Shown: positions 1 to 64,000 of the stretch, one piece after another
How positions within the stretch are numbered: position 1 is the stretch's first letter
Layout of the letters: each line of letters begins with the position of its first letter
DNA from: Flavobacteriaceae bacterium
Lineage (GTDB): Bacteria; Bacteroidota; Bacteroidia; Flavobacteriales; Flavobacteriaceae
DNA: 64,000 nucleotides
NCBI GenBank assembly: GCA_013043685.1
Contig: JABDNT010000028.1
Span: 47,897 to 111,896, forward strand
Direction: 5' to 3'
Translations under genes and position numbers: made by a program
Notes under the pieces: generated by a model
What the model was told of the DNA's origin: nothing
Databases searched by the model: none
The model's input: the letters and a program-made list of their open reading frames with translations, nothing else

Positions 1-308
1 TTATCTGTCGCTCCTACACAGAGAAGGTCATCAATATTCATGATCAATGCATCCTGAGCAATGCCCTTCCATACCGAAAGATCTCCGGTCTCCTTCCAAT
101 ACATATAAGCCAGGGAAGATTTTGTGCCGGCCCCATCCGCATGCATCACCAGGCAATACTCTTTATTGTTGGTAAGGTAATCCGGAACTATTTTACAAAA
201 GGCTTTGGGAAACAGGCCTTTGTCCACGTTCTTTATCGCTTTGTGCACATCTTCTTTCGATGCTGAAACACCTCGCTGGGCATACCTTTTAGAAATTTCC
301 TGGCTCAT
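1..308 (-). CDS. purM: Phosphoribosylformylglycinamidine cyclo-ligase (AIR synthase), N-terminal part, truncated by window edge
   Basis: Reverse-strand translation MSQEISKRYAQRGVSASKEDVHKAIKNVDKGLFPKAFCKIVPDYLTNNKEYCLVMHADGAGTKSSLAYMYWKETGDLSVWKGIAQDALIMNIDDLLCVGATD matches the Bacteroidetes PurM N-terminus; not in the ORF track. Confidence 0.88.
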   Translation of the reverse strand, partial: MSQEISKRYAQRGVSASKEDVHKAIKNVDKGLFPKAFCKIVPDYLTNNKEYCLVMHADGAGTKSSLAYMYWKETGDLSVWKGIAQDALIMNIDDLLCVGATD

Positions 309-342
309 GATTTACTTTGATTACAAAAGTAAGCAATAAAAA

Positions 343-363
343 AAAGCTCACAATGTGAGCTTT
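343..363 (-). terminator. Intrinsic terminator-like hairpin after left curli locus
   Basis: AAAGCTCAC-AAT-GTGAGCTTT flanked by A/T runs. Confidence 0.75.
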
Positions 364-382
364 CCTTTAATATTCTATTCAT

Positions 383-1876
383 TTAATGCCAATCCGGCAT
401 AAAAGCATCCTCATGTATAAGCGTTCTTGTACTCGAAGTTTCAATTTCAAGGGTGTAAACATCCTTTCGTGATATTCCATCATTCGAGGTGTTTGTATAC
501 ATAACAAAAGCTTCGTTCGGTGAGAATATCGGATCCAGATCGTTAGTACCGTTAGGTTTGTTATCTGAGATGTCCGTAGTGGTCATCGCGTCCGTATCAT
601 AAATAAACAACCTGGAATCCAGTCTTCTGTAACTCGCATCCTCAAATCCGGAAACATCGTAGGAATATAATATTCTTTGGTTATCCACTGAAATATCCAG
701 ACCACCTACTGCTCCATCCACATTCTCAAGGATGGTGCCGGTTTCGTTACCAGCGAAGGTTATTGTGTAAATCCTCACATCGTAACCATCCAGGTTATTG
801 GTCTTTAAAACGATCATATCACTATTATCGCTTACGGCAACTTCGGAGATCAACGATCCATCCGGGGTTTGATATACCTCGCCTATACCACCACCATTGA
901 ATTGAATACGATATAATTTATCCAATCGCGGGAAATATATATTTACAAAATCATCCGGCCAGTCAAAATTAATTTCATCCAAATTGAAACCATTGGGCTT
1001 AATAGTGCTCGTCACTTTTTGTTTGCCGGTACCGTCCCTGTTCATGATAAATATATCGGCATTGGCACCATCCGATTGGAGATAGGCAATTTTATTTACA
1101 GAGATATTACGCCTTGGCCGGTAACTATTCACTTCGGAAGATGTTAGCTGAAACTCATTGCCTTCATCATCGGAGGAGAATATCACATTATTTCCATTCA
1201 TATTTCTTACGAACAATATTCTGTTATCTACCGGCGGATCCATCACTTCGAAGCTACTTACTTCACTGATCACTGGATCGTTTATATTATCCGTCGCAGT
1301 GACCTGCCAGAAGTATTCGGTACCCAGTGTAAGTTCAGAATAGGTAAGAGTAGTATCGGCAAGTTCTTCGAAGAGTAAAACCTCATTGGTTTCTACATTG
1401 GTAAGTTCCAAAGTATACTCAATTGGGTCTCCTTCGGGATCTGTAGAATTCCAGCTGAAGATGGCTTCGATTCCTTCAATTACTTCATTGTCCTCCGGAG
1501 TTAAGAGCTCGGGTGTGGTAGGAGGCCTGTTATTAAAGGTTGAAACTTCCAGTTCGAACACAACATTCGATGACACATTTCCATTGATAGTAACCGGAGC
1601 GAAATCGGCTAAATATCCATCTTTCTTCGCTTCCACCGAATAATCCCCTACCTCGATATTTTCTATGGTGAAATTTCCCGATTCCGAGGTAAAAACTGTA
1701 CTTGACACCGGATTCGTTGAAATACGCACATTCTCAAGTGGCTCGTTGGTCCCTGCGGCTACAACTTTACCATTTAGCGTTCCAAATTCATTTTCACCAA
1801 TTTTGTCTTCATTACAAGAAAACAAAAGCAGAAATGTAGTTGTGATTAATGCTATATATTTAAAACTGCCTTTCAT
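383..1876 (-). CDS. Curli-locus lipoprotein: carboxypeptidase-regulatory-like domain + FN3/Ig-like domain + TolB-like beta-propeller
   Basis: Lipobox LLLFSC; GxVxxxxTxxPLxxVxIS...GxFxIxxIxxGxYxVxAxKxGY; RPPTTPELLTPEDN...FSW...DPEGDPIEYTLEL; propeller-like repeats (ADIFIMNRDGTGKQKVTS). Paralog at 7524..9017. Confidence 0.75.
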   Translation of the reverse strand: MKGSFKYIALITTTFLLLFSCNEDKIGENEFGTLNGKVVAAGTNEPLENVRISTNPVSSTVFTSESGNFTIENIEVGDYSVEAKKDGYLADFAPVTINGNVSSNVVFELEVSTFNNRPPTTPELLTPEDNEVIEGIEAIFSWNSTDPEGDPIEYTLELTNVETNEVLLFEELADTTLTYSELTLGTEYFWQVTATDNINDPVISEVSSFEVMDPPVDNRILFVRNMNGNNVIFSSDDEGNEFQLTSSEVNSYRPRRNISVNKIAYLQSDGANADIFIMNRDGTGKQKVTSTIKPNGFNLDEINFDWPDDFVNIYFPRLDKLYRIQFNGGGIGEVYQTPDGSLISEVAVSDNSDMIVLKTNNLDGYDVRIYTITFAGNETGTILENVDGAVGGLDISVDNQRILYSYDVSGFEDASYRRLDSRLFIYDTDAMTTTDISDNKPNGTNDLDPIFSPNEAFVMYTNTSNDGISRKDVYTLEIETSSTRTLIHEDAFMPDWH

Positions 1877-1886
1877 AATTTTCCGC

Positions 1887-3296
1887 TTATCGGTTAGTCT
1901 TTAATTTTGATTTTTTAGAGCCGAAATGATAATTGATCCCGGCAGAGAAAGTAAAGAAGTAATCGTCTCTTCTTCCATTTATTTCATTATCTATCTTATC
2001 TGAAAAGGTCGCGTTCCAGTCTCCTTTTGCTATAAAGGAAACCCGGTCTGATGCCTGATATTCCAATCCAGCCCCCATTTTCAGAAAAAAGAATGCATCC
2101 AATCGCTGCAAATAAAGTTCGGGCGAATCGTCTACGAACAGTAAAACACCAGGCCCCGCATAGATAAATGGCGCGAGCTTATCATTTGGCAGAATATTGT
2201 ATTCTACTGTGGCCGCCTCAGATATCCACCAATGACGCGTATCTCCTGTGGAATTCAACCTGAAAAAATTCGTTGTTAGCCCGAGGCTCAAACTATGGAT
2301 GAATCGATATTTATATCCCAATTCCATATTATAGTCCAGAATTCCCGTATTGAAATCACCATCAACGTAAGCCAGTCCGAAGGACGCATGAGCTGAATGT
2401 CGATAATCGTGTTTCTGGAATTCTCGTTCATAAAGGTCGGTATTGGCCTCAAGTTCTTTTTCCAGAAGGTATTGGTCTACAACTTCCTTATCTTTTTCAG
2501 GGCCATCCAGTGTGGTCCATAACTGATCTTTAATCCCTTCGTAGATCAGCACTTCTACAGCTTTCTCAATGGCTTCCTGTACGGCTAGTTGTGTGGGTTC
2601 ATTCTTTGTGAATCCCGTTTCAGCTTCCAATAATCGTTGGAAATTAACGTATCTGAATATCCCCACGTCTACTGCCTGAGATAGTATGGTCTTGGAGACG
2701 TTTACTGTTTTCAGTATTTCACCGGTTGATGTTGAAACTGCCCGCAGGTAAATTGTTATCCTGTCCTGTCGGTACTGAGAAGAACCTCCTACACCAAAAT
2801 ATCTCGCCCCAACTCCACCTGTAAGGATATTGGTGTCGTAAGAGACAATTCCACCTTCCAGCAGTATGCCAGCAAATAGCAGCGGACTTAGACGCTGATT
2901 TCTCTGGTCGTCGTTCCTTAAATATTCCTGACGGGTAGTACGAATGATATTCCTTTCGTTCAGGAGATTCGCAAAGTTCTCTCGTTCAATCGGTGTAAAC
3001 CATTTGGAATCTTCAAGAGCCTTGATTAGGATGGTCGTCGCTCCCTGGGTTACGGCCGTACTAAAAGTACTTCCGGTTTCAATGTTTTTATATTGTCCGG
3101 TCTGATCTTTGAAATTATAAACACCAACAACTATGGGCTTGTCTGGCAAGGGCAATTTCAACAATTTCTCCGTCTGTTCCGTGTTCTCTCCTATTCTGGC
3201 TTCCTGGTTACCGATGGGCTGATTGAAGTACGCCCCGCAACCTGAGAATAAAATTAAGAATAGTACTAGACTTATTTTACCTATGATCTGTTTCAT
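1887..3296 (-). CDS. csgG: Curli secretion channel CsgG with additional C-terminal predicted beta-barrel domain
   Basis: Lipobox FSGC; VGVYNFKDQTGQYK, FSTAVTQGATTILIKALEDSKWFTPIER, NLLNERNIIR, GGVGARYFG, STGEILKTVNVSKTILS, FQRLLEAETGFTKNEP are CsgG motifs; C-terminal extension with alternating beta-strands ending GINYHFG. Confidence 0.93.
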   Translation of the reverse strand: MKQIIGKISLVLFLILFSGCGAYFNQPIGNQEARIGENTEQTEKLLKLPLPDKPIVVGVYNFKDQTGQYKNIETGSTFSTAVTQGATTILIKALEDSKWFTPIERENFANLLNERNIIRTTRQEYLRNDDQRNQRLSPLLFAGILLEGGIVSYDTNILTGGVGARYFGVGGSSQYRQDRITIYLRAVSTSTGEILKTVNVSKTILSQAVDVGIFRYVNFQRLLEAETGFTKNEPTQLAVQEAIEKAVEVLIYEGIKDQLWTTLDGPEKDKEVVDQYLLEKELEANTDLYEREFQKHDYRHSAHASFGLAYVDGDFNTGILDYNMELGYKYRFIHSLSLGLTTNFFRLNSTGDTRHWWISEAATVEYNILPNDKLAPFIYAGPGVLLFVDDSPELYLQRLDAFFFLKMGAGLEYQASDRVSFIAKGDWNATFSDKIDNEINGRRDDYFFTFSAGINYHFGSKKSKLKTNR

Positions 3297-3299
3297 ATA

Positions 3300-3674
3300 T
3301 TATCCGTTTGGAACTATAATCTGTGTTTGTTCACCCGTGGTGATATCGAGTATATTAATTACGAGTCCTTGTGTCGATTCAAAAACTTCGTATTCAAGAT
3401 TTCCATTTCGGGAAGTTCCAAGAGGAGGGGTTTGTCCGCCAAATTGGTCGTTAAACTGATTATTCAAAAGGTTATCAAATCCCGCTAGATTATCGAAGGC
3501 CTCAATTCCCAGGTCGTTTTCGCTAAAAGGATTCTGAGCGTTCGCAGAATTCAGCAACCAGGTATAATTGAACGGGTCTCCACCAAAGGCAGGATTTTTT
3601 GCTCTATAGGTAAGCTGTTGCGCAAACCCATACGTACCTAAAGAAAGAAACAGAATTAAGATAATTTGTCTCAT
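3300..3674 (-). CDS. csgF: Curli assembly protein CsgF
   Basis: LTYRAKNPAFGGDPFNYTWLLNSANAQNPF matches the CsgF N-terminal signature; C-term LVINILDITTGEQTQIIVPNG. Confidence 0.93.
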   Translation of the reverse strand: MRQIILILFLSLGTYGFAQQLTYRAKNPAFGGDPFNYTWLLNSANAQNPFSENDLGIEAFDNLAGFDNLLNNQFNDQFGGQTPPLGTSRNGNLEYEVFESTQGLVINILDITTGEQTQIIVPNG

Positions 3675-3680
3675 AAGTTA

Positions 3681-4457
3681 TTATTTATATTGTTTTACGA
3701 TGTTTTTTTGCTTTTTAAGGTCTTCAAAATACGCCATAGTTCTTCGGACGGCAAGATCTGCCATTCCGCGGATAAAGTCGTTCTGAGGCCGTACAATAAA
3801 TTCCATTATCATTTCTTCGCCAATCAATACTTCGATCTTAGTGTTATTTGCTATTGCCAGTTCTTCTTTTATGGTCACAATTTTAGGACCATTCACCGAA
3901 TAGTACATATATCCCGAATAAAACTGTGTATAAAAATCGCGGCCAGGTTTTGTCTTGGTATCTTCCAGGACAATACCTCTTAATTCCACGCCGTCGCTCA
4001 TGGCGAACTCTGTTCGTACATCTGTATTTTCCTTTGGCTTCAATACAATTTTCTTGTCTTTTGAATCGTCATTAAGGACAACTCGATCCTTCCCTAATAG
4101 TTTTTCTTCAAAATCGTATACTAGTAATAAGATTATAACTTTCGTCTTGTCGTCCACATTTACAGTGGTGATAGACAATTTCTTTTTTTCGCCTGGCTGC
4201 AACACAAACCGACCTTCCTGATCATTTTTTGAAAGATTACCACCAGGATCTGTTTTAATTACGGAAAGCACGTATCTCAGGCTCTGATTGATCTGGGTTT
4301 TGTTATACGCAGTTCCTGCCACTTCTATAAATTCCGAATTGCGATTCATTTCAATCTCAGCCGCAACTTGTGTATTGTATATCTGAGCAATACCCATGTT
4401 AGATAGCGAGATTAAAAAAAACAGCATACCTAAAGATATGTGTGTTTTTTTGAACAT
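3681..4457 (-). CDS. csgE: CsgE-family curli adaptor with N-terminal CsgH/CsgC-like domain
   Basis: C-terminal half GIVLEDTKTKPGRDFYTQFYSGYM...IVTIKEEL...IEVLIGEEMIMEFIVRPQNDF is CsgE-like; N-terminal half has SLRYVLSVIKT...NDQEGRFVLQPGEKKKLS. Confidence 0.85.
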   Translation of the reverse strand: MFKKTHISLGMLFFLISLSNMGIAQIYNTQVAAEIEMNRNSEFIEVAGTAYNKTQINQSLRYVLSVIKTDPGGNLSKNDQEGRFVLQPGEKKKLSITTVNVDDKTKVIILLLVYDFEEKLLGKDRVVLNDDSKDKKIVLKPKENTDVRTEFAMSDGVELRGIVLEDTKTKPGRDFYTQFYSGYMYYSVNGPKIVTIKEELAIANNTKIEVLIGEEMIMEFIVRPQNDFIRGMADLAVRRTMAYFEDLKKQKNIVKQYK

Positions 4458-4459
4458 TA

Positions 4460-4990
4460 TTATTGTCGTTTGACGTTTCTTACTATGACCGTTTGATTAT
4501 TACCACGCATGTTTACTTTTATGCGGTCTGATAATGAATTATTACCTAAAAAAAGCAATCGCTGGTTCGATCCACTCTGTATGATTTGCCCATTATGGAA
4601 CAACTTTAAATCAGATCCTATATCATAAAATACATTATTATTTCCACGCTGAAGTATAAATTCATCTACAATTACTGATTCCAAACTCACATAAGCTTCA
4701 TTATTGTTCCCTTGCTGAAATGCAGATACATTACTTCTTGCCGACCTTATTTCTGAAGTGAACTGGTTATTATTACCTACCTGTCGAATAAATATTTCGT
4801 TTGAAACGGAGTTTGCGGAAGGAGTATTATTTCGTAAGAATTGAGAAGTATAGAGAGCTAGCTGATCGGCACTGCCACCCGCTAACGCCCGGGGAGTAAT
4901 CTCCACATTTTTATAAGTTTGACCCACTGCGAAGCCTACAGAAGATAAGGCAATAAGCGCAATAAGGTATATGCGATTACTTAATTTCAT
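4460..4990 (-). CDS. csgB: CsgB-like minor curlin / nucleator
   Basis: Signal peptide; Q-x-G-N-N-N repeats (IRQVGNNNQF, FQQGNNNEAY, LQRGNNNVFY, IQSGSNQRLL) and basic C-terminus MRGNNQTVIVRNVKRQ, position between csgA and csgE. Confidence 0.78.
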   Translation of the reverse strand: MKLSNRIYLIALIALSSVGFAVGQTYKNVEITPRALAGGSADQLALYTSQFLRNNTPSANSVSNEIFIRQVGNNNQFTSEIRSARSNVSAFQQGNNNEAYVSLESVIVDEFILQRGNNNVFYDIGSDLKLFHNGQIIQSGSNQRLLFLGNNSLSDRIKVNMRGNNQTVIVRNVKRQ

Positions 4991-5080
4991 TTCAATTATT
5001 AGTTAGGTTTTTGCTGCTACCACTGAAGGTAACAATTTTGAAATTCTTTTATCTATTTAATCCTTTTTATTTTATAAAGA

Positions 5081-5117
5081 GTGTATAAGAGAGATCGAAT
5101 TGACCTCCCTTATACAC
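5081..5117 (-). promoter_or_regulatory. Intercistronic RNA hairpin between csgA-like and csgB-like genes
   Basis: GTGTATAAGAGAG (5081-5093) / CTCCCTTATACAC (5105-5117), 13-bp stem with one G-U wobble on the sense (minus) transcript. Confidence 0.65.
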
Positions 5118-5127
5118 TGAGAAATTC

Positions 5128-5994
5128 TTAGAACCCTCCTCCGCCATTGTGCTGATTCACAACAGATGAGTTTCCGGCTCCTAATTGAGTAACTGTACTC
5201 ATATGTCCAAGACCATGCTGATGCGTGTAACTAAAGTTGTACAATCCAACTTGTAGTACATCAGAGTCATTGATGACACCATATTGCTCAGTCCAGCTTC
5301 CATTCCCAAGTCCTACTTGAAGAAGATCGGAATCGTTTCTAATTCCATGCTGATCTGTTGCAGCCCAGTTACCTACACCAAATTGAAGTGTAGTATTCGT
5401 ATTTCTTCGTCCCAGCTGATGAGCACCTGCAAGGTTACCAATACCTACCTGAAGGGCATACGTATCATTTCTTCTACCTTCCTGTAGCGTCCCTGATAAG
5501 TTTAATGCTCCTAACTGGATAGCGTCTGCATCGTTACGACGGCCAACTTGCGTAATCGCGGCACCGTTAAGTATACCTCTCTGATACACATTCGCATCGT
5601 TGCGACGGCCACGCTGATCTACATCAGCATAGTTAAGTATACCTGCCTGGTCAACTCTGGACACATTACGGCGTCCACGTTGGTCAACTTCAGAATAGTT
5701 TAATACACCTATTTGGGTAGTCACAGACTTGTTTCTGCGTCCTCTCTGGTCTACATTAGAATTGTTTCCAGCTCCAAGTTGAGCAACATAAGAATCGTTA
5801 AGGATTCCTAATTGGTCTACTTCAGATTCGTTGGCAAGTCCAATTTGATTCACATCAGAATCATTGAATAAACCTGTTTGGTCTACGTCAGAGGAATTTA
5901 AAATACCTATCTGAACTACGTCACTGTCGTTAAATTGAGCGAACCCAACTGTTGCTACTAAAAGTGCTACTGCACATAAAATTACTTTTTTCAT
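5128..5994 (-). CDS. csgA: CsgA-like major curlin, ~24 x 11-aa repeats, with RR-ladder repeats
   Basis: Signal peptide then N-x-S-x-V-x-Q-x-G-x-x repeats; six GRRN turns in alternate repeats. Confidence 0.87.
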   Translation of the reverse strand: MKKVILCAVALLVATVGFAQFNDSDVVQIGILNSSDVDQTGLFNDSDVNQIGLANESEVDQLGILNDSYVAQLGAGNNSNVDQRGRRNKSVTTQIGVLNYSEVDQRGRRNVSRVDQAGILNYADVDQRGRRNDANVYQRGILNGAAITQVGRRNDADAIQLGALNLSGTLQEGRRNDTYALQVGIGNLAGAHQLGRRNTNTTLQFGVGNWAATDQHGIRNDSDLLQVGLGNGSWTEQYGVINDSDVLQVGLYNFSYTHQHGLGHMSTVTQLGAGNSSVVNQHNGGGGF

Positions 5995-6015
5995 AATTCC
6001 AGGTTTTTACACTTA

Positions 6016-6870
6016 TTATAGGTTATGTTGATTTACTACAGAAGAGTTTCCTGCTCCTAGCTGAGTTACTGTACTCATGTGTCCAAGTCCGTGCTGATGC
6101 GTGTAGCTGGAGTTGAAGAACCCAACTTGTAGTACATCAGAGTCGTTGATAATACCATACTGCTCTGTCCAGCTTCCGTTTCCAACTCCAATTTGAAGAA
6201 GGTCAGAATCATTGGCCAAACCATGCTGATCTGTAACACTCCAGTTACCTAAACCAAACTGAAGCGTGGTATTTGTGTTAAATGCTCCTAATTGGTGAGT
6301 ACCTGCAAGGTTTCCAACACCTACCTGAAGGGCATACGTATCATTCGCCAATCCTTCCTGGAAAGTCGCGGACAAATTGAATGCACCTAATTGGATAGCA
6401 TCCGCATCATTGATTATACCTACTTGATTAATCAGAGCACCGTTAAACAATCCTCGTTGGTATACATTAGCATCGTTACCTAATATATACTGATTAACAT
6501 CAGAATAGTTAGCTATTCCAACCTGGTCAACTCTGGCGTTGTTAAGAACGCCCCATTGGTCAACTTCAGAATAGTTTAACGCTCCGATTTGCGTAGTTAC
6601 CGACTTGTTAGCAAATCCAACCTGTAAGTTATCGGATGTATTCGCAATTCCTAATTGAGCAACATAAGAATCATTTATGATTCCAATTTGATCAACTTCA
6701 GAGTCATTCGCTAATCCGATCTGATTTACATCAGAATCATTTGCCAAACCTGTTTGGTCTACATCAGATGAGTTCAGAATACCTATCTGAACAACATCAC
6801 TGTCATTAAATTGGGCGAACCCAACCGTTGCAAATAAAAGTGCTACTGCACATAAAACTACTTTTTTCAT
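6016..6870 (-). CDS. csgA: CsgA-like major curlin, ~24 x 11-aa repeats
   Basis: Signal peptide MKKVVLCAVALLFATVGFAQ then NDSDVxQxGxx repeats; tandem paralog of 5128..5994. Confidence 0.87.
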   Translation of the reverse strand: MKKVVLCAVALLFATVGFAQFNDSDVVQIGILNSSDVDQTGLANDSDVNQIGLANDSEVDQIGIINDSYVAQLGIANTSDNLQVGFANKSVTTQIGALNYSEVDQWGVLNNARVDQVGIANYSDVNQYILGNDANVYQRGLFNGALINQVGIINDADAIQLGAFNLSATFQEGLANDTYALQVGVGNLAGTHQLGAFNTNTTLQFGLGNWSVTDQHGLANDSDLLQIGVGNGSWTEQYGIINDSDVLQVGFFNSSYTHQHGLGHMSTVTQLGAGNSSVVNQHNL

Positions 6871-7478
6871 AATTAAAAAATTTAGAGGTTATATATTGAT
6901 TAATAGTAATTCAAAATTTCAATGTAATATTAGTTGTCAGCTTCAATTTCGAAGTTATCACAACGTATTACTTACGTTAAATTTTAAGGGGATATGTTCT
7001 TTGATGCGAGTTATTTTACTAACTACTAACTTTCAATTCAACCAGAACTTCGGAGATAATACATAAGTGAGATTTGGGATCTCAATTATTAGGGTTTGTT
7101 TTATGTCCCAAAAGAATAAATTTGGAGGAGAAATATTTTACTCTTTGGTTATATCAAATATCATTATAAAATGAGTAAAATGAAATACGAGTATATACGT
7201 ATATTTCTCTGAATCAATGTGTTGTAGTACTTTTCCTACTTTATGAGAATAACTTTACAGACGAGTAACGATAAATAAGGGACTAAAAGACCATTCAATC
7301 GTATTCAAAGAAATGTTAAAATTTTGTTAAGCATTATTTTTCGAAAACCTTTTCGAAAAATCGTGTATTTCGATGTCCAAAGCGTCTGATAATGAGCAAA
7401 CTAAATTACTCATTTCACATTGCTTTTCGACTCATTTTTCAGAAGTATATACCACCGTAGGCGACATTAATATAAAAG
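6871..7478 (-). promoter_or_regulatory. Long promoter/leader region of left curli operon
   Basis: ~600 bp non-coding AT-rich region upstream of the first csgA; contains AACGTA-N5-TACGTT, ATATACGTATAT and a TTTTCGAAAA tandem palindrome. Confidence 0.55.
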
Positions 7479-7505
7479 AAAAAGCCCGCTTAGTGCAGGC
7501 TTTTT
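7479..7505 (-). terminator. Intrinsic terminator after right curli locus
   Basis: AAAAAGCCCGC-TTAGT-GCAGGCTTTTT hairpin + T-run. Confidence 0.75.
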
Positions 7506-7523
7506 CCAATCAACAAATTACCT

Positions 7524-9017
7524 CTATTCCCAGTCAGGCATAAAGGCGTCCTCATGACGGAGAGTTCTGGAACTCGAGGTTCCAATCTCCAGGGTAAATA
7601 TGTCATTACGGGATATCCCGTCATTCGAGGTATTTGTAAACATCACGAACGCTTCGTTTCGCGAGAATATAGGTTCCAGATCATTGGTTCCGTTTGGTCT
7701 GTTATCGGATATGTCGGTAGTGGTCAATTCAACCCTATCGTAAATAAACATTCGTGAATCTAACCTTCGGTAGCTTGCATCCTCAAATCCGGATATATCA
7801 TAAGAATATAAAATCTTCTGATTATCCACTGAAATATCCAGACCACCCACTGCTCCGTTCACATTCTCAAGGATGGTACCGGTTTCATTACCAGCGAAGG
7901 TAATCGTGTATATCCTAACATCATACCCGTCTAAATTATTGGTCTTTAAAACGATGAGATCACTATTGTTACTTATGGCGACCTCAGAGATCAATGATCC
8001 GTCCGGTGTTTGATATACTTCTGCTAAACCTCCGCCATTGAATTGAATGCGGTATAATTTATCCATTCGAGGAAAATATATATTGATAAAATCATCCGGC
8101 CATTCGAAATTGATTTCGTTCAAATTGAAACCATTAGGCTTAACAGTGCTTGTCACTTTTCGCTTCTCGGTTCCATCCCGGTTCATGAGAAATATATCTG
8201 CATTGGCACCATCCGACTGCAGATAGGCAATTTTATTTACTGATAGATTTCTTCTGGGTCGATAGCTATTCACTTCAGAAGAAGTAAGCTGAAACTCGAC
8301 TCCATCATCATCGGCCGAGAATATCACGTTATTACCATTGATCTTTCTAACAAACAGTATTCTGTTATCAATCGGAGGAGGCATTACCTCAAAGGCACTT
8401 GCCTCACTCACCACCGGATCGTTAATATTATCGGTCGCGGTTACATGCCATACGTATTCAGTACCTAGTGTAAGCTCAGAATAGGTAAGCGTGGTATCGG
8501 CTAGCTCCTCAAATAGGAGTACCTCATTGGTATCAATATTAGTAAGTTCTAAGGTATACTCAATAGGATCTTCTTCCGGATCTGTAGATTCCCAGCTAAA
8601 GATGGCTTCGACCCCCTGAATCATCTCGTTATCTTCTGGGGTTAACAGCACAGGTGTTGTTGGAGGCCTGTTGTTAAAGGTTGAAACTTCCAGTTCAAAC
8701 ACAACATTTGAAGTAAGGTTTCCATTAATGGTGGCCGGTGCAAAATCCGTTAAGAAACCATCTTTCTTTGCTTCCACCGCATACTCCCCTACCAGGATAC
8801 TTTCGATCAAGAAATTTCCCGAGCTGTCTGTAAAAACTGTACTGGAAACAGGGTTAGTCGATATTCTGGTATTAGGTAGTGGTTCATTCGATCCCGCTGC
8901 GACAACTTTCCCTTTCAATGCTCCAAATTCATCTTCACCTATTTTATCTTCATTACAGGAAAATACAAAAAGGAAGGCCGTTACAATAAGGGCTATATAT
9001 TTAAATGTACGTTTCAT
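7524..9017 (-). CDS. Curli-locus lipoprotein (paralog of 383..1876)
   Basis: Same 497 aa length and architecture, lipobox FLFVFSC; highly similar throughout. Confidence 0.75.
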   Translation of the reverse strand: MKRTFKYIALIVTAFLFVFSCNEDKIGEDEFGALKGKVVAAGSNEPLPNTRISTNPVSSTVFTDSSGNFLIESILVGEYAVEAKKDGFLTDFAPATINGNLTSNVVFELEVSTFNNRPPTTPVLLTPEDNEMIQGVEAIFSWESTDPEEDPIEYTLELTNIDTNEVLLFEELADTTLTYSELTLGTEYVWHVTATDNINDPVVSEASAFEVMPPPIDNRILFVRKINGNNVIFSADDDGVEFQLTSSEVNSYRPRRNLSVNKIAYLQSDGANADIFLMNRDGTEKRKVTSTVKPNGFNLNEINFEWPDDFINIYFPRMDKLYRIQFNGGGLAEVYQTPDGSLISEVAISNNSDLIVLKTNNLDGYDVRIYTITFAGNETGTILENVNGAVGGLDISVDNQKILYSYDISGFEDASYRRLDSRMFIYDRVELTTTDISDNRPNGTNDLEPIFSRNEAFVMFTNTSNDGISRNDIFTLEIGTSSSRTLRHEDAFMPDWE

Positions 9018-9028
9018 GATTTCAATTA

Positions 9029-10435
9029 TTAATTTAGATTATCATCCTTCTTGCGTGAACCGAAATGATAATTGATTCCTGCTCCAAATGTGAAGAAGTA
9101 ATCATCACGTCGGCCTCGTATCTCATTGTCGATCTTGTCTGTGAATGTAGGGTTCCAATCTCCTTTCAGTACAAAGGAGACCTTATCCGAAACTATGTAT
9201 TCAAGTCCGGCTCCGAACTTCAGTGTGAGGAATGTATCTCCGCGCTGCAGATACTTTTTCGGTGAATTATCCGCAAAGAGCATAAATCCACCGCCAGCAT
9301 AGGCAAATGGCGTTAAGCGATCATGCGGCAATACCGTATATTCTGCGAATAGCGTTTCATCAATCCACCAGTGATTGGTCTCGCTAGTTGAATTCAACCT
9401 GAAGAATTGAGAAGTAATCCCAATATTAAAGCGATCAATAATCTTGAACTTATATGTAAGCTCAAAGTTATAATCAAGGATTCCGGAGGTGTAATCACTG
9501 TCCACATAGGCGAGTCCGGCTGAAACATTTATCGTATGTCGATAATCATTCTCAAGAAACTTCCTTTCGTATAGAGAGGTATTCGATTCCAGTTCCATCT
9601 CCTCGGTGTATTGGGCTATCAGGGCAGTATCTGCTTCCGGTCCATCAACGGTTTTCCACAACTGATCCTTTATCCCTTCTAAGATAAGCAGTTGGACCGC
9701 TTTTTCTATAGCTTCCTGAACTGCTAATTGGGTGGGTTCGTTCTTGGTGAACCCGGTTTCAGCCTCCAGTAATCTCTGGAATTTTACATACCTGAATATA
9801 CCAACATCCACTGCTTGAGAAAGTATGGTTTTGGATACATTTACTGTTTTCAGGATTTCACCGGTTGATGTGGACACGGCACGCAGGTAAATTGTGATAC
9901 GGTCCTGGCGGTACTGTGATGATCCGCCGGCTCCAAAATACCGTGCTCCTACCCCACCGGTTAGAATGTTAGTATCGTACGATATGATACCTCCTTCCAG
10001 TAATATTCCGGCAAAAAGTAACGGACTTAACTTCTGATTTCGTTCATCGTCCGATTTCAAATACTCCTGTCGGGTAGTCCGAATGATATTACGTTCATTT
10101 AGCAGATTCCCGAAGTTTTCACGTTCGATGGGAGTAAACCATTTGGAATCTTCAAGAGCCTTGATCAAGATAGTGGTGGCTCCTTGAGTGACGGCAGTAC
10201 TAAAAGTACTTCCGGTTTCTATATTCTTATATTGTCCCGTCTGATCCTTGAAATTATAAACACCTACTACAATAGGTTTTTCCGGTGCGGGTAGTTCAAT
10301 TAGCTTTTCAGTTTGGCTTGTTGTTTCTGCGATCCTTGCATCTTCATTAATGATAGGTTGGTTAAAATATGCACCACAACCGCTTAGAACCACAAACCAA
10401 GTTAGAATTCCTAATTTGGTTAACAGTGGTCTCAT
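9029..10435 (-). CDS. csgG: CsgG with C-terminal beta-barrel extension (second copy); start chosen at MRPLLTK
   Basis: Same CsgG motifs as 1887..3296; lipobox LSGC; C-term FTFGAGINYHFGSRKK. Confidence 0.93.
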   Translation of the reverse strand: MRPLLTKLGILTWFVVLSGCGAYFNQPIINEDARIAETTSQTEKLIELPAPEKPIVVGVYNFKDQTGQYKNIETGSTFSTAVTQGATTILIKALEDSKWFTPIERENFGNLLNERNIIRTTRQEYLKSDDERNQKLSPLLFAGILLEGGIISYDTNILTGGVGARYFGAGGSSQYRQDRITIYLRAVSTSTGEILKTVNVSKTILSQAVDVGIFRYVKFQRLLEAETGFTKNEPTQLAVQEAIEKAVQLLILEGIKDQLWKTVDGPEADTALIAQYTEEMELESNTSLYERKFLENDYRHTINVSAGLAYVDSDYTSGILDYNFELTYKFKIIDRFNIGITSQFFRLNSTSETNHWWIDETLFAEYTVLPHDRLTPFAYAGGGFMLFADNSPKKYLQRGDTFLTLKFGAGLEYIVSDKVSFVLKGDWNPTFTDKIDNEIRGRRDDYFFTFGAGINYHFGSRKKDDNLN

Positions 10436-10439
10436 AGTA

Positions 10440-10814
10440 TTATCCATTTGGAATGATTATTTGCGTATATTCTCCAGTGGTAATATCCAGTATGTTTATT
10501 ACCAGGCCTTGGGTAGATTCGTAAACTTCATATTCGAGATTACCATTTCGGGAAGTACCTATTTCGGGTGTTTGTGTACCGAATTGGTTAGTAAATTGAT
10601 TTCCGAACGTATTATCGAAGTTTGCAAAATCTCCAAATTGTTCCACATCGAATTGATCTTCAGAGAACGGATTCTGCGCGTTGGCAGAATTCAACATCCA
10701 TGTATAATTGAAGGGATCACCTCCGAACGCGGGATTCTTTGGAGTATACGTAAGTTGTTGGGCAAATCCAGACGAACAAATACTAAAAATCAGTATTATT
10801 ATCAATTGTTTCAT
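10440..10814 (-). CDS. csgF: CsgF (second copy)
   Basis: LTYTPKNPAFGGDPFNYTWMLNSANAQNPF. Confidence 0.93.
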   Translation of the reverse strand: MKQLIIILIFSICSSGFAQQLTYTPKNPAFGGDPFNYTWMLNSANAQNPFSEDQFDVEQFGDFANFDNTFGNQFTNQFGTQTPEIGTSRNGNLEYEVYESTQGLVINILDITTGEYTQIIIPNG

Positions 10815-10820
10815 AACGCC

Positions 10821-11603
10821 CTATTTATAGAATTTAATTAATCCTTTATCGTTCTTAAGTCTTTCGAAATACGCTATCGTTCGCTTGATAGCTTCGTAAG
10901 ACATAGCTTTCATATAGTCATTCTTGGGTTGAACAAAAAATGCCATTATCAAGTCGTCACCAATGTAAAGTTCTATCCTGGTATTGTTTCCGATAGTCAG
11001 TTCTTCATTGATGCTAACTATTTTGGGTCCGTTGATGTTATTAGCCATATAGGCGGAGTAATACATACTGTAGAAATCGCGACCGGGTTTAGTTTTCGTA
11101 TCTTCCAATACGATCCCCCGAAGTTCAACACCGTCGCTCATAGCAAATCGTTCTAAAACGTCATTAGCTTCATCGAGTGGTACTACTTCGCTCTTAACTT
11201 CCGAATCATCGTTGAGAACAATTCTATCCTTCCCCAATAGGTTTTCATCCAAATCGTAAACAAGTAATAATAGAATTGTACGCGTTGTATCTTTCGCGTT
11301 TAAGGTAGTTTTTGCAAGCTCTCGTTTTTCGCCTGGGCTCAAAACAAAACGCCCGTTCTGATCATTCTTTACCCTGTTCAACGTTTCAGGGTCTTTTGAA
11401 ATTACAGACATTACATAGCGCAAACTGTGATTAATTTCTGTTTTGTTATAAGCGAATCCGGTTACTGAAATAAACTCAGTATTTTCTTCCAAAAAAATCT
11501 CCGCAGCAACACGTGTATTATGTATCTGTGCTGTGATTGATCCGGACATCAGGACCATGACCCAAAGAGCCAGTTTTAATATGGACAGATTTCTAATCAT
11601 CAC
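10821..11603 (-). CDS. csgE: CsgE with CsgH-like N-terminal domain (second copy)
   Basis: GIVLEDTKTKPGRDFYSMYYSAYM...IVSINEELTIGNNTRIELYIGDDLIMAFFVQPKNDY; N-terminal SLRYVMSVISKDPETLNRVKNDQNGRFVLSPGEKREL. Confidence 0.85.
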   Translation of the reverse strand: MMIRNLSILKLALWVMVLMSGSITAQIHNTRVAAEIFLEENTEFISVTGFAYNKTEINHSLRYVMSVISKDPETLNRVKNDQNGRFVLSPGEKRELAKTTLNAKDTTRTILLLLVYDLDENLLGKDRIVLNDDSEVKSEVVPLDEANDVLERFAMSDGVELRGIVLEDTKTKPGRDFYSMYYSAYMANNINGPKIVSINEELTIGNNTRIELYIGDDLIMAFFVQPKNDYMKAMSYEAIKRTIAYFERLKNDKGLIKFYK

Positions 11604-12127
11604 CTGCGATTTATATTTCTAATAATCACAGTTTGATTATTACCCCGCATGGAAACCCTAATCCGCTCGGAAAGCGAATTAGTACCTAAATAAAGCAGTC
11701 GTTGGTTATTTCCCTGCTGGTATATCTGACCCTTATGGTACAATGTCCAATTCCTTCCAATGTCATAGAAAACATTGTTATTGCCACGTTGTATAATCTG
11801 TTCTTCGATATTAATGGCACTTCTGTTCAAATATGCATCATTGTGATTACCCATTTGAAACAGTAAAATATCTGACGCGGCACTCCGAACATTTGAGGTA
11901 AAATTATTATTAAATCCTATCTGCCTTATGTGTACATCCCTGGAAGTACGTCTTTGAGGTGTTGTATTGTTCCGAAGTAATTCGGTGGTCATAAGATTTA
12001 ATGGATTGGTCTCACCAATTAAAATTGTTCGCGGCCTGATCTCGATATTTTTATAGGTCTGAGCAAAAGCGCCGAAGACCGGTAATAAGACAAGTAGCAA
12101 AATCCATATGTGTAATTGAATTTTCAT
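11600..12127 (-). CDS. csgB: CsgB-like minor curlin (second copy)
   Basis: IRQIGFNNNF, FQMGNHNDAY, IQRGNNNVFY, YQQGNNQRLL, basic C-term MRGNNQTVIIRNINRR. Confidence 0.78.
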   Translation of the reverse strand: MKIQLHIWILLLVLLPVFGAFAQTYKNIEIRPRTILIGETNPLNLMTTELLRNNTTPQRRTSRDVHIRQIGFNNNFTSNVRSAASDILLFQMGNHNDAYLNRSAINIEEQIIQRGNNNVFYDIGRNWTLYHKGQIYQQGNNQRLLYLGTNSLSERIRVSMRGNNQTVIIRNINRR

Positions 12128-12212
12128 TTCTACTTAATTTGGTTAATAAACCTTGCTCACTCTACCAAAGGGATTTTTAACTGTCTAATGAACAAGGCGT
12201 TCAAAAGGTCAA

Positions 12213-12285
12213 AAAGTAGTGCATAAGCGGATCAAAAGAGAACCCTTATACACTACTTTCCGGCATCACAGTTCTATCTGTGATG
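12213..12285 (-). promoter_or_regulatory. Two consecutive intercistronic hairpins between csgA-like and csgB-like genes
   Basis: AAAGTAGTGCATAAG (12213-12227)/CTTATACACTACTTT (12245-12259), and CATCACAG-TTCTAT-CTGTGATG (12264-12285). Confidence 0.65.
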
Positions 12286-12306
12286 AATTACAGAATGACG
12301 TTAGAC

Positions 12307-13044
12307 CTAGAATCCGCCTCCACCCATATCATATTGAGTAACTACGGAAGTGTTTCCAGCTCCAAGTTGTACAACGTTGCTCATGTGACCCAAACCTTCT
12401 TGATGCACATAGCTAAAGTTGTATAATCCAACTTGTAATACATCAGAGTCATTAATAACTCCAAACTGTTCGGTCCATTGGGCGTTGCCCCAACCTATTT
12501 GCCATACGTCAGAATCGTTCGCAAATCCCAATTGGCCTACGAAGCCTAAGTTATAGTGTCCTAATTGAATTGAAGTAGAAGTATTTATCATACCACCTTG
12601 TACTACCATTACACCATTATCTCCACCTAACTGAAGTGCATAGGAGTCGTTGGCAATTCCTCCTTGAAGAATAAGTGCTCCGTTATCATATCCTAATTGT
12701 ACAACATCGGAATCATTAAACCATCCAACTTGTCCAACTGCGGCTGCGTTAGTAACACCTAATTGGAAAACGAAAGAATCATTTAGCCATCCCATTTGAA
12801 GAACATCGGCTTCGTTGCCTCCACCAATTTGAACAACTAATGATTTATTATCAATTCCCATTTGATCTACCTCAGAATCGTTTAGAATTCCTAATTGGAA
12901 AACGTCTGAGTCATTAATCCAACCTATCTGATTTACATCAGAAGCGTTTAATATACCCACTTGGAGTACATCACTGTCATTAAATTGGGCGAACCCAATC
13001 GTTGCTAACATAAGTGCAAATGCACATAAAACTAACTTTTTCAT
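12307..13044 (-). CDS. csgA: CsgA-like major curlin, ~20 x 11-aa repeats; start chosen at MKKLVLCAF
   Basis: Signal peptide then FNDSDVLQVGILNASDVNQIGWINDSDVFQLG... repeats, C-term GGGGF. Confidence 0.87.
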   Translation of the reverse strand: MKKLVLCAFALMLATIGFAQFNDSDVLQVGILNASDVNQIGWINDSDVFQLGILNDSEVDQMGIDNKSLVVQIGGGNEADVLQMGWLNDSFVFQLGVTNAAAVGQVGWFNDSDVVQLGYDNGALILQGGIANDSYALQLGGDNGVMVVQGGMINTSTSIQLGHYNLGFVGQLGFANDSDVWQIGWGNAQWTEQFGVINDSDVLQVGLYNFSYVHQEGLGHMSNVVQLGAGNTSVVTQYDMGGGGF

Positions 13045-13500
13045 AATGTGAATATTTAGAGGTTCTGACACGCTTAACGCATATCGATTAAAGTCATTTC
13101 AAATACGTCATCCGGACGTATGTTCCATGTTAAATAAGTGAAGAATCATTTTCAACAGTAAAGCAGGCGTTAGCACTCTGCTATTGAAATCCAAATTAAG
13201 TTTTCAGCTTAGAAATGTACGAGACACTAACTCATTTAACCTGGATGTTCATATTGAATCGATAATAGTAAAGGAGGAGTGAAGTTCTATTACCAAATTT
13301 TACCTTAAAGTAAGTCACATTTTATTAAAAAGCAATAAGCGTATACACGTATTTTCTTACAAATGAAGGGTTTAACCTACAGATTCGCTAACTATCATAG
13401 TAACTGATAGTTGCGAATATTTCCTGTGATTACAGATCGATTTTATCTTTTTATTCTAAAAAATAAACGTGATTTAAACGGCATTATTGAATAATATTAA
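13045..13500 (-). promoter_or_regulatory. Long promoter/leader region of right curli operon
   Basis: ~450 bp non-coding; contains ATACGTC-N5-GACGTAT and GTATACACGTAT motifs shared with the left operon. Confidence 0.55.
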
Positions 13501-13502
13501 TA

Positions 13503-13532
13503 AAAAAAGAGCCGCTTTGGCGACTCTTTTTT
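13503..13532 (-). terminator. Terminator after glnN
   Basis: AAAAAGAGCCGCTTTGGCGACTCTTTTT hairpin. Confidence 0.75.
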
Positions 13533-13541
13533 TTATCAGAA

Positions 13542-15728
13542 TTATCTGGTAAACAGTAATTCGCGGTATTTGGTTAATGGCCAAATCTCATCATCGACCA
13601 AAAGTTCCAGTTTGTCGCAGTGATATCGAATTTCTTCGAAATAAGGTTTCACTTTATCGCAGTAAGCAAAGGCCCGTTTCTCTGCATCATCAATTTTATT
13701 TGCCTTCTTACGTTCGTTGATCATATCGGTTATTCCTTTATTGATCTCGGCAATATGTACACTGATACTTTCGATGAGTTGCATTTGCTCTCCTGCATGC
13801 TTCTTAAACGCATTCCCATAAATATCCTTTAATCCCTGTACATTCTCTATTAGGATGTTTTGATACCTGATCGCAGTTGGAATCACATGATTTCTCGCTA
13901 TATCTCCCAATACCCGACCTTCGATCTGAATGTGCATGGCGTATTCCTCCACCTGGATCTCGTGGCGGGCCTCGATCTCAACTTTAGTCATGATCTGCAG
14001 ATCCTCATACAACTTAATGGTCTTTTTAGATACATACGCCTTTAAAGCTTCCGGTGTCGTTTTGTTATTGCTCAATCCACGTTTAGCCGCCTCTTTTTCC
14101 CAGGCTTCTCCATAGCCATCGCCTTCAAATCGAATGTTCTTAGACTTCTTAATATATTCCCGAAGTACATTGAAGATCGCATCGTCCTTTTTCATTTTCT
14201 TATCCTTGATAAGAACATCCACACTTTCCTTGAATTCTGTTAACTGTTGTGCCATAATAGCATTCAATACTGTCATCGGCACTGCACAATTGGCCATAGA
14301 TCCTACAGCCCGCAATTCGAATTTATTACCAGTAAAGGCAAAAGGCGAAGTTCGATTTCTGTCTGTATTGTCCAGGAGAATTTCAGGGATCTTTCCAACC
14401 ACGTTGAGTTTCAGTTCGGTCTTTTCCTGGGGTGATAGTTTACCGTTAGTCACTTTCTCAAGCTCATCGAGCACTTCAGTTAATTGCGAACCAATAAACA
14501 CTGAAATAATAGCAGGAGGTGCTTCATTAGCCCCCAGCCTGTGATCATTACTTGCACTAGCAATTGAAGCTCTCAACAATTCTTCATACTCGTAAACCGC
14601 TTTGATTGTATTGATAAAAAAGGTTAAGAACTGAAGATTTTTCATAGGTGTACTTCCAGGACTCAATAGATTTACACCCGTATCAGTAGCCAAAGACCAG
14701 TTGTTGTGCTTTCCGCTACCGTTAATTCCCGCAAATGGTTTCTCGTGGAAAAGCACCCTGAAATTATGACGATCTGCTACTTTGTCCATCACATCCATCA
14801 ATAATGAGTTGTGATCGACAGCAAGGTTAGCCTCCTCGAAGATGGGTGCAAGCTCAAACTGATTTGGAGCCACTTCATTATGTCTGGTCTTCACAGGAAC
14901 TCCTAACAACATACATTCATTTTCAAGGTCTCTCATATAATTCAGGACACGAGTTGGGATGGATCCAAAGTAGTGATCATCCAATTGTTGACCCTTTGCA
15001 GCGGCATGTCCTAAAAGAGTACGGCCAGCCAGTAAAAGGTCAGGGCGAGATATAGCTAAGGCTGTATCGATTAAAAAATATTCCTGCTCCCAACCTAGCG
15101 TGGCATGGACTTTAGTAACGTTCTTGTCGAAATACTTCGCGACAGCTGTCGCTGCCTTGTCTACTGTTTGCAGCGATCTAAGTAATGGCGTTTTATTATC
15201 CAGGGCTTCTCCCGTATAGGAAACGAAGATGGTAGGAATACACAGGGTAGTACCATAGATAAAAGCGGGTGAAGTTGGGTCCCATGCAGTATATCCCCTT
15301 GCCTCGAATGTGTTTCGAATCCCTCCGTGAGGGAAACTGGATGCATCCGGTTCTTGTTGTACTAATTGTCCTCCACCAAATTTCTCTATAGCATGACCGT
15401 TCCCGGTGGTTTCAAAAAAAGCATCGTGTTTTTCGGCAGTTGCCCCGGTTAATGGTTGAAACCAGTGCGTGTAATGAGTGGCTCCTTTGGAGATAGCCCA
15501 TTCTTTCATACCAGTGGAAATATGATCGGCAACGGCCCGGTCGATCTTACTACCTTTATCGATAGCATCCATTACACTTTTAAATGAATCTTTTGTGAGG
15601 TATTGGCGCATCGCATTTTCACTAAACACGTTGGCTCCAAAGATTTCAGAACGTCGTTTCGGTTCCTTTACAGCAACCGGTTTATGGTCGAAAGTCTCTT
15701 GAATAGCACTAAATCGTAACGTAGACAT
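13542..15728 (-). CDS. glnN: Glutamine synthetase type III
   Basis: 728 aa; [56 protein letters not shown] motifs of GSIII. Confidence 0.96.
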
Positions 15729-15904
15729 AATTGTATTATAAGTTTATAAGGTTGAACGGGGCAAAAATAACTTTTTAATATAGAGACCCCCCTAATTTTT
15801 ATATAAAAGTTATTAAAAATATACGGCAGGCTGTTTATAACCCCCTAAAATTTGATAGAATGGTAAGAAATAATTGAATTTTGACCCCTATACCCTGAAT
15901 TAAC

Positions 15905-16951
15905 TCAGTTTATAAATGCCAAACTTATAAAGAGTGCGTAGGCTGTCACTATGATAACGCCCTTATATCGGCCAATCTCGAAAGACCTGGGAAGAAATGC
16001 TAAGGGGATCAGGACAGCAGCGAAACCGAGCATCCAAAAAATATCATTACTAAGTAATGCTTCACTTTTCACTGTGATGGGTTGAATGAGAGCGGTAATT
16101 CCCAATACCGACGCGATGTTAAAAATGTTGGAGCCAATTAAGTTCCCAAGGGAAATTGCCTTTTCTTTTTTCAAAGCTGCGATCACCGATGCAGCTAGTT
16201 CGGGCACACTGGTACCCACCGCGATCATAGTCACCGAAATTACCCGTTCGCTTACCCCTAACTTAGTGGCAAGATCCACGGCTCCATTTACAAGTAGTTC
16301 GCTCCCACCCCATAATGCTAACCCTCCGATGAATAGCCAAAGCATGATCTTTACGTTGGAAACTTTGGAAAGCGCGTCATCCACACCCTCAGGTTCTGTT
16401 TTGGTATTTATACCTCCCATTATCCTGGCCCTTCGTATCAGCATGAATAAATAAACTAATAGCAGTATCAGTAAAACACCACCCTCAAGGCGATCCAATT
16501 CCTTGCCCGTAGTTAGCAGGAAGAATAGAGTTACCGATAAAAACATCATTACCGGCCAATTGAATTTGTAGAAATCCTGATCTATAGCTAAAGGAGTAAT
16601 CACTGCGGTAATTCCTAACACCAGGCCAATATTGGCTATATTAGAACCTATTACATTACCGAGAGAGATATCACTATGACCACCAAGAGCAGCATTTACA
16701 CTTACCAGTAATTCCGGCGCGGATGTCGCAAATGAAACTACCGTCAATCCAATCACCATTTTCGACAGTTTCAACTTAAAAGACAACGCAACGGAAGATC
16801 GAACCAGGTACTCGCCACCCACAACTAAAAGGACCAGTCCGATAAGAATAAACAGTACGCTCATATATATATTAAGGTATGCAGCGAAGATAACAAGAAA
16901 TGCGATTAATAATAAAGGAAGTAAGCAAACTATATTCGTAAAGGCTGACAA
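15905..16951 (-). CDS. Calcium/sodium antiporter (CaCA family, YrbG-like)
   Basis: Two inverted alpha-repeats: VGLTVVSFATSAPELLVSV...GNVIGSNIANIGLVLG and VTMIAVGTSVPELAASV...GNLIGSNIFNIASVLG; N-terminal start uncertain. Confidence 0.92.
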   Translation of the reverse strand: MSAFTNIVCLLPLLLIAFLVIFAAYLNIYMSVLFILIGLVLLVVGGEYLVRSSVALSFKLKLSKMVIGLTVVSFATSAPELLVSVNAALGGHSDISLGNVIGSNIANIGLVLGITAVITPLAIDQDFYKFNWPVMMFLSVTLFFLLTTGKELDRLEGGVLLILLLVYLFMLIRRARIMGGINTKTEPEGVDDALSKVSNVKIMLWLFIGGLALWGGSELLVNGAVDLATKLGVSERVISVTMIAVGTSVPELAASVIAALKKEKAISLGNLIGSNIFNIASVLGITALIQPITVKSEALLSNDIFWMLGFAAVLIPLAFLPRSFEIGRYKGVIIVTAYALFISLAFIN

Positions 16952-17053
16952 CGGTAATCCTATAGATAAACTTCTAATAGCACTTCATTAATATTCCGGT
17001 ATAGAAGTGCTTATCCCGCTAAACGGCGGGATTTTTATTTGTATCTTTCTAAT

Positions 17054-17206
17054 ATGAAAAAAAGCTTCTTTAAAGCTTTGGCGAAGATCAATAAAGTAGT
17101 TCTTCCCAGTTTCACTAAAAGACAGGTGGATCTTACCAAAGCCAGTAAATGGCAGCTAGCCATTTTTGGCTATCGCCTCTGGGTAACCAAGAATGCTTTG
17201 GATTAA
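17054..17206 (+). CDS. Small conserved Bacteroidetes protein (50 aa)
   Basis: MKKSFFKALAKINKVVLPSFTKRQVDLTKASKWQLAIFGYRLWVTKNALD; below the ORF track cutoff; recalled as a conserved short flavobacterial family. Confidence 0.7.
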   Translation: MKKSFFKALAKINKVVLPSFTKRQVDLTKASKWQLAIFGYRLWVTKNALD

Positions 17207-17718
17207 TACGTAAGCAGCGAGCGGATCTCTTGCCTCTTAATTTTTTCGTATCCTCTTAAAAAGGACAATTCTATTAAAAAATTACACTGAATTATCTCGC
17301 CGCCCAGTTTCTCAATGAGTTTACAGGCTGCCTGGGCTGTGCCCCCGGTTGCCAATACATCATCATGCAGTATTACTCTATCACCAGGCTCTATGGCGTC
17401 TTCATGGATTTCCAGTGCATCCATACCATATTCAAGTAAATAAGGCTCTTTTAAGGTGTCGAAAGGAAGTTTTCCTGCTTTACGTAACGGAACAAAACCA
17501 GCGTCCAACTCATTGGCTAGCAGAGTGGCAAAAAAAAAGCCCCTGGATTCGATCCCTACGATCTTATCCACCTTTTGTCGCTCCGTAAGTTCAGCCAGGG
17601 CGGATGCACAATAGGCAATAGCTTCAGCATTCATGAGCAGAGGAGTAATATCTTTAAAGGTAACTCCGGGTTTGGGAAAATCGTGAATATCCCGGATAAA
17701 GGCTTCGAGGTTGATCAT
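17203..17718 (-). CDS. apt: Adenine phosphoribosyltransferase
   Basis: FPKPGVTFKDITPLL, IVGIESRGFFFA, VILHDDVLATGGTA PRPP motif. Confidence 0.95.
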   Translation of the reverse strand: MINLEAFIRDIHDFPKPGVTFKDITPLLMNAEAIAYCASALAELTERQKVDKIVGIESRGFFFATLLANELDAGFVPLRKAGKLPFDTLKEPYLLEYGMDALEIHEDAIEPGDRVILHDDVLATGGTAQAACKLIEKLGGEIIQCNFLIELSFLRGYEKIKRQEIRSLLTY

Positions 17719-17919
17719 CCCTAAAAATAACCAATTAATAAATCCTGTACAATGACATCCCTATTTTCTTATGGCATTTTCTAGTCGTGGGAAACGTGAA
17801 TGACAATGCTGCCTTCCTTATTAAGCTCCGTAGTCTAAATGCAAAGCCACAAATCTTCGATTTGTTATTTTTATTCCTCTTCGGAATTGTAGTAAGCTAC
17901 AATCCTCGTGGAAATAAAA

Positions 17920-17940
17920 AAGCCCACCTTTGGTGAGCTT
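17920..17940 (-). terminator. Terminator downstream of tRNA-Arg
   Basis: AAGCCCACC-TTT-GGTGAGCTT hairpin. Confidence 0.65.
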
Positions 17941-17952
17941 TCTATTCTTCTG

Positions 17953-18026
17953 TGACCTCGACAGGATTCAAACCTGTAACCTTCTGAGCCGTAATCAGAT
18001 GCGCTATTCAGTTGCGCCACGAGGCC
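17953..18026 (-). tRNA. tRNA-Arg(ACG)
   Basis: Reverse strand GGCCTCGTGGCGCAACTGAATAGCGCATCTGATTACGGCTCAGAAGGTTACAGGTTTGAATCCTGTCGAGGTCA folds as a cloverleaf; anticodon loop TTACGGC. Confidence 0.95.
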
Positions 18027-18082
18027 GTTTTAGGGCTGCAAATATAAGTATTTTTAAATTTAATAATTATAAAAATACAAAA

Positions 18083-18108
18083 AAAGCAAGCCGTTTCCGA
18101 CTTGCTTT
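18083..18108 (-). terminator. Terminator hairpin after 18138..19067
   Basis: AAAGCAAG-CCGTTTCCGA-CTTGCTTT. Confidence 0.7.
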
Positions 18109-18137
18109 CTTATGTTACATTGTTTAAAGTAATGAGG

Positions 18138-19067
18138 TTACTTAATCGCTAATTTCTTTATTGCTGAAACTCCGTCCTGTGTAATCTGAAGCATATAAAC
18201 ACCAGTGTTCAGAGTACTTACGTCAAGTCGGTTATCACTTTCTAAAACAGTCTCGATTACTTTTTTACCAACAACATCATAAAGTACTAAGTGTATCTCA
18301 CCCGAAAATGGTGAGGTAATATGCACTATACCATCGGCTGCAGGATTAGGATAAATTTGCACACTATTGGCAAAATTATCATCAACACCCAGTCTTGTTT
18401 CACATTCGGCTGTAATAAAATAGACACCATCAAGTGTGGAATCTATTTCATAACCACCACCACCCATACCATCATCATAGGCTTCCCCGCTTCCAACGAG
18501 ACCTACAGTCGTATTTTCCCAGAACAGATTACTGCCATCTGTTGCCTCCATAGAGATGCCTATCCAATAGGTTTTGGAAGCACTATTCGGACCAATAAAT
18601 ACCCGGTCCGGAACATCCAATTCGATCTGCCATATATCAAAACCAAAATTAGTCCCTATTACTACCTGGGAATACGGGTAAACATTCAATTCTGATCCAA
18701 TTATGGAGCCAGGTTCACCATTGGAGTCATTGTAATAGTAAACATCCACAAAAGATGCGTTCACGCCAGAACCTGTTGCTCCAATAAAGACATTAACAGT
18801 AATGCTCTCCAGCATTAAGTCCTCGCCTTGCCGAACGGTAAAGTCGTTGGCAACCATGCGATCTAAGCTATGGGTACAACTCTTTCCATTCTCGAATGCA
18901 TTACTACTAATATTTACACCACAAGGTGGATTAGTTTCCGGATTGCTTACGTCGATATATACAACGGGATTATTTTCACCTCCCGTTTCAGTAACATATG
19001 TTTCCATTTGGGCCAAAACAGGTGCTGTAAGCACCACGGCCACCAGTAATAGTATAATTCTTTTCAT
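18138..19067 (-). CDS. Secreted protein with T9SS type A C-terminal sorting domain
   Basis: Signal peptide; C-term VQIYPNPAADGIVHI...LYDVVGKKVIETVLESDNRLDVSTLNTGVYMLQITQDGVSAIKKLAIK. Confidence 0.85.
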   Translation of the reverse strand: MKRIILLLVAVVLTAPVLAQMETYVTETGGENNPVVYIDVSNPETNPPCGVNISSNAFENGKSCTHSLDRMVANDFTVRQGEDLMLESITVNVFIGATGSGVNASFVDVYYYNDSNGEPGSIIGSELNVYPYSQVVIGTNFGFDIWQIELDVPDRVFIGPNSASKTYWIGISMEATDGSNLFWENTTVGLVGSGEAYDDGMGGGGYEIDSTLDGVYFITAECETRLGVDDNFANSVQIYPNPAADGIVHITSPFSGEIHLVLYDVVGKKVIETVLESDNRLDVSTLNTGVYMLQITQDGVSAIKKLAIK

Positions 19068-19214
19068 GATTAAGTTGTTTTGAATTAAACTTCATCTTCC
19101 ATAAAGGTACGGAAAAGTCACAATTAAATTGCACTAAATAACTGATTGTCTGCAAGAAAGGACTTCTATTCTCGTTCAAGTCCTTGAGCATTTTTGATGG
19201 TCGAACCTATAAAA

Positions 19215-19239
19215 AAAGCAAGCCTAAATGGCTTGCTTT
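19215..19239 (-). terminator. Terminator-like hairpin
   Basis: AAAGCAAGCC-TAAAT-GGCTTGCTTT. Confidence 0.65.
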
Positions 19240-19402
19240 CTAAAAATAACATTTTGTAGACTTTAAGGTGTGAGTACTTAGTTTGTAATACCTTAATATA
19301 ACTACACTTGTACCGTTCTCAATAGAACTAATATACACCCTTAACACTATTGCAGGCAATTAACCTAATGGTGTGCCCTATTTTCTTATGTGGAACAATT
19401 GA

Positions 19403-19687
19403 CTAGTTGTCGTCCTTTTTTTTCTTTTTGGCTTTGGCTTTAGCTTGTTTCCTATAGTCCGCTTTTTGTTTTTCAACATCCATTAGTGCCTTTTTATTCT
19501 CTTCCCCACTAGCCTTTTGCTTTGTGGTTGTGGGATGTGTAGCATCCGGATCAGCATCGGCACCTGAATAGGCTGTTTGTTCAACTTTTTTGGTTGTGGT
19601 TGTGGTTGTAGACGCATCCGCTTTTTGAGCCTGCACCATTAAGTTTGTAAAGACAATGGCGACGATGGTAAGGATAATTTTTTTCAT
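19403..19687 (-). CDS. Small secreted low-complexity protein (Thr-rich then Lys/Ala-rich)
   Basis: Signal peptide MKKIILTIVAIVFTNLMVQAQ; TTTTTTKK and KQAKAKAKKKKKDDN. Confidence 0.6.
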   Translation of the reverse strand: MKKIILTIVAIVFTNLMVQAQKADASTTTTTTKKVEQTAYSGADADPDATHPTTTKQKASGEENKKALMDVEKQKADYRKQAKAKAKKKKKDDN

Positions 19688-19912
19688 TTGTGAAGTTTTA
19701 ATTTGTCATTAGTCTGAAATGGAAAGATACTAATAATTTTTTTCTATTGAGATTCCCAACACTTTTATCTATTATTCCATGTATTCAGCCTTGTTAGTTA
19801 AGTATGAAGTGTTCGGTAAAAGCTATTATTAATTATTTCAAATTGAGATATTCATACCTGCTTTTGTAATTGAAAGGATTTATACAAAGGGATATGATAT
19901 ACTATAATAATG

Positions 19913-19942
19913 AAGAAGCAAGCCGTTTCCGACTTGCTTCTT
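19913..19942 (-). terminator. Terminator hairpin after 19972..20826
   Basis: AAGAAGCAAG-CCGTTTCCGA-CTTGCTTCTT. Confidence 0.7.
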
Positions 19943-19971
19943 TTTATTACAACGTTGATGGTCAATATGTG

Positions 19972-20826
19972 TTAATACATATTTCGTAGGGCTGTAATAT
20001 CATTACCGTTAAATTCTCCATCCTCGCTGGAACTAAAACATGCGAGCATTATAGATGTGGGGTCGTATCCTGAAGGTGTACCATTAATATAAACAGCACC
20101 AACTCCGGCAGACCCTTCATTAACGTTCTGTCCACAGCTCTGGCGACTGAACCAGTCTGTGTGGCGAAAACCTACCGAATGGCCAATCTCATGAGTAATA
20201 ACATGCTCATTCACATTGGTGCTATAACCTCCAAGCCCGTAGATCTGTACATATTTATTAGGCAGACCATTACTTGGGAAACCAGCACTTCCACCAGCAC
20301 CTCCCTGGTTCGGATTATGATAGACCACCATATCTTTGCTCTGGTAGTTTGTTCCGAAGGTAAGTGAGAAGCTGATAGATACACCACTTAAACGGTTGTA
20401 GTTATTTACTGCCCACTGCAGTGCGGTTCGTTCTTTACTGGAAAGACCATAGCCACCACCACCGGTATAACCAATGATAGAGATATTCCGCCCCTGGCTA
20501 ACCAAATTAAAGGTGCGATACTGTCTTTCTTGACCTGCATCTTGTGCAAGTTTGGCCAAAGTGAATAATTGTTCTTCGGTCATGACAATATCGTCTTCGA
20601 AAAATAGTCTTACTTCACTGCTGCCGTCGGGGAAATGAAAATCATCGTAGCGAATGAAATTGGGATTTAATTCAAGAATAGCTGCGGCGTCATAGACTTC
20701 CTGCGGAACTTCCTGAGTTAGATTTGCGTCGGTGTCTTCGGGGAGGAATTCTGCATCCTTGGAACATGATGCCAATAATAGCCCTAGGCAGAAACTGCCT
20801 ATGAGACCTAATCTGAGTTTTCTCAT
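19972..20826 (-). CDS. Lipoprotein zinc metalloprotease (M57 / dual-action HEIGH-type)
   Basis: Lipobox LLLASC; VITHEIGHSVGFRHTDW zinc motif; NEGSAGVGAVYINGTP. Confidence 0.85.
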   Translation of the reverse strand: MRKLRLGLIGSFCLGLLLASCSKDAEFLPEDTDANLTQEVPQEVYDAAAILELNPNFIRYDDFHFPDGSSEVRLFFEDDIVMTEEQLFTLAKLAQDAGQERQYRTFNLVSQGRNISIIGYTGGGGYGLSSKERTALQWAVNNYNRLSGVSISFSLTFGTNYQSKDMVVYHNPNQGGAGGSAGFPSNGLPNKYVQIYGLGGYSTNVNEHVITHEIGHSVGFRHTDWFSRQSCGQNVNEGSAGVGAVYINGTPSGYDPTSIMLACFSSSEDGEFNGNDITALRNMY

Positions 20827-20993
20827 AGTTGATGGATTAAATTAGTAAATATACTTGTTAGGTTAACCAGATTAAATTTACTAAAATTTATCAATTTTGC
20901 AACACATTAATGTTTTTTTTAAACATAAATCAAACAAAATAAAGGAATTGTGAGAATAATTTAACATATCTGTTAAACTATATAGCCATGAAT

Positions 20994-21269
20994 TTAAACA
21001 ATTTCAGCCGAAAGTCCGGCTTCAAGAAGGATAGTACAGCGAGGTTTAAGGTCCTCAAAGGCCCCGGTTTTTACCGTACACTTTCCTTTGTAATGAACAA
21101 TTAAAGAGCATTGTTCGGCTTGTTCCGGTGTATGGTCACAGGCATAGATAAGAGTGTCGATGACGTGGTCGAACGTATTCACGTCGTCGTTGTATAGAAC
21201 GATCTGGTTTTCGGTAGCTTCTTTTTCAGCGAGAAGTACCTCTTCTTCGTATTTCTTTTTGGTACTCAT
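20994..21269 (-). CDS. clpS: ATP-dependent Clp protease adaptor ClpS (start at MSTKKKYEEE)
   Basis: IVLYNDDVNTFDHVIDTLIYACDHTPEQAEQCSLIVHYKGKCTVKTG. Confidence 0.93.
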   Translation of the reverse strand: MSTKKKYEEEVLLAEKEATENQIVLYNDDVNTFDHVIDTLIYACDHTPEQAEQCSLIVHYKGKCTVKTGAFEDLKPRCTILLEAGLSAEIV

Positions 21270-21277
21270 AACACCTG

Positions 21278-22108
21278 CTAATTTACAAATTTTGCCGCAA
21301 TCCAATTATTTCGAACCTTATTATCAACGTATTGCATCTGCAACTTATTACAGGTTTCAGTTATTAAAGACAGGTCCTCCAAATAAAATCCACTCAACAG
21401 TAAAATGCCTTCTTTCTTCAGGCTATAGGTATAGACAGGCATGTCATTTAACAGGATGTTCCTGTTAATATTGGCAATTATGATATCATATTTATTCTTT
21501 TGCTTAAGCAGGCGGCTATCGCCAAGGAATACTTGTAAATTCTTACACGCATTACGAGCAACATTCTCTTCGGAATTCTCCACGCACCATTCATCTATAT
21601 CAATAGCATCGATCGCATCGGCACCACGCATTTCTGCAAGTATGGCAAGGACAGCAGTTCCGCAGCCCATATCCAAAACGGTTTTGCCTTCAAGATCACT
21701 TTCCAGTAAATATTCGAGCATCATGTGAGTAGTTTCATGATGGCCGGTCCCAAAAGACATTTTGGGTTCAATAACGATTTCGTAGGGCAGTGAATATTCT
21801 CTATGAAACGGAGCCCGAACCACACAGGTATCAGAGACTTCAATAGGATCAAAATTTCGCTCCCATTCTTCGTTCCAGTTCACCTGGTCGATCACTTCGG
21901 AAGAGTAATTGATTTCAAATTCATCCGATCGCAACACCCGGACATCATGAAAGATATCTTCCTTCCAGTCCTCCTTTTGAATATACGCAGTCACCCCCTC
22001 CTCGGTTTCTACAAAACTCTCGAAACCTGCTTCCGCTAATTCGGCAATAAGGATCTCAGTACCGGGTTGCCTTGGGATGACCTTAAAATGATATCCTAAA
22101 TAGATCAT
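21278..22108 (-). CDS. prmA: Ribosomal protein L11 methyltransferase
   Basis: IEPKMSFGTGHHETTHMML, VLDMGCGTAVLAILAEMRGA, IIIANINRNIL. Confidence 0.94.
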   Translation of the reverse strand: MIYLGYHFKVIPRQPGTEILIAELAEAGFESFVETEEGVTAYIQKEDWKEDIFHDVRVLRSDEFEINYSSEVIDQVNWNEEWERNFDPIEVSDTCVVRAPFHREYSLPYEIVIEPKMSFGTGHHETTHMMLEYLLESDLEGKTVLDMGCGTAVLAILAEMRGADAIDAIDIDEWCVENSEENVARNACKNLQVFLGDSRLLKQKNKYDIIIANINRNILLNDMPVYTYSLKKEGILLLSGFYLEDLSLITETCNKLQMQYVDNKVRNNWIAAKFVN

Positions 22109-22114
22109 GATTGA

Positions 22115-22867
22115 TTACTGAAACGCGTTGACGATCGCCGTAAAGCTTTCTGCATCCAGTGAAGCTCCGCCTATGAGCCCGCCATCCACATCGGCCTTAC
22201 CGAATATTTCCGATGCATTCCCTGGCTTCACACTTCCACCGTATAGGATGGATACCTCCTCAGCAATCGACGGAGAATAGTTTTCGGCCAATGTCTTCCG
22301 AATGAACGCATGCATTTCCTGTGCCTGTTCCGGAGATGCTGTCTCTCCTGTACCTATAGCCCATACGGGTTCGTAAGCTAGTATGATATGCTGCCAATCA
22401 CTTTCAGACACATGGAATAATCCATATTTTAACTGATCTTTTACCACATCAAATTCACGCCCATGCTGCCTGTCGACCAATTCTTCACCAAAACAGAAGA
22501 TCACTTTCATATTGTGATTTAACGCGGTAGTTACTTTTTCTGCGAGAAGCTCGTTGGTCTCACCAAAATAGGCGCGGCGCTCACTGTGGCCCAGTATTAC
22601 GTGATCAACTCCTATGCTTTGAAGCATAGCAGCCGAGATCTCACCTGTAAATGCTCCACTTTCCGATTGATGCATATTCTGAGCAGCCACGGTAATAGAT
22701 GAATCTTCAAGGGATCGAACTGCTGACTGTAAATTTGTATAGGTGGGAGCTACCATTACATGGGTGCTATCCGGAATCGACTGCTTTTTTAGGTCGTTCA
22801 ACAAAGCATCGGTCTCTGCGAGATCGCAGTTCATTTTCCAGTTTCCTGCTACTATTTGTTTTCTCAT
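22115..22867 (-). CDS. tpiA: Triosephosphate isomerase
   Basis: VAGNWKMN, GHSERR, AYEPVWAIGTG, LYGGSVKPGN. Confidence 0.97.
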   Translation of the reverse strand: MRKQIVAGNWKMNCDLAETDALLNDLKKQSIPDSTHVMVAPTYTNLQSAVRSLEDSSITVAAQNMHQSESGAFTGEISAAMLQSIGVDHVILGHSERRAYFGETNELLAEKVTTALNHNMKVIFCFGEELVDRQHGREFDVVKDQLKYGLFHVSESDWQHIILAYEPVWAIGTGETASPEQAQEMHAFIRKTLAENYSPSIAEEVSILYGGSVKPGNASEIFGKADVDGGLIGGASLDAESFTAIVNAFQ

Positions 22868-22914
22868 GTTGGGTATTTAGGTATGTTAGTATCTTGGTAT
22901 GTGTGGTTATCTAT

Positions 22915-23991
22915 TTACTGCTGGCTAATTTTCGGGTCCAGCCATCCATAGATTATATCGACAAATATATTGATCAATATAAATAATGTAGCGATAATAA
23001 GAACTGCTCCCATGATCACGGGTAGGTCCAGCGTGTTTAAAGCGTCTACTATTTCCTTTCCCAAACCATTCCAGCCAAAAATGTATTCCACGAATACCGC
23101 TCCGGCCAGCATGGATGCGAACCATCCTGAAATAGCAGTTACTACCGGATTCAGCGAGTTTTTAAGGGCATGCCTTCTTATGATGGTCGCAAAAGCAAGT
23201 CCTTTAGCCTTGGCTGTTCTTATGTAATCCTGACTTAGTACTTCCAGCAGAGAATTCCGCATTAACTGTGTAACCACTGCCAGTGGTCGGATTCCAAGGA
23301 CGATAGCAGGAAGGATCAGGTTCTTCCACTGAATATATTTTCCTTCGCCAAAATCATCCACTTCATAAAGGCTGCCTGTCATGTTTAGCCCCGTATATTC
23401 ATGTAGCATATAGCCGAATATCCAGGCAAAAATGATGGCGCTGAAAAAGGATGGCACGCTCATACCCAAAGTACTGACCAATTGAATGGTTTTATCAAGC
23501 CAGCCATCTTTAAATAGTACCGATATAATTCCCAGCAGTATACCCAGTATCATAGCAATGATAATAGCTGAGACAGCCAGGATCGCAGTATTAGGTAGTG
23601 TTTCCGCGATTACATCACTAACCTTCTTTCCATTCTTCTGAAAGGACTCGCGCAGATAAGGTAGCTTTAACACTACCTCTGTATTTCCTATCTGGAATAA
23701 ATTTGTTGCGCTGTATTTATCTTCCGACAGGTATGTATAATCTTCAGCATTATTACTGTGAAAAGACAGCGGAGACAGATCGTTAATATAATAAAGGTAT
23801 TGCTTACCAACGGGCTTATCGAAACCGTACTTTTTTTTCACAATAGCAACCTGCTCTGCTGTTTCATTTTGTCCCAGCATCATTCTTGCGGGGTCTCCGG
23901 GCAGGATGGTGAATAACAGAAAGATCACAGTAACTACTCCCAAAAGAGTGAGGAGCGCATAACCTATCTTCTGAAGTATATATCCACCCAC
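22915..23991 (-). CDS. ABC transporter permease, dipeptide/oligopeptide (DppB-like)
   Basis: FTILPGDPARMMLG, SVPSFFSAI, MRNSLLEVLSQDYIRTAKAKGL EAA-loop-like motif. Confidence 0.9.
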   Translation of the reverse strand: MGGYILQKIGYALLTLLGVVTVIFLLFTILPGDPARMMLGQNETAEQVAIVKKKYGFDKPVGKQYLYYINDLSPLSFHSNNAEDYTYLSEDKYSATNLFQIGNTEVVLKLPYLRESFQKNGKKVSDVIAETLPNTAILAVSAIIIAMILGILLGIISVLFKDGWLDKTIQLVSTLGMSVPSFFSAIIFAWIFGYMLHEYTGLNMTGSLYEVDDFGEGKYIQWKNLILPAIVLGIRPLAVVTQLMRNSLLEVLSQDYIRTAKAKGLAFATIIRRHALKNSLNPVVTAISGWFASMLAGAVFVEYIFGWNGLGKEIVDALNTLDLPVIMGAVLIIATLFILINIFVDIIYGWLDPKISQQ

Positions 23992-25707
23992 CTAATCTTC
24001 TTTAACATCTTCCATTGTTAAGACCTTGTATTCAAAATCCTCACCGAACAGCGCTTTGGCATATTCTTCTATTGTGTTGTCAAAACCTGCTTGCTCTCTT
24101 CGTTCATTTACATTTTCGGGATCCGAAATAGGCCATATCAAGTTTCCGCGTTCGTCATCATAACTCATTCCCTGGGTTCCGTAGATCTGTGGCTCACCCT
24201 TACCCATAAGGTAGCGGTCTTCCATCATAGCTACGAGGTTGAAAGGTAATTCGCCCTCTTCACCCGCAGTTTTAATCATAGGGAGATACTCTTCAATCCT
24301 GTCCGGATTGTGCTGTAAAACATACCAGGCCGCTTTGTTAGCGGTATCTACCATAGATTTGCCCGGATAGCCATTAGTATCCAATATACCAGCTATGAAT
24401 TCCATGTTCGTACTATCAATCTTCGACTGCCTCGCCCACAAGGTTTCCATGCTATAATCTTCTTCCTCAAAACCAGCTTGCTTCGCCGCTTCTGCCCTTT
24501 CGGCTTCCGTATCCAGGTACATTAGCTTGCGATATCGCTGATCCAGTTCCGCGATGCTATCCAATTTCTGCTTGAGTGCCATGTCCATCTCAGGCTTCGA
24601 TTTCGGAAGTTCTTTTAGCCGCAGTTCACTGGCATCGTTCCAATGTAACTTTTGTTTGATAGTTCCTTTCTGAAGTTCCAAAATTCCGGGATTACTGCGT
24701 ACTATCGTTTTAAGGGTAGTCATGTCGCAGAAATAGAATTTGAAATTCAAACCATACTCCTCAACCAACGCATCAGTAACCTCTTCCGAAGAAGCGGATA
24801 GACCAATCACCTGGTAGCCTTTTTCCAGAGCCTCATCCGTGACTTCACGCACTGGTATGAAGCCTTCTTTTTCAGAGTTACTCAAACTATACGCTATTAC
24901 CACAATAACATGTTCGGCGTTCAGAAAGCTATCGGTAAAATCGTTTCCGCCTCTTTCCATACTAAAATCGTGAATAGGTGGCTCATAACCTGCCTGTATT
25001 TCTTTAGTCTCGACCCCAATAAACTCTCCCTCCTGCTGCGGATAATCACCGTTGGTAGTAATGATCTTTTCTTCACCATTCACATTAAATTTCCATGCAT
25101 ATTCGAAAATAGGCTTGGGTGCGTCTTCGGGAATTGACATTCCCTCTGTTATGTTAGCTTCAATCTTATAAGGCCTGAAATCTATGATTGGCAGATGCAT
25201 CAAAACATGATACATAATGGCCAGACAGACCACCAAAGAGGCAAATACGGTAAGGCTTCTGATGTTTCTGCTGAAGAAAGGTTGAATATGTTTTCTTCCA
25301 AACCATGAGATCAGGATAAGCACCAATAGGAACACATCTTTGTAGAACGATTGCCAGGGTGTTAATTTCAGGGCATCTCCAAAACAGCCACAATCTGTTA
25401 CTTTTCCTGTTACTGCCGAGTAAAAAGTTAAGAAAGTGAAGAACACGATCATCAATAACAAACTCCAAAGCGTAAATTTCTTTGCATATCCAATAATGAT
25501 CATAACGCCCAATAAAACCTCGTATATCACTACGAAAATGGCAATAACCAGAGCGAAGGGGGTGAGAAATTCAAGATTAAGTACTTCAGGAGCAAAATAA
25601 TCCTGAAGTTTAAATGAAAAACCAACCGGGTCGTTAAGTTTTATAAGACCACTGATGATAAATAAAATTCCGACAAATATTCTGGTTACACCTACTAATG
25701 CTTTCAT
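23992..25707 (-). CDS. DoxX/MauE-like membrane protein with C-terminal extension (BT_3928-type)
   Basis: RIFVGILFIISGLIKLNDPVGFSFKL; CGCFGDALKLTPWQSFYKDV; adjacent to DUF1599. Confidence 0.8.
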   Translation of the reverse strand: MKALVGVTRIFVGILFIISGLIKLNDPVGFSFKLQDYFAPEVLNLEFLTPFALVIAIFVVIYEVLLGVMIIIGYAKKFTLWSLLLMIVFFTFLTFYSAVTGKVTDCGCFGDALKLTPWQSFYKDVFLLVLILISWFGRKHIQPFFSRNIRSLTVFASLVVCLAIMYHVLMHLPIIDFRPYKIEANITEGMSIPEDAPKPIFEYAWKFNVNGEEKIITTNGDYPQQEGEFIGVETKEIQAGYEPPIHDFSMERGGNDFTDSFLNAEHVIVVIAYSLSNSEKEGFIPVREVTDEALEKGYQVIGLSASSEEVTDALVEEYGLNFKFYFCDMTTLKTIVRSNPGILELQKGTIKQKLHWNDASELRLKELPKSKPEMDMALKQKLDSIAELDQRYRKLMYLDTEAERAEAAKQAGFEEEDYSMETLWARQSKIDSTNMEFIAGILDTNGYPGKSMVDTANKAAWYVLQHNPDRIEEYLPMIKTAGEEGELPFNLVAMMEDRYLMGKGEPQIYGTQGMSYDDERGNLIWPISDPENVNERREQAGFDNTIEEYAKALFGEDFEYKVLTMEDVKED

Positions 25708-26246
25708 TATTGTTGGTTTAAATGAATTAACGCGAACACCGCGTAATTGATCATATCCTGGTAATTAGCGTCAATACCTTCAGAAACTAGAGTTTTACCC
25801 TGATTATCCTCTATTTGTTTAACACGCAATAGTTTTTGCAGTATCAGATCTGTTAATGAACTTACCCGCATATCTCGCCAGGCTTCTCCATAATCGTGGT
25901 TCTTGTCCATCATGAGCTGCTTGGTAAGAGAAATCTTCTCATCATATAATTGTAACGCCTCTTCCAGCTCCAGATCGGGTTGTTCCACGATACCTTTTTC
26001 CAGCTGAATGAGGGCCATGATGCAATAATTAATGATCCCTACAAATTCACTCGCTTCACCTTCGTCCACCTTTCGCACCTCATTTTGCTGGAGACTCCTG
26101 ATACGTTGCGCTTTAATAAAGATCTGGTCGGTTAATGACGGTAATCGCAGTATGCGCCACGCACTTCCGTAATCTTTCATTTTCTTTTCAAAGAGGGATC
26201 TGCAGTTGGATATTACCGCATCGTATTGTTTGGAGGTTTTGGACAT
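25707..26246 (-). CDS. DUF1599 domain protein (two internal repeats)
   Basis: KMKDYGSAWRILRLPSLTDQIFIKAQRIRSL and KNHDYGEAWRDMRVSSLTDLILQKLLRVKQI. Confidence 0.85.
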   Translation of the reverse strand: MSKTSKQYDAVISNCRSLFEKKMKDYGSAWRILRLPSLTDQIFIKAQRIRSLQQNEVRKVDEGEASEFVGIINYCIMALIQLEKGIVEQPDLELEEALQLYDEKISLTKQLMMDKNHDYGEAWRDMRVSSLTDLILQKLLRVKQIEDNQGKTLVSEGIDANYQDMINYAVFALIHLNQQ

Positions 26247-26298
26247 CAGGTCTCTGAGATTTTGCGTAAATTTCGCTTAAATAAATCAATTTAAAAAA

Positions 26299-27132
26299 TT
26301 GTATTCACTCAATTGTAAAGGTACTCTCATCGACCTGTCCACTCCCCGGGTAATGGGGATAATCAATGTGACTCCGGACTCGTTTTACGACGGTGGAAAA
26401 ACAATGGCCATCCGGGATATTCTTGTTCAGGCAGAACAAATGTTACAACAGGGTGCAACATTCCTGGATATAGGGGGGTATAGTTCACGTCCCGGTGCAG
26501 ATGATGTTTCTGAAACCGATGAACTGGAAAGAGTGCTGCCAGCGATTGAAGCTATTTTAAGAGAATTTCCCAAAGCGTTAATCTCCATTGATTCATTCCG
26601 AAGTAAAATAGCCCGAAAAGCAGTTGCCCATGGAGCCTGTATGGTGAATGATATTTCCGGTGGCCATATGGATAAAGAAATGATCAAAACAGTGGCCGGC
26701 CTTCAGGTTCCTTATGTCGCAATGCATATGCGCGGCACTCCACAAACAATGACGCAGCACACCAATTACCACCAGGTGACCCGTGACGTACTTCATTACT
26801 TTTCAAAAATTATTTCCGAAGCTAATAAGGCAGGGATAAATGACCTCATCGCCGATCCGGGATTTGGATTCTCGAAAACCCGTACTCAGAATTTCACTTT
26901 AATGAATGAACTGGAACTTTTCCAACAGCTTGAGATACCATTACTGGTAGGAATTTCGAGGAAATCCATGATCTATAAAACCCTTGGGGTTAGTGCCAAA
27001 GAAGCCCTTAATGGAACAACAGCATTGCACAGTATAGCTCTTTTAAAAGGAGTTCACCTGCTTCGGGTTCATGATGTGAAAGAGGCAATGGAATGTGTAA
27101 GGCTCGTTTCCGAACTAAGTGATGCGCAATAA
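26299..27132 (+). CDS. folP: Dihydropteroate synthase (TTG start)
   Basis: MGIINVTPDSFYDGG, DIGGYSSRPGA, DPGFGFSKT. Confidence 0.95.
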   Translation: MYSLNCKGTLIDLSTPRVMGIINVTPDSFYDGGKTMAIRDILVQAEQMLQQGATFLDIGGYSSRPGADDVSETDELERVLPAIEAILREFPKALISIDSFRSKIARKAVAHGACMVNDISGGHMDKEMIKTVAGLQVPYVAMHMRGTPQTMTQHTNYHQVTRDVLHYFSKIISEANKAGINDLIADPGFGFSKTRTQNFTLMNELELFQQLEIPLLVGISRKSMIYKTLGVSAKEALNGTTALHSIALLKGVHLLRVHDVKEAMECVRLVSELSDAQ

Positions 27133-27173
27133 CTTTTAAATTTTTAACTACTTTTACAAAAACCCTGCGCCCT

Positions 27174-27956
27174 TTGGATCTCTTTGATTGGACCAACATT
27201 CGGATTATTGATATTGTCGACATCGTGCTGGTCGCAATCTTGTTGTATTACCTTTACAAACTTGTCAAAGGGACAGTAGCCATCAATATCTTCATTGGGA
27301 TCGTGATCCTGTACGCGACCTGGCAACTTACCGAACTCCTTGAGATGGAAATGCTTAGTTATGTACTAGGAGGATTCCTTGGGGTAGGTATGATAGCGCT
27401 GGTGGTTGTTTTTCAGCAGGAGATCCGAAAATTTTTACTTCTGCTTGGGTCCACAAATTTCAAGGCCAGGAAAAGGCTTTTTAAACGACTCACTTTCTTT
27501 TCTGAAGACAGTACCGCGGTTACCAACATACGGGCCATTATAAATGCATTGGGCAAAATGTCCAGTACTAAGACCGGTGCCCTTATTGTGATTCAGCGTA
27601 ACCAGAGCCTGGATTTCGTAAAAAGTACAGGCGATGCTATGCATGTGACCGTGAACCAACCCATCATTGAAAGTATATTCTTTAAGAATAGCCCTTTGCA
27701 TGATGGAGCTATGATCATAGAAGACAATACCATTACAGCTACACGAGCGATACTGCCTATTTCGAATGACCGGAACATCCCACAGCGATTCGGGTTACGT
27801 CACAGGGCAGCAATTGGAATAACCGAGAAAAGTGATGCGGTATCCATAGTGGTTTCCGAAGAGAACGGACAGATATCCTATATCAAAGAAGGGGATTTTG
27901 TTTTATTCGAAGACCTCGAAGAATTATATAGTATCCTTGAAAAAGATCTAAGTTAG
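27174..27956 (+). CDS. cdaA: Diadenylate cyclase CdaA-type (TTG start)
   Basis: DIVLVAILLYYLYKLVKGT; LHDGAMII; LGLRHRAA-like FGLRHRAAIGITE (DAC motifs). Confidence 0.94.
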   Translation: MDLFDWTNIRIIDIVDIVLVAILLYYLYKLVKGTVAINIFIGIVILYATWQLTELLEMEMLSYVLGGFLGVGMIALVVVFQQEIRKFLLLLGSTNFKARKRLFKRLTFFSEDSTAVTNIRAIINALGKMSSTKTGALIVIQRNQSLDFVKSTGDAMHVTVNQPIIESIFFKNSPLHDGAMIIEDNTITATRAILPISNDRNIPQRFGLRHRAAIGITEKSDAVSIVVSEENGQISYIKEGDFVLFEDLEELYSILEKDLS

Positions 27957-27958
27957 GA

Positions 27959-28798
27959 ATGAATTGTAAGAATTGTGACCATCCACTTTCCGAAATGGAT
28001 AATTTCTGCCAGTCCTGCGGGGCAAAGGTGATCAGGAACCGACTTGCTCTGCGAAACCTGATTGAAAGCTTCAGTGAACAGTTTTTAAATTACGACAACA
28101 AGTTTCTCCAAACATTTATCATGTTATTCAAAAAGCCTGAGGATGTTATTGGGACCTATATAGATGGTACACGGAAGAAATATGTTAACGTTGTAAGTTA
28201 TTTTGCGATTGCAATTACATACGCCGGATTATTCGCTTTTATAAATCAAAAGTATTTTCCTGGCGTTTATGACAGATTATTCGGGGCCGTGAATCAAAAT
28301 GAAGCCCAGGTTCAATTCACTTCGGACATGCTTTATCTAATCTTCGAATACCAGGCGTTCATCTTTTTTTTAATGGTACCGGTATTAGCGCTTATGTCCC
28401 GACTCGTATTTCTTAAAAACAAGAAGTATAATTACACTGAACATATTGTAATTACAATGTATGCCTACGCCCAAGCTTCCTTGTTTGTAACAACCATTTC
28501 TTTCATAGCGCAGTTCGATAAACAACTGTTCTTTCTGAATTCGATTCTTGGGCTCCCACTTCAGATTCTCTACTTCGCTTATATTTTAAAGCGAATGTAT
28601 AACCTGAACTTTGTTCAGATCTTCCTAAAAACCTTGCTATTCTTATTAATCCTGGGAATGTTTTACGTCTTGTTCGTGATAGTCTTACTTATTTACCTGT
28701 TTGCATTCACAGACTTCTTCCAACAGGTTATTGAAGCAGAGAAGGCAAAAAAGGGTGTGTCCTACATTATCTCTTCGGCCATAAACTGGACCTCGTAA
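27959..28798 (+). CDS. DUF3667-type membrane protein with N-terminal zinc ribbon
   Basis: MNCKNCDHPLSEMDNFCQSCGAKV plus multiple TM segments. Confidence 0.8.
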   Translation: MNCKNCDHPLSEMDNFCQSCGAKVIRNRLALRNLIESFSEQFLNYDNKFLQTFIMLFKKPEDVIGTYIDGTRKKYVNVVSYFAIAITYAGLFAFINQKYFPGVYDRLFGAVNQNEAQVQFTSDMLYLIFEYQAFIFFLMVPVLALMSRLVFLKNKKYNYTEHIVITMYAYAQASLFVTTISFIAQFDKQLFFLNSILGLPLQILYFAYILKRMYNLNFVQIFLKTLLFLLILGMFYVLFVIVLLIYLFAFTDFFQQVIEAEKAKKGVSYIISSAINWTS

Positions 28799-30525
28799 AG
28801 GTTTCTGTAATGGCCATCTTCCTTTCGGAGTAGTTCTCTATGGGTGCCGGTTTCTACAATTTTACCATCTTCCATTACGATGATCTTATCCGCCTTTTTC
28901 ACTGTGGCCAGTCGGTGTGCGATCACAATTGAAGTACGATTCTGGGTCACTTTTTCAGTGGCTCTCTGTATCATTTCTTCGGAATAGGAATCTACCGATG
29001 ACGTTGCCTCATCCAAAATTAAAATCTCCGGATTACTTACATAGGCTCGCAGGAATGCGATTAGCTGACGTTGTCCCGAGGAGAGTGTGGTTCCGCGCTC
29101 TTTTACATTATAGTGGTAGCTATTGGGCAGTGATTCAATGAATTTATGAACCCCGATCTCTTTAGCTGCTTCGATCACCTGCTCTTCTGTGATCGTAGGA
29201 TCATTCAACGTGATATTGTTCAGAATTGAATCGGCGAACAGGAACACATCCTGTAATACAACAGCAATCTGATTCCGAAGTGAAGACAAGGTATATTCTT
29301 TAGACGAAACGCCATCTATCCTTATCTCTCCTCCGTTTATTTCATAGAACCGGCTAAGTAGATTGATGATAGTGGATTTACCTGCGCCAGTAGCACCTAC
29401 AATAGCGACAGTTTCTCCAGGTTGCACCGTAAAGGATATTCCTTTTATCACTTCTTCGCCCTCATTATAACCAAAATGAACATCCCGGAATTCGATCAGT
29501 CCCTCACTCCGGCACATCTCAACGGTTCCATGATCCTGAATACTGGACTCGGTATCTAAAATTCCGAAAACGCGATTGGCGGCAACCATTCCCATTTGAA
29601 GGGTGTTGAATTTATCTGCGATCTGCCTTAGGGGTCTGAACAACATCTGTGAAAGCTGTATGAACATTGCAATAAGTCCAACAGTGATAACACCACCGGC
29701 TGCAGCATTAAGCCCACCATACCAGGCTATTAAACCAATAGCGACGCTTGAAGACATTTCGGCTATTGGGAAGAAGATAGAGTTATACCATACCGTCTTT
29801 ATCCAGGCCTTTTTGTGGTTTTCGTTGATCTTCTGGAACTCTTTATACTCGGTGTCTTCACGGGTAAATATCTGTACGATCTTCATACCAGTGATCCGTT
29901 CCTGGACAAATGAATTTAAATTTGCCACCTGATTCCTCACTTCTTCAAAAGCTGTTTTCATCGCTCTCTGGAATACCCGGGTCGCATAGAGAATAACAGG
30001 TAGAATGGCAAACACAATGAGTGAAAGTCGCCAGCTTTGATAAAGCATAAAGCCCATAATTACAAGCATCTTCAGCAAGTCACTTATGATTACAAATAAC
30101 CCCTGACTAAAAATACTTGAGATGGTTTCTATATCGTTTACAGCCCTGGTAGTTAACCTTCCCACTGCACTTTTATCGTAGTATTTCATCTGAAAACTCA
30201 GCATGAGTTTGAATAGTTTCACTCGAATATCCTTTATCACACTTTGTCCCAGCCAATTCGCATAAAAGATGAATGCGAACTGAAATATTACGTCCAGGCA
30301 TAGCACGACGATCATAAGGATTATATAGAACATGAGACCGTCACCATCCTGGGGAATGATAGAGTTATCTATGGCCTGTTGTAGTAAAAACGGTTGTAAA
30401 ATGGAAAGACCCGACATGATGACAGCGGCAAATCCAACAAAATAAAAGGTAACGCGATATTTATTAGCGTACGCTAATAATCGCCTGAACAAATTAAAAT
30501 CGAATGCCTTACCAGATTCTGCCAT
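28762..30525 (-). CDS. ABC transporter ATP-binding/permease (MsbA-like exporter)
   Basis: VGATGAGKSTI Walker A; LSSGQRQLIAFLRAYVSNPEILILDEATSSVD. Confidence 0.94.
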   Translation of the reverse strand: MAESGKAFDFNLFRRLLAYANKYRVTFYFVGFAAVIMSGLSILQPFLLQQAIDNSIIPQDGDGLMFYIILMIVVLCLDVIFQFAFIFYANWLGQSVIKDIRVKLFKLMLSFQMKYYDKSAVGRLTTRAVNDIETISSIFSQGLFVIISDLLKMLVIMGFMLYQSWRLSLIVFAILPVILYATRVFQRAMKTAFEEVRNQVANLNSFVQERITGMKIVQIFTREDTEYKEFQKINENHKKAWIKTVWYNSIFFPIAEMSSSVAIGLIAWYGGLNAAAGGVITVGLIAMFIQLSQMLFRPLRQIADKFNTLQMGMVAANRVFGILDTESSIQDHGTVEMCRSEGLIEFRDVHFGYNEGEEVIKGISFTVQPGETVAIVGATGAGKSTIINLLSRFYEINGGEIRIDGVSSKEYTLSSLRNQIAVVLQDVFLFADSILNNITLNDPTITEEQVIEAAKEIGVHKFIESLPNSYHYNVKERGTTLSSGQRQLIAFLRAYVSNPEILILDEATSSVDSYSEEMIQRATEKVTQNRTSIVIAHRLATVKKADKIIVMEDGKIVETGTHRELLRKEDGHYRNLYEVQFMAEEIM

Positions 30526-31308
30526 TTATTTGTAAATCGTTTCGGGGTATTCTACTCTTGTTAAAAATAATCCATGTGCCGGAGCTGATGCTCCTGCTTT
30601 GGTCCTATCTTTACTTTTAATTATTTCCTGAAATTCTTCAATAGTAATCTTACCATGTCCTACATCCAATAGGGTTCCAACAATAGCCCGGACCATATTC
30701 CTAAGAAATCGGTCTGCCGCAATGGTAAAGATTAAAAAATAATCCTCGTATTCCCAGGAAGCCTCTTTAACATCACAATAATACGTTTTTACATCGGTAT
30801 TGGAACGGGAGAAACATTGAAAATCCTGATGACCCAATAACAGCTGAGCAGCCTGATTCATTATTTCGATATCCGGCATCTGATGGATCTGATACGCCAC
30901 ATCGACCCGAAAAGGATCTTTGTCGAACAGAATCCCATATTGATATTCCCGCTCAATAGCATCAAATCTCGCATGTGCTTCATCGATCACTGGGTAAATA
31001 TCGAGAATGGCTATGTCTTTTGGCAGGAATGAATTAAGTCGGAAAATAACTTCATTCATATCTTCAATTTCAGTATTCATATCGAAATGTGCTACCATTT
31101 GTGAGGCATGCACTCCTGTATCCGTCCTTCCCGCACCGGCAACCTTGATTTCAGCACGAAAGAAAGTGGAAAAAGTCCGTTCTAACACCTCCTGTATACT
31201 TAGGGCATCGGGCTGAATTTGCCAGCCATGGTAGTTTTTTCCGTTGAATGATATATCGACAAAATATCGCAAGAATTCCTGTATTTTTGAATTGACAAAG
31301 ATAGGCAA
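30526..31308 (-). CDS. truA: tRNA pseudouridine synthase A
   Basis: FNGKNYHGWQIQPDALSIQEVLE; GAGRTDTGVHASQ; FLRNMVRAIVGTLLDVG. Confidence 0.95.
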   Translation of the reverse strand: MPIFVNSKIQEFLRYFVDISFNGKNYHGWQIQPDALSIQEVLERTFSTFFRAEIKVAGAGRTDTGVHASQMVAHFDMNTEIEDMNEVIFRLNSFLPKDIAILDIYPVIDEAHARFDAIEREYQYGILFDKDPFRVDVAYQIHQMPDIEIMNQAAQLLLGHQDFQCFSRSNTDVKTYYCDVKEASWEYEDYFLIFTIAADRFLRNMVRAIVGTLLDVGHGKITIEEFQEIIKSKDRTKAGASAPAHGLFLTRVEYPETIYK

Positions 31309-31344
31309 TCAAGCCTGTCTTCCCGAAGTACATCGTATAAACAA

Positions 31345-31836
31345 ATGAAAAAAATCCTCCTGTTAAGTGATACCCATGGATATATTGATGATCTTATCCT
31401 AAAACACGTGGAGCAGGCCGACGAGGTATGGCATGCGGGGGATATAGGGAGCATAGATGTTTCAGACGCAATTAAGAATATCAAACCGCTTAGGGCAGTA
31501 TATGGAAATATAGACAATGCTAACATCCGTTCAGAATTTCCGTTAAACAATCGTTTTTTGTGCGAAGGAGTTGATGTATGGATCACGCATATTGGTGGTT
31601 ATCCCGGACGTTACAGTCCGGCTATCCGGGAGGAAATAGGAAGTAATCCACCCCGGCTTTTTATTACGGGCCATTCCCATATACTAAAGGTAATGAATGA
31701 TGCAAAATTGGGGTTGTTGCATATGAATCCGGGTGCTATTGGAAAGCATGGATTTCACAAGGCAAGGACGATGTTGCGATTTACAATTTCCGGGTCCGAG
31801 ATAGGTGATCTGGAAGTGATAGAATATAGCCGATAG
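31345..31836 (+). CDS. Metallophosphoesterase, YfcE/MJ0936-like
   Basis: LLSDTHG, HAGDIG, YGNID, ITGHSH. Confidence 0.92.
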   Translation: MKKILLLSDTHGYIDDLILKHVEQADEVWHAGDIGSIDVSDAIKNIKPLRAVYGNIDNANIRSEFPLNNRFLCEGVDVWITHIGGYPGRYSPAIREEIGSNPPRLFITGHSHILKVMNDAKLGLLHMNPGAIGKHGFHKARTMLRFTISGSEIGDLEVIEYSR

Positions 31837-31856
31837 CCTTTATCGTATAAAAAAAT

Positions 31857-31891
31857 AAAAATCCCTGAAGTTGGCATACTTCAGGGATTTT
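31857..31891. terminator. Bidirectional terminator hairpin
   Basis: AAAATCCCTGAAG...CTTCAGGGATTTT between convergent genes. Confidence 0.8.
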
Positions 31892-31916
31892 GCACTAATA
31901 TACTAAGATGTAAGGT

Positions 31917-32327
31917 TTAGCGTAAACGGTCTACAGATTTTACGAGATCCTCGTCCCTTTTTATGGCCTTATTGGCCAGCACTAAAAAAACGATAGAAAT
32001 GATGGGAAAAAGCACCCCAATACCCTTCTCAGAGACTAACGTCTCTCCGGATAAAGTTAGCGACCTGTATACGAAAACTCCCAGTAATACAAAGTTTGAT
32101 ATGATGTTTAAGCGGTTCAGCACAAATTGTCCTTTACGCCTTTTGTAATTAAATATTGAAATAATTGCCAGTAAGACCGATATTCCTATCAGCCCCAGAA
32201 CCAATGGTTCTTCACGGCTTATTATTGCCGTGCCTGATTGGTCATTTAAAGTAGGAAACCAGTAATACAGTGCTCCCATTATAAGCACTGAAATTATAAG
32301 ATATACCGTCTGAATGCGTTGTAACAT
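31917..32327 (-). CDS. DUF4293 family membrane protein
   Basis: MLQRIQTVYLIISVLIMGALYYWFP; four TM segments. Confidence 0.8.
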   Translation of the reverse strand: MLQRIQTVYLIISVLIMGALYYWFPTLNDQSGTAIISREEPLVLGLIGISVLLAIISIFNYKRRKGQFVLNRLNIISNFVLLGVFVYRSLTLSGETLVSEKGIGVLFPIISIVFLVLANKAIKRDEDLVKSVDRLR

Positions 32328-32523
32328 TGTAGTCCTTTAAATGGACAGCAAAAATAAGGTTTCTTTTTAAAAAAATTAAATGCAAAATATAATTTATTGT
32401 TGTATACTTGCACTACCAATCGGTAACCACTTCGAATTCGGTTACTTAGTCTTCAATAATTTTTCAACACACTATCCCGGTCTAAAAAGACCAACATTAT
32501 CAGTTAAACTTATAGAATTTTAA

Positions 32524-34140
32524 ATGTTTGAAATTTCAGAATTAAAAGCAAAGAAGCTACCTGAACTTCAGGATCTAGCTAAAACATTAGGCGTACCTAA
32601 ATACCGCAGTTTAAAAAAACTAGACCTGGTTTATCAAATTCTCGATTACCAGGCGGCAAATCCTACTGCCGTTAAAGCGGTTGCTGTAGATACCCCTTCA
32701 GAAAAGAAAGAAACAAAACCACAACAACACCAGAAAACCGATAGCCGAACTACCCGCCAACGTCCGCAGCGCAGTGATAAACAGCGCGTTGAAGGCCAGC
32801 GAAGTGATAATCGAGGCCAGCAACGTGGTCAGCAAAAGAAGCAGCAAGGACCGCAGGCTCAAGGTAAGAAGCAGGATGGCAGACAAACCCAAGCTAGCAA
32901 AAAAGGTGTTGATCAGAAAAAAGAACAACAGAAGAGAGACCATGGTAAACGCGATGGACAGGATAAACCCGGTAAGAACGGGAACAAAGACAATCGCAAT
33001 CGGTACAAAGAACCTGATTTCGAATTTGACAGCATCATAGAGAGCGAAGGCGTACTTGACATTATGCAGGACGGATATGGGTTCCTGCGTTCCAGTGATT
33101 ACAATTATTTGTCCTCTCCCGATGATATTTATGTTTCACAATCACAGATAAGACTTTTTGGGTTAAAGACCGGTGACACGGTACTTGGTGAAGTACGGCC
33201 TCCAAAAGAGGGTGAAAAATACTTCCCGCTTATCAAGGTGAATAAAATTAATGGACTTAGTCCGAACGTGGTTCGGGACCGAGTTGCATTCGAGCATCTT
33301 ACACCTCTTTTCCCTGAAGAAAAATTCAATATTGCCGAGCGCCAAAGTAATGTTTCAACACGAATTATCGATCTTTTTGCACCTATAGGAAAAGGACAGC
33401 GTGGAATGATCGTTGCCCAGCCTAAAACCGGTAAAACGATGCTCCTAAAGGATATTGCAAACGGCATCTCTGCGAATCATCCCGAGGTTTACCAGATCAT
33501 TCTACTTATCGACGAACGTCCTGAGGAAGTTACCGATATGCAAAGAAATGTGAGTGGCGAGGTAGTAGCTTCTACATTCGATAAAGAAGCTACGGAACAT
33601 GTTCGGATCGCAAACTTAGTGATAGAAAAAGCAAAGCGACTGGTAGAATGTGGGCATGATGTAGTGATCCTTCTGGATTCTATTACCCGTTTGGCACGTG
33701 CGTATAATACCGTGCAACCTGCCAGTGGTAAAATCTTAAGTGGTGGTGTGGATGCAAATGCCCTGCATAAGCCGAAAAGATTCTTTGGTGCGGCCCGGAA
33801 TATTGAGAATGGTGGTTCATTAAGTATTATTGCAACAGCCCTTACTGAAACCGGATCGAAAATGGATGAAGTGATCTTCGAAGAATTTAAGGGAACAGGT
33901 AATATGGAATTACAACTCGATAGAAAAATTTCCAACCGCAGAATATTCCCTGCTATCGATCTAACTTCTTCCAGTACACGTAGAGACGATCTTTTACTGG
34001 ATGAAAACACAATTCAAAGAATGTGGGTAATGCGCAAGTATCTTGCCGACATGAACCCTGTGGAAGCTATGGAATTCATTAATGACCGTATCAAATCTAC
34101 GCGTAGTAATGAAGAGTTCCTCATTTCGATGAATGCGTAA
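32524..34140 (+). CDS. rho: Transcription termination factor Rho with Q/K/R/D-rich N-terminal insertion
   Basis: [63 protein letters not shown]. Confidence 0.97.
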
Positions 34141-34160
34141 ATCAAATGAAATTAAACTTA

Positions 34161-34188
34161 AAAAGCCCCGCTGTCGCGGGGCTTTTTT
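34161..34188. terminator. Terminator after rho
   Basis: AAAAGCCCCGC-TGTC-GCGGGGCTTTTTT. Confidence 0.85.
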
Positions 34189-34699
34189 ATTGCTCACTAA
34201 AGAGCTTGGTGTATAAACGGTAATTCTCGTCATCAAAGCATACAAATAGTATTTGTTCCAATGACATCGCTTCATATCCTGTCACGGCTGCATGAGCTAT
34301 TTTCGCCGCCTTTTGTTTCGGGAAACCATAGATACCTGTACTGATGTTCGGAAAGGCGATCACGGATAGTTTATATTCTTCCGCAAGTTTCAGACTGTTT
34401 AAATAGCATTTTCGCAGCAATTCTGCTTCGTTGTAAATTCCATCATTCCACTTTGGCCCAACAGTGTGAATTACCCTTCTGGCGTTTAAGTTACCTGCCG
34501 TGGTTATCACCGCTTCACCCACCTTACAGCCTCCCTGTTTGTTTCTTATCTCGATACATTCATCCAGGATTTCACTTCCTCCCGCCTTATGAATCGCACC
34601 ATCTACACCTCCTCCACCTAACAGCGATGTGTTAGCAGCATTCACAATCACATCGGCGTTGACTTTGGTTATATCCCCGTGTATGACTTCAATTCTCAT
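34187..34699 (-). CDS. Macro domain protein, O-acetyl-ADP-ribose deacetylase-like
   Basis: [46 protein letters not shown]. Confidence 0.95.
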
Positions 34700-34737
34700 T
34701 ATCCTTGAATTATCTATAGTAATGGAAGGGTATAAAA

Positions 34738-34760
34738 AAAGCCCCGCAATGCGGGGCTTT
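34738..34760 (-). terminator. Terminator hairpin
   Basis: AAAGCCCCGC-AAT-GCGGGGCTTT. Confidence 0.8.
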
Positions 34761-34785
34761 CTCTAAGATATTCTTGATATCAAAA

Positions 34786-35709
34786 TTATCTTTTTACTAT
34801 TTTCTGAGTAAGTGTTCCTCTGTTAGACTGAATATTTAAAATGTATACACCTTGTGCAAGGTTAGATACATCAACAGAGCCATTAACCAAAGTAGCACCA
34901 GTATTCTTACCTAATACATCATAAAGAGCAACATTAGTGATTTCAATATTTCCAGGAACCTGGATATTGATTCTTGTAGTTGCAGGGTTAGGATAGATAC
35001 TTACAAGCTCAGCTAAGTTATCACCAACGCCTAAGATAGGCTCACACTCAACATCGAAAGTGTAAACACCTTCTAGAGTATTGTCAATAACGAATCCTCC
35101 GCCACCACCATCATCATAAGCTTCTCCAGCTCCGATAAGTCCGGCAGTTGAGTTTTCCCAGAATAAGTTACTCGCATCTGTAGCTTCTACAGAAAGGCCA
35201 ATCCAGTAAGAAGTTGCAACTCCTGACTGACCAGGTAGAGCAACATCAGTAATATCTAAAGTTAGATCCCAAACATCGAAACCAAAGTTTGTACCAACTA
35301 CTACCTGATTGTCTGGAACAAATCCAAGTTCAGAAGTAATAAGGTTTCCTGGATCAGGAGCTCCACCGGCATCACCCCAAACGTAAACGTCTACAAAAGC
35401 AGCATTCACACCAGAACCAGTTCCACCGATAAATACATTTGCATTGATCACTTCAAGTAGACCATCTTCATCAGCAGCAACAACAAAATCGTGAGCAACA
35501 ATACGCCCTAGGTTTTGAGTACAACTTTTTCCGTTCTCAAAAGCATTTCCAGGACCAGATAGACTACAATCAGCTTCTATACCGCCGTTTTGATTAACAT
35601 AAACAACCGGGTCGTTGATCCCGCCAGTCTCGCTCACGTAAGTTTCAGTCTGAGCAAAACCAAACGCAGATACAAGAAAAGCCGCACTTAATAATGTAAT
35701 TTTTTTCAT
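34786..35709 (-). CDS. Secreted protein with T9SS type A sorting domain (paralog of 18138..19067); start at MKKITLLSAAF
   Basis: ETYVSETGGINDPVVYV...ENGKSCTQNLGRIVAHDF; C-term VSIYPNPATTRINIQVPGN...GVYILNIQSNRGTLTQKIVKR. Confidence 0.85.
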   Translation of the reverse strand: MKKITLLSAAFLVSAFGFAQTETYVSETGGINDPVVYVNQNGGIEADCSLSGPGNAFENGKSCTQNLGRIVAHDFVVAADEDGLLEVINANVFIGGTGSGVNAAFVDVYVWGDAGGAPDPGNLITSELGFVPDNQVVVGTNFGFDVWDLTLDITDVALPGQSGVATSYWIGLSVEATDASNLFWENSTAGLIGAGEAYDDGGGGGFVIDNTLEGVYTFDVECEPILGVGDNLAELVSIYPNPATTRINIQVPGNIEITNVALYDVLGKNTGATLVNGSVDVSNLAQGVYILNIQSNRGTLTQKIVKR

Positions 35710-35851
35710 AATTAAAAGTTTAAAGTTTAATATTGTTAAACAAATATAGGAAAGTAAAATAAAAGTATTTTTATTTATCTTCATTTTTTTTACCGAAAAC
35801 GATCATAAGTAGCATTGTCAATGCATTTCTGACAATTATTTAACTAACTAA

Positions 35852-37597
35852 ATGAGAAAACTTATACCCCTATTAGTATTATCTGTACTTTGTGCCTGTA
35901 GTAAAAGTAAGGAAGAAACTTCGTTCGATTTTACAACAAAATTCGAGAAGTCCGGTGGCATGGAGACGGCGACCTATGACGAGGTCGTTGAATTTTACAC
36001 TCAACTGGCAGACGCACATACCTCTGTTGCGATATACGACATGGACCGAACCGATAGTGGAAAACGCCTGAATCTGGTAACTTTTAATCCGAACAGAAGC
36101 TTCGAATCTGAATTTTCCGGTAATGATGAAAAGCTAATAGTTCTAATAAACAATGGGATACATCCCGGGGAAAGTGATGGAATCGATGCTTCGATGATAC
36201 TCATGAGGGATCTGGCTGAAGGCAAGATCGCACCTCCCAAAAATACCATTGTCGCTGTAATTCCTGTACTTAACATTGGAGGTGCACTAAACAGAAACAG
36301 CACGAGCCGCACCAATCAAAACGGACCAGAAGAGTACGGCTTCAGGGGTAATGCAAGAAATTTCGATCTGAATCGTGATTTCATCAAGGCAGACACCAAA
36401 AACACCAGGGCCTTTATCGATCTTTTCCGAACGGTAAAACCGGATTTGTTCATTGATACCCATGTTAGTAATGGGGCAGATTATCAATATACCCTTACAC
36501 ATTTGTTCACACAGCACAATAAGTTGGGAGGAGCTCTTGGAGAATATATGCAGGAATCTTTAATGCCAAAATTAGAAGATTCCCTCGAAAACAAAGAGTG
36601 GGATATCACACCATATGTGAATGTTTTCAACAGAACACCAGAAAGTGGATTTACCCAGTTCATTGACGGGCCGCGTTATTCTACGGGATATAGCACCTTG
36701 TTCAATACGATTGGAATGATGGTTGAAACTCATATGCTAAAACCTTACAAAACTCGTGTGGATGGCACTTATACTATGCTTAATGAAATTATCACCATTG
36801 CTGATGCGGACGCTAAAAACATTATTGCAATGCGGGAAGAAGCCAATAGTCGATTCAAAACCGGAGATCAGTATCCGTTGAGCTGGAAAGTGGATAGCAC
36901 CAGATCCCGTATGTTAATGTTTAAAGGCTATGAGGCTGAATTAATACAAAGTGAAATAACGGGTGCCGGAAGATTAAAATACGACAGTTTAAAACCTTAT
37001 ACCAAAGAGATTGTTTATTACGATCAATTTAAACCGGTGACCTATACTACGATTCCAAGAAAGTATATCATTCCCAAGGGATACTGGAATGTCATGGAAC
37101 TGATTCGCCTGAACAAAATAGAATATACAAAGGCACCAAAAGATAGCACGATCACTGCCCAGGTTTACAGGATAACGTCTACCGAGACGAGTCGCAGGCC
37201 CTATGAAGGTCATTATCCGCATTACAATACGGAAGTTGAAATGACCACCGAGGAAGTTTCTTTGGAGGCCGGCGATTACATCGTGGACACAAATCAACCC
37301 GGTATGCGGTATTTATTGGAAACACTGGAACCAATGGCTCCGGATTCATTTTTCAACTGGAATTATTTCGATACAATTTTGGGTCAAAAAGAAGGGTTTT
37401 CCCCTTATGTATGGGAGGATGTCGCGTTGAATTTTCTCAATGAGAATCCGGAAATACGAAAAGAATTTGAGGATAAAAAGCTGCAGGAACCTCAGTTTGC
37501 GAGAAACTGGTATTCACAATTAGACTGGATTCATAAGAAATCCGATTTTTATGAAAAAGCGCACTTACGATACCCTATCATTAGGGTGAACGAGTAA
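35852..37597 (+). CDS. M14-family zinc carboxypeptidase-like lipoprotein
   Basis: Lipobox LCAC; NNGIHPGESDGIDAS; NARNFDLNRDFIKADTKNTRAF; DTHVSNGADYQY. Confidence 0.85.
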   Translation: MRKLIPLLVLSVLCACSKSKEETSFDFTTKFEKSGGMETATYDEVVEFYTQLADAHTSVAIYDMDRTDSGKRLNLVTFNPNRSFESEFSGNDEKLIVLINNGIHPGESDGIDASMILMRDLAEGKIAPPKNTIVAVIPVLNIGGALNRNSTSRTNQNGPEEYGFRGNARNFDLNRDFIKADTKNTRAFIDLFRTVKPDLFIDTHVSNGADYQYTLTHLFTQHNKLGGALGEYMQESLMPKLEDSLENKEWDITPYVNVFNRTPESGFTQFIDGPRYSTGYSTLFNTIGMMVETHMLKPYKTRVDGTYTMLNEIITIADADAKNIIAMREEANSRFKTGDQYPLSWKVDSTRSRMLMFKGYEAELIQSEITGAGRLKYDSLKPYTKEIVYYDQFKPVTYTTIPRKYIIPKGYWNVMELIRLNKIEYTKAPKDSTITAQVYRITSTETSRRPYEGHYPHYNTEVEMTTEEVSLEAGDYIVDTNQPGMRYLLETLEPMAPDSFFNWNYFDTILGQKEGFSPYVWEDVALNFLNENPEIRKEFEDKKLQEPQFARNWYSQLDWIHKKSDFYEKAHLRYPIIRVNE

Positions 37598-38188
37598 ATA
37601 TTCCTTTGGAAAGAGTAATTTTATATTTTCATAAGAATCCTGAAGGGCTTTTTGGGACTTTTCGAAATTTTTCCATTTCACTTTCAGAATACCTTCTTTC
37701 ACCTGGGGCTTGAATACTCCGTTATATTCGGAATACATCTCAAACCAATAGGTGATCTTTAGTTTGAATTTTCCATTTCTCTTAAATACATGATAGGTTG
37801 TGGTAAGATATTTCTTAACCTCCAGGCCTTTTATACCAGTTTCTTCTTCCACTTCCCTAACTGCTGCCTCCTGATGGCTTTCGTTCTTTTCGATCCTGCC
37901 TTTTGGAATATCCCACTTCTCATTTCGATAGATAAAAAGTATTTCCCTTTTATTATTGAAGACTAACCCACCTGCAGCCTCTACTACGGGTAATTTTTTA
38001 CGAAGGAATTTCTCAAGAGACTCCTCATTTTTATGATATAGATTCACATAAAGGAGTTCGCCTTCGTTAATCCTTTTTATTAACTTTTTAAATCTCGCAA
38101 ACTTTAATGGAATAGAGGTATACTGCTTTCCAATATTTTTCTCAGTAGAGAGAATTATTGGGATGTCTTTCACAAAAACTTTATACAT
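37565..38188 (-). CDS. NUDIX hydrolase
   Basis: GRIEKNESHQEAAVREVEEETGI NUDIX box. Confidence 0.92.
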   Translation of the reverse strand: MYKVFVKDIPIILSTEKNIGKQYTSIPLKFARFKKLIKRINEGELLYVNLYHKNEESLEKFLRKKLPVVEAAGGLVFNNKREILFIYRNEKWDIPKGRIEKNESHQEAAVREVEEETGIKGLEVKKYLTTTYHVFKRNGKFKLKITYWFEMYSEYNGVFKPQVKEGILKVKWKNFEKSQKALQDSYENIKLLFPKEYLLVHPNDRVS

Positions 38189-38191
38189 TTG
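38184..38191 (+). promoter_or_regulatory. Candidate Bacteroidetes -7 box (TAnnTTTG) for pyrE
   Basis: TACATTTG 5 nt before pyrE ATG; TTG at 38158-38160. Confidence 0.45.
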
Positions 38192-38195
38192 CAGT

Positions 38196-38864
38196 ATGAT
38201 TTTAAATAAGGGGACCGCTCAAAAAACAGCCGAATTACTTCTGCAAATTAATGCAATAAAATTACAACCACAAAACCCATTTCAATGGGCTTCGGGTTGG
38301 AAATCTCCGATTTACTGTGACAATCGAATTACACTGTCCTTTCCAGTGATCCGTAATTTTCTAAGGGAGCAAATTGCCTCTCAGATTGAAACTTTGTACG
38401 GTAAACCGGATGTTATCGCGGGTGTGGCGACCGGAGCGATAGGAATCGGCATGTTGGTAGCCGATTACCTCAATGTTCCTTTTTGTTATGTGCGTCCGGA
38501 AGCTAAAAAACATGGAAGGCAGAATAAAATTGAGGGGCTTATTGAAGCGCATCAGAATGTAGTGGTTGTAGAGGATCTAATTAGCACAGGAAAAAGTAGC
38601 CTGGCTGCCGTCGAGGCACTGCGAGAAGCAGATCTTAACGTAAAAGGCATGGTGGCTATTTTTACTTATGGATTTGAGATTGCTGAAAAGAATTTTGATA
38701 AAGCCGATGTTGCGCTCCATACGCTGAGCAATTACAACGAAATCGTGGAACAAGCTGAAAAATCGGGCTATATTACCTCCGAGGAAAGTGCGCTACTTTC
38801 CCATTGGCGTACTAATCCTGCCAACTGGGATCCGAAAATGGTCGTCAACACTGAAGATAAATAA
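38196..38864 (+). CDS. pyrE: Orotate phosphoribosyltransferase (start at MILNKGTAQK)
   Basis: QWASGWKSPIYCDNR; VVVVEDLISTGKSS. Confidence 0.95.
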   Translation: MILNKGTAQKTAELLLQINAIKLQPQNPFQWASGWKSPIYCDNRITLSFPVIRNFLREQIASQIETLYGKPDVIAGVATGAIGIGMLVADYLNVPFCYVRPEAKKHGRQNKIEGLIEAHQNVVVVEDLISTGKSSLAAVEALREADLNVKGMVAIFTYGFEIAEKNFDKADVALHTLSNYNEIVEQAEKSGYITSEESALLSHWRTNPANWDPKMVVNTEDK

Positions 38865-38897
38865 ATCGCCGATTTGGCATTCCTTATTCCAAATTAA

Positions 38898-39290
38898 ATG
38901 CAAATTGAAAGTAAAAAAGTACAAGTTCAGAAATCGGCTGAAGACCTCTGTTCATATTTAAGTGATGTGAAGAATTTTGAGCAGTTAATGCCTGAAAATA
39001 TCAGCAAATTTGAGGTAATAAGTGACAATACCTTTGTTTTCGCATTAAAAGGTATGCCTGAAATTGGCCTGAAAGTGAAAGAAGTTTCCTCCCCTAATAA
39101 GGTGGTTCTTGGAGCCATTAGCGATAAGATTCCCTTTCAGCTTACGGGGAATATTGAGGATAACGGTGTAAATTCTTCGGAGGCGGAATTAGTCTTTAAC
39201 GGGGAATTCAATCCAATGATGGCAATGATGATAAAGGGCCCCATTACTAAATTCCTGGAGACATTGGTCAACAATATGGAACAGCTTTAA
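38898..39290 (+). CDS. SRPBCC-like protein
   Basis: Small polyketide-cyclase/START-like fold; located after pyrE as in other flavobacteria (recalled). Confidence 0.65.
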   Translation: MQIESKKVQVQKSAEDLCSYLSDVKNFEQLMPENISKFEVISDNTFVFALKGMPEIGLKVKEVSSPNKVVLGAISDKIPFQLTGNIEDNGVNSSEAELVFNGEFNPMMAMMIKGPITKFLETLVNNMEQL

Positions 39291-40018
39291 TAGCGTAATA
39301 GTATTTCTTTCACTTTGAATTCCTGTACGCTTTCATCTTCCATTTCGATACGTAAGTTACCTGAATTACTTACCCCTCTTATAATCCCATTGAAAAGCGA
39401 TCTGTCGTTATGCTCGAAAACCGAAATTATATCTTTTCGAAACATTAAGTCATGATATTCCCGGTTCAGCGTTTCGAAATCTGTGTTCTCCACTCTGTCT
39501 AATTGCGCAGATATATCTGCAACAACCTGACTTAGCACGCGTTCAGGGTCATACATAATATCTGTTGCCATTAGCATAGATCCAGCGTTGTGAAGGTTAT
39601 GAAATACGGAATTATTCACATTGATACCTATTCCAATTATACTGCCGATAACAGAATTTCCCTGTAATTGGTTCTCTATGAGAATGCCGCAAAGTTTTTT
39701 ATTATATGACATAATGTCGTTAGGCCATTTTATCGTGATCTGAGGAATTTTTAGTCGATTCATGGATGCGGAAATACCCAGGGAAACTGCCAGGTTTATT
39801 TTAATATGCTCTTCGGAAGAAAGCATTGAAAATCGTTTGAACATACTAAATGTAAGGCTTTTACCTGCTTCAGAAACCCAGGATGAACCTCGCTGACCCC
39901 TTCCCTTGGTTTGCGATTCGGCCCATACTACAGTTTCATCCTCAAGGTACATTTTCATCCCTAAGTCTCTCAGATAAGAGTTTGTAGAAGCAATGGCACT
40001 AAGTTTGATTAATTTCAA
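39287..40018 (-). CDS. birA: Biotin--[acetyl-CoA-carboxylase] ligase
   Basis: STNSYLRDL; AESQTKGRGQRGSSWVSEAGKSLTFS; IKWPNDIM; CGILIENQ. Confidence 0.95.
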   Translation of the reverse strand: MKLIKLSAIASTNSYLRDLGMKMYLEDETVVWAESQTKGRGQRGSSWVSEAGKSLTFSMFKRFSMLSSEEHIKINLAVSLGISASMNRLKIPQITIKWPNDIMSYNKKLCGILIENQLQGNSVIGSIIGIGINVNNSVFHNLHNAGSMLMATDIMYDPERVLSQVVADISAQLDRVENTDFETLNREYHDLMFRKDIISVFEHNDRSLFNGIIRGVSNSGNLRIEMEDESVQEFKVKEILLRY

Positions 40019-40104
40019 TAGTATAAAGATTGTGTTACTTTACGTTTTTTATAACGTTTCAAGAAACAAAAAAGTAATAACTTTGCGCAAATAAATAACT
40101 ATTA

Positions 40105-40476
40105 ATGATAGATAGATTAACCGGAACAGATGAGCTTGTTACTCAAATAATATCAGGAATCGAAGAAGTGAAGGGCCAGAATATTGAAATTCTGGATCTC
40201 AGGGAGATAGAAAATACAGTATGCGACTATTTTATAATCTGTGACGGGACTTCAAATACACAGGTCAACGCGATCGTAAATTCCATTCAGAAATTAGTTA
40301 GCAAGTCAATCAAAGAAAAACCCTGGCATGTGGAAGGAAGTGAAAATGCAGAATGGATACTACTGGATTATGTTCATGTAGTTGTTCATGTTTTTCAAAA
40401 GCATATTCGCGAGTTTTACGACATAGAAGGATTATGGGGAGATGCCAAATCTGTTAAAATACAAACAACGTACTAA
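40105..40476 (+). CDS. rsfS: Ribosome silencing factor
   Basis: IEILDLREIENTVCDYFIICDGTSNTQVNAI; WILLDYVHVVVHVFQKHIREFYDIEGLWGDA. Confidence 0.95.
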   Translation: MIDRLTGTDELVTQIISGIEEVKGQNIEILDLREIENTVCDYFIICDGTSNTQVNAIVNSIQKLVSKSIKEKPWHVEGSENAEWILLDYVHVVVHVFQKHIREFYDIEGLWGDAKSVKIQTTY

Positions 40477-40488
40477 AGAGGGACCCTT

Positions 40489-42483
40489 ATGGCGAACGAG
40501 AATAAAAAACCAGAAATTAAGAAGCCAAGATTCAATGCGTATTGGATCTATGCGGCCATCATAATGATATTTTTGGGTATTCAATTTTTTGGAGGAAGTA
40601 GTTGGTCTCAACCTGAAAAGACTACTCAGGCCGAATTTGAGAATTTCCTAAGAGATGGTGATGTAGAAAAAATCGAGATAATCAATAAGAAAGTTGCTAA
40701 GGTTTATCTTACCCCTGATGCGAAGCAAAAGCCAGTGCATTCCGCAAATAAGACGAAAAGTTTTTTCCCATCTGCAGCGAATGAGCCTTACTACCAGTTT
40801 GAGTTTGGAGACTTACAGAATTTTGAAAACAATATCAACGAAATAAAGGTTCAGAATAGCATTGATACAAAAGTTGTCTGGAATACGGACAGCAATATGT
40901 GGGGAGAGTTGTTTCTTACCCTTTTACCCTTCATTGTGATAATTGGGATCTGGATCTTCATAATGCGCCGCATGTCGGCAGGAGCTGGTGGTGGAGCTGG
41001 TGGACAGATCTTTAATATCGGGAAGTCCAAAGCGAAATTGTTCGATGAGAAAACGGAAGTTAAGACTTCGTTCAAGGATGTGGCCGGATTGGAAGGTGCA
41101 AAGGAAGAAGTTCAGGAGATTGTGGATTTCCTTAAAAACCCGCAAAAATATACGGCCCTGGGTGGAAAAATCCCCAAAGGTGCATTATTGGTTGGCCCTC
41201 CGGGTACCGGTAAGACATTATTAGCAAAAGCGGTTGCCGGTGAGGCGAAAGTTCCTTTCTTCTCCCTGTCAGGTTCGGATTTTGTCGAAATGTTCGTGGG
41301 TGTAGGTGCTTCCAGAGTAAGAGATTTGTTTAAGCAAGCCAAGGAGAAATCTCCTTCTATTATATTCATTGATGAGATCGATGCTATTGGACGTGCCAGA
41401 GGAAAAGCTAACTTCTCCGGTTCCAACGACGAACGTGAAAATACATTGAACCAGTTGCTCACCGAAATGGATGGTTTTGGTACCAATACGAACGTGATTG
41501 TGATTGCCGCAACCAACCGTGCAGATGTCCTGGATAAAGCCTTAATGAGGGCCGGACGTTTCGATCGTCAGATCTATGTCGATCTGCCAGATGTTAGAGA
41601 ACGAAAAGAGATTTTCGAAGTTCATCTTCGACCTCTTAAGAAGGACAATACATTGGATACAGATTTTCTAGCTAAGCAAACACCTGGTTTCTCAGGCGCT
41701 GATATTGCCAATGTATGTAATGAAGCAGCCTTAATAGCTGCAAGAAAAGAGAAAACATCTGTAGGGCGTCAGGATTTTCTGGATGCCGTAGATCGAATTG
41801 TGGGTGGTCTTGAGAAGAAGAATAAAATTATTACACCGGATGAGAAAAAGGCAATCGCGGTTCATGAGGCTGGACATGCCACGGTAAGCTGGATGCTGGA
41901 ACACGCTGCACCTTTGGTAAAGGTCACCATCGTACCTCGAGGACAATCACTGGGTGCTGCCTGGTACCTGCCTGAAGAACGCCTCATTGTTCGGCCCGAA
42001 CAAATGTTGGATGAAATGTGTGCTACCATGGGTGGCCGTGCAGCTGAAAAGGTAATATTCGATAAAATTTCTACCGGTGCTTTAAGTGATCTGGAAAAAG
42101 TAACCAAACAGGCTCGTGCCATGGTGACCATTTACGGTCTTAATGAAGAATTAGGCAACTTAACATACTACGATTCCAGTGGACAAAATGAATATGGTTT
42201 CACAAAACCTTATAGCGAAAAGACAGCCGAGCTCATAGACAAGGAGATTTCAAATCTTATCGAGGCACAATATCAACGTGCCATAGAGCTCCTGAAACAA
42301 AACAAAGAAAAACTTTCTGAATTGGCTGAAGAACTTCTTGAAAAGGAAGTTATATTCAAGGAAAGCTTAGAACGAATCTTCGGGGAGAGGCCGTTCAAGA
42401 AGCCGGTTCCTATTGTGAAAAAGGAAGAAAAGACAGAGGACGAGGTAATCACACCGGAAGAACCGGTTGAGCCAAAATCGTAA
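40489..42483 (+). CDS. ftsH: ATP-dependent zinc metalloprotease FtsH
   Basis: GPPGTGKTLLAKAVAGEA; IDEIDAIGRARG; HEAGHA. Confidence 0.97.
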   Translation: MANENKKPEIKKPRFNAYWIYAAIIMIFLGIQFFGGSSWSQPEKTTQAEFENFLRDGDVEKIEIINKKVAKVYLTPDAKQKPVHSANKTKSFFPSAANEPYYQFEFGDLQNFENNINEIKVQNSIDTKVVWNTDSNMWGELFLTLLPFIVIIGIWIFIMRRMSAGAGGGAGGQIFNIGKSKAKLFDEKTEVKTSFKDVAGLEGAKEEVQEIVDFLKNPQKYTALGGKIPKGALLVGPPGTGKTLLAKAVAGEAKVPFFSLSGSDFVEMFVGVGASRVRDLFKQAKEKSPSIIFIDEIDAIGRARGKANFSGSNDERENTLNQLLTEMDGFGTNTNVIVIAATNRADVLDKALMRAGRFDRQIYVDLPDVRERKEIFEVHLRPLKKDNTLDTDFLAKQTPGFSGADIANVCNEAALIAARKEKTSVGRQDFLDAVDRIVGGLEKKNKIITPDEKKAIAVHEAGHATVSWMLEHAAPLVKVTIVPRGQSLGAAWYLPEERLIVRPEQMLDEMCATMGGRAAEKVIFDKISTGALSDLEKVTKQARAMVTIYGLNEELGNLTYYDSSGQNEYGFTKPYSEKTAELIDKEISNLIEAQYQRAIELLKQNKEKLSELAEELLEKEVIFKESLERIFGERPFKKPVPIVKKEEKTEDEVITPEEPVEPKS

Positions 42484-42570
42484 AACTTTAGATTTTCAGT
42501 AACATAACTTCAATATAGATTTTATATCTTTGAGATTAAGCGTATTTTAAGAACTCCTCAATACCCGAGA

Positions 42571-43173
42571 ATGAGTCTATTTAAAAGACTTTTAAATCCT
42601 AAAGGCAGATCAGAAGAAAAAGCAAAAAATTCTGAACACAGTAAGTATTTCCCAGAAGAGACCCTTCCTATCGATGAAAGATTTACGTATAACTTTAATC
42701 GCAATGGTGGTAAATTCCTCTACTGTGAGAATATGGAAGAAATTCTTGAGGCTTTTGACAATATCCTGCTTGAAAACGACTGGTATGAGCAGGATGTTTT
42801 TTGTTTAGACGAGATGTTATCCTCAAGATTCGATGGATTCAATTTAAATTTCGTGCATAAACCTTCTGCAAAATTCTTTCTATCTACCTGTGAATCACTT
42901 GTGTCTAACAACGGTTCTATCCTGCTTTGTTCAAAGCAAATTAAAGAGAAAAAATTACACGAATTACCGGCCAACTTCGTCATATTTGCAACTACCAGTC
43001 AATTGGTAGAGAACATCAGTGAAGGACTTCGGAAAATCAAATCGAAAAATAAGCGTCATATTCCTAGCAATATAACTACGATTCAGGACTTCGAAACGAA
43101 TAAAGAAAAGGACTTCATGAGTTATGGAAGTAGCTCAAAAAACCTATATTTGCTGTTACTGGAAGACCTGTAA
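42571..43173 (+). CDS. LUD-domain / LutC-YkgG-like protein
   Basis: VSNNGSILLCSKQI; FVIFATTSQLVENISEGL; flavobacterial ftsH-LUD-cdsA gene order. Confidence 0.6.
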   Translation: MSLFKRLLNPKGRSEEKAKNSEHSKYFPEETLPIDERFTYNFNRNGGKFLYCENMEEILEAFDNILLENDWYEQDVFCLDEMLSSRFDGFNLNFVHKPSAKFFLSTCESLVSNNGSILLCSKQIKEKKLHELPANFVIFATTSQLVENISEGLRKIKSKNKRHIPSNITTIQDFETNKEKDFMSYGSSSKNLYLLLLEDL

Positions 43174-43176
43174 TTT

Positions 43177-43980
43177 ATGAAGGAACTTATCGTGCGTTCT
43201 ATATCGGGTGTGCTTTACATTTCGATTGTCATTTTCTCATTGTTCACTTCGCGCGAATGGTTTATGGGACTCTTCTTTATCCTGGCAGGAATCACCCTCA
43301 ATGAGTATCTCCGGATCATAAATTTGAAAAGTTTGTTAGCCTATATTCTTTTGGCGGCTTTATTCTATTTCCTGAGTTACGAGATATTCGATTGGAACGC
43401 CTTATACCTTTTCCTTATTCTGTGTTGCTTTGTATGTTTCTATCTAATGAAAGAGTTATTTCGCGATAGTGATATAGCCATGTTTGGCCCGAAAAAATAC
43501 GTGACTACGGTATTTTATTTAATTGGTGGTTTTGTCTTTCTTACGCTCATCCCAATGCATAAAGGGTATTTCAATCCTGAAGCGGTAGTAGGAGTCTTCA
43601 TCCTTGTTTGGAGCAATGACAGTATTGCTTATTTAGTTGGCAAAAACTTCGGCAAGAAAAAGCTGATGGAGCGTGTATCTCCAAAGAAGACCATTGAGGG
43701 TTTTTTGGGTGGATTAGCGGGTTCGCTTATCGCAGGTTTTCTTATCTTTAAGTTTTTCGATTACTACCCGTTATGGATGTGGATTATCATGGCATTGATT
43801 GCGACAATTTTCGGAACTATAGGTGATCTTATCGAGTCTAAATTCAAGAGACAGGCGGGGGTTAAGGACAGTGGGGTTTTGATGCCCGGGCATGGCGGAT
43901 TATACGACAGACTGGACAGCATCATTTATGCAAGCCCTTTTCTTTATGCTTTTATAGAAATTTCGGAATATGTTTCATAG
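43177..43980 (+). CDS. cdsA: Phosphatidate cytidylyltransferase
   Basis: SNDSIAYLVGKNFGKKKLMERVSPKKTIEGFLGG; GDLIESKFKRQAGVKDSGVLMPGHGGLYDRLDS. Confidence 0.96.
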   Translation: MKELIVRSISGVLYISIVIFSLFTSREWFMGLFFILAGITLNEYLRIINLKSLLAYILLAALFYFLSYEIFDWNALYLFLILCCFVCFYLMKELFRDSDIAMFGPKKYVTTVFYLIGGFVFLTLIPMHKGYFNPEAVVGVFILVWSNDSIAYLVGKNFGKKKLMERVSPKKTIEGFLGGLAGSLIAGFLIFKFFDYYPLWMWIIMALIATIFGTIGDLIESKFKRQAGVKDSGVLMPGHGGLYDRLDSIIYASPFLYAFIEISEYVS

Positions 43981-44620
43981 GGAAGGAAATAAAATTATCC
44001 TAATAGCTTTAGTGCTATGCATTTCATTGAGTTTGTTAACCGAAATGAGTGTGGAAAATCAAATTTTGAAGTTCGGGATAATCGCAGTTTTAATTATTCT
44101 TCTAATACTAATTCTTCAGTTCTTCCGAAACCCTAAGAGAAATTTCAAGCCCGACTATTTCAAGGTAATGTCTCCTGTTGATGGAAAAGTCGTGGTTATT
44201 GAAGAAGTATTTGAAAAAGAGTATTATAATGAAAAACGGTTGCAGGTCTCTGTTTTCATGTCCCCGCTCAATGTACACGTAACGCGGTATCCGGTTGGTG
44301 GTAAAGTTGTGCTCAGTAAATATCATCCCGGGAAATACCTGGTAGCGTGGCATCCCAAATCCAGTGAGGAAAATGAACGAACAACCGTCGTTGTAAGATC
44401 TTCAGAGTTTGGAGATGTACTGCACAGGCAGATAGCCGGGGCAATGGCGCGACGTATCGTTAACTATGCGGAAACAGGCCAAACTGTAACGCAGAGTTCG
44501 GATAGCGGATTTATTAAGTTCGGTTCCCGCGTGGATGTCTTCCTGCCATTAGATGTAAAAGTGGCAGTAGAATTGAATCAGAAAGTAAAAGGTGGTCTCA
44601 CCGTATTGGCCTCAAAGTAA
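43970..44620 (+). CDS. psd: Phosphatidylserine decarboxylase family protein
   Basis: VMSPVDGKVVVIEEV; SVFMSPLNVHVTRYPVGG; FIKFGSRVDVFLP. Confidence 0.94.
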   Translation: MFHREGNKIILIALVLCISLSLLTEMSVENQILKFGIIAVLIILLILILQFFRNPKRNFKPDYFKVMSPVDGKVVVIEEVFEKEYYNEKRLQVSVFMSPLNVHVTRYPVGGKVVLSKYHPGKYLVAWHPKSSEENERTTVVVRSSEFGDVLHRQIAGAMARRIVNYAETGQTVTQSSDSGFIKFGSRVDVFLPLDVKVAVELNQKVKGGLTVLASK

Positions 44621-44622
44621 CA

Positions 44623-44889
44623 ATGGCAAAATCTGACCTGGATATTGAATTTCGAAAGGCGGTAGACAGTATAAATAAACATACCGAACCTTTTCCTGCC
44701 GACGTGCTTTTGCGGTTGTACGCTTATTATAAGGTAGCCACCAACGACGAAGATCGGCCTAGTGGTGGTAAGCCGCTAATTAATGCGTTTAAAACGAACG
44801 CACTTTTTCAGGCACAGAATTTGTCCGTGGAAGAGGCCAAACAATTGTATATAGAAACGGTTAAGAACTACTTTATCTACAGAAAATAA
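44623..44889 (+). CDS. Acyl-CoA-binding protein
   Basis: DVLLRLYAYYKVATNDEDRPSG...NAFKTNALFQAQNLSVEEAKQLYI. Confidence 0.85.
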   Translation: MAKSDLDIEFRKAVDSINKHTEPFPADVLLRLYAYYKVATNDEDRPSGGKPLINAFKTNALFQAQNLSVEEAKQLYIETVKNYFIYRK

Positions 44890-47532
44890 CTACTTCAAGC
44901 TAGCGAGACTTGCTTTCAGGGTTTCGATCTTGGCAAGCGCATCTGCTTCTTTAGTGCGTTCCATTTTCACAACCTGTTCTGGTGCGTTGTTCACGAAACG
45001 TTCATTGCTTAATTTTTTCTGAACACTTTTCAAAAATCCTTCTGTATAGTGCAGTTCTTCCGTGATCTTTGCAATTTCCTCGTCCACATTGACCGTTCCC
45101 GAAATCGGCACGAAATATTCATTGGATTTCACCCTGAAGGTTATCGATCCATCCAGTGGTTTTGAAACATAATTCAGGTTGGAAAGGTTGCCCAGTTTGC
45201 AAATTATACCATCGAATTCGGTTCCGGTATTTTCGCTGTTAATAGCAGAAAGTTCTATCTGTTCCTTATATGCGATGTTTTTTTCCTTCCTAATCGTACG
45301 GATCCCCGAGATCACTTCAGCGGCAAACTCAAAGTCCGATATGAGGTTTGTATCAAAAGGACCAATTTCAGGCCACTTGGCTACGATCAGTGCCTCTTCA
45401 GGAGACCTTTTGGTGATATGCTGCCAAATCTCTTCGGAAACAAACGGAACGAAAGGATGCAGGATTTTCAGGTTGTCTTCGAGTATCGATATAACTCCAG
45501 CGTAGGTGGTGCTGTCGATGGGCTGTCCATAAGCCGGTTTCACCATTTCAAGAAACCAGGAACAGAAATCGTCCCATACCAATTTATAAGTTGCCATTAG
45601 AGCATCACTTATTCGGTATTTACCGAAGTGGTCTTCTATCTCAGCTATTGTTTTATTGAATCGGTTCTTATACCAATCAATAGCAATTGCTCCCGTTTCG
45701 GAAGGTTCAATTTCCGATGAAACCTCCCAACCATCAATTAGCCTGTAAGCGTTCCATATCTTGTTTACAAATCCACTACCCTGTTTACACAGCTCAAGGT
45801 CGAACATAAGATCGTTTCCCGCCGGGGAGCTTAAAAGCATCCCAACTCGCACACCATCGGCACCGTATTCATTAATAAGCTCGATGGGATCCGGGGAGTT
45901 CCCTAGCGATTTACTCATTTTCCTCCGTTGCTTATCGCGAACAATCCCGGTTAAGTAAACATTGTCGAACGGTTTTTCATTTCGATATTCATAACCCGCA
46001 ATGATCATCCTGGCAACCCAAAAGAATAGAATTTCGGGCGCAGTTACGAGATCTTTTGTGGGATAGTAATAGTTTATGTCGGCATTATCAGGTTCGAGGA
46101 TTCCATTAAAAACCGTGATGGGCCATAGCCAGGATGAGAACCAGGTGTCCAGCACATCGGGATCCTGTTTGAGATCCGATTCAGATAAATTTGAATTTCC
46201 ACTCTTCTCTTTTGCCAGGGTAACTGCTTCATCGACAGTTGCAGCCACTACAAAGTCTTCTTTACCATCCCCAAAGTAGTATGCAGGAATCTGATGCCCC
46301 CACCATAACTGTCGGGAAATATTCCAGTCACGGACGTTCTCCATCCAGTGCCGATAAGTATTTATAAATTTTTCAGGAACCAGATTAACGTCTTTATTTA
46401 AAACAGCATCCAGGGCTGGTTTAGACAGATCCTTCATGTTTAGGAACCATTGATCACTTAGTTTTGGTTCGATAACAGCTCCGGTTCGCTCACTGGTCCC
46501 GACTTTGTTGGTATACTGCTCTATCTTCGCAAGGAATCCTAACTCCTTCAGCTCTTTTACGATTTCTTTTCTGGCATGAAAACGGTCCTGGCCCTTGTAA
46601 TGAAGCCCATAACTATTCAGGGTCGCATTATCATTGAATATATCTATGACCTCCAGCCCGTGTTTATCTCCCAACATTTTGTCGTTTTCGTCATGTGCAG
46701 GAGTCACTTTCAGACAACCGGTTCCGAATTCCATAGAGACATACTCATCTTCTATAATTGGTATTACCCGGTTGCATATAGGAACTATTACCTTTTTCCC
46801 TTTAAGATGCGTAAAACGTTCATCTTCGGGATTAATACAAATAGCAGTATCGCCCAGTATAGTTTCCGGTCTGGTGGTTGCAATAGTGACGAAATCGTCG
46901 CTTCCTTCTATCGCATATTGAAGATAATACAGATTTCCTTGCTTCTCTTCATAGTTCACTTCCTCATCCGAGAGTGTGGTTAATGCTTCCGGATCCCAGT
47001 TCACCATACGATATCCCCTGTAAATCTTTCCTTTACGGTACAGATCTACAAATACTCTTATTACCGATTCGGACAAATCGTCATCCATGGTAAATTTTGT
47101 TCGGCTCCAGTCACAGGAAGCTCCCAGTTTCTTGAGTTGTTCCAGGATAATTCCACCGTGTTTATGGGTCCATTCCCAGGCATGTTCGAGGAATTCTTCC
47201 CGCGATATGTCCGTTTTTGAGATTCCTTCCCTCTTGAGTTTATCGACTACTTTTGCTTCTGTTGCGATAGAGGCGTGATCGGTACCCGGCACCCAAAGGG
47301 CGTTATATCCCAGAAGTCGGGCACGACGTATCAACACATCCTGAATTGTATTGTTGAGCATATGGCCCATATGGAGCACTCCTGTCACATTTGGTGGAGG
47401 AATAACAATAGCGTACGAATCTCTTTCATCCGGTTCGGAATGAAAATAACCGTGCTCCATCCAGTAGCTATACCACTTGTTTTCAACACTTTCAGCACTA
47501 TATTTTGCCGCTAAACTCATAGTTTGGTCCAA
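44890..47532 (-). CDS. valS: Valyl-tRNA synthetase
   Basis: [43 protein letters not shown]. Confidence 0.97.
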
Positions 47533-47648
47533 TTTTTGGAATAAGTATGCAAAAGTAGGTATATCTGTATTATTATGAAAGTGAATAACTTATTTTGCAG
47601 TTTGCCAAAAAGATAGCTACATTAGCATACCTTAAATTTAAATAGATC

Positions 47649-48044
47649 ATGAAAAGACTAGTACTTATTGCGTTAATTGCCTTAATTGGACATACAGTTC
47701 AGGCGCAGGCTAAAATTAGTTTTAAAGCCGAAACCATCGATTATGGAAAAATTGCCAAAGGCAGTGACGGCGTTCGAGTATTCGAATTTACAAATACCGG
47801 AGATGCCGACCTGGTAATTGCCGATGTAAAGTCCAGTTGTGGCTGTACAGTTCCGAAAAAACCAGAAGGACCAATCGCACCGGGTGCTTCCAGTACGATT
47901 CAGGTAAAATATGATACAAATCGTGTGGGGCCTATCCGTAAGACCGTAACCGTTTATTCAAATGCGGATCAAGCGATAAAAGCCCTGAAAATTAAAGGTG
48001 AAGTTCTTGCCGAAGGAAAGAGCGTCCTTGAAAAAACCAAATAA
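47649..48044 (+). CDS. DUF1573 secreted protein
   Basis: ETIDYGKIAKGSDGVRVFEFTNTGDADLVIADVKSSCGCTVPKKPEGPIAPG. Confidence 0.88.
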   Translation: MKRLVLIALIALIGHTVQAQAKISFKAETIDYGKIAKGSDGVRVFEFTNTGDADLVIADVKSSCGCTVPKKPEGPIAPGASSTIQVKYDTNRVGPIRKTVTVYSNADQAIKALKIKGEVLAEGKSVLEKTK

Positions 48045-48066
48045 GTTAATGAACTTATTAGATCAT

Positions 48067-48090
48067 AAACCTCGCCTGTGGGCGGGGTTT
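48067..48090. terminator. Terminator hairpin between convergent genes
   Basis: AAACCTCGCC-TGTG-GGCGGGGTTT. Confidence 0.75.
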
Positions 48091-48092
48091 TT

Positions 48093-49457
48093 TTATAACA
48101 CTTCACGAAGGACAAATTTTTTCTTCTGAAGTATCCCATTTCGCAGAATATCAAGGGAAATTGTCCGTCCGGCCTTGGAGGAAAATAAATTGATTACCTC
48201 ATAGAGCTTATATTTATAACTGGCCTTGCCGTTGATCCTGACCACCTCATCGCCTTTCATTACTCCTACCAAAGCCGCTGGAGATCCTTCACGTACTTCA
48301 GCTACAACATATTTCGGTGCCAGGAAAAACTGCAGGGTAGGTGATTTATAGACATCAAAAATAGCCGATGCTTCTCTTTTCTCTGTGGCCATGGTCACAG
48401 GGTCTATCTTGAAATAATCCACTTCTTTCACTGGAATCAGCCCGTCATGTTCCAGGGTTAGACCTGCCATATTGTAATAGAACGGATCGTCGAAACGACT
48501 GTTCTTTTTTAAAATCATAGTTTTCTTTCGATAATCCATAATCACTGTAAACCTTCTAAGTACTTCACTGCCAAGGCTACCTTTTCTCTGAGGCAGTGAC
48601 CTTATATTTCGCACCGTATTAGAATCGGGAAATGAAGTGGTTACCTTTTCAAACTGAAAGGAGTTCAGGGCAAGTCTGCGAATTTTCGATCGCAGGCCAA
48701 AGATATTACCACTGAGGCCAAGCCCTAGAAAATCTTTAAAGTAATTTTTCGGATTCTCAGTTATAAAATCTTCTTCATCGAAAAGCCAGAGTCCGTCGCT
48801 CGAACCCGTATCTATGAGTAATAGGGCATCAGACTCTTTATGTTCCGAGGCAATCTGTGCGCTGAGAAAAGGTTTTCTATTATAAAATACAATGGGATAT
48901 ACTTCGCAACTCTTACATCTCTTTCGTTCAAATTTCTCAGGCCGATATAAGGTAATTCGCTTCGAGGTATAATCGGTTTTTATTACAAAATCCTTGTAGA
49001 GTTCGAATCCGATAATTCCATGAATGGGTACTCCCATTCTTGTTGAGAAATTGATCTTTTTATCCATCACCATGAATATCCGGTGATTTGTATCGATAGC
49101 TTCACCCACTTTAATAGTGTTGTTATTGCTTACTAACGCATCGATGGAACCTCCTTCGCCCAGACCGCGCAGCTTTACAGGTTGGGCATTATTCAATTGC
49201 AGGGAATCCAGGTCATCTACGGAAAATAACAAGGTAGAACTAACACCGGTATCCAGTAAAAAAGACAATTCAGTTCCGTTAATCTCAACAGGTATTACCA
49301 CAAGATTATTTACCAATTCGAAAGGTATTTTGTCCCTGTTGGATGACTGAGGTAATTTAAAACCGCTCTGGGCGTTAACCACAGAAAACAAAAGGAGAGA
49401 GAATGCCAAAAGGAAGATTGTGCGTATGGCGTTCGCTAATTTTTCCATAGTATTCAA
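48093..49457 (-). CDS. Retropepsin-like aspartyl protease with C-terminal PDZ domain
   Basis: LSFLLDTGVSSTLL, LLIDTGSSDGLWLF; VREGSPAALVGVMKGDEVVRINGK. Confidence 0.88.
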   Translation of the reverse strand: MNTMEKLANAIRTIFLLAFSLLLFSVVNAQSGFKLPQSSNRDKIPFELVNNLVVIPVEINGTELSFLLDTGVSSTLLFSVDDLDSLQLNNAQPVKLRGLGEGGSIDALVSNNNTIKVGEAIDTNHRIFMVMDKKINFSTRMGVPIHGIIGFELYKDFVIKTDYTSKRITLYRPEKFERKRCKSCEVYPIVFYNRKPFLSAQIASEHKESDALLLIDTGSSDGLWLFDEEDFITENPKNYFKDFLGLGLSGNIFGLRSKIRRLALNSFQFEKVTTSFPDSNTVRNIRSLPQRKGSLGSEVLRRFTVIMDYRKKTMILKKNSRFDDPFYYNMAGLTLEHDGLIPVKEVDYFKIDPVTMATEKREASAIFDVYKSPTLQFFLAPKYVVAEVREGSPAALVGVMKGDEVVRINGKASYKYKLYEVINLFSSKAGRTISLDILRNGILQKKKFVLREVL

Positions 49458-49541
49458 GATATGGAAAAATTAGCGAACGCCTCTGTTTTCACTATGGATT
49501 TATAAATATATTTCGCAACTTTGCTGAATAACTCAAAGCCA

Positions 49542-50732
49542 ATGCCTGCAGTATCTAAAAAGGGCCTTTCAATGCCCGAATCACCGATTAGAAAACTAGT
49601 TCCTTTTGCTGAAAAAGCCTACAAGGCTAACAAAACGGTCTACCATCTGAATATCGGCCAGCCCGATATAAAATCCCCAGTAGCGGCTATGGAGGCTGTG
49701 AGTCAGCATAGTCTGCAGATCCTCGCATATACCCGCTCTGAAGGCTCGGAAGGATATAGAGAAAAGATCGCTAACTATTATAAAAAGCAAAATATACATG
49801 TTGGCTCCGATGATATAATCGTAACAACAGGAGGAAGTGAAGCATTACTTTTTGCAATGGGTTCGATTACCGATGTGGGCGATGAAATTATCATCCCCGA
49901 ACCGTTTTATGCGAATTACAATGGCTTTGCCACCGCATCCGGTGTTAAGATCGTTCCTGTAATATCGAAGATCGAAAACAATTTTGCCCTCCCTCCAATC
50001 GCCGAGTTCGAGCGCCTCATTACTCCAAGGACCAAGGCAATTCTCATTTGCAACCCCGGAAATCCAACCGGGTACCTGTACTCAAAGGAAGAAATTAAAA
50101 AACTGGCTTCAATTGTCAAAAAACACGATATGTTCTTGGTAGCCGATGAAGTGTATCGCGAATTTGTCTACGATGGTCTTAAACATTATTCCATACTTGA
50201 AGAAGAGGGCATGGAAAATTACGGGATCATAATAGATTCTGTGTCCAAGAGATATAGCATGTGTGGGGCCAGGATTGGCTGCCTGGTGTCGAAAAATCCG
50301 CAGGTGATCCAAACATCCTTAAAATTTGCCCAGGCAAGATTGAGCCCTCCAACATTTGCGCAAATCGCCAGTGAAGCTGCCCTCGATACCCCTCAAAGTT
50401 ATTTTGATGAGGTCATTGACGAATATAAAGATCGCAGGGATACTTTAATCAGGCTGTTGGAAGAAATTCCAGGAGTAAAAGTCGGACATCCTAAAGGTGC
50501 CTTCTACTGTATTGCCGAATTACCGGTCAAGGACAGTGACGACTTCGCCCGATGGCTGCTCGAATCTTTCGATGTGGATGGTGAAACTGTGATGGTCGCT
50601 CCGGCTGCAGGATTTTATTCGTCTGAAGGTGAAGGAATGAACCAAATTCGAATTGCATATGTTCTTCAGAAAGAAAGCCTGGTAAAAGCAGTTCGTATCC
50701 TGAAAGCTGCCCTGGAACAATACCCCGGCTGA
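49542..50732 (+). CDS. Class I/II aminotransferase (start at MPAVSKKG)
   Basis: NIGQPDIKSP; NPGNPTGYLYSKEE; DSVSKRYSMCGARIGCLVS. Confidence 0.92.
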   Translation: MPAVSKKGLSMPESPIRKLVPFAEKAYKANKTVYHLNIGQPDIKSPVAAMEAVSQHSLQILAYTRSEGSEGYREKIANYYKKQNIHVGSDDIIVTTGGSEALLFAMGSITDVGDEIIIPEPFYANYNGFATASGVKIVPVISKIENNFALPPIAEFERLITPRTKAILICNPGNPTGYLYSKEEIKKLASIVKKHDMFLVADEVYREFVYDGLKHYSILEEEGMENYGIIIDSVSKRYSMCGARIGCLVSKNPQVIQTSLKFAQARLSPPTFAQIASEAALDTPQSYFDEVIDEYKDRRDTLIRLLEEIPGVKVGHPKGAFYCIAELPVKDSDDFARWLLESFDVDGETVMVAPAAGFYSSEGEGMNQIRIAYVLQKESLVKAVRILKAALEQYPG

Positions 50733-51745
50733 TGTTCATCGAAAAAAACAAATCACTTCGCAACTACAATACTTTCGGTATTGATGTAACCGCAAGGGCT
50801 TTTGTTTCTGTTGAATCCCTTGAGGACCTCAGGACCATACTGAAAGATTATACCCCCGATGAAGTCTTCATTCTCGGCGGAGGAAGTAATATGCTACTTA
50901 CCGCCCCTATAGACAAACTGGTCGTACACATCAATTTAAAAGGTATTGAAGTGCTTTCGAGAACTGAGGACGAGGTTATACTGGAGATACAAGCCGGGGA
51001 AAATTGGCACGAATTGGTGATGTATTGCATTGAGAATGATTTCGGAGGTATAGAGAACCTCTCTCTTATTCCAGGAAATACAGGGACAGCACCCATTCAG
51101 AATATTGGAGCATATGGTGTTGAACTTGAGGATGTTTTCGAAAGTTGTACCGCTATCGAATGTACAACTGGGGTATTACGAAGTTTTTCCCGTGAGGAAT
51201 GTAAGTTCGGATACCGGAACTCTATTTTTAAGGATGAGGCCAAAGACCAGTATATAATTACTTCCGTCATGCTCAGGTTAACGAGTAAAAATCATAAAAT
51301 AAATAGTTCTTACGGAGCTATATCAGATGTTCTCGCCAAAAGGAATATTGAAAACCCTACAATTAAAGATATTTCGGAGGCTGTGATCTCTATAAGGAGA
51401 TCTAAATTACCTGATCCTGCAGAAATCGGAAACAGTGGTAGTTTCTTTAAGAATCCTGTGTTGTCATCGGAGGAATTCAAGAAATTCCGAAGTAAAAACC
51501 CTGAAGCGCCGTATTATGAAGTTTCGGCTACTCAATTCAAAATACCGGCAGGATGGTTAATCGATCAGGCTGGCTTTAAAGGAAAGCGATACGGGGATGC
51601 AGGTATTCATAAACATCAGGCTTTGGTATTGGTGAATCATGGCAACGCCAGCGGTTCTGAAATTTGGAACCTGGCTCTTAAGATTCAGAAAAAAGTGAAA
51701 GAAGACTTTGGTATCTATATTGAACCAGAAGTTAATGTGATTTAA
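50732..51745 (+). CDS. murB: UDP-N-acetylmuramate dehydrogenase
   Basis: LRNYNTFGIDVTA; LGGGSNMLLT; IPGNTGTAPIQNIGAYGVE; GNSGSFFKNPV. Confidence 0.96.
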   Translation: MFIEKNKSLRNYNTFGIDVTARAFVSVESLEDLRTILKDYTPDEVFILGGGSNMLLTAPIDKLVVHINLKGIEVLSRTEDEVILEIQAGENWHELVMYCIENDFGGIENLSLIPGNTGTAPIQNIGAYGVELEDVFESCTAIECTTGVLRSFSREECKFGYRNSIFKDEAKDQYIITSVMLRLTSKNHKINSSYGAISDVLAKRNIENPTIKDISEAVISIRRSKLPDPAEIGNSGSFFKNPVLSSEEFKKFRSKNPEAPYYEVSATQFKIPAGWLIDQAGFKGKRYGDAGIHKHQALVLVNHGNASGSEIWNLALKIQKKVKEDFGIYIEPEVNVI

Positions 51746-52344
51746 TCCATTCCAAGTACCGAATTCACTACGTGCACTACTCCATTATTAGCTTGAATAT
51801 CGCTTTTCCCAACTGTAGCGATATTTCCCTTTGAATCGGTCACAAGGATGTCATTATCTTTTTTGCTTACGGTCAATTGTTCTCCCGAAATAGTAATAAG
51901 CGAGACTGCTCCTTTCTTAAGGGCCTGGATAAGCGTGACGGAGTCATAAGTTCCTTCCACAATATGACTCTTAACCATAGACACCAACAGCGGCTTGTTT
52001 TCTGTCATAGGTAGCTTTTTAACCGATTCTTCATCCATCGAATTAAAGGCGTCGTCTGATGGTGCGAAAAGGGTATAGGGACCTTCTTCCTTCATTAATT
52101 GATCCGATACTTCTGCCGAGACAATATATCTCGCAAAAGACATACATTCTTTAGTACTCATCACCCTTGCCATCACACTATTTGCCTGGGAAATTGCTTC
52201 TTTTTTTTCAGTGTTTTGTTTTGGTTCCTCTGCTATAACTTCCTCAGCGACTTCCAATTCCGCTTCGGATTTTACATCTTCCTTGCATGCGGCCAGGACA
52301 GAAATAATAATTAACAGGGGAAGGATCGAAAATGGTAATTTCAT
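51742..52344 (-). CDS. Fasciclin-domain lipoprotein (start at MKLPFSILP)
   Basis: Lipobox VLAAC; GPYTLFAPSDDAFNSM; GVVHVVNSVL. Confidence 0.9.
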   Translation of the reverse strand: MKLPFSILPLLIIISVLAACKEDVKSEAELEVAEEVIAEEPKQNTEKKEAISQANSVMARVMSTKECMSFARYIVSAEVSDQLMKEEGPYTLFAPSDDAFNSMDEESVKKLPMTENKPLLVSMVKSHIVEGTYDSVTLIQALKKGAVSLITISGEQLTVSKKDNDILVTDSKGNIATVGKSDIQANNGVVHVVNSVLGMD

Positions 52345-52434
52345 AGTGAGATTGTTTTTTACAAAGGCTAAAAATAACCAAAATAGCCACATTTCACCAA
52401 GAAAGATTGTATTTTTGCCTCTCAATTAATTGAG

Positions 52435-52644
52435 ATGGGACTATTAGTTATCACACTGCTTTTATTATTACTTGCTGTTGCAGGTATAGCCATAAAAATT
52501 TGGGGTAAAAAGGACGGGGAATTTGCCGGTACATGTGCGAGTCAGAGCCCATTTTTGAACAAGGATGGTGAAGCATGTGGCTTTTGTGGAAAGACACCGG
52601 ACCAATTCGACTCCTGTACCGAGGAAGCCCATCAGTCGTCATAA
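52435..52644 (+). CDS. Small TM protein with Cys-rich tail
   Basis: N-terminal TM; GTCASQSPFLNKDGEACGFCGKTPDQFDSC. Confidence 0.7.
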   Translation: MGLLVITLLLLLLAVAGIAIKIWGKKDGEFAGTCASQSPFLNKDGEACGFCGKTPDQFDSCTEEAHQSS

Positions 52645-52659
52645 TTTCAACCAGGGCCT

Positions 52660-53754
52660 ATGCTACTAATTTTCCTGCTCGGATTAGTTGTTCTGGTTAA
52701 TTCTATCTACTACGTATTTTTCTCTACTTTTTTATTTCATAGGGGCCGTAAGCGATCCGAATCTGCTCAGTTTCCTGTTTCGGTTCTTATCTGTGCGAAA
52801 AACGAAATGCAAAACTTAAGCAAGCACATACCCCTGTGGCTGGCCCAGGATTACCCGAATTTCGAATTGATCCTTATAAATGATGCGTCCTCGGACAATA
52901 CCCTCGAAATAATGAATCATTTTGCAGACTCAGATCCTCGGATAAAGGTTGTTGATGTTGAAAATAATGAAGCATTCTGGGGAAGTAAGAAATATGCACT
53001 AACCCTGGGGATAAAGAAAGCCTCGAATAAAAGAATGCTATTTACCGATGCTGATTGCCGCCCTGCATCCGGCTCGTGGATCACCCATATGGCATCCAAT
53101 TTTTCTGAAGAAAAACAAATAATACTTGGATATGGAGCTTATGATAAGAAGCCAGGGCTTCTGAATGCCCTGATTCGTTTTGAAACCCTTATTACTGCGC
53201 TCCAATATTTCTCGTATGCCTATAACGGAATACCCTATATGGGTGTTGGCCGAAATCTGGCTTATACCAGTAATTTATTTTATGCCAATAAGGGTTTTAC
53301 CGCTCACATGAACGTGCGTTCAGGCGACGATGACCTGTTTGTAAACCAGGCAGCAACAAGTACGAATACCTCTTTACAATACCATCCAGATTCTTTCACC
53401 TATTCAATTCCAAAGAAGTCATGGGGAAGCTGGATAAAACAGAAAAAGCGTCATAGTAGCACCGCGAAATTCTATAAGCCGAAACATAAATTCCTCTTAG
53501 GGACGTATTACGTTTTCAACCTGTTATTCTGGATTATAGCTATTAGCGCACTCCTATTTTACAACTGGAAAATCACGCTACCTATCTTATTATCCAGGTT
53601 CTTGATACAATATGTGGTATGTGCTAAGGCTGCAAGGAAGTTCAACGAATTAGGACTTGTTGTTTTTATTCCACTTTTGGAATTATTTTTAGTGTGTGTT
53701 CAATTATTTATCTTTATTAGCAGTAGGAAATCAAAACAACACCCTTGGAAGTGA
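52660..53754 (+). CDS. Family 2 glycosyltransferase, membrane
   Basis: VSVLICAKNEMQNLSKHIPLWLAQDYPNFELILINDASSDNT; TDADCRP; multiple TM. Confidence 0.93.
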   Translation: MLLIFLLGLVVLVNSIYYVFFSTFLFHRGRKRSESAQFPVSVLICAKNEMQNLSKHIPLWLAQDYPNFELILINDASSDNTLEIMNHFADSDPRIKVVDVENNEAFWGSKKYALTLGIKKASNKRMLFTDADCRPASGSWITHMASNFSEEKQIILGYGAYDKKPGLLNALIRFETLITALQYFSYAYNGIPYMGVGRNLAYTSNLFYANKGFTAHMNVRSGDDDLFVNQAATSTNTSLQYHPDSFTYSIPKKSWGSWIKQKKRHSSTAKFYKPKHKFLLGTYYVFNLLFWIIAISALLFYNWKITLPILLSRFLIQYVVCAKAARKFNELGLVVFIPLLELFLVCVQLFIFISSRKSKQHPWK

Positions 53755-54317
53755 CTAAAAATGACATTCTTCAGCAGATAAGACTGGCGAAAAGCGGTAA
53801 TCAAAGCGCATTTCGTTTTTTGCTGGATAGCTATTGGAATGATGTGTATGGATTTCAACTTAAGCGGGTGAAAGACGAATACGAAGCGGAAGATATTACC
53901 ATCGAGACTTTTGCCAAAGCTTTCGATAAGATCGAAACCTTCAATGAGAAATATACTTTCGGTACCTGGCTTATCACCATTTCTAAAAATATTCAAATAG
54001 ATAAAAGCCGGAAGAGAAAAGCCTCAATTCATTCTAAAACCACCGATACCAGCGATGAACACGTACATAAAATCGCGGATGTATCCCCTACTCCCGAAGA
54101 TAAGCTTATTACCGAACAGCATCTTGACGAGTTACTTCAGTTCATAAAACAACTGAAACCGCATTACCAGGATGTGATCAACCTTAGATATTTTCAGGAA
54201 ATGAGTTATAACGAAATTTCTGAACATCTGGACGAACCCCTCAATAATGTTAAAGTACGATTGTTACGTGCTAAAAAACTCCTCTCGGAAATAATTACCC
54301 AAAATCACTCGCATTGA
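53745..54317 (+). CDS. ECF-type RNA polymerase sigma factor
   Basis: DEYEAEDITIETFAKAFDKIETF; FGTWLITISKNIQIDKSRK; DVINLRYFQEMSYNEISEHLDEPLNNVKVRLLRAKKLL. Confidence 0.94.
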   Translation: MEVTKNDILQQIRLAKSGNQSAFRFLLDSYWNDVYGFQLKRVKDEYEAEDITIETFAKAFDKIETFNEKYTFGTWLITISKNIQIDKSRKRKASIHSKTTDTSDEHVHKIADVSPTPEDKLITEQHLDELLQFIKQLKPHYQDVINLRYFQEMSYNEISEHLDEPLNNVKVRLLRAKKLLSEIITQNHSH

Positions 54318-55525
54318 AGCTTTCCCTTAAAAAATTTGGGCCCGGATTCATTTTCGCAGGGGCCGCTATCGGGGTTTCACATTTGGTACAATCCACAAGG
54401 GCTGGTGCCGATTTCGGATTCGGTCTGCTTTGGGCCTTGCTACTCATAAATGCTGTAAAGTATCCGTTTTTTCAATTCGGGCCGCGATATGCTTCGGCCA
54501 CAGGAGAGTCCTTGCTTGAGGGATATCGGAAAATGGGCAAAAGTGTGATCTATATCTACTTCGTACTTACTTTCGCGACGATGTTCACTATTCAAACTGC
54601 GGTCACCATTGTTACGGCGGGGATCGCTACTTCCCTTTTCGGTTTTGGTACGCCGGTGTTATGGACAGCAGTCATCACCGTAATTTGTTTTACCATACTG
54701 GTTATTGGGCGCTATAAATTACTGGATTCTCTAATGAAGATAATTGTTATTGGACTCACTATTAGTACCCTCATCGCGGTGGTCTTTGCTGTTGACCCAG
54801 GTGCTATTACCTCATTCGACCCCATTCTCCCAACTGAAACTGCTGCAGTTGCTTTCCTTATTGCATTCATGGGCTGGATGCCTGCACCTCTGGATATATC
54901 CATTTGGCATTCGATTTGGACGGTTGAAAAAAAGAAGCTTAATCCATCTATTAAACCAGATCAATCCCGTTTCGATTTCAATGTGGGTTATATTACAACG
55001 ACGGCTCTTGCGATAGGATTTCTGGCATTAGGTGCGCTGGTTATGTTTGGTGCAAATGAATCTTTTTCCCTGAACAGCGGGGTATTTGCCAACCAGCTTA
55101 TTTCGATGTATACACAAAGCCTGGGAGATTGGGCAAAGATGCTTATTGGTATTGCCGCCCTCACTACTATGTTCAGCACTACTCTCACAACTCTCGACGG
55201 ATCTCCTAGAGTAATGCATAAAACCCAGGAAATTATATTCGGCAAACAGTTAAAAAAAGGGTATCTGTACTGGCTGTTGATTCTGGCCGGGGGTACCCTG
55301 ATCATTTTCTTTTTACTCCTTTCGGAAATGAAACTTCTTGTAGAAATTGCTACCATCTTATCGTTTCTTACGGCTCCATTTTATGCTTTTTTCAATTACA
55401 GGCTAATCTCAGGAAAACACACGCCGGTAGACGCCCGTCCCGGAAATTTTCTTAAGTTTTACAGTGTAGTAAGCATATTTATTCTTGTAGGATTCAGTAC
55501 CTGGTATCTTAGCACTCTCTTATGA
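54314..55525 (+). CDS. Nramp family divalent metal transporter
   Basis: GPGFIFAGAAIGVSHLVQSTRAGADFGFGLLWALL; GWMPAPLDISIW. Confidence 0.9.
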   Translation: MKLSLKKFGPGFIFAGAAIGVSHLVQSTRAGADFGFGLLWALLLINAVKYPFFQFGPRYASATGESLLEGYRKMGKSVIYIYFVLTFATMFTIQTAVTIVTAGIATSLFGFGTPVLWTAVITVICFTILVIGRYKLLDSLMKIIVIGLTISTLIAVVFAVDPGAITSFDPILPTETAAVAFLIAFMGWMPAPLDISIWHSIWTVEKKKLNPSIKPDQSRFDFNVGYITTTALAIGFLALGALVMFGANESFSLNSGVFANQLISMYTQSLGDWAKMLIGIAALTTMFSTTLTTLDGSPRVMHKTQEIIFGKQLKKGYLYWLLILAGGTLIIFFLLLSEMKLLVEIATILSFLTAPFYAFFNYRLISGKHTPVDARPGNFLKFYSVVSIFILVGFSTWYLSTLL

Positions 55526-55561
55526 GTAATTTATTGTAAACTTTGTACCTTTGTCCCCGCT

Positions 55562-56434
55562 ATGGAAGTAAATACTGTCGATATTCAAAAACCACAGCCC
55601 AAGCCAAAATGGCTTAGGGTTAAACTCCCTACCGGTAAGAAATACACGGAATTAAGGGGTTTGGTCGATAAATACAATTTGCACACCATTTGTACCAGTG
55701 GTAGTTGTCCCAATATGGGAGAATGCTGGACAGAAGGTACGGCTACGTTTATGATCCTTGGAAATATCTGTACCCGATCCTGCGGATTTTGTGGCGTTAA
55801 GACCGGAAGGCCGCAATCGGTAGATTGGGATGAGCCTGAAAAGGTAGCGCGTTCCATTAAAATAATGGATATCAAGCATGCGGTTATCACCTCAGTAGAC
55901 CGGGATGATCTCAAGGATATGGGATCGATTATCTGGGCTGAAACGATCAAGGCCATTCGCCGAATGAACCCGCAGACGACCCTGGAAACCCTGATACCGG
56001 ATTTTCAGGGAGAAACACGCAATATCGACCGTATAATCCAAGTCAAACCTGAAGTTGTTTCCCATAACATGGAAACAGTGAAGCGACTTACGCGTGAGGT
56101 GCGCATTCAAGCCAAATACGAGCGAAGCCTTGAAGTATTGCGTTATCTTAAAGAACAGGGCATAGAACGCACCAAAAGCGGTATTATGCTTGGCCTGGGT
56201 GAAACCGAGGAAGAAGTGTTACAAACTATGCAGGATTTGCGAAATGTCGGGCTCGATATCGTTACTATCGGACAATATCTTCAACCTTCCAAAAAACACC
56301 TACCTGTGAAGGAGTTCATTAACCCGGAGCAGTTCAAAAAGTATGAGACTATTGGGCTGGAAATGGGTTTCAGACATGTTGAAAGCGGTGCGCTCGTTCG
56401 ATCTTCTTATAAAGCGCAAAAACACCTTACATAG
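55562..56434 (+). CDS. lipA: Lipoyl synthase
   Basis: [48 protein letters not shown]. Confidence 0.97.
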
Positions 56435-56440
56435 CCTATT

Positions 56441-57439
56441 ATGGACAAGGTAGTCAATATTGGTATCAACGGTTTTGGCCGTATTGGCCGTACACTATTC
56501 AGAAAACTTATAGATAACCCGAATGTAAATGTGGTCGCCATCAATGATATTTCAGACCCAAAGACCATGAGTCACCTGCTCAAGTACGACAGTATACACG
56601 GCGTATTGCCTAATGAAATAGGATACAATGCAGATTCTATCATTTTAGACGAAAACAAGATATTTTTTACTTCAGAAGGTAATATTGATGCAATACCATG
56701 GGGAAAGCTCGATGTAGTGGTTGAATGTACCGGTAAATTTAAGAGCAAGGAGCAACTTCAATATCATATAAAAAACGGGGCTTCCAGGGTTATATTGGCG
56801 GTCCCGCCCGAAAAAGATGACATAAAAACCGTTGTTTTAGGTGTAAATGACCAAATTCTCAAACCTGAAGACCATATTATCTCAAATGCTTCTTGTACAA
56901 CCAATAATGCGGCTCCTATGCTCCAGGTAATCAATGAATTATGCGGAATTGAGCAGGCTTATATAACGACGGTCCATTCTTACACAACAGATCAGAGCCT
57001 ACACGATCAGCCACATCGGGATCTACGAAGAGCCCGGGCCGCCAGCCAGTCCATAGTACCTACTACCACTGGCGCTGCCAAAGCACTCACGAAGATATTT
57101 CCGGAATTATCCACTGTTATTGGGGGTTGCGGCATACGCGTACCTGTACCTAACGGATCCCTTTCCGATATTACTTTAAATGTCAAGCGGGAAGTGACTA
57201 TAGAAGCTGTAAATGAAGCCTTTAAAGAAGCTTCTCAGGGATCATTGCACGGAATACTGCAATATACAGAAGACCCAATAGTTTCGGTAGATATCATCGG
57301 AAATGCTTATTCCTGCATCTTCGATTCCGGTATGACATCAGTAATTGGTAAAATGGTGAAAATCATCGGATGGTATGACAACGAAGTAGGATATTCGTCA
57401 AGAATTGTAGATTTAATCCTACAAATATCGAGGAAATAA
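56441..57439 (+). CDS. gap: Glyceraldehyde-3-phosphate dehydrogenase, type I
   Basis: NIGINGFGRIGRTLFRKL; SNASCTTNNAAPM; WYDNEVGYSSR. Confidence 0.96.
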   Translation: MDKVVNIGINGFGRIGRTLFRKLIDNPNVNVVAINDISDPKTMSHLLKYDSIHGVLPNEIGYNADSIILDENKIFFTSEGNIDAIPWGKLDVVVECTGKFKSKEQLQYHIKNGASRVILAVPPEKDDIKTVVLGVNDQILKPEDHIISNASCTTNNAAPMLQVINELCGIEQAYITTVHSYTTDQSLHDQPHRDLRRARAASQSIVPTTTGAAKALTKIFPELSTVIGGCGIRVPVPNGSLSDITLNVKREVTIEAVNEAFKEASQGSLHGILQYTEDPIVSVDIIGNAYSCIFDSGMTSVIGKMVKIIGWYDNEVGYSSRIVDLILQISRK

Positions 57440-57466
57440 CTATATTTATCGCCCAAGTACATAGTT

Positions 57467-59722
57467 TTGACGGCTGGAAATTTAAAATTTACTTGCTTGA
57501 AAATCTGGGTAGTTACCCTTTTTTTGCTTTCATTTGACTGTTTTTCGCAACAGGTCGAACAGGATTCTGTACAACTAATTCAAAGCTATCAAATGATGGC
57601 ACGCGATGCGATTTCGAAGCAAAAATTCGATGAGGCGATCGTCCAACTCATCAATGCCAATAAGATCGCGGCCGAATTTTCGGATCGGTCTTACAAGTCC
57701 GCTCTGCAACTGGAGGTTGCAGAATTGCATTACTTCCTGGAAAATTATGTGAAAGCAGATAATGAAGCGGACCTGGCGTTGGAAAACCTGGAAAAAGAGA
57801 ACGACGAAATTCTAAAGGCACACGCTTATAATCTTAAAGGCCTAATTCTAACCCAACTGAATGAATTATCTAAAGCCGAAAACTTTTTTCGCCGCGCAGA
57901 GAATATTTACACTTCAAAAGGTACAGAGGCGCAACGTGCCTGTGTACTTCTGGGTTTAGGAGATCTTGAGCGCAAGAATGGCAAACTCACAGACGCTATC
58001 AATTATTACAATGCGACCCTGGCTGTTTTTGAAGAAAACGACATGGCATTTCAATTGGCATCAGCCTATTTGAGTAAAGCGGAAGCTTTGATCGAATTGG
58101 AAGACCCCTCCACGGAGGCTTCTATTACTGCCGCCGCGGAATCTTTGTCGGAAGCAAGAGTATTAATCGGTAAAAATGCATTCACTAAACTGGAAGTTCA
58201 GAGCTATAAGATAGCTTCCCATATTGCCTTGAAAAAAGGAGACCTGGCAGAGATCAACACCAACTTGCATTTATACGAAACTAAGAACGATTCACTCCAG
58301 CAAGCTTACCTGCAGGCCATTGCCAAAGGTGTGGAAATCGAGTCCAGTGTGAGTAGCTTGAAAGAGAAAATCGAAGAACAACAAACCAATATTGATAAGC
58401 AACAGAAATCCATCAACTTTGGTAGGATGACCACTGGATTAAGTATCGCACTAATTATCATCCTTTCGTTACTTACATTATCGTTGTACAAGAACAATAA
58501 TCTTAGAGCAAAGGCCAACGAATTGCTGCAGGATAAGAATATAGAATTGCAACTGGCCAAGGAAAAAGCGGAAAAGGCCTCACTGGCTAAAGCTCAATTC
58601 CTTTCAACCATTACACACGAACTGCGAACCCCGCTGTACGCGGTAACCGGTTTAACGCATCTTCTGCTGGAAGAAGATCCGAAACCGCATCAGAAAGAAC
58701 ATCTGAATTCACTTAAATTCTCCGGGGAGTATTTATTATCGCTTATCAACAATATCCTGGATCTCAACAAACTCGAGGCGAACAAAGTCGAGATAGAGAA
58801 AACCACTTTCTCGCTCAAGAAACGTATTAATGATGTATTGATCGCCTTGAAGAAATCCGCCGATGACCGAAAGAACAATCTGCACCTGGAGTACGATGAA
58901 ACCATCCCTGATCGCCTTGTGGGTGATCCCTTGAAGTTATCACAGATCCTCATCAATCTTATCGGTAATTCGGTAAAGTTCACTCAGAATGGTGATGTGG
59001 TTGTTCGTGTTCGAAAATTGGAAGAGAAGAATTCGAAAGTCTCCCTTCATTTCGAAATTGAAGATAACGGTGTAGGTATATCCAAGAAAAAACAAAAAAG
59101 CATTTTTGAAACGTTCTCACAGGCTTCGCTTCAGATCAACCGGAAATTTGGTGGAACCGGCCTGGGACTTTCAATCGTAAAAAACCTGCTTGAACTTATG
59201 GGCAGTAAAATAAATCTCGAGAGCCAGCTAGGAAAAGGTTCCAAGTTTTGGTTCAACATTAATTTAGATATTTCCGAAGAAGTAAAAGAAGATATTAACC
59301 CCAAAAATATTATTTACGACGTGGATTATGTAGCCCTCGAAAACAGAAAGATCCTGGTAGTTGAAGACAACAAGATAAACCAGATGATCACCCGAAAGAT
59401 CCTTGAAAAGAACAAGATGAATTGTATGGTAGCCGACAATGGAATGGATGCCATTAAATTGGTAAAAGAGAACGAGTTTGACGTGATCTTGATGGATATC
59501 CACATGCCGGGAATAAGCGGTATAGAGGCTACTCAAAAGATACGCGCGTTTAACAAGGATATTCCTATCATTGCCCTGACCGCTGTTACGATCGATGAAA
59601 ATCTCGACGATTTCTACCGTGCTGGTTTCAACGAGATCATTCCGAAGCCATTCAAGACCGAAGAATTCTTTGAGAAGATCTATCGCTCAATAAGCGACAA
59701 GACTTTTCCTGTGAACAGCTAA
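57467..59722 (+). CDS. Hybrid sensor histidine kinase: TPR repeats, TM, HisKA, HATPase, receiver
   Basis: TPR-like helices; FLSTITHELRTPLYAVTG H-box; GTGLGLSIVKNLLELMG; ILVVEDNKINQMITRKIL...DVILMDIHMPG. Confidence 0.95.
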   Translation: MTAGNLKFTCLKIWVVTLFLLSFDCFSQQVEQDSVQLIQSYQMMARDAISKQKFDEAIVQLINANKIAAEFSDRSYKSALQLEVAELHYFLENYVKADNEADLALENLEKENDEILKAHAYNLKGLILTQLNELSKAENFFRRAENIYTSKGTEAQRACVLLGLGDLERKNGKLTDAINYYNATLAVFEENDMAFQLASAYLSKAEALIELEDPSTEASITAAAESLSEARVLIGKNAFTKLEVQSYKIASHIALKKGDLAEINTNLHLYETKNDSLQQAYLQAIAKGVEIESSVSSLKEKIEEQQTNIDKQQKSINFGRMTTGLSIALIIILSLLTLSLYKNNNLRAKANELLQDKNIELQLAKEKAEKASLAKAQFLSTITHELRTPLYAVTGLTHLLLEEDPKPHQKEHLNSLKFSGEYLLSLINNILDLNKLEANKVEIEKTTFSLKKRINDVLIALKKSADDRKNNLHLEYDETIPDRLVGDPLKLSQILINLIGNSVKFTQNGDVVVRVRKLEEKNSKVSLHFEIEDNGVGISKKKQKSIFETFSQASLQINRKFGGTGLGLSIVKNLLELMGSKINLESQLGKGSKFWFNINLDISEEVKEDINPKNIIYDVDYVALENRKILVVEDNKINQMITRKILEKNKMNCMVADNGMDAIKLVKENEFDVILMDIHMPGISGIEATQKIRAFNKDIPIIALTAVTIDENLDDFYRAGFNEIIPKPFKTEEFFEKIYRSISDKTFPVNS

Positions 59723-59734
59723 GTATAGAGAATC

Positions 59735-60733
59735 CTATTGCAGTGCCTTTTCTATTCTTTCTTTGAAATAAGAATGCTGTTCATTTAGAATAATGGTTTT
59801 AATAGGTAAGTAGTACAAAGCGAACTTATCGATATGTGGTTGCAGCCGCATATAGTCTTTTTCGGTAGTTAGGATTATTTCCTGTTTAGAAAGTTTATTT
59901 ATATCCGAATCTGTAAAATCATGATGATCTGGATATTTCTCATGTGTAAATCGATACCCGTGCTTCTTTAGATATTCAACCAATGGCTCTGGATTGGCTA
60001 TTCCAGTTACAAGAGTGAAAGGTTTGTCGATAAGATATTTTAAAGTAAGATTTTCAGACTTTCCATAAATCATATTATCATATGCGACTTTCGAGAAGTA
60101 AAGTTTTTGATGCGGTTTTAAATTCAAACGTAATTGAATTTCCTGTTGTTTCGCATAAGGAAAACCATCAGGGCATTTTGTCACAACAACTATATCTGCC
60201 CTAGCAACCCCGGTGATTGGTTCTCGCAGCATTCCCATAGGTAGCAAATAATCATCTATGTAGAGATCGTCCCATGGGGTGAGTAAAATATTCACTTTTG
60301 CTTTTACCTTGCGGTGCTGAAACGCATCGTCTAACAGGATCAGGTCGGCTTTGGATTTTAGCTTCTCGATCCCGGTTCGCCGATCTGCACAAACAGCTAC
60401 AGTAATATTTGAAAAATTTTGTTTGAATTGAAGCGGCTCATCCCCTACCTCCCGTGCCGTGTGATCTACCTTCACTTCGAGATATCCACGGGTCTTCCTT
60501 TTGTATCCCCTGCTAAGCACAGCAACCTTATACTCATCCTTTAATAAAGTGACGAGGTAAGAGATCATCGGAGATTTACCGGTACCACCCACAGAAAGAT
60601 TCCCAACACAGATCACGGGAATTTCATATTCGGTACTTTTCAGCCAGCCCTTATCGTACATATAATTCCGCATGGCCGTTACAAAACCATAAAGGATGGC
60701 AAATGGAAATCCGAGAAAGCGGAAATATTTCAT
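59735..60733 (-). CDS. lpxK: Tetraacyldisaccharide 4'-kinase
   Basis: PVICVGNLSVGGTGKSPMISYL; LSRGYKRKTRGY; LLDDAFQHR. Confidence 0.95.
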   Translation of the reverse strand: MKYFRFLGFPFAILYGFVTAMRNYMYDKGWLKSTEYEIPVICVGNLSVGGTGKSPMISYLVTLLKDEYKVAVLSRGYKRKTRGYLEVKVDHTAREVGDEPLQFKQNFSNITVAVCADRRTGIEKLKSKADLILLDDAFQHRKVKAKVNILLTPWDDLYIDDYLLPMGMLREPITGVARADIVVVTKCPDGFPYAKQQEIQLRLNLKPHQKLYFSKVAYDNMIYGKSENLTLKYLIDKPFTLVTGIANPEPLVEYLKKHGYRFTHEKYPDHHDFTDSDINKLSKQEIILTTEKDYMRLQPHIDKFALYYLPIKTIILNEQHSYFKERIEKALQ

Positions 60734-60867
60734 TTAGGTATCTAAAGACGATTGTTATGATTGGATGGAACACCGCGTTATACAAAACGCGTCACACGCG
60801 GTTTATATTTCCAGCATTTCATAAAACGAAAGTATACTTTTTTATCTTTACCGTAAAATACAAAGGC

Positions 60868-61983
60868 ATGAAGGTTAAAGAAGTAATGGCTGCTCTGGAG
60901 GAGATCGCTCCCTTATCTTATTCCGAGGATTTCGACAATACAGGATTACTGGTGGGAGATATGCATAGAGATATCACCGGGATACTGGTTACGCTCGATA
61001 CGCTGGAGAGTGTGGTTGACGAGGCTATTTCAAATGATTGCAATTTGATCGTTAGTTTCCACCCTATCATATTCTCTGGACTGAAGAAGATCACTGGCGA
61101 AACCTACGTTGAAAAAGTGGTACAAAAAGCCATAAAGTACGATATTGCCATCTATGCCATACATACTGCCCTTGACAATGCATGGAACGGGGTGAATGCA
61201 ATGATCTGTGAAAAGATTGGTTTGAACAACCGATCCGTTTTAATCCCGCAGCGAGGCACGATACAAAAATTAGTCACTTATGTACCCACTAAGGAAGCCG
61301 ATACTGTAAGAGAAGCTTTGTTTGAAGCAGGAGCCGGTGATATTGGCAATTACAGTAATTGCAGTTTTAATACGGAAGGGAAAGGCAGTTTTAATCCAAA
61401 TGAAAATGCTAATCCAACGCTGGGAGCCCGGGGAGAGAGGCACTTCGAGGACGAAGTAAGGATAGAAGTCACTTTTCAGAAACACAGGAAAGGCAAGGTC
61501 TTACAAGCTTTATTCAATGCGCATTCCTACGAGGAGGTCGCCTACGAGGTAACCACTCTTGATAATATAAACCAGCACATAGGAATGGGAATGGTAGGAA
61601 CAATGGAGCGTACTGTTACGGAGGAAGAATTCCTTTCCCACCTGAAAAGTACTATGCAAACCGATTGCATCAGGCATTCGGAGTTAATTGGAAAACCGGT
61701 GCAAAGAGTAGCTGTATTGGGTGGAAGCGGAAGTTTTGCCATAGATACGGCAATAGCAGCAGGTGCCGATGCTTTTGTAACGGCCGATATGAAGTACCAT
61801 GATTTCTTTAAATCGGAAGGAGAAATACTACTGGCCGACATTGGACATTACGAAAGTGAGCAGTTCACAAAAGAGCTGATTCTTAATGTGCTCTCGAAAA
61901 AAATCACTAATTTTGCACCTGCCTTGCCGCAAGGCAAGCTTGTTTTATCGAAAATAAACACCAATCCAATTAGGTATTATTAG
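60868..61983 (+). CDS. Nif3-like dinuclear metal center hexameric protein (start at MKVKEVMAAL)
   Basis: LVTLDTLESVVDEAISNDCNLIVSFHPIIFSGLKKI; YAIHTALDN; VAVLGGSGSF. Confidence 0.93.
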   Translation: MKVKEVMAALEEIAPLSYSEDFDNTGLLVGDMHRDITGILVTLDTLESVVDEAISNDCNLIVSFHPIIFSGLKKITGETYVEKVVQKAIKYDIAIYAIHTALDNAWNGVNAMICEKIGLNNRSVLIPQRGTIQKLVTYVPTKEADTVREALFEAGAGDIGNYSNCSFNTEGKGSFNPNENANPTLGARGERHFEDEVRIEVTFQKHRKGKVLQALFNAHSYEEVAYEVTTLDNINQHIGMGMVGTMERTVTEEEFLSHLKSTMQTDCIRHSELIGKPVQRVAVLGGSGSFAIDTAIAAGADAFVTADMKYHDFFKSEGEILLADIGHYESEQFTKELILNVLSKKITNFAPALPQGKLVLSKINTNPIRYY

Positions 61984-61986
61984 AAT

Positions 61987-62769
61987 ATGGCAAAAAAAAC
62001 AGAAACTACTGTAGAAGAAAAGTTAAGAGCACTGTTCGACCTGCAATTGATAGATTCTCGTATTGATGAGATCCGAAATGTACGCGGGGAACTGCCCTTA
62101 GAGGTAGAAGATCTTGAAGATGAAGTAGCCGGGATGAACACCCGTATGGAGAAACTGAAGTCAGACCTCGAGGTAATTGAAACCAGTATTAAGGATAAGA
62201 AAAATCTTATTGAAGAGGCGAAATCGCTTATTAAGAAGTATACGGCTCAGCAAGATAATGTTCGAAACAACAGGGAATACAACTCCTTAAGTAAAGAGAT
62301 CGAATTCCAGGAATTGGAAATTCAGTTAGCCGAGAAACACATTAAGGAGTTCAAGGCTCAGATCGAGCAAAAAAATGTTGTGATCGATGAAACCAAGGAG
62401 CGCCTTAAAGCTCGTCAGGATCACCTGAAGCACAAACAAGGAGAACTTAACGAAATCCTTTCAGAAACTGAAAAAGAAGAAAAATCACTTCTTAAAGAGT
62501 CGGAGAAATACGAAAAGAATATTGAAGAGAGACTGGTGAAAGCCTACAAGCGTATCCGCTCGAATGTAAAGAACGGACTAGCGGTTGTGCAGGTAGAAAG
62601 AGGTGCTTCCGGAGGATCTTTCTTCACGATACCACCTCAGGTACAAATGGAGATCGCTTCACGGAAAAAGATCATTACCGATGAACACAGTGGTAGAATT
62701 CTTGTAGATCCTGAACTTGCGACTGAGGAACGCGAAAAAATGGGTAAAATATTCGCTAAAATGAAATAA
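61987..62769 (+). CDS. C4-type zinc ribbon / DUF164-like coiled-coil protein
   Basis: LFDLQLIDSRIDEI; DNVRNNREYNSLSKEIEFQELEIQLAEK; C-terminal FFTIPPQVQMEIASRKKIITDEHSGRILV lacking the usual Cys pairs. Confidence 0.8.
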   Translation: MAKKTETTVEEKLRALFDLQLIDSRIDEIRNVRGELPLEVEDLEDEVAGMNTRMEKLKSDLEVIETSIKDKKNLIEEAKSLIKKYTAQQDNVRNNREYNSLSKEIEFQELEIQLAEKHIKEFKAQIEQKNVVIDETKERLKARQDHLKHKQGELNEILSETEKEEKSLLKESEKYEKNIEERLVKAYKRIRSNVKNGLAVVQVERGASGGSFFTIPPQVQMEIASRKKIITDEHSGRILVDPELATEEREKMGKIFAKMK

Positions 62770-62789
62770 CCCTTGTTTAAAATTATAAC

Positions 62790-62820
62790 AAAGCCTTCAC
62801 AACCTGTGAGGGCTTTTTTT
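62790..62820 (+). terminator. Terminator hairpin
   Basis: AAGCCTTCACA-ACC-TGTGAGGGCTTTTTTT. Confidence 0.8.
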
Positions 62821-62834
62821 GTTACTTTTCGGGA

Positions 62835-63536
62835 ATGAAATTGAAAATAGCTATGAAAAGATTAACCACAATATTCATTACCGCCCTCTTGTTTAGCCTG
62901 CAGGGCGCCTGTCAGTCCTCCAATGAAGGAAATAAGGAAGCTGAAGCTGATGCACAGGCCAATCTCACACCGTTAGAAGTACCCGCCCAGAACGGTTTGG
63001 AGCGGGCTTATTTTGCCAGTGGATGTTTCTGGTGTGTGGAAGCTGTTTACGAAAGTGTGAAGGGCGTTAAGGAGTCCATTTCGGGTTACAGTGGCGGACA
63101 TACCGAAAATCCTACATACGAATCGAGCAATACCGGCCGTACCGGACATGCAGAAGCTGTGGAGATCATTTACGATCCTGAGGTTGTTTCATTTGCCACC
63201 CTGGTGGATGTATACTTCGGATCACAGAACGTGACCCAGGTGAATGGACAGGGACCCGACAGGGGCTCGCAATACCGTTCTATTATTTTCTACCAGAATG
63301 AGGAACAGAAAAAGATCATCGATGAGAAGGTAGCCGAACAGGAAAAGATACATGGCGAAGGGAAAGTAGCCGCCCAGATCATGCCTTTTCAGAAATTCTG
63401 GGTTGGTGAAAAGTATCATCAGGATTATGAAAAACTAAATCCAAACAACCCTTATATCCGGAATGTCTCCATTCCCAGGTTAAAACGATTTCAGAAAAAA
63501 TTCCCGCATTTGCTTAAAGAGAATGAAGAACATTAA
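62835..63536 (+). CDS. msrA: Peptide-methionine (S)-S-oxide reductase, lipoprotein form
   Basis: YFASGCFWCVEAVYESVKGVKESISGYSGG; Cys near signal region LQGACQSS. Confidence 0.96.
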   Translation: MKLKIAMKRLTTIFITALLFSLQGACQSSNEGNKEAEADAQANLTPLEVPAQNGLERAYFASGCFWCVEAVYESVKGVKESISGYSGGHTENPTYESSNTGRTGHAEAVEIIYDPEVVSFATLVDVYFGSQNVTQVNGQGPDRGSQYRSIIFYQNEEQKKIIDEKVAEQEKIHGEGKVAAQIMPFQKFWVGEKYHQDYEKLNPNNPYIRNVSIPRLKRFQKKFPHLLKENEEH

Positions 63537-63548
63537 ATTAAGCAGTGT

Positions 63549-64000
63549 TTATAAAGCATGGTTCAATGCCTTAATCTCATAAACCAACGGATATAACCTA
63601 TCCTTTAGTGCAAACATTCCATCTTCGGTTTTCTCCAGGTCTGGAAAGATATCGTAGGGTGATTCTTCGTACTCCTTTAAATATTCGATATGCAGACCGG
63701 CCTTTATCAAGGCCGTAATCACCTCCCCCAGCCCGTGATGCCAGCCGTATTCCTTAGATGTGATTTTTGATTTAGCATCCTCGGCATAAGTGCCTTCGTA
63801 TTCTTCATAGATTGCCTCCTCTTGCTGATAGCCATAAATCATTATTGGAGGTTCTTGAAGGTAATCGAACATCCAGGCGATGGGATGAAATTCAACCATG
63901 TAAAAAGTGCCTCCGGGTTTTAATCGCTGGGCGATCATTTTTGCCCAAGGCTTCAGATGCGGGAGCCAGCCAATAACACCGTAACTGGTGAAGATTATAT
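63549..64000 (-). CDS. Class I SAM-dependent methyltransferase, C-terminal part, truncated by window edge
   Basis: Frame stays open to the window edge (IIFTSYGVIGWLPHLKPWAKMIAQRLKPGGTFYMVEFHP), extending past the listed ORF start. Confidence 0.82.
   Translation of the reverse strand, partial: IIFTSYGVIGWLPHLKPWAKMIAQRLKPGGTFYMVEFHPIAWMFDYLQEPPIMIYGYQQEEAIYEEYEGTYAEDAKSKITSKEYGWHHGLGEVITALIKAGLHIEYLKEYEESPYDIFPDLEKTEDGMFALKDRLYPLVYEIKALNHAL

Follow-up and report, generated by a model that had tools for sequence, protein, structure and literature searches.

A predicted one-sided arginine ladder on the turns of a Flavobacteriaceae curlin and its absence from the tandem paralog

Curli, the biofilm amyloids, are commonly regarded as sticky fibres of a generic kind, with surface residues of little import. 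The locus described here, located in a window of 64,000 nucleotides from a Flavobacteriaceae bacterium (GenBank assembly GCA_013043685.1, contig JABDNT010000028.1, positions 47,897 to 111,896; all coordinates below count from the first letter of this window), raises the question why one of two tandemly encoded curlins carries arginine pairs at strictly alternate turns, whereas its neighbour has small or hydrophobic residues at the same sites.

The csg operons and the arginine pairs of CsgA1

The window contains two complete csg operons in tandem (383-6870 and 7524-13071, minus strand), each with its own csgG, csgE, csgF, csgB and lipoprotein gene. The gene order is A2-A1-csgB-csgE-csgF-csgG-lipoprotein in operon 1 and A3-csgB-csgE-csgF-csgG-lipoprotein in operon 2. 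The following genes are discussed:

383..1876, minus strand: acidic lipoprotein at the operon end, net charge about -54
1887..3296, minus strand: secretion pore CsgG (PF03783, E=2.1e-67)
3300..3674, minus strand: CsgF (PF10614, E=1.7e-21)
3681..4457, minus strand: CsgE (PF10627, E=3.1e-9), whose N-terminal domain resembles CsgH (E=1.9e-7 with the NCBIfam model, below its cut-off)
4460..4990, minus strand: minor curlin of operon 1, basic (pI 9.8) and CsgB-like according to its position and its NNN/QxG motifs
5128..5994, minus strand: CsgA1, the ladder-bearing curlin, 288 aa, a 20-aa signal peptide followed by 24 contiguous 11-aa units
5935..5994, minus strand: signal peptide of CsgA1, MKKVILCAVALLVATVGFAQ, with cleavage after AQ predicted from the sequence
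6016..6870, minus strand: CsgA2, the tandem paralog of CsgA1 (81% identity), 284 aa with 24 units, ladder lost
12307..13071, minus strand: CsgA3, a ladder-free curlin of 20 units encoded in operon 2, with an MKK start at 13044

A two-operon layout likewise occurs in Aureitalea sp. L0-47 (L035) and in G314 (L079), where csgE was found in just one of the two operons. The operon-1 CsgE comprises 258 aa and, with its additional N-terminal domain, might be a chaperone-adaptor fusion; the second copy (10821-11603) is of similar length. The C-terminal part of the 469-aa CsgG (370-445) weakly matches the T9SS protein PorG (E=2.5e-5), outside the region covered by the E. coli CsgG model. Both operon-end lipoproteins (the second at 7524-9017, net about -45) contain CarboxypepD_reg and are propeller-like, and nearly every related csg operon that was examined ends with such an acidic lipoprotein gene. 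A Pfam search with the CsgB-like protein gave no hit, and Rfam gave no match in the first 16 kb of the window.

CsgA1 is a curlin by repeat, operon and predicted-fold tests. It matches PF07012 (E=2.3e-25, 88.6 bits at a cut-off of 20.7) with 24 units of the type N-x5-Q-x-G-x-x, and it is encoded together with csgE, csgF and csgG. It is not the enterobacterial equivalog, scoring 85.1 bits against the E. coli-type CsgA model NF007470, which has a cut-off of 160. The family is known and the surface variant appears to be new; the open-access literature searched did not yield a curlin described as having such an Arg ladder, which is weak evidence of absence.

The initial annotation had reported GRR after units 6, 8, 10, 12, 14 and 16 and GIR after unit 18 of CsgA1, which proved exact on re-reading; the span given for the ladder, 5338-5739, runs precisely from R219 to R86:

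5734..5739, minus strand: RR of turn 6/7 (R86 R87)
5668..5673, minus strand: RR of turn 8/9 (R108 R109)
5602..5607, minus strand: RR of turn 10/11 (R130 R131)
5536..5541, minus strand: RR of turn 12/13 (R152 R153)
5470..5475, minus strand: RR of turn 14/15 (R174 R175)
5404..5409, minus strand: RR of turn 16/17 (R196 R197)
5338..5340, minus strand: R of GIR, turn 18/19 (R219)

At units 6, 8 and 10 the motif is extended to RGRR, so that 16 of the 18 Arg residues of the mature protein fall into one set of turns. All six RR pairs share phase 21 mod 22, an arrangement reached by none of 20,000 residue shuffles, and a stricter shuffle, in which whole turns were exchanged among the 23 junctions, gave p = 0.005 (two-sided). 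Hence, it is confirmed that the Arg periodicity exceeds chance, and the comparative evidence presented below is stronger than these shuffle statistics.

Predicted fold and geometry of the charged edge

The structure of mature CsgA1 was modelled with AF2 from an alignment of the mature chain with register-matched rows, because full-length gapped orthologs resulted in a pLDDT of only 71 and a weak fold match. The model has a mean pLDDT of 94.6 and contains 24 strands of nine residues each, seven in the last, at an exact spacing of 11 residues. Solved homologs are the CsgA of Pontibacter korlensis (8c50, E=3.8e-62) and of E. coli (8enq/8enr, E=1.4e-7); in a Foldseek comparison the model matched 8c50 with a probability of 1.00 and 8enq with a TM of 0.74 on the target. 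AF2 and Foldseek thus predict a beta-solenoid with two strands per rung. In this architecture turn positions 10-11 and the equivalent second arc are located at the surface (PMC10192328). As two strands, i.e. 22 residues, make up one rung, the Arg pairs of alternate turns are predicted to stack on one edge of the solenoid. The one-sided Arg column that was to be looked for in an AlphaFold model is therefore supported by the predicted strands and fold matches, and the opposite outcome, RR pairs on alternating faces, does not agree with the 22-residue rung geometry. The solvent exposure of the Arg residues and the Arg-Asp salt-bridge distances are inferred.

How far such an edge would continue along the fibre depends on the number of strands, since subunits with an even number are argued to stack head-to-tail by translation, whereas a 2_1 screw is required when the number is odd (PMC10192328). 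CsgA1 and CsgA2 have 24 units each and CsgA3 has 20, so that a continuous one-edge stripe is predicted for this species. Most ladder orthologs have 23 units; by the published rule, the charged edge is predicted to alternate subunit by subunit in them.

The description of this edge as a cationic stripe holds locally. Within the monomer the stripe is predicted to lie on one edge, but it covers rungs 3-9, i.e. 7 of the 12 rungs, with five lacking Arg, and the protein as a whole is net negative (about -8). Moreover, Asp columns flank the ladder; together with the negative net charge they restrict the term to the ladder itself.

The closest structural relative, P. korlensis CsgA R15.5 (8c50; PMC10192328), shares the solenoid with the same centrosymmetric N-x5-Q-x-G-x-x units and also bears an ordered array of surface charges. 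However, its array is acidic and lies on a strand face, whereas that of CsgA1 is basic and lies on one turn edge, and it has 31 strands, an odd number with 2_1 screw, compared to 24. E. coli CsgA (8enq/8enr) belongs to the same fold family and uses the same secretion genes csgE/F/G, but has five non-centrosymmetric repeats, and an Arg-pair ladder is absent from its published description.

Conservation among relatives and probable loss in CsgA2

In twelve ladder orthologs, compared at the five C-terminal ladder turns, Lys or Arg occupies 108 of the 120 ladder-turn positions, whereas the opposite edge has them at 15 of 120. The ladders of L010/L044 and of the Aureitalea sp. L0-47 protein contain Lys in place of Arg. 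The organism's own genus and three further genera of the family (g1, g99, g111, g122) encode ladder curlins; shorter GRR ladders, seen in L096-L098 (from another family of the order) and in L102-L104 (genus g148), may be either homologous or convergent. The periodicity expected of the orthologs is thus kept by most of them, but the sidedness is not absolute: the ladder switches edge in L041, and both edges are charged in L010/L044 and L053. The switch, in which the Lys/Arg ladder of L041:9998-10828 (L041/L009) changes edge after unit 9, would fit a single 11-aa unit having been lost or gained. One-sided charge was found in 21 of 27 surveyed loci, which were picked by similarity to CsgA1 and are in many cases related, so that these are not independent events.

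Other arrangements of charge exist as well. A 536-aa curlin of 47 units (L054:679-2289) has 22 Arg, all on one turn edge (K/R 22:0), and mostly Ser/Thr/Gly/Asp on the opposite one. Two curlins of L084 (8095-9756 and 9979-11169) carry K/R on one turn edge (12:0 and 10:0) and D/E mostly on the other (4:16 and 2:10), and judged from their sequences each would give a fibre with a bipolar pair of edges. Acidic one-edge ladders are present in L011, L055, L056 and L065.

The tandem paralog offers the most direct comparison. At the ladder positions CsgA2 reads GFA, GVL, ILG, GII, GLA, GAF and GLA, as quoted initially, and the two proteins differ at 14/14 ladder sites, 15/33 other turn sites, 12/72 face sites and 6/120 core sites; ladder sites differ significantly more often than other turn sites (Fisher p = 2.5e-4). 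The net charge of the ladder segment is +5 in CsgA1 versus -10 in CsgA2. Different codons are used at 81 of the 210 identical residues, hence the duplication is not recent. In a tree of the core columns, from which turn residues were left out, CsgA1 and CsgA2 are paired (support 0.86) within the ladder clade, the deeper nodes being weakly supported. This position argues that CsgA2 lost an inherited ladder; a gain of RR in CsgA1 is rejected on the same tree. The economical reading of the sequences is that CsgA2 may have swapped the ladder for small or hydrophobic residues while keeping the fold.

Could the ladder simply be the by-product of an expanding 22-aa module in which RR was present by accident, in turns that tolerate anything? 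The turns are indeed the most variable part of the fold, as the 15/33 non-ladder turn sites that differ between CsgA1 and CsgA2 illustrate, and positions 10-11 are known to be poorly conserved (PMC10192328). Nevertheless, the six RR pairs are encoded by CGC AGA, CGC CGT, CGT CGC, CGT CGT, AGA AGA and CGA AGA, and units of the same parity share just 53% DNA identity. The ladder therefore does not consist of fresh copies of a single module, and a recent module duplication is ruled out as its origin. Furthermore, the exchange of K for R and the retention of 90% K/R at ladder turns across genera, while the opposite turns drift, leave this explanation largely refuted and very improbable.

Four complete or near-complete genomes (G006, G108, G120, G131) have a single csg operon (one csgG) and a single detected CsgA, which bears the ladder. 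A second curlin is therefore not a required partner, and the partner curlin, one of the ligands originally proposed, is ruled out as an obligatory target.

Possible functions of the ladder and their meaning

The ladder is probably a real functional surface. Our tentatively preferred explanation, held with a little less than even confidence, is that its edge serves as an electrostatic docking stripe, to which polyanions or anionic fibres would bind. CsgA1 would be secreted as the major curlin, fold into a 12-rung beta-solenoid and polymerise into curli. Along rungs 3-9, one set of turns is predicted to display Arg pairs stacked at roughly the rung spacing (about 4.8 Å); an Asp column runs beside them on the next strand, and the turns of the other edge are neutral. 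With this edge the fibre may attach to polyanions of periodic structure in the biofilm or on a surface, the first candidate being acidic polysaccharide, followed by eDNA or LPS, or it may attach to anionic fibres. After duplication of the operon-1 curlin, the CsgA2 copy would have dropped the stripe, and the cell would thus encode charged-edge and neutral-edge subunits, possibly mixed in one fibre. We favour this docking function because of the geometry, the conservation of charge with K-for-R exchange, the turn-confined loss in CsgA2 and the carriage of the ladder by sole CsgA proteins. A comparable case are the heparin-binding Abeta40 3Q fibrils, in which in-register basic residues recur every 4.7 Å in a stripe proposed to bind polyanions, and the sulfates of heparin, about 5 Å apart, mirror this amyloid repeat (PMC5548265). 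However, Abeta is not a curlin, and its stripe is only a minor heparin site, the fibril corners being the major one (PMC5548265). The negative net charge of CsgA1 and the existence of three relatives with charge on both edges also speak against docking, and simple electrostatics would be weakened at seawater ionic strength if the habitat is marine, as its relatives suggest.

Another point against docking is that Asp follows the ladder turns at 48/60 sites compared to 4/60 on the opposite strand (twelve ladder orthologs), so that some of the positive charge may be taken up within the protein itself. The same asymmetry favours the main rival, gatekeeping, in which the Arg ladder would pair either with Asp residues of CsgA1 itself or with the chaperone CsgE/CsgH and slow or time nucleation, so that the long CsgA1 subunit stays soluble until it is secreted, while CsgA2 would nucleate faster. 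Gatekeeping by R/K-D pairs was demonstrated experimentally in Citrobacter CsgA (PMC9900396), CsgC and CsgH work by charge (PMC4838910), and the operon-1 CsgE bears a CsgH-like domain. As in CsgA1, the gatekeepers R62 and K107 of Citrobacter youngae CsgA are conserved basic residues working with Asp, but they are two isolated residues acting on nucleation instead of a stacked ladder (PMC9900396). A few scattered residues leave the stacking at every second turn and the RR pairs at the apex unexplained. Moreover, CsgA2 and other ladder-free relatives have the Asp column as well, and salt weakened the effect in the Citrobacter study (PMC9900396), which would count against gatekeeping in a marine habitat. 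Gatekeeping appears possible, yet on the doubtful side.

The ladder could also act between fibres, docking on acidic strand faces or the acidic N-terminal third of neighbouring CsgA1 fibres, or on CsgA2/CsgA3 fibres, so that curli would be bundled into sheets without divalent cations. CsgA1 is bipolar along its axis, with a net charge of -10 in units 1-5 and +5 in units 6-19, CsgA2 and CsgA3 are strongly acidic (net about -23), the relative L084 combines a K/R edge with an opposite edge of mostly D/E, and acid grids were proposed to drive sheet formation of the P. korlensis curlin (PMC10192328). However, given the ladder in relatives with a single detected CsgA, partnering with CsgA2 or CsgA3 is not its original role, although CsgA1 may still bundle with itself. 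Overall, we regard bundling as unlikely.

The conserved charge class of a ladder on one edge, lost entirely in a co-encoded duplicate whose core is intact, suggests that the turns are the site of functional diversification in curlins. It is conceivable, though speculative and rather unlikely to hold in general, that each solenoid turn edge evolves as a one-dimensional binding surface with an Arg/Lys, Asp/Glu or hydrophobic ladder, and that duplicates swap the edge and keep the core. If such an edge code were true, one cell could build co-assembling fibres with different edge chemistries. CsgA1 and CsgA2 represent a natural matched pair for testing what curli surfaces bind, and CsgA1 may serve as a starting point for designing curli materials whose edge is programmed.
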